From a virus: a stretch of DNA of 25,298 nucleotides. The DNA lies in the IMG/VR virus record IMGVR_UViG_3300031772_007566, positions 1 through 25,298 of that record. One strand, written 5' to 3'. A model generated the notes under the pieces. It searched no databases, was not told the DNA's origin, and was given only the letters and a program-made list of their open reading frames with translations. The position numbers were made by a program, and so were the translations under genes. Positions 1 to 25,298 of this stretch are shown one piece after another; position 1 is the first letter of the stretch, and every line of letters begins with the position of its first letter.

Positions 1-191
1 TCGAAGTTCGAGGGAACTTCGAGACAGATGTGTGGTGAACGTAACGTTCAGTAAAGCGGGAAACCGTGGCGATGAAACGTCGCCAATTTCAGGCTGCGCA
101 GTAACATTGCTTCCCCACCCGCTGGCGACTGCAAAAAGCCGCAGCCGCCACACGGTGGCTCAGCAATGTTTGGTGAACGTTACTGTGTAAA
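1..191. other. Structured non-coding region beside the terL stop
   Basis: No convincing gene lies here. The stretch is dense in inverted repeats: a perfect 9-bp stem at 1-9/14-22 with loop GAGG; TGAACG/CGTTCA at 36-41/45-50; TGGCGA/TCGCCA at 67-72/80-85; AACATTGCT/AGCAATGTT at 103-111/162-170; and inside the latter GGCGACTGC/GCAGCCGCC at 124-132/141-149 (one mismatch). The 10-mer TGGTGAACGT occurs at both 33-42 and 171-180. It directly follows the terL stop on the minus strand, so it could hold a transcription terminator, a structured RNA, an origin or a packaging-related site. I cannot choose between these from sequence alone. Confidence 0.6.
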
Positions 192-1784
192 CTAGGCCTG
201 GAACTGCAGGTCCATCATGACGATCTTGGCGGCGAGCCACGCAAAGAGCTGCGCATGGAAACAGTCATCGGGTTGAGTTGGTGCATGCCGCCACACTTTC
301 CTGCCCGAGGACGTGACCTCTTCATAGAGGTTGAGCACATCAGTGATGGGGTCCTTCATGTAGTTGATGCGCGGGTAGATGACGCCTCCCCGCTTCAACA
401 CCATGAAGTAGTTGTCCATGAGCGTAGTGCGGTCAGCACGGTAGCAATCGGCATCCTCAGCCCAAACGACGGGCTTGGCTTGCATGCCGTACGACACTTG
501 CGCTACGCGGGTACGGCCCATTGCTTGCTGAACGATCTTGTTGGGCAAGTGCCCTTCACCTCGATCACCGAGGGTCAATTCGACGTTGTACGATCTCAGG
601 ACTTCGATGATGTCTTCAACGATGGTAATGGGGTTCACTATAGGGTAGATGCGGAAGTAGAGGGTTTTCAATCGGTGATCATCGGTGACGCCAAAAATCC
701 AAATCACGGTACGGCTCACACCTTCAACGCCACCACCTGACCAATCGATGCCCGCGCACACGTGGGAGTAATGTTGCGCGTTCGTTGGGGCTGTACGGTA
801 GATGTCGTAATCTTTGCACAGGTCTTCCAGTTCTTGCTTACTAATGAGCCGTGCACCGATGGCATCGGATACGCCGAGCACTTCGTTCTTGAACTTGGTT
901 TCGCTGTACCGTTCCAACTTGTTCAAGAGTCGCTGCCAGCGTGACGGGTCTTCGTTGTTGAGGGGCAGCATGGGCTGACTGATGTGATAGCCCTTGATCT
1001 TCACCCCACCCTTGACCGGTGCATCTGACGCTACTTTCGGATCGGGATTGAAGCTGTACCAACAGCCTTCCCGAGGCTGCAGGTTCTTTCCACAACGAAG
1101 ACAGATGGGGCCGGTGAGTCCGATGGACGCGGCCGAATCGATGAAGTTCCAGTTACCACAACCAGAGCACCGCATGACCCACTCAGTCTGTGTTGAGATG
1201 GACCAAAGGTACTCGATGGTGTTCTCCATCGTCTTCGGCGTACCAGCATACGTCTCATAGCCGTACTTGGAGTTTCCCATGCACTCAATAAGTACAGGAA
1301 TAACTGCATCATACAAAACGTCCTGTACTTCATCGATGGCTAATCGATCGGCTGTATTACCACGCGCACGATCAGGGTCGTCGCAGGCGTACGTAAATTT
1401 GACTTCTGAACCGTTCTTGAACATACGGAGCATGGTGCGGGACGTGAATTCTCGCGTCGTAAAGAAACGACGAACGAGCGGAGAGTACTGCACCACTTTG
1501 GCGATACGTGTATTACTGAAGGTCTGTGTCTGTTCCTGCGAAGGCGAAACGTAAAGTGTGCGAAAGTGAGGGGTACCGATACTTTCGCTGACTGTGAAGT
1601 TGCATAGAGTTGTGCTCTTGGCTACTTGCCGAGCAGTTTTTAAGAGTAACCCTTGGTCTTTCCCGTCGTAAATAGTGGGATAGAACGGGTAATCATGCAG
1701 ACTAAAGGGTGCTCCGTCCAAAAACAATAAGCGGGTCGATAGTTCCGACCGCAACAGAGGTGGGACGTCAATGCTCACGATCAA
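192..1784 (-). CDS. terL: Phage terminase large subunit (ATPase and nuclease)
   Basis: DNA-packaging motor: an ATPase that pumps DNA into the prohead and a nuclease that cuts the concatemer. The protein is 530 aa, a normal length. The N-terminal ATPase has a Walker A-like segment TARQVAKST (residues 50-58) and Walker B RLAIDE with D151/E152. A CxxC...CxxC knuckle (C206, C209, C228, C231) sits between the domains. The C-terminal RNase H-like nuclease shows D347 in GIDWSGGG, D407 in LGDRGEGH, and D506/D507 in the PDDCFHAQLFAW segment. The start is uncertain. The frame opens after a stop at 1803-1805, and the first candidates are TTG at 1784 and GTG at 1778, neither with a clear Shine-Dalgarno. 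It is divergent from the gene at 1808, only 23 nt away. The function call is secure; the exact start is not. Confidence 0.93.
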   Translation of the reverse strand: MIVSIDVPPLLRSELSTRLLFLDGAPFSLHDYPFYPTIYDGKDQGLLLKTARQVAKSTTLCNFTVSESIGTPHFRTLYVSPSQEQTQTFSNTRIAKVVQYSPLVRRFFTTREFTSRTMLRMFKNGSEVKFTYACDDPDRARGNTADRLAIDEVQDVLYDAVIPVLIECMGNSKYGYETYAGTPKTMENTIEYLWSISTQTEWVMRCSGCGNWNFIDSAASIGLTGPICLRCGKNLQPREGCWYSFNPDPKVASDAPVKGGVKIKGYHISQPMLPLNNEDPSRWQRLLNKLERYSETKFKNEVLGVSDAIGARLISKQELEDLCKDYDIYRTAPTNAQHYSHVCAGIDWSGGGVEGVSRTVIWIFGVTDDHRLKTLYFRIYPIVNPITIVEDIIEVLRSYNVELTLGDRGEGHLPNKIVQQAMGRTRVAQVSYGMQAKPVVWAEDADCYRADRTTLMDNYFMVLKRGGVIYPRINYMKDPITDVLNLYEEVTSSGRKVWRHAPTQPDDCFHAQLFAWLAAKIVMMDLQFQA

Positions 1785-1807
1785 TTCATAGGGGAGAAAA
1801 GGCTAAA

Positions 1808-2248
1808 ATGCAACAGGTGAAACTGAATTTTCCGGGTACGTTAGTCCGTCCAGTCGAATTGCTGAGAGCAGGGACGCCTGTCCTACTGCACTTCGCAGCC
1901 CAAATGACGCACATTCCGGTCCTGATCGTACCGGACACCGCTATCACGTTCGTGGGCTACGAGAAGTCTTTCACGGGTGGCCCCAAGGGCACACACTGGT
2001 ACGTCACCGTTGTGGGCCTTGACAGCCGGACGTACACGTTCACGCCCAACGGGAGTTTGCACGTGGGTTACGTTCAGGAGAAGCTGCAACTCTCACACGA
2101 GGGTGATGTACGCAATCTGGTGGTACTCTTGAACGCGCTCAGTCACGAAGCAGGTCCGGAATACTACCTCTCCCACATCCCATTGCGCGATGATCATCTC
2201 GATCACGAGGCGTACGATAAGGATTCGAGTGTGCTCCATGTCCAATAA
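1808..2248 (+). CDS. Hypothetical protein upstream of the MoxR ATPase
   Basis: A 146-aa protein I do not recognise. The ATG at 1808 is preceded by AAGG at 1799-1802 and GGGGAG at 1791-1796, which supports this start over earlier in-frame codons that lie inside terL on the other strand. The N-terminal two thirds look like a beta-rich soluble domain with hydrophobic alternation and aromatic residues (FVGYEKSF, HWYVTVVGLD, YTFTPNG). The C-terminal third is helical and then acidic and His/Asp rich (RDDHLDHEAYDKD). No signal peptide or membrane segment is visible. Its 3' end overlaps the start of the MoxR gene by 11 nt, so the two are probably co-expressed and it may serve the ATPase, for example as an adaptor. 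That role is inference from position only. Confidence 0.7.
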   Translation: MQQVKLNFPGTLVRPVELLRAGTPVLLHFAAQMTHIPVLIVPDTAITFVGYEKSFTGGPKGTHWYVTVVGLDSRTYTFTPNGSLHVGYVQEKLQLSHEGDVRNLVVLLNALSHEAGPEYYLSHIPLRDDHLDHEAYDKDSSVLHVQ

Positions 2249-3653
2249 CACGCAAAAAGAAAATCAGCCCGAATCCTTCTACAGCAAACTCGGCATTCCT
2301 CTGGCCAGCGTCAAGGGCGCCAAGAACGCCATCGAGGCCAACCGCTACACGGGCAACGCTGTGTGTCTGGTTGGTGACGCTGGCATTGGAAAATCGCAAC
2401 TTGTCCGCCAGATCGCTGCCGACCGCACGCCTACGAAGCCCTTTCACTGGGATGGCCAGGACTGGAAGGAATCGCTGCCTATCAAGACGCTCTACCTGGC
2501 GCACTTTCAGGCTGAGGACATGGGTGTGCCCTACCCCAGCAGAGCCAAGCGCAACGAGCTATTACAAGAGTGTCAATTGTTCCTCAATTTGGCCACGCAC
2601 GCCAAAGAGCGGGGTGATCAGCCGCAGTACGCCAAGTACGTGAGCTATGTGAATGACCTCAGCAGCCGCATCATCGGCATGGGCTCTCCGCTTGAGGACG
2701 GCACCTTCGAGTTCCTGGTGGAGCGGTCACTCAAGGACATGCCGCAGGAGGGCATCCTCTTCCTGGATGAGTGGAACCGCGCTGAGAAGAGCACCATCAA
2801 GGCATTCTTCACCCTTCTGGAGGACCGAAGGGTACACGGAGTGCAGCTCGTTCCCGATGGCATCCAAATCGTTGCCGCGATGAATCCCAGCAACGCCGCC
2901 TACTCGGTCAACGAAGCCGAGAAGGATCACGCGTTCCGCCGTCGTCTCATCTTCGTTGCCCTCACCGTGAACGTGGGTGCCTGGCTGAACTATGCAGAGA
3001 ACAAGTTCCACCCGCTAGTGGTGGATTTCGTGAAAGCCATGCCAGACGCACTCTACGATATGCGGCTTCGGGACGCTGGTAAGGCCTTCCCCTGCCCCGC
3101 GACCTGGGAGAAGGTCTCTCTGCTCTTGCAGCGCAACGAGGAACTGAACATGGACCTCAACAGTGAGGGTGTTTACCTCTCGGTCTGTGGCATCATCGGC
3201 GAATCGCAGGGCAGTGAGTTCGTGCAGTACGTCAAGAACAACGACATCGTGATCGCTCCGATGGACCTCCTCAAGAACTACAACGAGAAGTCCAAACTGC
3301 GTGCGAAGGTGAAGCGCTTGGTCAAAGAGGCGCGTTTCGACGTCATCAAGAAGCTGTGCTCGGGCGTGGGTATCCTACTCTTCGCGCATAAGATCGACCC
3401 CGACTCGATTCGAATGCAACTCGGACTCTTCATGGGCGACTTGCCCTCAGAGATGGCTCTGGCCATGATCGAAGAGGATTTTGGCCGAGCGGCGGCTGAC
3501 ACGGAGGGAGGTGACGCCTATCTGACGCAGCTCTCCAAAACGATGGTGTCCCAGCCGGCCTATCAGGGCCTCTTCAAAACCATCGGTTCAGCGCTGAAGA
3601 AGATGGATGCTGCGGCGAAGGGGCGTACGCCCAAGGATCCCTTGGCGCCCTAG
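2238..3653 (+). CDS. MoxR-type AAA+ ATPase
   Basis: AAA+ ATPase of the MoxR/RavA-like group, chaperone-like motors that usually act with a VWA-domain partner to remodel protein complexes. In the 471-aa product the Walker A is GDAGIGKS (46-53), Walker B is GILFLDEWNRAE with D177/E178, sensor 1 is in AAMNPSN (about 214-220), and an arginine-rich FRRRL segment near 233-237 is a candidate arginine finger. Between Walker A and B lie the segment HFQAEDMGVPYP, typical of phage MoxR-like ATPases, and a charged insertion. The C-terminal ~200 aa are helical and unassigned. ATG 2238 is chosen because it keeps an 11-nt overlap with the preceding gene; the Shine-Dalgarno is weak, so coupling is likely. 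The probable partner is the VWA protein at 5444, separated by two genes on the opposite strand. Confidence 0.88.
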   Translation: MSNNTQKENQPESFYSKLGIPLASVKGAKNAIEANRYTGNAVCLVGDAGIGKSQLVRQIAADRTPTKPFHWDGQDWKESLPIKTLYLAHFQAEDMGVPYPSRAKRNELLQECQLFLNLATHAKERGDQPQYAKYVSYVNDLSSRIIGMGSPLEDGTFEFLVERSLKDMPQEGILFLDEWNRAEKSTIKAFFTLLEDRRVHGVQLVPDGIQIVAAMNPSNAAYSVNEAEKDHAFRRRLIFVALTVNVGAWLNYAENKFHPLVVDFVKAMPDALYDMRLRDAGKAFPCPATWEKVSLLLQRNEELNMDLNSEGVYLSVCGIIGESQGSEFVQYVKNNDIVIAPMDLLKNYNEKSKLRAKVKRLVKEARFDVIKKLCSGVGILLFAHKIDPDSIRMQLGLFMGDLPSEMALAMIEEDFGRAAADTEGGDAYLTQLSKTMVSQPAYQGLFKTIGSALKKMDAAAKGRTPKDPLAP

Positions 3654-4384
3654 CCTCGTAGCTTCTTGAGGTCTGTTTCGTAGCGATCTGTACGCTCTTG
3701 CAAGTATTGGTCGACGGTTGTGAGTTGCGCCAGCTGGTATCCGAGCGAATCGTCTTCAAAGACTCGCTCGGATATCGGCTTTTCTTTCAGTACATGCCAC
3801 GCGGCTGTGATGTCTTTCTTTGCGACGTGACCACTACCGTTGACCATCTTGTCGAGCAGGGGTTGTGCGAACTGCAGAAGGTCGGGTGCCAAAACGTATC
3901 CGGCACGGTGTAAAATCGTAGCAGTATACGCTGTGGGCTCTCGGTCAAACGTAGGGGTCTCTTTGATCTCGGATTGCGTGAAGAGAAGCTCGGCTTCGAA
4001 AACGCCCCAGCTGATTTGCCCCGGTGTAGCTTCTTGGAGCGTATCCGGTGCGATGTCCATATCGTTGAACGCCATAACCGTGTTTTCGAAGATGTTTACT
4101 TCCCACCAGAACGCGGGAAGCATCAGCAGGGTGTGGGCAGCCAGAATCTTGTCGCGGTTCACGAGGGGGATATCTACATCGTCACGTGATAACGACAACC
4201 AGAGAGACTCTGGCTCCCACGCTCGTACCTGTCCACCGTAAAGTACCTCAACTGCGTAAGTACACGCGGTGGCCGACGTGTGAGAATCACGAAGTAATGC
4301 CCGCGCCGCATCGTGCTTCTGACTGGAGGGCGCAGGTTTTTGATGCTGGCGCACGAGGCGCAGTAATTGAAGCTCGATGCTCAC
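3650..4384 (-). CDS. Hypothetical protein, probably virion associated
   Basis: A 244-aa protein I do not recognise. It starts with GTG at 4382-4384, which overlaps the stop of the upstream gene as GTGA (4381-4384), so it is translationally coupled to the 331-aa gene. Composition is ordinary and mostly helical, with aromatic-rich stretches (LPAFWWEVNIFEN, PGQISWGVFEAELLF) and a charged helical C-terminus ending DLKKLRG. No signal peptide or membrane segment is seen. Coupling to a gene bearing a motif found in phage structural proteins, and sharing the strand of terL and the tail genes, suggests a late structural or assembly role. Its stop overlaps the stop of the MoxR gene at the palindrome CTAG (3650-3653). 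Confidence 0.75.
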   Translation of the reverse strand: MSIELQLLRLVRQHQKPAPSSQKHDAARALLRDSHTSATACTYAVEVLYGGQVRAWEPESLWLSLSRDDVDIPLVNRDKILAAHTLLMLPAFWWEVNIFENTVMAFNDMDIAPDTLQEATPGQISWGVFEAELLFTQSEIKETPTFDREPTAYTATILHRAGYVLAPDLLQFAQPLLDKMVNGSGHVAKKDITAAWHVLKEKPISERVFEDDSLGYQLAQLTTVDQYLQERTDRYETDLKKLRG

Positions 4385-5376
4385 GGAACCTGATGCTTCA
4401 AGATGAGCTTGAGATCCAGGGGAAGCGTGCGCAGTAATTCACCGAGCTTGGTAGAATCGACGGCTCCTGCCTTATCGGTGAACTCACGTGCCATGTCGTC
4501 ACCGACGAGATCACCCCAGAAGGATGCGGGCATCTGCGCCAGTTTGGAAAGCGCTACTGAACGACCACCGAGATCGACCATCTCTTCAGCGATCTTCTCG
4601 CTATTGAAAACAGTGCGGATGGGATCGGGGAGTTTCTTGTCGTAGAACTTGTCCAACCCAGCTTGCTTGTCCAACTTGGCAAGCGTGTCGGTCAGAGCAA
4701 GCAGTTCATCACGGTCATGCACTTCTTCGCCCCGGCCTTTCAGGGCTACGGCGAGCTTCTCGTACGCAGTCTGGAAGAGCGGTTCCTTGACGGCGGCAGC
4801 ACGAGCCTCGATCCAGTCCATCGCGGTCTTGGTGGTGCAGACCGTCATACCGGCCATGCGGTGTGTGACTGGCTCCAGACTGACGTTGAAGTCGCGTGCC
4901 TTCTTCACCAGGTTGGTGAAGCCTTCGGCGCGGTCTTCGATGCTGAGCCGAGGGTACTGCTCGAGGAGGATGTTCTCCGCGACCTTCACGTCAGCGGCGG
5001 TCTTGACCCGCAGCTTCTTGTGGGTGCGCAGAAGATAGTCTTCGACGAGGTCGGGAGGTGGTGCAGAGGCCGTCTTCGTCGCTTCGATGATGTAGTTTAC
5101 GCCGTAAATGTCGACGGCCTTCTTGAGGGCCACATCGACTTCGACGGGAACGGCAGCGCACTTCTCACGGTATGCCCAGGAGAGCACCGTATTCTCCGCC
5201 GTGTTGATGGGGAAACGGCGCTGCTCCGGCCACGCGAAAGCGGAGTCCGGCAAGGTGTCCGCTTCGCTGGGGTTCAGTTCGGCATGCTTCACGAACTCAG
5301 CGACAGCGGGGCGTTCACGAAGGGTGTGGTACAAGAGGCCGTACGCGGGGTCGTGGTACTGGTCCCTGATGTCCAT
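4381..5376 (-). CDS. Probable virion-associated protein with LPDSxFA motif
   Basis: A 331-aa soluble protein. Residues about 41-56 read LPDSAFAWPEQRRFPI, followed by a Thr/Asn-rich turn and a helix. From memory, LPDSxFA...RxxPI segments recur in structural or head-associated proteins of large tailed phages, often in otherwise unrelated contexts. That is my only family clue. The rest is mostly helical and charged, with segments such as DMAREFTDKAGAVD near the C-terminus and no membrane span. The start is well supported: AGGAGG (plus-strand CCTCCT at 5381-5386) lies 4 nt before the ATG at 5376. It heads a two-gene operon with the 244-aa gene. The pair sits in inverted orientation between the MoxR and VWA genes, suggesting an inserted or rearranged virion module. 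Confidence 0.75.
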   Translation of the reverse strand: MDIRDQYHDPAYGLLYHTLRERPAVAEFVKHAELNPSEADTLPDSAFAWPEQRRFPINTAENTVLSWAYREKCAAVPVEVDVALKKAVDIYGVNYIIEATKTASAPPPDLVEDYLLRTHKKLRVKTAADVKVAENILLEQYPRLSIEDRAEGFTNLVKKARDFNVSLEPVTHRMAGMTVCTTKTAMDWIEARAAAVKEPLFQTAYEKLAVALKGRGEEVHDRDELLALTDTLAKLDKQAGLDKFYDKKLPDPIRTVFNSEKIAEEMVDLGGRSVALSKLAQMPASFWGDLVGDDMAREFTDKAGAVDSTKLGELLRTLPLDLKLILKHQVP

Positions 5377-5443
5377 AATGCCTCCTGCCTATAATGCACG
5401 GTAGTTAGCCGAATTTTGCAAGAAAAAAAGGAGAATAGCAAGC
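5377..5443. promoter_or_regulatory. Divergent control region between virion and VWA genes
   Basis: This 67-nt spacer separates two divergent genes. On the plus strand a perfect TATAAT lies at 5390-5395, about 50 nt before the VWA start, but the expected -35 position holds only a poor match. On the minus strand TTGCAA is followed 19 nt later by CATTAT, a weak sigma70-like pair. Both Shine-Dalgarno sequences are clear: AAGGAG near 5428-5433 for the plus gene, and AGGAGG (read on minus, 5381-5386) for the minus gene. Promoter calls are by eye and tentative. Confidence 0.35.
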
Positions 5444-6895
5444 ATGGACGTGACTTTGTCCGAAGCGTTCACGTACCTGGTCGCGGGGAAAAATCGAAAT
5501 TTCTATGCGAAATTGATAGCTTCGCTGATTCGGCAAGAAAGACCGGGACTCGGCACGATGGCCGTCGGTATCAATCGCGACGGCAAGTACGTGCTCTTCT
5601 ACGACCCCGAGTTCGTCCACAAGGTGGAACTCACGGAGTTGGTGCTCACCTGCATGCACGAGGTACTCCATCTCCTGTTGGGGCACATCTCTCGATTCCT
5701 CAATTTGCTGAGCGGTCTCGTCAGCGACGGAGAGAAGAAAAAGTACAAGTTGGTCATGAACCCGTCTGCCGATCTTGCCGCTAACGAACTGATGCGGCTC
5801 GAAAAGGGTTTCGATAAAGAGTACGGCGAGTACTTCTACGGCAGTGAGAAGACCGAGGGACGACTCTTCCTTACGCCCGAGAAGTACGGGCTTGAGCGCA
5901 ACTTGCCTTTTGAAGCGTACATCTTCCACATGCTGAGCCGTCTGGAAACGCACAAGCAGGACACACCAGCAGGGCAAGTGACTGTACAAGGTATGCGTGT
6001 GCCTGGAGCAGGAGGCCAGGGTGCCTCGAGCAAGAACAAGAAAGGCGGTAAAGGGAGTGGAAGTGGCGATGAGGAACCTGGACAGGGTTCTGGTTCCGGT
6101 AAAGGTCAGGAACAAGGAAACGACAAGAACGAACAATTCGTTGTGCTCGACGCTGAGTTCAATCCCCACAAGTTCTGGGAAGCCGAAACAGAGGGCATGA
6201 CCTCGGAAGAGATTCAGGGTCTCTCGGATCGGTTACAAAATGAGCTGAAGCTACTCGTCCGCAACGCGGCCAAGGGCATCAAAGGGCGGGGTACGTTGCC
6301 CTCTGATGTTGAAGAGCTGATCGATAAGATCTTGAAGACACCGACGGTGCCGTGGCCCCATCTCCTCCGCACCCTTTGTGTGCGTACCCGAGAAACAAAG
6401 GTCTCACGTGGGATGTCACGCCCCAACAGGCGCATGCACGGCATTCCGCAGATCTTGCCATTTCCCGGTCGTGACCGGGACCGCAAATTCACTATCCTCT
6501 TTGTGCTGGATACGTCTGGTTCAATGGGGGCGGAAGAACTAACGCTCGGTCTCAACGAACTCTTGAACATCGTCCAAACAGAAGAGGACGTACACCTTTG
6601 GGTGATGTACTGCGACGCCGCGTTGCAAATGACTTACGAGGTGAAGTCCATCGACGACATCAACTTCAAGGTTGCAGGACGTGGCGGCACTGATTTCAAT
6701 CCACCGTTCATCAAGTGCCGAGAGATGCTCCAATCCGGTACCGGTCCAGACATCCTCATCTACGCCACCGACGGCTACGCGCCGGCACCCGATGAGGACA
6801 ACCGCGTACCCATCCCCGTTGTCTGGTTGCTCACGCCGAATCACACGATTCCTTCACTCGATTACGGGCATCACCTTATCATGGAAAACCAATGA
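5444..6895 (+). CDS. Metallopeptidase-like and VWA-domain protein, MoxR partner
   Basis: A 483-aa two-domain protein matching the DUF2201 architecture (COG3864-type 'predicted metal-dependent peptidase' plus VWA-like domain). The N-terminal domain (about 1-175) carries HEVLHLLLGH beginning at H72, an HExxH zinc motif. A low-complexity Gly/Ser/Lys/Glu linker covers about 186-230. The C-terminal VWA domain has a complete MIDAS: DTSGSM at 356-361, T416 in GGTDF and D443 in ATDG. Proteins of this kind are typically encoded next to MoxR ATPases, where the VWA domain binds the substrate or adaptor and the ATPase remodels it; the MoxR gene at 2238 is the obvious partner. The start has AAGGAG close upstream. 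The stop overlaps the HNH start as ATGA at 6892-6895. Peptidase activity is not proven for this family. Confidence 0.87.
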   Translation: MDVTLSEAFTYLVAGKNRNFYAKLIASLIRQERPGLGTMAVGINRDGKYVLFYDPEFVHKVELTELVLTCMHEVLHLLLGHISRFLNLLSGLVSDGEKKKYKLVMNPSADLAANELMRLEKGFDKEYGEYFYGSEKTEGRLFLTPEKYGLERNLPFEAYIFHMLSRLETHKQDTPAGQVTVQGMRVPGAGGQGASSKNKKGGKGSGSGDEEPGQGSGSGKGQEQGNDKNEQFVVLDAEFNPHKFWEAETEGMTSEEIQGLSDRLQNELKLLVRNAAKGIKGRGTLPSDVEELIDKILKTPTVPWPHLLRTLCVRTRETKVSRGMSRPNRRMHGIPQILPFPGRDRDRKFTILFVLDTSGSMGAEELTLGLNELLNIVQTEEDVHLWVMYCDAALQMTYEVKSIDDINFKVAGRGGTDFNPPFIKCREMLQSGTGPDILIYATDGYAPAPDEDNRVPIPVVWLLTPNHTIPSLDYGHHLIMENQ

Positions 6896-7341
6896 AACGC
6901 ACACATGGCGAAAGTCAACGCACCCCCGAGTACGCCGTTTGGGCAAATATGATGGAACGTTGCAATAACCCTAACCACCATGATTATCCACACTATGGCG
7001 CACGAGGTATACGCGTCTGCAAACGGTGGATGAGTTACATCACTTTTCTTAAAGACATGGGACGACGTCCACCACAGATGACGCTCGAACGACTTAATAC
7101 TAACCGTAATTACACGCCAAGTAACTGTGTCTGGGCAACACGTCTCCAACAAAGTCAGAATCAACGGAGTACACGTTTCTTGACATACAAAGGAAAACGG
7201 ATGTGCCTTAGTGCTTGGGCGCGTGAACTCGGTATTAGCCCCGGTACATTACACCGTCGTTTGGCTTGTGGGTGGACCTTACAGGACACGTTCAGTTCAC
7301 AAAAACAGCGAAAAGGAAGTCGACGTGCAAACACCCATTAA
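6892..7341 (+). CDS. HNH-family homing-type endonuclease with HTH tail
   Basis: A 149-aa protein of the phage free-standing HNH endonuclease type. It shows the usual run of motifs: W-x2-M-x2-RC near 17-24, YGARGIRVCKRW at 35-46, FLKDMGRRP at 52-60, then the core LERLNTNRNYTPSNCVWAT at 65-83. The C-terminus (about 104-136) looks like a helix-turn-helix used for DNA recognition (LSAWARELGISPGTLHRRL followed by GWTLQDTF). The expected first histidine of a canonical HNH is not evident in the core, as is common in this subfamily. It starts at an ATGA overlap with the VWA gene and its 3' end overlaps the next gene by 17 nt, so it is fully embedded in the operon. Such genes usually spread by homing and need not share the operon's function. 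Confidence 0.85.
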   Translation: MKRTHGESQRTPEYAVWANMMERCNNPNHHDYPHYGARGIRVCKRWMSYITFLKDMGRRPPQMTLERLNTNRNYTPSNCVWATRLQQSQNQRSTRFLTYKGKRMCLSAWARELGISPGTLHRRLACGWTLQDTFSSQKQRKGSRRANTH

Positions 7342-7990
7342 CGCCATTTACAAGGTGAAGGTCAACCGGAGCTTCATCAGCCGGTTTCCATTCGACCTCT
7401 TCTACCTCGTACATGCGGATGTCCGCCATCTCCTTTCGCGGTTGTTCCCAGCGTCATTGTGCTTCCCCATTGAGGATGAGCTGAAAAAGCTCGTCGATAA
7501 CTTGTGGACTAAGTCCGCAGTGTACGTCTTGGACAATCACGAGGAACACAAGACCTGCGATGGCCGCATCGTTCTTACGCAAGTTGTTCAACCCAACCAG
7601 CTCGACATGTACTTCCTTGTGGTGCCAATCCTCCTCGAAAAACGCCAAGTCAAAGAGATGGGAGACGACCAACTAGGCGTAAAGGTTGTCTCGACGCACC
7701 GTAGTCCCAAGTACATCACAGCGCCGCGACACATCAAGCCAACCGAGAACAAGTTCTCCAACATCTTTTCCCACGGCACGGTGCTCTTTACACCACGAGG
7801 GCCGATGCGCCCCATCTGCTTGGCCTGTCCAAGACACCTTTTGCAACTGCAAGGGAAGTGTTCACTGGGCGGCAAGGAGTGCTACACCTGGCTAACACTA
7901 CAAGGGGATCAAGCGGCCCCACGAGAGGAGGCTGACGATGAGCAGCTATCAGGACTTGGAGCTGACGTCGATCACGCTCCCTCCGAATGA
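7325..7990 (+). CDS. Hypothetical Cys4-containing protein upstream of the RT
   Basis: A 221-aa protein I do not recognise. I chose GTG 7325 because AGGAAG at 7314-7319 lies 5 nt upstream; the frame is open further back but that part only overlaps the HNH gene. The first 120 residues look like a compact alpha/beta domain. A basic segment follows (about 123-140). Near the C-terminus are four cysteines, C165, C168, C179 and C186 (C-x2-C-x10-C-x6-C), suggesting a zinc knuckle. The last 30 residues are acidic and overlap the RT coding sequence by 53 nt. Position and overlap suggest it is co-translated with the RT, perhaps as a nucleic-acid-binding partner; that is inference. Confidence 0.7.
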   Translation: MQTPINAIYKVKVNRSFISRFPFDLFYLVHADVRHLLSRLFPASLCFPIEDELKKLVDNLWTKSAVYVLDNHEEHKTCDGRIVLTQVVQPNQLDMYFLVVPILLEKRQVKEMGDDQLGVKVVSTHRSPKYITAPRHIKPTENKFSNIFSHGTVLFTPRGPMRPICLACPRHLLQLQGKCSLGGKECYTWLTLQGDQAAPREEADDEQLSGLGADVDHAPSE

Positions 7991-9059
7991 ACTCCTACAG
8001 CAACCCATTCCGTACATCATCGATGACTTTTCGCTGGCGTTGCATTTGGGGATGCGCTGCAAGACCTTATGGTTCTGCATCCTGAAAAGAGATTCGCTGT
8101 ACAAGATCTTCTCCATTCCGAAAGCAAATGGAAAGCGCCGGCTGATCCACAACCCACACCCCGTACTGAAGTTCGTGCAACGACGCATTGACCAAGTGCT
8201 GCTCAAACCACTACCACTGCACCCCTGCGTTGGGGCGTACGTTGTGGGCAAGAGTTGCAAGGACACGGCGGCGAAGCACGTAGGGCAAGGCGTTCGCATC
8301 GGGATGGACCTGCAGGACTTCTTTCCATCCCACTCCGCATCGCGTATTCGTGGGTTCTTTCACCACTTGGGCTACTCGCACTACGTGGCTAACCTGTTGG
8401 CTACGTTGTGCACTGCCCCTTTCCGTAAGAAAAACCCAGCCGACTTTAAGGAGTTCTCGTACCGTGCCCCACAGGGATCCCCGGCTTCGCCCTCGCTGTG
8501 CAATCTCATCGCCCAGCTTGCCTTGGATCGCCTCGTTCTTCACACGTTGGGGCCGGAAGGGTGGACCTATACGCGGTATTCCGATGACTTGTGTCTGAGC
8601 CATCCAGCGGACCTATCCAAGAACGATGTCGATGCGACGCTCGAGCGTATGTACGGCCTCATCGAAGAGGCCGGGTACCGAACCAACAAGGCCAAGACAA
8701 AGGTGCAACGTCGCTGGCGACGTCAAAAGATGCTCGGCATCGTGGTGAACGAGAAAGTGTCGATACCTCGCGACGAGTATCGACGATACCGTGCGTTGTT
8801 GCACAACTGCTTGATGCAAGGGTGGGTGGTCAACTCTTTACGCTTCGGGTGGGACCCGGTCGAGACCTTCCACGACCACGTGAAAGGTAAGATCTGCTAC
8901 ATCAAGCACGTCGATTTGGCGAAGGGTGAGAAACTCGAAAAGATGTATCTGGAGGTAATTGAAAAACATGGCACAGGCGTTGACGCCAACCCTATCCAAG
9001 GTAGTCACCTACTGTCGAGCGAGCCCCTCGAAGAAGACCTTGGGCCTCCTGTTCTATAA
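7938..9059 (+). CDS. Retron-like reverse transcriptase
   Basis: RNA-dependent DNA polymerase, 373 aa. Visible RT blocks: IPKANGKRRLIHNP (fingers, about 58-71), motif A MDLQDFF with D124, motif B APQGSPASPSL with QGSP at 179-182, motif C YSDD at 214-217, and a thumb region RRQKMLGIVVN with MLG at 265-267. The order and wording are closest to retron/group II-like RTs. The retron signatures are altered: the NAxxH region reads TAAKH (110-114) and VTG reads MLG. QGSP in motif B argues against a diversity-generating retroelement RT. All catalytic aspartates are present. The start ATG has GAGGAGG just upstream. Its ends overlap the preceding gene by 53 nt and the following gene by about 92 nt. No maturase or endonuclease domain is seen. 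Confidence 0.88.
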   Translation: MSSYQDLELTSITLPPNELLQQPIPYIIDDFSLALHLGMRCKTLWFCILKRDSLYKIFSIPKANGKRRLIHNPHPVLKFVQRRIDQVLLKPLPLHPCVGAYVVGKSCKDTAAKHVGQGVRIGMDLQDFFPSHSASRIRGFFHHLGYSHYVANLLATLCTAPFRKKNPADFKEFSYRAPQGSPASPSLCNLIAQLALDRLVLHTLGPEGWTYTRYSDDLCLSHPADLSKNDVDATLERMYGLIEEAGYRTNKAKTKVQRRWRRQKMLGIVVNEKVSIPRDEYRRYRALLHNCLMQGWVVNSLRFGWDPVETFHDHVKGKICYIKHVDLAKGEKLEKMYLEVIEKHGTGVDANPIQGSHLLSSEPLEEDLGPPVL

Positions 9060-10485
9060 TGACGATGGGCACAGTGAAGAAGAACTGCGAGCCATCGTCG
9101 CGCACGATGAGGTACGAGGTCTGTTAGGGCCGACTTTTTTCGGTACTATTCTGCAATGGGGACCATCAAGCTGGTACCGCTCGCACTACTACAACCAACA
9201 CCTTACGGAATGGTTACCCAGTAACACGGGACACCGGGAAGAAGCCTATTACCTAGCGCCCCAGCTTTGGTATCCACCGACGGTGTTGCATCCCAAAACG
9301 GCGCCCATCCTCTTTCGTGCCCATGACCACATTGGTCGCTACGACACGATGGAAATGTACGTTGGCTGCATGGCGATGCAGAAGTTCATCGACTGCAGTA
9401 AGTGCGAGGACTTTGGAACAAACTGCCTTCTCGCAAACATGCCCGATCCCTTACCGCAAACAGTCATCAACAATGGACGACAGCTCTTCTTACCGGAGAT
9501 CACCAAGATTCAGTCTGATGAGTTGTGTGAAATCCATGAACAAGAAAGCGGGTTCATGGAAATCGACGACTGGGCTGAGAAACACTTTCAATCCTGGAAG
9601 TCGACCATCGCGGGTTACACGGTAATTCCCTCGGTCGCAACGGCGAACGATGCGTTACGACCGGGGGTGGTCGGTGCACGTCCTCCCTTCAAACACAGCT
9701 TCAGCGGTCTCGACCATGTGCGTGAGGAACTATCCAATCGGTCTAAGAACGGGGTGCATACACGTGAGACGCGTCGAACACAGTGCTCGAAATGCTACTT
9801 CGGGGGCACACACGGAAAACACGTCTCTACATGTGAGAAATGGGCACCACGGGCTTGTACCCACGGAGCCTGGACCGAAGAAGAGATTATCGAGACAACC
9901 ATCGTGGGGATGGAGCCCCGGCTCAAAGCGAGTGGGTTCGATCTAGAGATGCTCTGGCGTGTGAGTTTGATCGCAGGCCATAGGTTCAAGCGTGGACGAC
10001 AGCAATGGATGGTCAGTCGTATGCGCCGCATGTCTGACGGAAGTATGGCCATCGACCTTGCCCGTACGGCGCGTAAGGAGCGCGGTGAAACGCAGGGCAT
10101 CACATCCTTCGATGAGATCTACAAGACATTATCCGATGAGGAAAAAGAGAGACTGGATCGTCGTAACGAGATCGACCGACGTGAACTTGCGTTAATGATC
10201 CAGCTCTCTGTTCCAAACGCAGGCAAGGGTTATGTTTGCTACCATGAGGGGTTTGTCTACCATCAGCCCAAGATTGCCTACGCTCGACTCCAGCACAACT
10301 GGAAAGCTCAGCTCGGTATCTGGGGGCGCACATACGAACGAGACGTCAGCTTCAATACCACAGACGGTTTTGCCCGCATGGTAGACTACTTCGGCGACTT
10401 GCCGTTCTTCTCACGTCTTCGTTGGGGCGATAAAGAGTACAACGGGGAACAGTCAGGGTACCGCTTCACACACTGGGTACGTTAA
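8968..10485 (+). CDS. Hypothetical Cys-rich protein downstream of the RT
   Basis: A 505-aa protein I do not recognise. ATG 8968 is favoured because GGAGGT at 8951-8956 lies 11 nt upstream; an in-frame TTG at 8959 is too close to that site, and TTG 9040 is an alternative that would reduce the overlap with the RT to 20 nt. Two cysteine clusters are visible: C134/C143/C146/C153, and C273/C276/C289/C297 (C-x2-C-x12-C-x7-C) rich in His, both plausible metal sites. The middle and C-terminus are helical and charged, with several Trp/Tyr-rich stretches (ILQWGPSSWYRSHYYNQHL). No signal peptide or membrane span. The overlap indicates coupled expression with the RT. The function is unknown; association with the RT is inference from synteny. 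Confidence 0.75.
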   Translation: MAQALTPTLSKVVTYCRASPSKKTLGLLFYNDDGHSEEELRAIVAHDEVRGLLGPTFFGTILQWGPSSWYRSHYYNQHLTEWLPSNTGHREEAYYLAPQLWYPPTVLHPKTAPILFRAHDHIGRYDTMEMYVGCMAMQKFIDCSKCEDFGTNCLLANMPDPLPQTVINNGRQLFLPEITKIQSDELCEIHEQESGFMEIDDWAEKHFQSWKSTIAGYTVIPSVATANDALRPGVVGARPPFKHSFSGLDHVREELSNRSKNGVHTRETRRTQCSKCYFGGTHGKHVSTCEKWAPRACTHGAWTEEEIIETTIVGMEPRLKASGFDLEMLWRVSLIAGHRFKRGRQQWMVSRMRRMSDGSMAIDLARTARKERGETQGITSFDEIYKTLSDEEKERLDRRNEIDRRELALMIQLSVPNAGKGYVCYHEGFVYHQPKIAYARLQHNWKAQLGIWGRTYERDVSFNTTDGFARMVDYFGDLPFFSRLRWGDKEYNGEQSGYRFTHWVR

Positions 10486-11597
10486 GTCGTCGTACTCGAC
10501 CCAACCAGCGGATCCGTAGGTGTCCAGGTGGGCTTCAACGCACGAACAGCGGCGAGGGCGGCCTCGGTAGCCATTTGAGCACTCTCATAGGCTGCCTGGG
10601 CGCTCTCGTACGCTGTTCGTGCGTTGGCCACCGCTGTATCAGCGGTTGTTTTAGCTGTCTGGGCTGTATTCAGCTCGGTTTGGCGCGTCGCGCAGAATGC
10701 GGCGAAGAGCGCTTGATTGGCAACAGCGGTGTTCTTGACGACTTCGGCGGTAGCGACATCTCCACGGAACGTGAGGATGTCCGTGTCCATTGCACCAAGC
10801 TGACTGTTGTACGTTGTGACTGCTGAATCGTATGTTGCTTTTTGTCCAGCGGTAGGTGGATCAGCTGTGCAAGCACTACGGAGTGCATCAGCAGCGGTTC
10901 GGAAGGTTTTGGACTGTGTAAGAAAGAGCCCCGCACCAGTTCCAGTTGCGCCGAAAGCATTTGATTTGGTGTACAGCGTAGAGAAGCCAGCGAGGCAAGC
11001 ATCGAAGTAGCCCTTCGCTGTAACGCAATCGTTGTACAGTGTTTGAGCGCTAGTGACACCACTGGTGGCGTCTGATGCATCCGTTACGGCAGTATCGTAT
11101 GCGCTCTTGGCGTCGTCGCGCGCAATGAACATTACCGCTTCGGACTTCGCAGCGGCGTCATACGCATCGACCAGCGTGTTGAAGGTATCGAGACCGGTGC
11201 GAGGATGCTCTGTGGTTTCAGTGGTGGCTTCGAACTCGGTATCGTACATCTCCCATTCAGTGACCATCTCGTCGATGCGCGTTTTCAGTACGTCCGTCGC
11301 ACTAACGGCGGTTGGGAGATCGTCGTAATAAAACACCCAAGAATCGATGCGATAGAACTCTTCGTGATCCAACACGGCTTGCGCGCGGTCTTCGCCAAAC
11401 GTAGAAAAATCAGGAACGGCAACTACGCGGCCAAACGTATCCGCTTTTGGATCATCGGGATCATTGATCTGGATACAGAAGATGGCCTTTGTGGGAAGAG
11501 GGCCTTGTTCTGTGGTCCAGATAGTGATCTTGAACTGAGTCTTGCCATCAACAACGACGGCTTCACGGGTCTGTTGGGTAGTTGCGACAGTCGCCAT
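10482..11597 (-). CDS. Virion-type protein: shared module plus Ala-rich coiled coil
   Basis: A 371-aa protein, third of a tight minus-strand operon (2-nt gap after the 129-aa gene). Residues 1 to about 125 resemble the two neighbouring proteins: MATVATTQQTR at the start, an AIFCIQI strand, RVVAVPDF, and a helix with DDLPTAVSATDVLKTRIDEM and YDTEFE. From about 140 to 350 it becomes a long Ala/Thr/Ser-rich helical region with heptad-like repeats (TAYESAQAAYESAQ), typical of phage fibre, tape-like or neck components. It contains few cysteines and no membrane span. I read it as a structural protein; the exact place in the virion is unknown. Its stop overlaps the stop of the 505-aa plus-strand gene by 4 nt. 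Confidence 0.75.
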   Translation of the reverse strand: MATVATTQQTREAVVVDGKTQFKITIWTTEQGPLPTKAIFCIQINDPDDPKADTFGRVVAVPDFSTFGEDRAQAVLDHEEFYRIDSWVFYYDDLPTAVSATDVLKTRIDEMVTEWEMYDTEFEATTETTEHPRTGLDTFNTLVDAYDAAAKSEAVMFIARDDAKSAYDTAVTDASDATSGVTSAQTLYNDCVTAKGYFDACLAGFSTLYTKSNAFGATGTGAGLFLTQSKTFRTAADALRSACTADPPTAGQKATYDSAVTTYNSQLGAMDTDILTFRGDVATAEVVKNTAVANQALFAAFCATRQTELNTAQTAKTTADTAVANARTAYESAQAAYESAQMATEAALAAVRALKPTWTPTDPLVGSSTTT

Positions 11598-11599
11598 GG

Positions 11600-11989
11600 T
11601 TACGCTCCTGCCGTGTAGGTGTAGGTCTGTTTGCCTACGTTGAAGTTCGCCGCCGTCCGTGCGGTGTCTTGCACGAGTGCATTGAGACGCTGTGCTACTA
11701 CGCGTGCAAAGTCGCCCGCCAAGAATACGTCGGTGAATTCTCGATTAACGCTCGGCAAGCGGTAGTACTCCAGATTCTGTGCCAGAGCTTCTGCCAGCGT
11801 TTCGGGGTAATTGGCAAGGTCGTACTGTGTAGCGATGTGACTGTAGTCTTGCGTGCTGACCTTGAAGACGAACAGCGACATGCTGATGTTCGTTGCCGCT
11901 GCGATAAGATTTTCAACGATGTAGAGATCAGAGTCATCGTCCGCTTTGGCAATGCGTGTCGTTTGATCAAGTGTGATTGAAAGGCTCAT
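11600..11989 (-). CDS. Small virion-type protein of the same module family
   Basis: A 129-aa protein, second gene of the operon, joined to the upstream gene by an ATGA overlap at 11986-11989. It lacks extra domains and may be the minimal form of the module seen in its neighbours: MSLSITLDQTTRI, then the strand SLFVFKVS, then IATQYDLANYPE (compare RVATLDDLEAYDE in the 208-aa protein), and a helix VFLAGDFARVVAQRLNALVQ ending with TAANF. The C-terminus ends in a Thr/Tyr-rich strand. The similarity is weak and judged by eye. A small virion, connector or tail-completion role is plausible but unproven. Confidence 0.7.
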   Translation of the reverse strand: MSLSITLDQTTRIAKADDDSDLYIVENLIAAATNISMSLFVFKVSTQDYSHIATQYDLANYPETLAEALAQNLEYYRLPSVNREFTDVFLAGDFARVVAQRLNALVQDTARTAANFNVGKQTYTYTAGA

Positions 11990-12612
11990 CCGTAGTACAC
12001 CGTGGTTTCGACCCCAACGAACTGGGTGCCATGGATTTTGCTATCTTTGACTAACTTGTCCACCATCGTTTTTACAGCAGTTGCGTGAGCTGACGCTTCT
12101 GCAACGTCTCCATAAAGCATGACGAGATGACGTCGCAGCCACGTTGTTTGTGCCGTGTCATTGCGGTAGCATTTCGCACCGGTACCCGTGCTTCCACAAG
12201 ACCAGTTCAACCCTGCAGCAGCGGTGGGGAACGGTTTGGTTGCAACCACGTCCATATACTTACCCGTACCATCCACAGAAGCGACTGTGAATGTTGCAAC
12301 GGTGAACGATGTATCGAACCACTCGGGCACGACCGTCACTGCGTTTGTGATCGTGATGGTTGCGCCGGGCACGATGCCCGTGAACTCACCCACACTTGCC
12401 GCTTCTAAGCGAACGAGAGGTACCTCATCGTACGCTTCGAGGTCATCGAGCGTAGCAACGCGGAGGTACTTCTCTTCGACATCGGTGAGTCCAGCCGTGA
12501 GCACAAAGATGGCGTAGAGTCCATCAGGGATCGCTGAAAGCACCGTTGACCGGGTGCGGTATTTCGTACCTACAACATTGCGTTCTTGTTGGAGTGTAAC
12601 AGTGGTAGCCAT
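11986..12612 (-). CDS. Virion-type protein heading the three-gene module operon
   Basis: A 208-aa protein, first gene of the operon. The start ATG at 12612 has AGGGA about 9 nt upstream and a fair sigma70-like promoter before that. The N-terminus MATTVTLQQERN parallels MATVATTQQTRE of the 371-aa protein. Both share a YAIFVL/KAIFCI strand, RVATLDDLEAYDE/RVVAVPDFSTFGE, and a C-terminal helix (DVAEASAHATAVKTMVDKLV compared with DLPTAVSATDVLKTRIDEMV) followed by GTQF/DTEF. Between these lies an extra beta-rich insert (about 75-150) with Thr/Val repeats such as GATITITNAVTVV. Gene order and composition suggest a structural protein; no specific virion part is recognisable. Confidence 0.75.
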   Translation of the reverse strand: MATTVTLQQERNVVGTKYRTRSTVLSAIPDGLYAIFVLTAGLTDVEEKYLRVATLDDLEAYDEVPLVRLEAASVGEFTGIVPGATITITNAVTVVPEWFDTSFTVATFTVASVDGTGKYMDVVATKPFPTAAAGLNWSCGSTGTGAKCYRNDTAQTTWLRRHLVMLYGDVAEASAHATAVKTMVDKLVKDSKIHGTQFVGVETTVYYG

Positions 12613-12650
12613 GCACCGGTTCCCTGTTGACTGATTGGAAGATCTGGAGA

Positions 12651-12680
12651 ATCATAGGTCATTGTAGTCGAAGAGATCAA
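12651..12680 (-). promoter_or_regulatory. Sigma70-like promoter for the virion module operon
   Basis: Reading the minus strand, TTGATC (plus coordinates 12675-12680) is followed after 18 nt by TATGAT (12651-12656), a 4/6 and 5/6 match to the -35 and -10 consensus. Transcription would begin near 12644, leaving a leader of about 30 nt before the ATG at 12612. It lies in the 82-nt spacer between divergent genes. Found by eye, so moderate confidence. Confidence 0.45.
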
Positions 12681-12694
12681 CCTCAGAGAATCAC

Positions 12695-13249
12695 ATGCCC
12701 GTGTACGTAGGCGTCGACCAGGCGCTTCGAAAGATAGGCGTTTGCGTGCTGCAGGGTGACGAGGCGGTCGACTTGAAGCTCGTCCTACCTCCGTCCGACC
12801 TCCGGGGACCTGAGCGTCTACAGTACCTTCGCGACGCTCTTTGGAACTACCTCTCACCCCACAAAGGCAAGACCACCAAGTGCGCCATGGAAGCGCAGTC
12901 ACTCGGGTCTCTAGGAGATCTCGACCAGCTCGGACAGATAAACGGCGTTGTTCAAGTTCTCCTCAGTGACCTCGGCGCTACACCCCTTCTTGTTGCTCCC
13001 GCCCTTTTGAAGAAATTCGTCACAGGCCAAGGCCAAGCAACCAAGCAGGCCATGATGGTCGCAACCCATAAACACTGGAATGTGCAAATCGTTCAAGACG
13101 ACCTCTGTGATGCGCACGGCCTCGCACGTCTGGCCAAAGAATATACAGAGAATACCTCCACCAATCGCGCACAGATCGAAGTCATTCATCGCCTGTCCCA
13201 TAGTCGAAAGAAGGCGCGCATCAAGCGTCTCTTTCCCAACGCCCTCTAG
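12695..13249 (+). CDS. RuvC-like Holliday junction resolvase
   Basis: A 184-aa RNase H-fold endonuclease of the RuvC family, which cuts four-way junctions during recombination or before packaging. The N-terminal strand GVDQALRKIGVCVL carries the first catalytic acid D8. E66 in the AMEAQSLGSLG strand is the second. LLKKFVTGQGQATK (104-117) matches the RuvC loop seen as PxxxKKxxTGxGxAxK. D136 and D139 in DDLCDAHGLA supply the last acidic pair. Length is close to bacterial RuvC. The Shine-Dalgarno is weak (AGAGA). The RNR gene follows after 15 nt, so the two are probably co-transcribed. In phages RuvC-like enzymes commonly debranch replication intermediates for the terminase. Confidence 0.85.
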   Translation: MPVYVGVDQALRKIGVCVLQGDEAVDLKLVLPPSDLRGPERLQYLRDALWNYLSPHKGKTTKCAMEAQSLGSLGDLDQLGQINGVVQVLLSDLGATPLLVAPALLKKFVTGQGQATKQAMMVATHKHWNVQIVQDDLCDAHGLARLAKEYTENTSTNRAQIEVIHRLSHSRKKARIKRLFPNAL

Positions 13250-13264
13250 CTTTCAGGAGTCGGC

Positions 13265-15970
13265 ATGGAGTCCACGAGGCCTTCCAGCAATGGGATTATT
13301 ACGCTCAATACAGCGGCACAGCCTATAGAAGCGGCGCAGCCCGTATCAACACGGCTGACGTATTCGTCGTATTTCTGTCCTGAAAACGTCGATCCTTTCA
13401 CGCAAGTCAGTTGGCGCCTGATCGATGTCGTGCTCAAAGATGGCGAGGGGAACGTCATCTTCGAACAAGCGGGCGTCGAAGCACCGGTACGTTGGTCCGA
13501 ACGAGCTGTTCGTATCGTGGCGCAGAAGTATTTTCGCGGTCGCCTCGGTACACCGGAACGTGAGTACAGCGTCAAACAGATCATCAAGCGGGTTGTGGGT
13601 ACGATCTACGAATGGGCAATGGTGCAGGGTTATTTTGAAACACCGAAGGATGCCCAGCGCTTCTACAACGACCTTGTTGTTTTGCTGCTCGAACAAAAAG
13701 GGTCATTCAACTCGCCCGTGTGGTTCAACCTCGGCGTCAAAGACACGCTCCCTCAGGTCAGTGCGTGTTTCATCCAATCGGTCGAAGACAACATGCAGTC
13801 CATCGCCGAGCTGCAGATGGGTGAGACACTCATCTTCAAACGAGGATCCGGTACTGGTACGAACTTTTCGAGCTTGCGATCACGGAAAGAGCACCTGGCA
13901 GGTGGGGGTACCGCGTCGGGTCCGGTGTCCTTCATGCGGGGTCTGGACGCGTGGGCTGGGGTCATCAAATCAGGCGGCAAAACACGCCGTGCTGCCAAGA
14001 TGGCTATCCTGAACATCGACCACCCGGACATCCTCGAGTTCATCGAGTGCAAGCTCAAGGAAGAGGAGCGAGCACAGGAACTAGCGAAAGCAGGGTACTC
14101 CACGGACTTTGATGACGCTAACGGTGCTTACGCTTCGGTGTGTTTCCAGAACGCGAATCACGCCATCCGCGTACCGGATGAGTTCATGAACGCTGTCCAA
14201 CTTGCGATGGAGAACCCCTCGCTAGACCCGCTGTGGGAGTTGCGGGCACGCACTACAGGAGAAGTCATCGACCGTGTGCCGGTACGAACCCTCTGGAACA
14301 AGATCTGCGAGGCGTCGTACATCTGCGGTGACCCAGGTATGCAGTTCGATACGACCACTAACAAGTGGCACACTTGCCCCAGCGATGGACGAATCAACGC
14401 TACAAACCCCTGCTCAGAATTCGCATTTCTAGACGATACGTCGTGCAACCTCGCTAGTTTGAACCTCATGGCTTTCACAGGAAATGCATCTACGGATATT
14501 TTCAACACCGAAGACTTCCAGAAAGCAGTCAGCGTGTTCATCATTGCGCAGGACGCCATGGTCTCACAGGCGTTCTACCCCACGGAGCGCATCGCTGCGG
14601 CCACCAAGAAGTACCGTGCCCTTGGCCTCGGTTTCACGAACCTGGGTGCCTTCCTGATGGCGCAGGGTCTTGCATACGATAGTGATGCTGCACGCAGCAT
14701 CACCTCCGAGATCACGTCGCTCATGACTGCGACAGCGTACCTCACCTCGGCCAAGATCGCGGCTGTGCTTGGCCCCTTCGAAGCCTACGAGCGCAATCGT
14801 CCCGCCATGGAACGTGTGATCAAGCAGCACCGGGATGAAGCCTACCGGCACCGCTTGCAATCCGTGGATGTCTGGGACCGTGCTATCACAGTGGGAGAGG
14901 TCTGTGGTTACCGCAATGCGCAGACCACTCTGATCGCCCCAACTGGCACCATCAGTTTCATGATGGATTGCGACACCACGGGCTGCGAGCCTGAGATCAG
15001 TCTTTACAAGGTAAAGAAACTGGTTGGCGGAGGCTCGGTTGTACTGGAAAACCGCATTGTTGATCAGGCGCTAAAGGCGCTGGGGTACAACGAAACAGAG
15101 CGGGAGGGGATGCTTCGCTACCTCGGAGAAAACAAGACCCTGGAGGGTTGTTCCTGGCTCCGTTCACAGCATTGGCCGGTGTTCGATTGTGCGGTGCCTT
15201 CAGCGGGGAAAAGAATCCTGTCGCTGCCAGCACATCTCGACATGATGATGGCTATTCAGCCCTTCATCTCGGGAGCCATCTCGAAGACCGTGAACATGGC
15301 GGCGAGCGCTACCGCTGAAGACATCGGCAAAGCGTTCTTCAATGCGTGGTTGAACGGTATCAAGAACATCATCGTCTACCGTAACAGGTCCAAGCTCAGT
15401 CAGCCCATCGAGTCCAAGAAAGCGCCCGCAGCCACTTTCGTCGCCGATCCCACACCAGTGCGGCGCAAGCTGCGTGATCATCAGAACAACTGCCACCGCA
15501 TCAAGATCGAGTTCGGGCAGATGGAGGGGTATCTAGTAGTTACCCCGTACGAGGACACTGGAATGCCCGGCGAGATCTTCGTCGTACTCTCCAAGGAAGG
15601 CTCGACCATCAGCGGGCTCGTCGATGGATGGGCCACAGGGGTTTCATTATGTTTGCAGTATGGTGTCCCTCTCGAGAAGCTGGTAGACAAATTCAGTCAC
15701 GCCAAGTTCGAACCATCAGGTTTCTCGTCTGACCCTGATATTCGACATGCATCGAGCATCTACGATGCCATCATCCGTAAGCTGGCCGCAGTGTTTATCT
15801 TGCAAGATGTGAAACCCGCGTCTATCGAAGAGATCAACTTCGAGAAACCGTTTACAGTGGTAGATGTTATGGCACGTCCAATCTGCACGGTCTGTGGTAG
15901 TATTACACAACAGAATGGCGCAACTTGTTACGTGTGCCCCGTTTGCGGTAACGGGACAGGCTGCAGCTAG
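13265..15970 (+). CDS. nrdJ: Adenosylcobalamin-dependent ribonucleotide reductase (class II)
   Basis: Reduces ribonucleotides to deoxyribonucleotides using a B12-derived radical, so it works with or without oxygen and needs no small subunit. The 901-aa protein is a single-chain NrdJ. Visible marks: C168 in VSACFIQS (redox cysteine), GTGTNFSSLRSRKEHLAGGG (about 196-215), NPCSE at 381-385 with the radical cysteine C383, C394 in TSCNLASLNL, APTGTISFMMDCDTTG from 558, and KKLVGGG. The C-terminus holds a cysteine-rich tail (C874, C877, C889 onward to the final GCS), a likely redox shuttle or zinc ribbon. AGGAG at 13255-13259 supports ATG 13265. No frameshift, intron or intein is seen. It supplies dNTPs for phage replication; the host must provide or salvage cobalamin. 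Confidence 0.95.
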   Translation: MESTRPSSNGIITLNTAAQPIEAAQPVSTRLTYSSYFCPENVDPFTQVSWRLIDVVLKDGEGNVIFEQAGVEAPVRWSERAVRIVAQKYFRGRLGTPEREYSVKQIIKRVVGTIYEWAMVQGYFETPKDAQRFYNDLVVLLLEQKGSFNSPVWFNLGVKDTLPQVSACFIQSVEDNMQSIAELQMGETLIFKRGSGTGTNFSSLRSRKEHLAGGGTASGPVSFMRGLDAWAGVIKSGGKTRRAAKMAILNIDHPDILEFIECKLKEEERAQELAKAGYSTDFDDANGAYASVCFQNANHAIRVPDEFMNAVQLAMENPSLDPLWELRARTTGEVIDRVPVRTLWNKICEASYICGDPGMQFDTTTNKWHTCPSDGRINATNPCSEFAFLDDTSCNLASLNLMAFTGNASTDIFNTEDFQKAVSVFIIAQDAMVSQAFYPTERIAAATKKYRALGLGFTNLGAFLMAQGLAYDSDAARSITSEITSLMTATAYLTSAKIAAVLGPFEAYERNRPAMERVIKQHRDEAYRHRLQSVDVWDRAITVGEVCGYRNAQTTLIAPTGTISFMMDCDTTGCEPEISLYKVKKLVGGGSVVLENRIVDQALKALGYNETEREGMLRYLGENKTLEGCSWLRSQHWPVFDCAVPSAGKRILSLPAHLDMMMAIQPFISGAISKTVNMAASATAEDIGKAFFNAWLNGIKNIIVYRNRSKLSQPIESKKAPAATFVADPTPVRRKLRDHQNNCHRIKIEFGQMEGYLVVTPYEDTGMPGEIFVVLSKEGSTISGLVDGWATGVSLCLQYGVPLEKLVDKFSHAKFEPSGFSSDPDIRHASSIYDAIIRKLAAVFILQDVKPASIEEINFEKPFTVVDVMARPICTVCGSITQQNGATCYVCPVCGNGTGCS

Positions 15971-15984
15971 AAAGGGACACAAAC

Positions 15985-16176
15985 ATGACAAAAAGAGAAT
16001 GCAGCAACTGCAAGGCCAAGCAGCCCTTACCCCAGATGATCGTGGTGCAGGCGCACAACAAGACAGTCGCACTTATTTGCCCGGACTGTCAGCAGGCCAA
16101 GAAGATCCAGATCACTCTCGAGAAGACGAAGGACGGTGATTGGAAGTTCTATCAATACTTCCCCGTCGAGACGTAG
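15985..16176 (+). CDS. Small zinc-ribbon-like hypothetical protein
   Basis: A 63-aa protein directly downstream of the RNR gene with AAAGGG upstream of its ATG. It has two CxxC pairs, CSNC at residues 6-9 and CPDC near 33-36, spaced like a small zinc ribbon, followed by a beta-rich charged tail (ITLEKTKDGDWKFYQYF). Such miniature zinc ribbons in phages often bind nucleic acid or act as adaptors, but no specific family is recognised. The next gene begins 2 nt after its stop. Confidence 0.65.
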   Translation: MTKRECSNCKAKQPLPQMIVVQAHNKTVALICPDCQQAKKIQITLEKTKDGDWKFYQYFPVET

Positions 16177-16178
16177 CA

Positions 16179-16478
16179 ATGCCACCCAGCAAGACAGAGA
16201 TGCGGATCGGCCTTAGTCCGGCATTTTTGCGCATCGCCTACTATTACCTCCGTCTGGGCGAAGGAGAATACACCCCAAACGGAGGACACCATCCACACTA
16301 CGACAAAGTCATCGTACGTGAACTCTATGAGTTCGGTGAGAATCCGGCGATGCCGGGAGAGTATGCGGGTGGGATGACTGTCGTGTTTTACAAGGACGGG
16401 CACCGCTTGCGCTTCGTCGAGTTTCGCTGCCAAGTCGTAGGCGGCGGTGGTTATCCCATCATGCGTTCTGTGGACTAA
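16179..16478 (+). CDS. Hypothetical protein
   Basis: A 99-aa protein I do not recognise. ATG 16179 is 2 nt past the preceding stop, with no strong Shine-Dalgarno, so translation is probably coupled. The sequence is aromatic and His-rich (AYYYLRLGEGEYTPNGGHH, HPHYDKVIVRELYEFG), followed by beta-strand segments (MTVVFYKDGHRLRFVEFRCQVV) and a Gly-rich turn. No membrane segment or signal peptide. It reads as a compact soluble alpha/beta protein in the small-gene run after the RNR. Confidence 0.6.
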   Translation: MPPSKTEMRIGLSPAFLRIAYYYLRLGEGEYTPNGGHHPHYDKVIVRELYEFGENPAMPGEYAGGMTVVFYKDGHRLRFVEFRCQVVGGGGYPIMRSVD

Positions 16479-16489
16479 AGGAGAGCATC

Positions 16490-16720
16490 ATGCGCGGTCT
16501 CATCGCTGTTCTACTGTTGTGGGGAGGGTGTGGATCACCGTGCCAGCAGGTCAAGGCGACTCGTTGCAACGCACAGGTTGTAGAGTTGTGTGGTTCAAAT
16601 CAAAAGTGGCAGCGTGTTCTTGATTGTACTCAAGTGAAGTCGATCTCCAACCCCAACGCGCCGAAGGACTGGGTGTGTGGCGAGACCACGACGGGGCACA
16701 CATGCGTTCCCAAAAAGTGA
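16490..16720 (+). CDS. Small Cys-rich secreted or lipoprotein-like protein
   Basis: A 76-aa protein with AAGGAG before its ATG. Residues 1-13 form a short hydrophobic export signal ending LLLWGGC; C14 would be the lipidated cysteine, although WGGC is a non-ideal lipobox. The mature part has several more cysteines (C18, C26, C34, C46, then VCG and TCV), probably disulphide-bonded outside the cytoplasm. The pattern C...ATRC...VVELC...KWQ...DC resembles small cysteine modules I associate with myxobacterial lipoproteins. The function is unknown; a host-surface or lysis-related role is possible. The 45-aa membrane protein starts inside its 3' end. Confidence 0.65.
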   Translation: MRGLIAVLLLWGGCGSPCQQVKATRCNAQVVELCGSNQKWQRVLDCTQVKSISNPNAPKDWVCGETTTGHTCVPKK

Positions 16721-16839
16721 GGCGGGAACGTGGCTGGAGGTTGACCTCAGGTTACTGGCCCGACCAGTTGATCTTTGGTATTGCCGTAGTGGTGGTGCTT
16801 GGGTCAATCGCACGCTTCTGTTGCCACATGTTTCAATGA
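16702..16839 (+). CDS. Small single-span membrane protein
   Basis: A 45-aa product starting at ATG 16702, inside the end of the 76-aa gene in another frame (19-nt overlap). It has a strongly basic N-terminus (RSQKVRRERGWR), then a hydrophobic helix LIFGIAVVVVLGSIARF (about 23-39) and a short CCHMFQ tail, so N-in topology is expected. AAAGT/GAGG-like purines do not form a clear ribosome site and it is likely coupled. Nested small membrane proteins of this kind are often lysis or superinfection genes, but it is too short to assign. Confidence 0.45.
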   Translation: MRSQKVRRERGWRLTSGYWPDQLIFGIAVVVVLGSIARFCCHMFQ

Positions 16840-16844
16840 AAAAT

Positions 16845-16872
16845 GCCCGCCAAGCACCATTGCTTAGCGGGC
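16845..16872 (-). terminator. Rho-independent-type terminator, minus orientation
   Basis: A near-perfect 12-bp hairpin with arms at 16845-16856 and 16861-16872, one C/A mismatch and loop CCAT. On the minus strand the stem is followed by A and then five T residues, the shape of an intrinsic terminator. On the plus strand no T-run follows. The genes here run on the plus strand, so it probably stops antisense transcription coming from the minus-strand block that begins at 17751. Confidence 0.5.
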
Positions 16873-16925
16873 CAGTAGAGTGTGAACCTGACTCAAAGGT
16901 AGCTCTCCCGGAGGAGGGATGCAAG

Positions 16926-17153
16926 ATGCGCCGTTGGCGATATCGTGCGTGGCGTCTTCCCAATGGATCGAAAGTGGTCTGTGTGCTAGATCGCGAATTT
17001 CCGCCATCGCCTGATTACGACATTCAATGGGAGCATCAAACAAGTAATGGAAGATTTGGAGTTGATGTGATCTCACGTGAACAAGCTAAGATCTTGTTAC
17101 GTGGTCCACGAACTCCATGCGAATGGGATGTTGATACGTTGAAAGGGGAATGA
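16926..17153 (+). CDS. Hypothetical protein
   Basis: A 75-aa basic protein I do not recognise. GGAGGAGGG a few nucleotides before ATG 16926 gives a strong start. The N-terminus is Arg/Trp-rich (RRWRYRAWRLPNG), followed by a beta hairpin, a Pro-rich turn (FPPSPDYD) and a C-terminal helix (SREQAKILLRG). No cysteine motif beyond two single cysteines and no membrane segment. Its stop lies between two candidate starts of the next gene, so expression is coupled. Possibly a small nucleic-acid-binding protein, but that is a guess from charge. Confidence 0.6.
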   Translation: MRRWRYRAWRLPNGSKVVCVLDREFPPSPDYDIQWEHQTSNGRFGVDVISREQAKILLRGPRTPCEWDVDTLKGE

Positions 17154-17155
17154 TC

Positions 17156-17761
17156 ATGCTGACTCCAGAGCTGACACGAAACTTCTGGGACCACATGCTG
17201 AAGACGTTTGGCGCCGTGGCAACGCAGAAGGGCGATGCCGAGCTGATGAAGGTCGTGGCTACTGTCCTGGATGCGTTCGGCGTGCAGGACAAAGAGCAGT
17301 TCATGAAGGACTTCGTGACCACCCTGGGCCGTACCATCTACATCCCCTTCGAGGTCGGGATCGAGATCCCCCGCTGGCCGCTCTGGGCTCAAGTTCGCGT
17401 GTGCGTCCACGAATGTGGTCATGTCGTGCAAGGCAACCGCGAGGGCTGGGCCACCTTCGATTCGCGCTACGTGACCTCTTCCAGTTTCCGTGCAGGCTAT
17501 GAGGCCGAGTGCTATGGAGCTGACATGGAGATGGAGTTCTGGCGGCTGGGTACGTCGGGCTTCGATCCGTTCAAGTTCGCTCAGGAGCGCCCGTTGAGTC
17601 TCAAGAACTATGGCTGCAAGGAAGCTGAGATCGAACAGGCTCAGCAGATGCTCACCATCCGTGCGGGGCTCGTCGCGCAGGGTGTGGTTGAGACCAAGGC
17701 CGCGCAGGTGGCGATTCCGTGGTTGGAGGCGAACGTGCCGGGGCTACGCGTTACTTCTTAG
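17156..17761 (+). CDS. HExxH putative zinc metallopeptidase-like protein
   Basis: A 201-aa soluble protein with CVHECGHVVQ; the HECGH motif lies at residues 85-89, the hallmark of zincin peptidases. Candidate third ligands are E116 or E118 in YEAECYGADMEME. The first 60 residues are helical, and the C-terminal 60 form helices without transmembrane character. ATG 17156 is preferred over the overlapping ATG 17150 because GGGGAA lies 6 nt before it. No export signal is present, so action in the cytoplasm on host or phage protein is more likely than cell-wall lysis. The stop overlaps the minus-strand gene at 17751 by 11 nt. The substrate is unknown, and catalysis is inferred only from the motif. 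Confidence 0.7.
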   Translation: MLTPELTRNFWDHMLKTFGAVATQKGDAELMKVVATVLDAFGVQDKEQFMKDFVTTLGRTIYIPFEVGIEIPRWPLWAQVRVCVHECGHVVQGNREGWATFDSRYVTSSSFRAGYEAECYGADMEMEFWRLGTSGFDPFKFAQERPLSLKNYGCKEAEIEQAQQMLTIRAGLVAQGVVETKAAQVAIPWLEANVPGLRVTS

Positions 17762-18227
17762 CGTAAGCGACACCCAGCCCTACCGCTACACCCGTAGCAA
17801 CGAGGGCCACGCTACCGCCGATGATGCCCCAGAGCCAGCTGTAGGTGGGCTTGTACTTGTAGGTGTTCTTCTCTTCGATCTCTTTCTTGAGTTGCGTGAT
17901 CAGGTCGTTGATGCGCTTCTGATCGAGTGCCTGTACGGTCTTCAGGGACGCAACGATCTGGTCGTTCTTCTCGGTGAGCTTCTTGTAATCCTCAAGCTGT
18001 TGTTGCAAAAGAGGGGCAGCGTCGCGCCACAAGGCGCAGTCGTTGTCCTTCTTTTTTAGCTCCAGCGCTCCCGCCGTGTCGTAGGTAGCATGGAACTCCG
18101 TGGGACAGAGCTTCATCGTCCAGGGCGGCAGCACCTTCAAGTTCTTGGGCTGGTCGCCTACCTTTACGGGATCCGCGTGAGCCACCAATGAGAGTAGAAG
18201 AGGGAACAGGAGGCAGAGACTACGCAT
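17751..18227 (-). CDS. Secreted coiled-coil protein with C-terminal membrane span
   Basis: A 158-aa protein with an N-terminal signal peptide (about 1-18, ending LVAHA), two cysteines (C41, C64), a charged coiled coil (about 72-121) and a C-terminal glycine-rich transmembrane helix (about 129-155) ending AYAKK. GGGAGGAG lies 7 nt upstream of ATG 18227, inside the end of the preceding gene; the two overlap by 8 nt. A periplasmic coiled coil tied to a membrane, paired with another membrane/coiled-coil protein, is reminiscent of spanins, the phage proteins that fuse inner and outer membranes at lysis. However, it lacks a lipobox, so it is not a standard o- or u-spanin. The assignment is tentative. 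Confidence 0.7.
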   Translation of the reverse strand: MRSLCLLFPLLLSLVAHADPVKVGDQPKNLKVLPPWTMKLCPTEFHATYDTAGALELKKKDNDCALWRDAAPLLQQQLEDYKKLTEKNDQIVASLKTVQALDQKRINDLITQLKKEIEEKNTYKYKPTYSWLWGIIGGSVALVATGVAVGLGVAYAKK

Positions 18228-18642
18228 CGTTGATCTCCTCCCACGACTTCAGGCCCTCGAGCTTCTTTTGCCGCTCGGCGTGCGCCGTTTCGAGCGCTTT
18301 CAGCTTCTCGTCGCGAACACGGATGACGGATGCAAGCAGACGCGTTTCTGCGGCCAGATTCTCTTGGTTACTCTGTTCTTTCGCTACTTGCGCTTCGTGT
18401 TCCTTTTGCGCAAGGTCCACCTTGAGCTGCTCGAGTTCTGTGCGTGCCGCTGCTAGCTCCTTGGCCTGCTTGTTGGCCAGGTAGGAGGCATAGGCAATGG
18501 CGATGAAGCTGATGATTGCCATGATGATGGCAGTGATGTAGCCCCACGGCACCGCTTCTTTCTTGGTCTGAACTTCTGTGTTGCGCGTCGTAATGGACTT
18601 GATCAGCTCATCAAGCTTCTTACTAAGGTCGGTGGTATCCAT
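18220..18642 (-). CDS. Inner-membrane coiled-coil protein, i-spanin-like
   Basis: A 140-aa protein with a short cytoplasmic segment (1-31), one transmembrane helix (about 32-55, containing YITAIIMAIISFIAIAYASY) and a long charged coiled coil (about 58-125). This N-in, periplasmic coiled-coil layout is that of Rz-type i-spanins, although the cytoplasmic part is longer than usual. It begins 3 nt after the stop of the fibre gene with no clear Shine-Dalgarno, so reinitiation after the fibre gene is likely. It overlaps the next gene by 8 nt. A structural or inner-membrane scaffold role is an alternative. Confidence 0.7.
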   Translation of the reverse strand: MDTTDLSKKLDELIKSITTRNTEVQTKKEAVPWGYITAIIMAIISFIAIAYASYLANKQAKELAAARTELEQLKVDLAQKEHEAQVAKEQSNQENLAAETRLLASVIRVRDEKLKALETAHAERQKKLEGLKSWEEINDA

Positions 18643-18645
18643 TGC

Positions 18646-21468
18646 TTAGAAAATGACGTTGAGAGGATCAGAACTCGTGGCTGTTTGCCAGAGGTTAGCG
18701 GTTCCATTATCTTGGATAGCCGTGTTTCCTGCTGCACCTTTTTTGATCGTGTTGCCAGTCACGACTGTACGCATCACACTCGTAGCCAACAGAATGATGT
18801 ACTTACCCGTGGCTGTGGTACCGGTGTTGTGAATACGATTGCTCGTGATCGTATTGTACGCATTGGCACCGTTGACGAACGAGAGGTTAATCATTCCCGG
18901 CGATGTAGACACCATATCGTTGAACTTGAACGAGCAGTTGTTGACCGAATTCCGGTACGTGTAATTTGCACCGGAGATTGTCGCTGCCATTTCGACCAAA
19001 CAGTAGATCGCGTTGGCAAGCGTGGACCGAATGGTGCATGCTTCAATCGTGACGTCTGTCGTATCAATGACGTACCAACCGTGTGTCAAGTATCCTGTTG
19101 CACCAAGTTCAATCTTGCAATCGTCGAACATCGATTCAGGTTGGATACCGCTGAAACACGCGTAGTAGGCTGCGATATCGGTATGCGTGAGACCGCTAAG
19201 GTCCACGTATACATCTTCAAAAACCCCACTGCCTTCGATCGTGTAACGCTGTGCTGCCGCACTCTGATCACCAAACACCGTGAACTGTGCTGCACCGGAT
19301 GGCGCACCCGACATGACGAAGCCACTAAGCTTCGCATTCCGTATCGTAACAAGCCCTCCAAAGCCCGTCACACGTACATAGGGGACGAGGTAGTTCAATA
19401 TGAACCCATCGCCACCTGATGTAGGAATCTTGCCGGCGTTGATGATCGTGAGGCCATCGACAACACCGTTAGGAGATACGAGAATGATGGGTGAGTTATT
19501 GGCGGCAAAACGCAATAACTGATTCGCCATGTTGAAGTAAAGGTTTGTAGCAACAAGCGCATCTGCTTGCACATTCAACAAACTAGTGTAGATGTCTCCC
19601 GTACCCGTAACGGTCCACTCGACATTGTCCAGACGAATGATGCCGCCTTCAATCGAGACCACCCATTGTGCCGTGGTGAAAGGAGAACAGATGATTTTGG
19701 TGTTCGAGATAACGAGCCGTACACCGGCGGTGGCGTTAAGACCTATGTTGTTATCTGGCACGGTGATTGTGCAGTTGTCAAACATACCGCTTGAGCCACC
19801 GGCGGCCATATAGATGAGCTGTTGACCAACCCCTGTACCGGTGATTTGGGTATCCAACACGCGAAGTTTGGCTGTAGATGTCACATTGAGCAGTCTTCCA
19901 TTGCCCGTTAACTGACACTGTTCGATCGTGACGTTTGCCGCTTGTACGTCTAGGAGATCCGGGCCTGAGCCCGAGATCAGATTCACGTTTTCGATACGTG
20001 AACCCGCTGCACTTGACGTGAACGTCATAGCGTAGCCGCTTGGATGGTTAGCCGTGATCGTAACACCCTCCTCCACACCAATGATGCGTATGGCCTTGGT
20101 TGTAGAGAGATTTACGCTGAAGGTGTATGACCCTTTTCGTACATGGATGGTACCGCCATTGGCGGCGGCAAGCGCCAAGAACGCGGCTCTCAGACCACCT
20201 GGACCATTGTACTGGCCTCCAGTGGATGCAGATCCATCCGTGACAGAGACAAAGACACCTGTGTGCCCACGTAGTGCATAGACCTGTTCGTCGATGTTTT
20301 CGAAGGCTTCACGGTTCGTAAGCGCTGGGTTGTGGGGGTGTGTGCCCGTGCTAACGCGCTTGACACCCTCATTGACACCGTCGTAGCAGTTGTAGAGACC
20401 TGCCATGCCATTGTAAGCCCAAGAGATCTGCAAACTATCGAATCCAAGAGGCGCAGGATAGCCGACTTGAATGAGTGAACCATCCGCGAAGAGCAACGTG
20501 GTAGAGTTGATTGCTTTACAGATAGGAATGCAATTCGGAATCTTCTCGGGCTGACGACGTGAGTTGAAGAGCTGTCCAGCGGTCAGTACGTAGTTTCCAT
20601 TCTCGTACGTGCTTTGGAGCCGCCCACCAGTGCCTGTGGTGTCCACGTTCTTGTCGTACCAAACCCCGATCATGTCGCCTTCTTGGATCCGGTTTGCCGT
20701 GGATGCCGCAAAGAACGTGGCTAACACCGTGGGTGTGATCGTGTGCAACACACCCGCAACGCCCCCTTTGAGGAAACGCTGTGTGTAGTCGCCACTCCAC
20801 TGTGGCGCACCCCAAAGCGCAGCCGCATTGGTGCCGGTAGAGCCCGAACCGAGAGATGCGAGCACGAGAGTGTTGGCTGCTGACACGTTCACAGCCGTGA
20901 TCAGATCGTTGCACGTAGTCGTGCCCGACACGATCGTGATGTAGATATGATTCAGGTTCCCAGATGCGCCCTTCAACGTTACCGTGAGAGAGGCCCCCGC
21001 AACAATCTCCACGGAAATAGCGTTAGCATCGGCAGCTGGAAAGGCACTGCCTTCCCATTGTTTCTTCACAGAAGTGAACACCACTTCGTTGCTCGAAGGT
21101 GTTCCAACACTGAGGCTGGCTTTTGACGATCCCACGTAGGGGTACGATGTTGAACGTCCCGGAGATCCGAACGAAACCAACACAAGGTCGGTGCCTAGGA
21201 GGAAAGTTCCACTGTTGGCAGGATAGACACCTTCGAACGTAGTAGGGTTGCCTGGAACGGCGCTGTAGAGGTGTGTGTTTGCGTCCACCAAACACGCGTG
21301 TTCATGCAACACTGTACGCAACAGTTCTGTGCGTAGGCGTGTATTCTCAGTAGGACGACGAAAAATTGTTTGATTTGCGGCTTCACCGTCAGTGACAGGG
21401 AGAATGGCATTAGACTCGGGGTAATCGGTATCACCGTTGCTGGAACGGAAATCGATGACTTGGCGCAT
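18646..21468 (-). CDS. Tail fibre or tailspike with parallel beta-helix
   Basis: A 940-aa host-recognition protein. Residues 1 to about 410 form a virion-attachment region including the phrase NIDEQVYALRGHTG, of a type common in phage tail proteins. From about 425, ANGGTIHVRKGSYTF opens a right-handed parallel beta-helix of the pectate-lyase-like type, with many N/V/I-rich rungs (TIEQCQLTGNG, MFDNCTITVPDNN, RLDNVEWTV, MFDDCKIELG, TIEACTIRS). It ends without a clear intramolecular chaperone. Such fibres bind or degrade surface polysaccharide; catalytic residues cannot be named from sequence. GGGAG lies 6 nt before ATG 21468. It is followed by the two membrane coiled-coil genes in the same direction. 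Confidence 0.85.
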   Translation of the reverse strand: MRQVIDFRSSNGDTDYPESNAILPVTDGEAANQTIFRRPTENTRLRTELLRTVLHEHACLVDANTHLYSAVPGNPTTFEGVYPANSGTFLLGTDLVLVSFGSPGRSTSYPYVGSSKASLSVGTPSSNEVVFTSVKKQWEGSAFPAADANAISVEIVAGASLTVTLKGASGNLNHIYITIVSGTTTCNDLITAVNVSAANTLVLASLGSGSTGTNAAALWGAPQWSGDYTQRFLKGGVAGVLHTITPTVLATFFAASTANRIQEGDMIGVWYDKNVDTTGTGGRLQSTYENGNYVLTAGQLFNSRRQPEKIPNCIPICKAINSTTLLFADGSLIQVGYPAPLGFDSLQISWAYNGMAGLYNCYDGVNEGVKRVSTGTHPHNPALTNREAFENIDEQVYALRGHTGVFVSVTDGSASTGGQYNGPGGLRAAFLALAAANGGTIHVRKGSYTFSVNLSTTKAIRIIGVEEGVTITANHPSGYAMTFTSSAAGSRIENVNLISGSGPDLLDVQAANVTIEQCQLTGNGRLLNVTSTAKLRVLDTQITGTGVGQQLIYMAAGGSSGMFDNCTITVPDNNIGLNATAGVRLVISNTKIICSPFTTAQWVVSIEGGIIRLDNVEWTVTGTGDIYTSLLNVQADALVATNLYFNMANQLLRFAANNSPIILVSPNGVVDGLTIINAGKIPTSGGDGFILNYLVPYVRVTGFGGLVTIRNAKLSGFVMSGAPSGAAQFTVFGDQSAAAQRYTIEGSGVFEDVYVDLSGLTHTDIAAYYACFSGIQPESMFDDCKIELGATGYLTHGWYVIDTTDVTIEACTIRSTLANAIYCLVEMAATISGANYTYRNSVNNCSFKFNDMVSTSPGMINLSFVNGANAYNTITSNRIHNTGTTATGKYIILLATSVMRTVVTGNTIKKGAAGNTAIQDNGTANLWQTATSSDPLNVIF

Positions 21469-21480
21469 GAGCTTCTCCCT

Positions 21481-21993
21481 TTACGCGGTAAACTGGAGGG
21501 TCCAGTTGTAGTCCAAGCTGATGGAGCTGGTCTTTACGATGGCGCCGTGCACTTGTCGAGCCCAACACTTCAAACTTCCACCGATAGGGTCGTTCCACGC
21601 ACTCGCACCGGCGGTAAAGAGTCCTGCTTCGCACAAGGTGTTTCCGTTACCTTCCGTTGTTACGAGCGTCGCCTGAAGAATTAGCTCACCGGGGAGTCCG
21701 TTGATTTTCTTGGCATCCGTAAGCTGTTTTCGAATCGTGGGATCTTCGGCGTGCAAGTTCGTGTCGTAACGGGACGGAGTCGTGTTGTTCGTCCCGAAAC
21801 GCATGGACGCCAGCATCAAGTTGCTAGGCGCGTAGTCTGTTGCACGTTGCGCCACAAGCTGACGCACCACTTCAGAGGCGTCAAAGGTAATAGTGTTTCT
21901 TTTCGAGAGGGTTCGGATGATGGGACCACCGTCACCTTGGCGTACATAGATGACCAGGGTGCCTACCATTTTGAGCGTATCGATGAAGTGCAT
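21481..21993 (-). CDS. Tail-fibre-associated virion protein
   Basis: A 170-aa protein between the baseplate-like and fibre genes, with AGGAT 8 nt before ATG 21993. It contains LCEAGLFTAG (about 119-128), a variant of the E-x-GLF segment often seen in phage tail fibre or collar-type proteins. The protein is beta-rich with Thr-rich strands, ends YNWTLQFTA as virion beta-sandwiches often do, and has no membrane segment. A role in linking the fibre to the baseplate is plausible by gene order. No enzymatic motif. Confidence 0.7.
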   Translation of the reverse strand: MHFIDTLKMVGTLVIYVRQGDGGPIIRTLSKRNTITFDASEVVRQLVAQRATDYAPSNLMLASMRFGTNNTTPSRYDTNLHAEDPTIRKQLTDAKKINGLPGELILQATLVTTEGNGNTLCEAGLFTAGASAWNDPIGGSLKCWARQVHGAIVKTSSISLDYNWTLQFTA

Positions 21994-22008
21994 GGCGTAA
22001 TCCTAGTG

Positions 22009-25000
22009 TCAATAGACCCTAATTTGCAAGGGTTGTTCAACGATTCCCATGTTTCCGCCACCCATGAGACGCCAATGCAACCCCATCTCAGCTACGTGGA
22101 TTCCACTCAACAAGATCTCAGAGGGTGAGAACACATCCAGAATGCGCCAGTAGCCATTGTTGAGCCCCGCACTGACCGTCGCATCTTTGATCTGAAGGTG
22201 CTGCTCTTTGTGGAAGTGTTGGAACATCCCACTTGGCGTGTGTAGGTGCCAACCGTCACTCTGTAGCACCAGTTGGCCATCGTACGGCTCTCGCGAGAAG
22301 AAGGACCACAGCAAAGCAGGTGTTGTTGGTAGTTCGGGATTATCGATGCGCACCGTGTACGCGTTCAGAACATTGAGAACGCCAAAAGGCAAGACCCCTG
22401 CTGGTTCACGCACTGTAATGCGTACGCCTTCATGCAGTCCCGTCAAAAAGATGGGATCGGCTGCATCGAATTGCACCTCATTACCCAAGTTTCGTAGCGC
22501 TCCATCTTTGTATACTTCAACCTGGCAATGACCTGCAATGGGGTTGAGCCCCCCGATTAAGAAGTCTGTGTCACCCAAGGAGGGGTCTTTGGACGTCGAG
22601 GGGCTCACCACCAGGGGCCGGTAATCGACAAGGTAAGTTCCTGCTGGCCACACCGTCAGGGGGGTCAGGACGCCTGTGTAGCGGTCCAGGGTGTAGTCTC
22701 GGGGCTCCCCGTAAAAGCCGACGGTACCGACCGGAGGAGTGACGTGGAATCCGGATAGGTAGGGGGCAACACTGACCGGGGCAGGGACAGACACGCCATC
22801 TGCCACCAGAAGCGTTGCACCAGCGACAATAGACCCTTGGTGGAAGACTCGGCCAATGGGCCAGGTACCTGATTCAAGGTACAGGGAGTTTCCAATAACG
22901 ATGGCATCGGTCTCGTCCCATGTTACGTCGATCAGTACATTCGGATCAACCATCAGCATCGTATCAACGAAGTTGCTGGCTGGTTCGATATACGCCAGGC
23001 AGTAGCCTGGCTTTGCAATGAGAACCAACTCACGCAAGTCTTGTACGAAGTCTGGTGTCACGATCTCCGTGATGTTGGGGTCGAAGCTGACGAAGAACAT
23101 GTGTTGCTTGAGGAACGTGTTCATTACTACGTTCGCCATTTTGCGGCGCTTTGCAGGCGTTGTTCCAATGAACGGAGGTACAACTCCCTCATCATTGGCC
23201 CCAACAAAGAAGCCAGGATCGCCGATGTGGGGGTCATCGATAGCGCCGAGCTTGTTCTCGTACAGAAGCGGCAACGTTGTGCGGCGTTCACTGCTTTCTT
23301 CCGGTAACAAGGTCTGAGGAATGATGATGCTTTCCCACCATGTGGGGTCTTGTACATAATCCGTGACACTGAACATGGTGGTAAACGGCTCAAACGCTTC
23401 GAATGTGATCTGAATATCACCAGTGACCCAGTTCACGATATCCGTGCGCACGGGTACATGCGAATCGAATTTGTACGTGTACTTCGTACCGTCGATGCGC
23501 TGTGTCGTGACTTGCTTCAGGGTGGGGTCGCTGATCGCGTCGTAAGATAGGAGATACTCACCGTCATCCCGCGCAACAGGGAGTCCCGCAATCACATTGA
23601 GTGCTGCTTCAATGTGTTGCATGGTCGGACCCAACACGTAGAGCTGAAAGATGCCGCGAATGAAATTGCGGTAGGTTTCCGACGATGGCGCAAAGCGATT
23701 GATGTATTGCCCGTAGTTGTTGTAGAGGTGATACTTATCAACTTTGGCGTCAGGTGCCCATAACGCTACTTCACGCACAGGCAGCGTTGTCGGGCTTGTA
23801 GTTAGTGCTCCAGTTGTGCGTACAGCCGTGAGTTCACGGAGCCAGCTGTACTCTACATTGGTCATCTCGAGCGGGTTCAATCCCCATTGACCAGCAAATC
23901 GCCCGATCTGAGTGATGCGGCCCGTTTCGTAATCGACGCTGTACTCGACACCTTCTTGGACAGTGTGATAACCACCGTTATAACTGTTACCTACAACGCC
24001 GTGCGCCACTAACGACCCGCGTACGATACGGGTATGGCTTAACTGAACCACATAACCATCGTGGATTTGCCAACCGATAGCGTAATTTGATAGATCGGGG
24101 CAACTAGCTGATCTATCCAACACGGCATTACGCGTATCAATGAGTCGCTTGATTCTGTACGTTCCGCTGTTGGTCACACCGACCAGCTTGACGGTTACGG
24201 TTTCAGGAACGAACGCTCCTTCGATGTGGCCGACGGTCTCACTATCGATGGTCTGAAGGTTGTACCGTCCGTTTTGTCCGTAACTACTCCCCGTAATCTC
24301 AAGGGTTGCGTTCTCAACAGCGGTGGCGAGAGGTGTCGTCATGACACCGCCAGAACGCGTGAGCGTACCGTCCGCCGCGAGGGTAGCCGTCCACGTGATA
24401 TCACCACAGAGCGTGAGATCAACGTAGCGACCCTTCTCGGTTACCGTATTGAAAACAGTAGTTGAACCGATGGGAAGCTGAAGTACGGTATCGTTACCCG
24501 ACCGAATGAGTAGGGCGTTGTACAAGTTAACGGTAGGCTTGACTGTACCTTGTCGAGTGTACGTCGTGAATTCTTCGGGCACCAAAGAGTTAGTTGGTTT
24601 GCGAAGAAGCACGTACTCGACATCTTCAACGGCTTCCAACAGACCTTTGGTAGGGCCGAAGTACAGCTTATCATGTCGAACAACTGTGATAGGGAAATCA
24701 ATAGGTACAGTAGGAAGCGCATCCTTCACGAGGGGGTCAGTGGAGCCTAGTACACGAAGGGTGTCTCCTTTGCAAATAGCTAGACCACGTGGCGCACCAA
24801 AATACCACGATTGCACTGACGTTGTAGCACGCAACGCCTCATCGTCAAACGCACCACCAACGGTGACATCAACCGTTCGATTTGCAAAACCTGGTTCTGC
24901 TATGAACGTCGTCTCAAAGAGTTTGACAACCAGGCTGCCGTTATTCGCTTCGGGGAGTGTGATCGTCCCCCCGACCAGCACGGTTTGTGGATCAATGACG

Positions 25001-25298
25001 TCTTTGATGGGGAAAACATTATTGTTGCCCGACGCGCTTTCGGTGATCTGAACCCACTGACCAATCCGCGCAGAAGCGAAAGGCGCTTCATCATTATTTA
25101 CGGTGTAAAGCCGCGCAAAAAGTCCAGTTCCATGGGTGAGTAAACTACCAGTTTCGGTAGTGCTAATGACTAGACCTGATCGACCACTGGGGTCGGCACG
25201 AAACTGAAAGATGTAGTCCTCGTTGTCCTGCCCGTAGTCAATGCCGGACTCAAGTACAGCCGTTGGTTCGAGAACTTTGTTTTGTAGTATGTGCGCGG
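22009..25298 (-). CDS. Baseplate-like large virion protein, 5' end outside window
   Basis: A long structural protein open to the window edge. The codons from 24982 to 25296 read through without a stop on the minus strand, so the GTG at 24981 is not the true start and at least 1,095 residues are encoded. The visible part is beta-rich throughout. Its central part (near plus-strand 23500-23750) reads INRFAPSSETYRNFIRGIF, LYVLGPTMQHIEAALNVI and GLPVARDDGEYLL, wording I associate with baseplate proteins of large myophages. Short beta repeats with an N-x-G-x-Y core occur at both ends. No enzymatic motif is seen. It precedes the fibre genes in the same operon, fitting a baseplate or fibre-attachment role. 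Confidence 0.75.
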   Translation of the reverse strand, partial: AHILQNKVLEPTAVLESGIDYGQDNEDYIFQFRADPSGRSGLVISTTETGSLLTHGTGLFARLYTVNNDEAPFASARIGQWVQITESASGNNNVFPIKDVIDPQTVLVGGTITLPEANNGSLVVKLFETTFIAEPGFANRTVDVTVGGAFDDEALRATTSVQSWYFGAPRGLAICKGDTLRVLGSTDPLVKDALPTVPIDFPITVVRHDKLYFGPTKGLLEAVEDVEYVLLRKPTNSLVPEEFTTYTRQGTVKPTVNLYNALLIRSGNDTVLQLPIGSTTVFNTVTEKGRYVDLTLCGDITWTATLAADGTLTRSGGVMTTPLATAVENATLEITGSSYGQNGRYNLQTIDSETVGHIEGAFVPETVTVKLVGVTNSGTYRIKRLIDTRNAVLDRSASCPDLSNYAIGWQIHDGYVVQLSHTRIVRGSLVAHGVVGNSYNGGYHTVQEGVEYSVDYETGRITQIGRFAGQWGLNPLEMTNVEYSWLRELTAVRTTGALTTSPTTLPVREVALWAPDAKVDKYHLYNNYGQYINRFAPSSETYRNFIRGIFQLYVLGPTMQHIEAALNVIAGLPVARDDGEYLLSYDAISDPTLKQVTTQRIDGTKYTYKFDSHVPVRTDIVNWVTGDIQITFEAFEPFTTMFSVTDYVQDPTWWESIIIPQTLLPEESSERRTTLPLLYENKLGAIDDPHIGDPGFFVGANDEGVVPPFIGTTPAKRRKMANVVMNTFLKQHMFFVSFDPNITEIVTPDFVQDLRELVLIAKPGYCLAYIEPASNFVDTMLMVDPNVLIDVTWDETDAIVIGNSLYLESGTWPIGRVFHQGSIVAGATLLVADGVSVPAPVSVAPYLSGFHVTPPVGTVGFYGEPRDYTLDRYTGVLTPLTVWPAGTYLVDYRPLVVSPSTSKDPSLGDTDFLIGGLNPIAGHCQVEVYKDGALRNLGNEVQFDAADPIFLTGLHEGVRITVREPAGVLPFGVLNVLNAYTVRIDNPELPTTPALLWSFFSREPYDGQLVLQSDGWHLHTPSGMFQHFHKEQHLQIKDATVSAGLNNGYWRILDVFSPSEILLSGIHVAEMGLHWRLMGGGNMGIVEQPLQIRVY

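Follow-up and report, generated by a model that had tools for sequence, protein, structure and literature searches.

A retron-like reverse transcriptase (RT) encoded between two Cys-rich proteins forms a three-gene cassette which, to judge from comparison across viral contigs, is a near-core and vertically inherited constituent of a lineage of large uncultured phages. The cassette was analysed in a window of 25,298 nt (positions 1–25,298 of the IMG/VR record IMGVR_UViG_3300031772_007566). No template RNA is detectable in cis beside its genes, and it is not classed as a retron.

Gene order and inheritance of the cassette

The cassette consists of three plus-strand genes encoding UP (7325–7990; 221 aa), the RT (7938–9059; 373 aa) and DOWN (8968–10485; 505 aa). 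Preceded by an AGGAAG site, UP starts with GTG at 7325 and overlaps the RT gene by 53 nt; DOWN starts with ATG at 8968 and overlaps the RT gene by 92 nt; re-checking showed the coordinates and overlaps given for all three genes in the initial annotation to be correct. The conserved block extends upstream as far as two further plus-strand genes for a DUF2201-type protein, VWA (5444–6895), and a MoxR-type AAA+ ATPase (2190–3653; true start probably ATG 2238), both of which had been overlooked as companions of the cassette. An HNH endonuclease gene (6892–7341, plus strand; phrog_3377, 5e-48) is inserted between VWA and UP and was rejected as a component, since VWA directly adjoins UP in most other loci. 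A convergent tail-type gene (10482–11597) adjoins the cassette in nearly all loci.

Scans of viral contigs with the single RT, UP and DOWN proteins yielded no matches, and homologues were recovered with an RT alignment as query. About 50 viral contigs carry homologues of UP, RT and DOWN in this order, with UP immediately upstream of the RT in 53 loci and DOWN immediately downstream in about 48 viral loci; both neighbours are thus conserved beside RT homologues in other phages, the point which the initial annotation had proposed to check. The wider gene order (TerL−, MoxR+, o3653−, o4384−, VWA+, UP+, RT+, DOWN+; signs denote strands) is kept in about 50 loci. A sample recruited with the neighbouring virion-type gene o4384, and not with the RT, contained 42 lineage loci of sufficient flank length, and 38 of these had UP, RT, DOWN, MoxR and VWA. 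Pairwise distances of RT, UP and DOWN correlated with those of TerL (r of 0.88, 0.76 and 0.80, respectively) and of o4384 (0.89, 0.81 and 0.86); RT distances track TerL distances, and the cassette is therefore inherited with the phage.

UP-RT-DOWN is missing as a block from two loci which retain MoxR and VWA (L244/L245), and all five genes are missing from two others (L215/L230), and the L215 record, 191 kb long, contains none of them at any position. For the latter pair, a first tree suggested that the five genes had been lost jointly in one ancestral event, but with more outgroups the placement is weak (0.49–0.69), and either loss or primary absence may apply. DOWN was not detected in L047 and L208. 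In an outgroup locus (L229), the RT occupying the corresponding site has YSDN instead of YxDD, and MoxR and VWA are absent from its 44-kb fragment. A distinct phage (L254) has a single gene run for an RT, MoxR, VWA and a pair of Cys-rich proteins; homology of these Cys-rich proteins to UP and DOWN is not provable. The nearest cultured phages by TerL (31 %) are Salmonella phage Arash and Vibrio phage D181; gp242 and gp243 of Arash and their D181 homologues match the two minus-strand genes flanking the cassette, and the stretch searched in both phages holds no MoxR, VWA, UP, RT or DOWN. The phage collection contained no RT match, and neither UP nor DOWN was matched in the two genomes searched for them.

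Properties of the encoded proteins

The catalytic motifs of the RT, described as intact in the initial annotation, were confirmed: D124, QGSP (179–182) and YSDD (214–217). D124 and YxDD are conserved in all 47 cassette RTs checked, at a median identity of 37 %, and the QG and YxDD motifs are canonical in nearly all of them. The altered retron hallmarks (TAAKH, 110–114; MLG, 265–267) likewise held and proved to be a trait of the whole clade rather than of the window RT alone: the N of NAxxH occurs in 0/47 cassette RTs vs. 60/80 cellular relatives, with His114 retained in 47/47, and VTG is found in none of the 45 cassette RTs with letters at this site (all xLG) but in 64/80 cellular relatives. 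Best matches were obtained to PADLOC RT_XIII (1.8e-80, 269 bits), phrog_2825 (5e-50) and Pfam RVT_1 (9.5e-16), and the top PADLOC and PDB matches are all retron RTs. From the DRT/Abi/UG side only Drt2 was matched, at 9.5e-7, far weaker than the retron models. In the tree, the cassette RTs form a single clade (support 0.96) outside the sampled cellular retron RTs, and no known ncRNA or effector accompanies them. By sequence, the RT thus belongs to the retron clade as an outlying phage clade. Two cassette RTs (L056/L061) have a Cys-rich N-terminal extension, for which a reading as fused UP gained no support from profile comparison.

UP and DOWN apparently represent two new protein families. UP did not match Pfam, PHROGs, NCBIfam, PADLOC or PDB, and the family searches with the DOWN protein of the window yielded no significant match and no convincing solved-structure match. 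Structural models (AF2; pLDDT 80.7 for UP and 75.1 for DOWN) retrieved nothing significant from PDB folds and, for DOWN, nothing from viral model folds either. PDB profile matches of DOWN to TAL-effector repeats were dismissed as a repeat artefact because no single stretch passes the threshold; weak DDE_Tnp_1_6 matches occur in three DOWN members (best 7e-4). The initial annotation had assigned one Cys4 cluster to each flanking protein, which holds for UP but not for DOWN, where alignment of homologues reveals two. The UP cluster C-x2-C-x10-C-x6-C (7817–7882, plus strand; C165, C168, C179, C186) is invariant in 45 homologues. In cluster 1 of DOWN (C134-x8-C143-x2-C146-x6-C153; 9367–9426, plus strand), C134, C146 and C153 are present in 44/44 aligned homologues and C143 in 86 %, and cluster 2 (C273-x2-C276-x12-C289-x7-C297; 9784–9858, plus strand) is kept in 95–98 % of them.

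MoxR was recognized by Pfam AAA_5 (5e-12) and phrog_1297 (9e-43), VWA by Pfam DUF2201_N (4e-19) and DUF2201 (7e-11). The latter protein combines an N-terminal HExxH metallopeptidase-like domain with a C-terminal vWA domain bearing DxSGS, and its residues H72, E73, H76, D356, S358 and S360 are invariant in 38 sequences. MoxR is found in every cassette-bearing lineage locus with enough flank, and many phages devoid of any RT also carry MoxR-vWA pairs.

Template RNA and related systems

No ncRNA match was obtained in the Rfam search, the gap survey found no space for a cis ncRNA between the overlapping genes, and synonymous-site constraint is restricted to the overlaps, with none outside them. 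The lack of an upstream msr-msd noted in the initial annotation is hence borne out more strongly by gap survey and synonymous-site analysis. Downstream of DOWN, the initial annotation did not see a very stable hairpin with 16-nt perfect arms (10536–10626, plus strand), lying inside the terminal part of the convergent gene (folding z of roughly −8 to −11 for 150-nt windows and −6.3 for 251 nt). An intrinsic-terminator-like stem with T-run follows at 10630–10646 (plus strand), and a stem with T-run stands at the corresponding place in 16 of 40 homologous loci vs. 10 of 200 control stretches. If the hairpin were the template, it would be an msd-like element at the 3′ end of the operon and antisense to the tail-type gene; its exceptional stability would fit this, as would the low-z structure that many homologous loci show close to the stop codon of DOWN. 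It overlaps, however, the Ala-rich end of the convergent gene, the stem and T-run are as expected of a convergent-gene terminator, and sequence and shape change from locus to locus. A template role is accordingly considered very improbable, and the hairpin, demoted as a candidate, is most simply explained as belonging to a terminator region.

Among described systems, the best model for the window RT and most cassette RTs is that of the type XIII retrons (PADLOC RT_XIII), which have RTs from myxobacteria and other bacteria. A Polyangium RT (L089), however, scores 474 bits with this model and the cassette RTs 139–269; moreover, the cassette has no ncRNA, NAxxH and VTG are replaced, and UP and DOWN did not match PADLOC, i.e. 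no type XIII partner proteins are present. The retron RTs Ec86 and Ec67, of solved structure, share the RT domain (E 2e-30 and 5e-21) but differ in clade, partners and gene order, and the cassette lacks their msr-msd. Of the reading given in the initial annotation, support was obtained for a phage-carried RT system outside the described retron types, with two unrecognised Cys4 partners that co-occur with it. A MoxR AAA+/vWA pair is also joined to further dedicated proteins in the vWA-MoxR ternary conflict systems (Kaur et al. 2020, PMC7159879). In the present, phage-borne case an RT and two Cys-rich proteins take the place of these, and the Pfam search of UP and DOWN recognised no VMAP, iSTAND, FtsH or beta-propeller component. 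Other phages carry MoxR-vWA pairs of the same two families (phrog_1297 and phrog_1314), mostly without an RT cassette.

Possible function in the phage

A phage-borne retron-type defence for superinfection exclusion, with msDNA made from a distant or unrecognised ncRNA and DOWN and/or UP acting as effector or sensor, would suit an RT whose closest relatives are retron RTs; known retron systems also pair the RT with associated proteins, and vWA-MoxR modules occur in described conflict systems too (PMC7159879). This is nevertheless rather unlikely, considering that no Rfam RNA and no space or synonymous constraint for a cis ncRNA were found, that PADLOC matches neither UP nor DOWN, that both retron hallmarks are replaced clade-wide, and that the cassette is near-core, whereas defence cargo is usually patchy. 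The near-core vertical inheritance speaks in the same way against the accessory anti-host defence or inter-phage exclusion considered in the initial annotation. Untemplated or protein-primed DNA synthesis of the Abi/DRT kind would require no cis template, and the genes fixed beside the RT could provide a primer protein or regulator; with Drt2 far below RT_XIII, the sequence is remote from DRT/Abi models, and the canonical QG and YxDD motifs render this reading improbable. RTs of diversity-generating retroelements (DGRs) carry a motif type of their own, not QG[AS]P, and the cassette RT is on the retron side with QG[AS]P. Nor does the 25-kb window contain a TR/VR pair; the one direct repeat of at least 35 nt measures 36 nt (72 %) and lies in unrelated genes. 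The reading is thereby largely excluded in the window, and mutagenesis of the adjacent convergent gene by a DGR is extremely improbable, even though this tail-type gene adjoins the RT in nearly all loci and phage tail genes are known DGR targets (PMC8867640).

We instead propose, with about even confidence for and against, a vertically inherited near-core phage machine, in which an RT/Cys-protein complex, matured by MoxR-vWA, reverse-transcribes a trans-supplied RNA to the advantage of the phage itself. UP and DOWN would bind metal (Zn or Fe-S) via their Cys4 clusters and assemble with the RT into a complex. MoxR-vWA pairs have been described to assemble complexes and to help metal-cluster insertion (PMC7159879); by analogy with MoxR/Cox-type pairs and metal-cluster proteins, the pair encoded here may act as chaperone and co-chaperone assembling or activating the RT/UP/DOWN complex. 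During infection, the RT would then synthesize DNA from a phage or host transcript or an ncRNA encoded elsewhere in the genome, and the benefit would lie with the phage itself (replication, repair or host takeover) rather than in transferable defence cargo. In view of the commonness of MoxR-vWA pairs in phages without RT and of their persistence in the two loci without cassette, the link of the pair to the RT could be looser than proposed. More tentatively, the phage-specific RT, the two predicted metal-binding families and MoxR-vWA may constitute a kind of RT system separate from retrons, DGRs, DRTs and group II introns, one that uses trans RNA in the service of the phage life cycle.

Apart from those of introns and DGRs, bacterial RTs are known mostly as anti-phage defence. 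Here, a retron-like RT whose catalytic residues persist throughout a deep phage lineage is passed on together with the terminase and tied to two apparently new families and MoxR-vWA. Should this RT serve the phage, tailed DNA phages would carry out a step of reverse transcription themselves, and the function of a retron-like RT without a neighbouring template would become a directly testable question.

Gene content and conservation of the cassette

The window is a viral record of 25,298 bp that represents a large tailed phage; it encodes the terminase (TerL, 192-1784, minus strand), a MoxR AAA+ ATPase (2190-3653), a DUF2201-type HExxH+vWA protein (VWA, 5444-6895), a RuvC-like resolvase (12695-13249, phrog_159) and, judged from its own sequence, a ribonucleotide reductase (RNR)-like protein (13265-15970). 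The overlapping three-gene cassette described in the initial annotation was re-established: the reverse transcriptase gene (RT, 7938-9059) overlaps the upstream gene UP (7325-7990) by 53 nt and the downstream gene DOWN (8968-10485) by 92 nt. An HNH endonuclease gene (6892-7341) is inserted between VWA and UP, overlapping the latter by 17 nt.

Scanning IMG/VR with an RT alignment yielded 80 loci. UP directly precedes RT in 53 viral loci and DOWN directly follows it in about 48, with identities to the window proteins of 15-36 % and 11-30 %, respectively; Chitinophaga contigs provided two marginal DOWN matches (57-66 aa). Gene order and strand are near-invariant: TerL(-), MoxR(+), o3653(-), o4384(-), VWA(+), UP(+), RT(+), DOWN(+), tail-type genes(-), RuvC(+) and RNR(+). 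A second sample, for which RT itself was not the bait, was recruited by the flanking minus-strand gene o4384, a distant relative of Arash gp242 (annotated as structural). Its 61 loci were reduced to 42 by leaving out 18 that end too early and one marginal match (L231); UP, RT, DOWN, MoxR and VWA are all present in 38 of these. The exceptions are L208 (DOWN undetected), the divergent outgroup L229 (RT only) and two loci, L215 and L230, in which all five genes are missing. The 191-kb record of L215, searched throughout, gave no match to RT, MoxR, VWA, UP or DOWN, and in L230 only ~50 nt lie between o4384 and the tail-type gene. UP-RT-DOWN almost certainly represents a conserved unit. The L229 RT (5623-6855) occupies the same site beside o4384, has YSDN for YxDD and follows an overlapping gene of no assigned family. 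An RNR-like gene apparently containing an intein was observed in L047 (9363-12980).

A VWA-based scan added two phages of the lineage (L244, L245) possessing MoxR and VWA and a different gene in place of the cassette; in L244 (9614-10804) the encoded 397-aa protein looks DUF932-like. From such exceptions it follows that UP-RT-DOWN is gained or lost as one block, and that within the lineage MoxR and VWA go along with RT, whereas the converse does not hold. Distances of RT, UP, DOWN, VWA and MoxR track those of TerL (r 0.76-0.90), which indicates vertical inheritance.

Affinity of the RT and its neighbours

Among PADLOC models, RT_XIII matched the window RT best (1.8e-80), other retron models being not far behind and DRT and group II models much weaker. 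Cassette RTs reach 139-269 bits with RT_XIII versus 474 for a Polyangium RT (L089). In a tree of 157 RTs, built without DRT or intron outgroup and hence placing them outside retrons relative to the sampled cellular RTs only, cassette RTs and those of L047 and L229 form a single clade (support 0.96), followed outwards by the phage RT L062, then L056/L061, then cellular RTs. The combination of intact catalytic motifs and altered retron hallmarks reported initially agreed with our re-check and extends to the clade: D124, YxDD and His114 are retained in 47/47 members, the N of NAxxH is replaced by A, S or T in all 47, and xLG substitutes for VTG in 45/45. The phage RTs L056 (5653-6999) and L061 (5650-6939) carry a Cys-rich N-terminal extension with several CxxC, homology of which to UP is not provable.

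Of the single Cys4 cluster initially ascribed to each neighbour, that of UP stands; DOWN possesses two, the first (C134, C143, C146, C153) having been overlooked. As the cysteines are invariant, both proteins probably bind metal. Searches of Pfam, PHROGs, NCBIfam and PADLOC assigned neither window protein to a family and gave no convincing one for the aligned members (43 UP, 39 DOWN). AF2 models of the single proteins (pLDDT 80.7 for UP, 75.1 for DOWN) matched no solved fold at E<=0.001, and the DOWN model matched no viral model.

Search for a template RNA

No template RNA was detected in cis next to the cassette genes. Free space among VWA, UP, RT, DOWN and the convergent gene is nearly nil in most loci, VWA-UP gaps, where present, mostly contain further ORFs, and Rfam detected no RNA in the window. 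The canonical msr-msd place upstream of RT is protein-coding, as initially proposed: by a rough test, a coding frame covers the 240 nt before RT in 43/47 cassette loci; among cellular RTs the figure is 26/79, and among the remaining viral RTs 1/19. Synonymous identity (17 pairs) rises only within gene overlaps (+0.10 to +0.20) and is level elsewhere. The strongest predicted structure is a hairpin immediately past DOWN (10536-10626), which is exceptionally stable and lies inside the tail-type gene (10482-11597) that converges on DOWN, at its 3' end. Homologous loci often carry a stem with T-run at corresponding places (16/40 versus 10/200 controls; 10630-10646 in the window), so the hairpin is read more simply as a terminator region, which overlaps the convergent gene at its Ala-rich end. 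A template RNA may be sited elsewhere in the genome.

Proposed function of the RT system

MoxR-vWA pairs have been described as chaperone and co-chaperone, including in metal-cluster insertion (PMC7159879). In the best-supported model, MoxR would act as chaperone and the HExxH+vWA protein as co-chaperone for a metalloprotein complex of RT, UP and DOWN, which would copy an RNA provided in trans. We give about even chances to an RT complex served by MoxR-vWA. The model is supported, as a separate case, by a different phage (L254, 3454-9422) combining two Cys-rich proteins, RT, MoxR and VWA in a single gene run. It is possibly an independent version of the system; its RT has canonical NAxxH/VTG, and homology of its Cys-rich proteins to UP/DOWN was not demonstrated. 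In the outgroup phage G024, o3653/o4384 are surrounded by MoxR, VWA and a gene resembling UP (E 1.7e-4, with its CxxC intact), and RT is located ~13 kb off beside TerL. In this phage, VWA is followed by the UP-like protein and two more Cys-rich proteins (L232, 2559-4586). In L066 (1909-6807) and L076 (2099-6861), a retron-like RT of canonical type has MoxR and vWA genes ~1.3 kb upstream. This RT is preceded by a ~350-nt gap, large enough to hold an ncRNA, and overlaps a 154-aa gene that follows it.

The open-licence papers, the only literature searched, contained no account of such a cassette. The RT family is already known; arrangement and partners are new, and the proper name should be retron-like phage RT system rather than retron. 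A role benefiting the phage itself would be somewhat more probable than one in defence.
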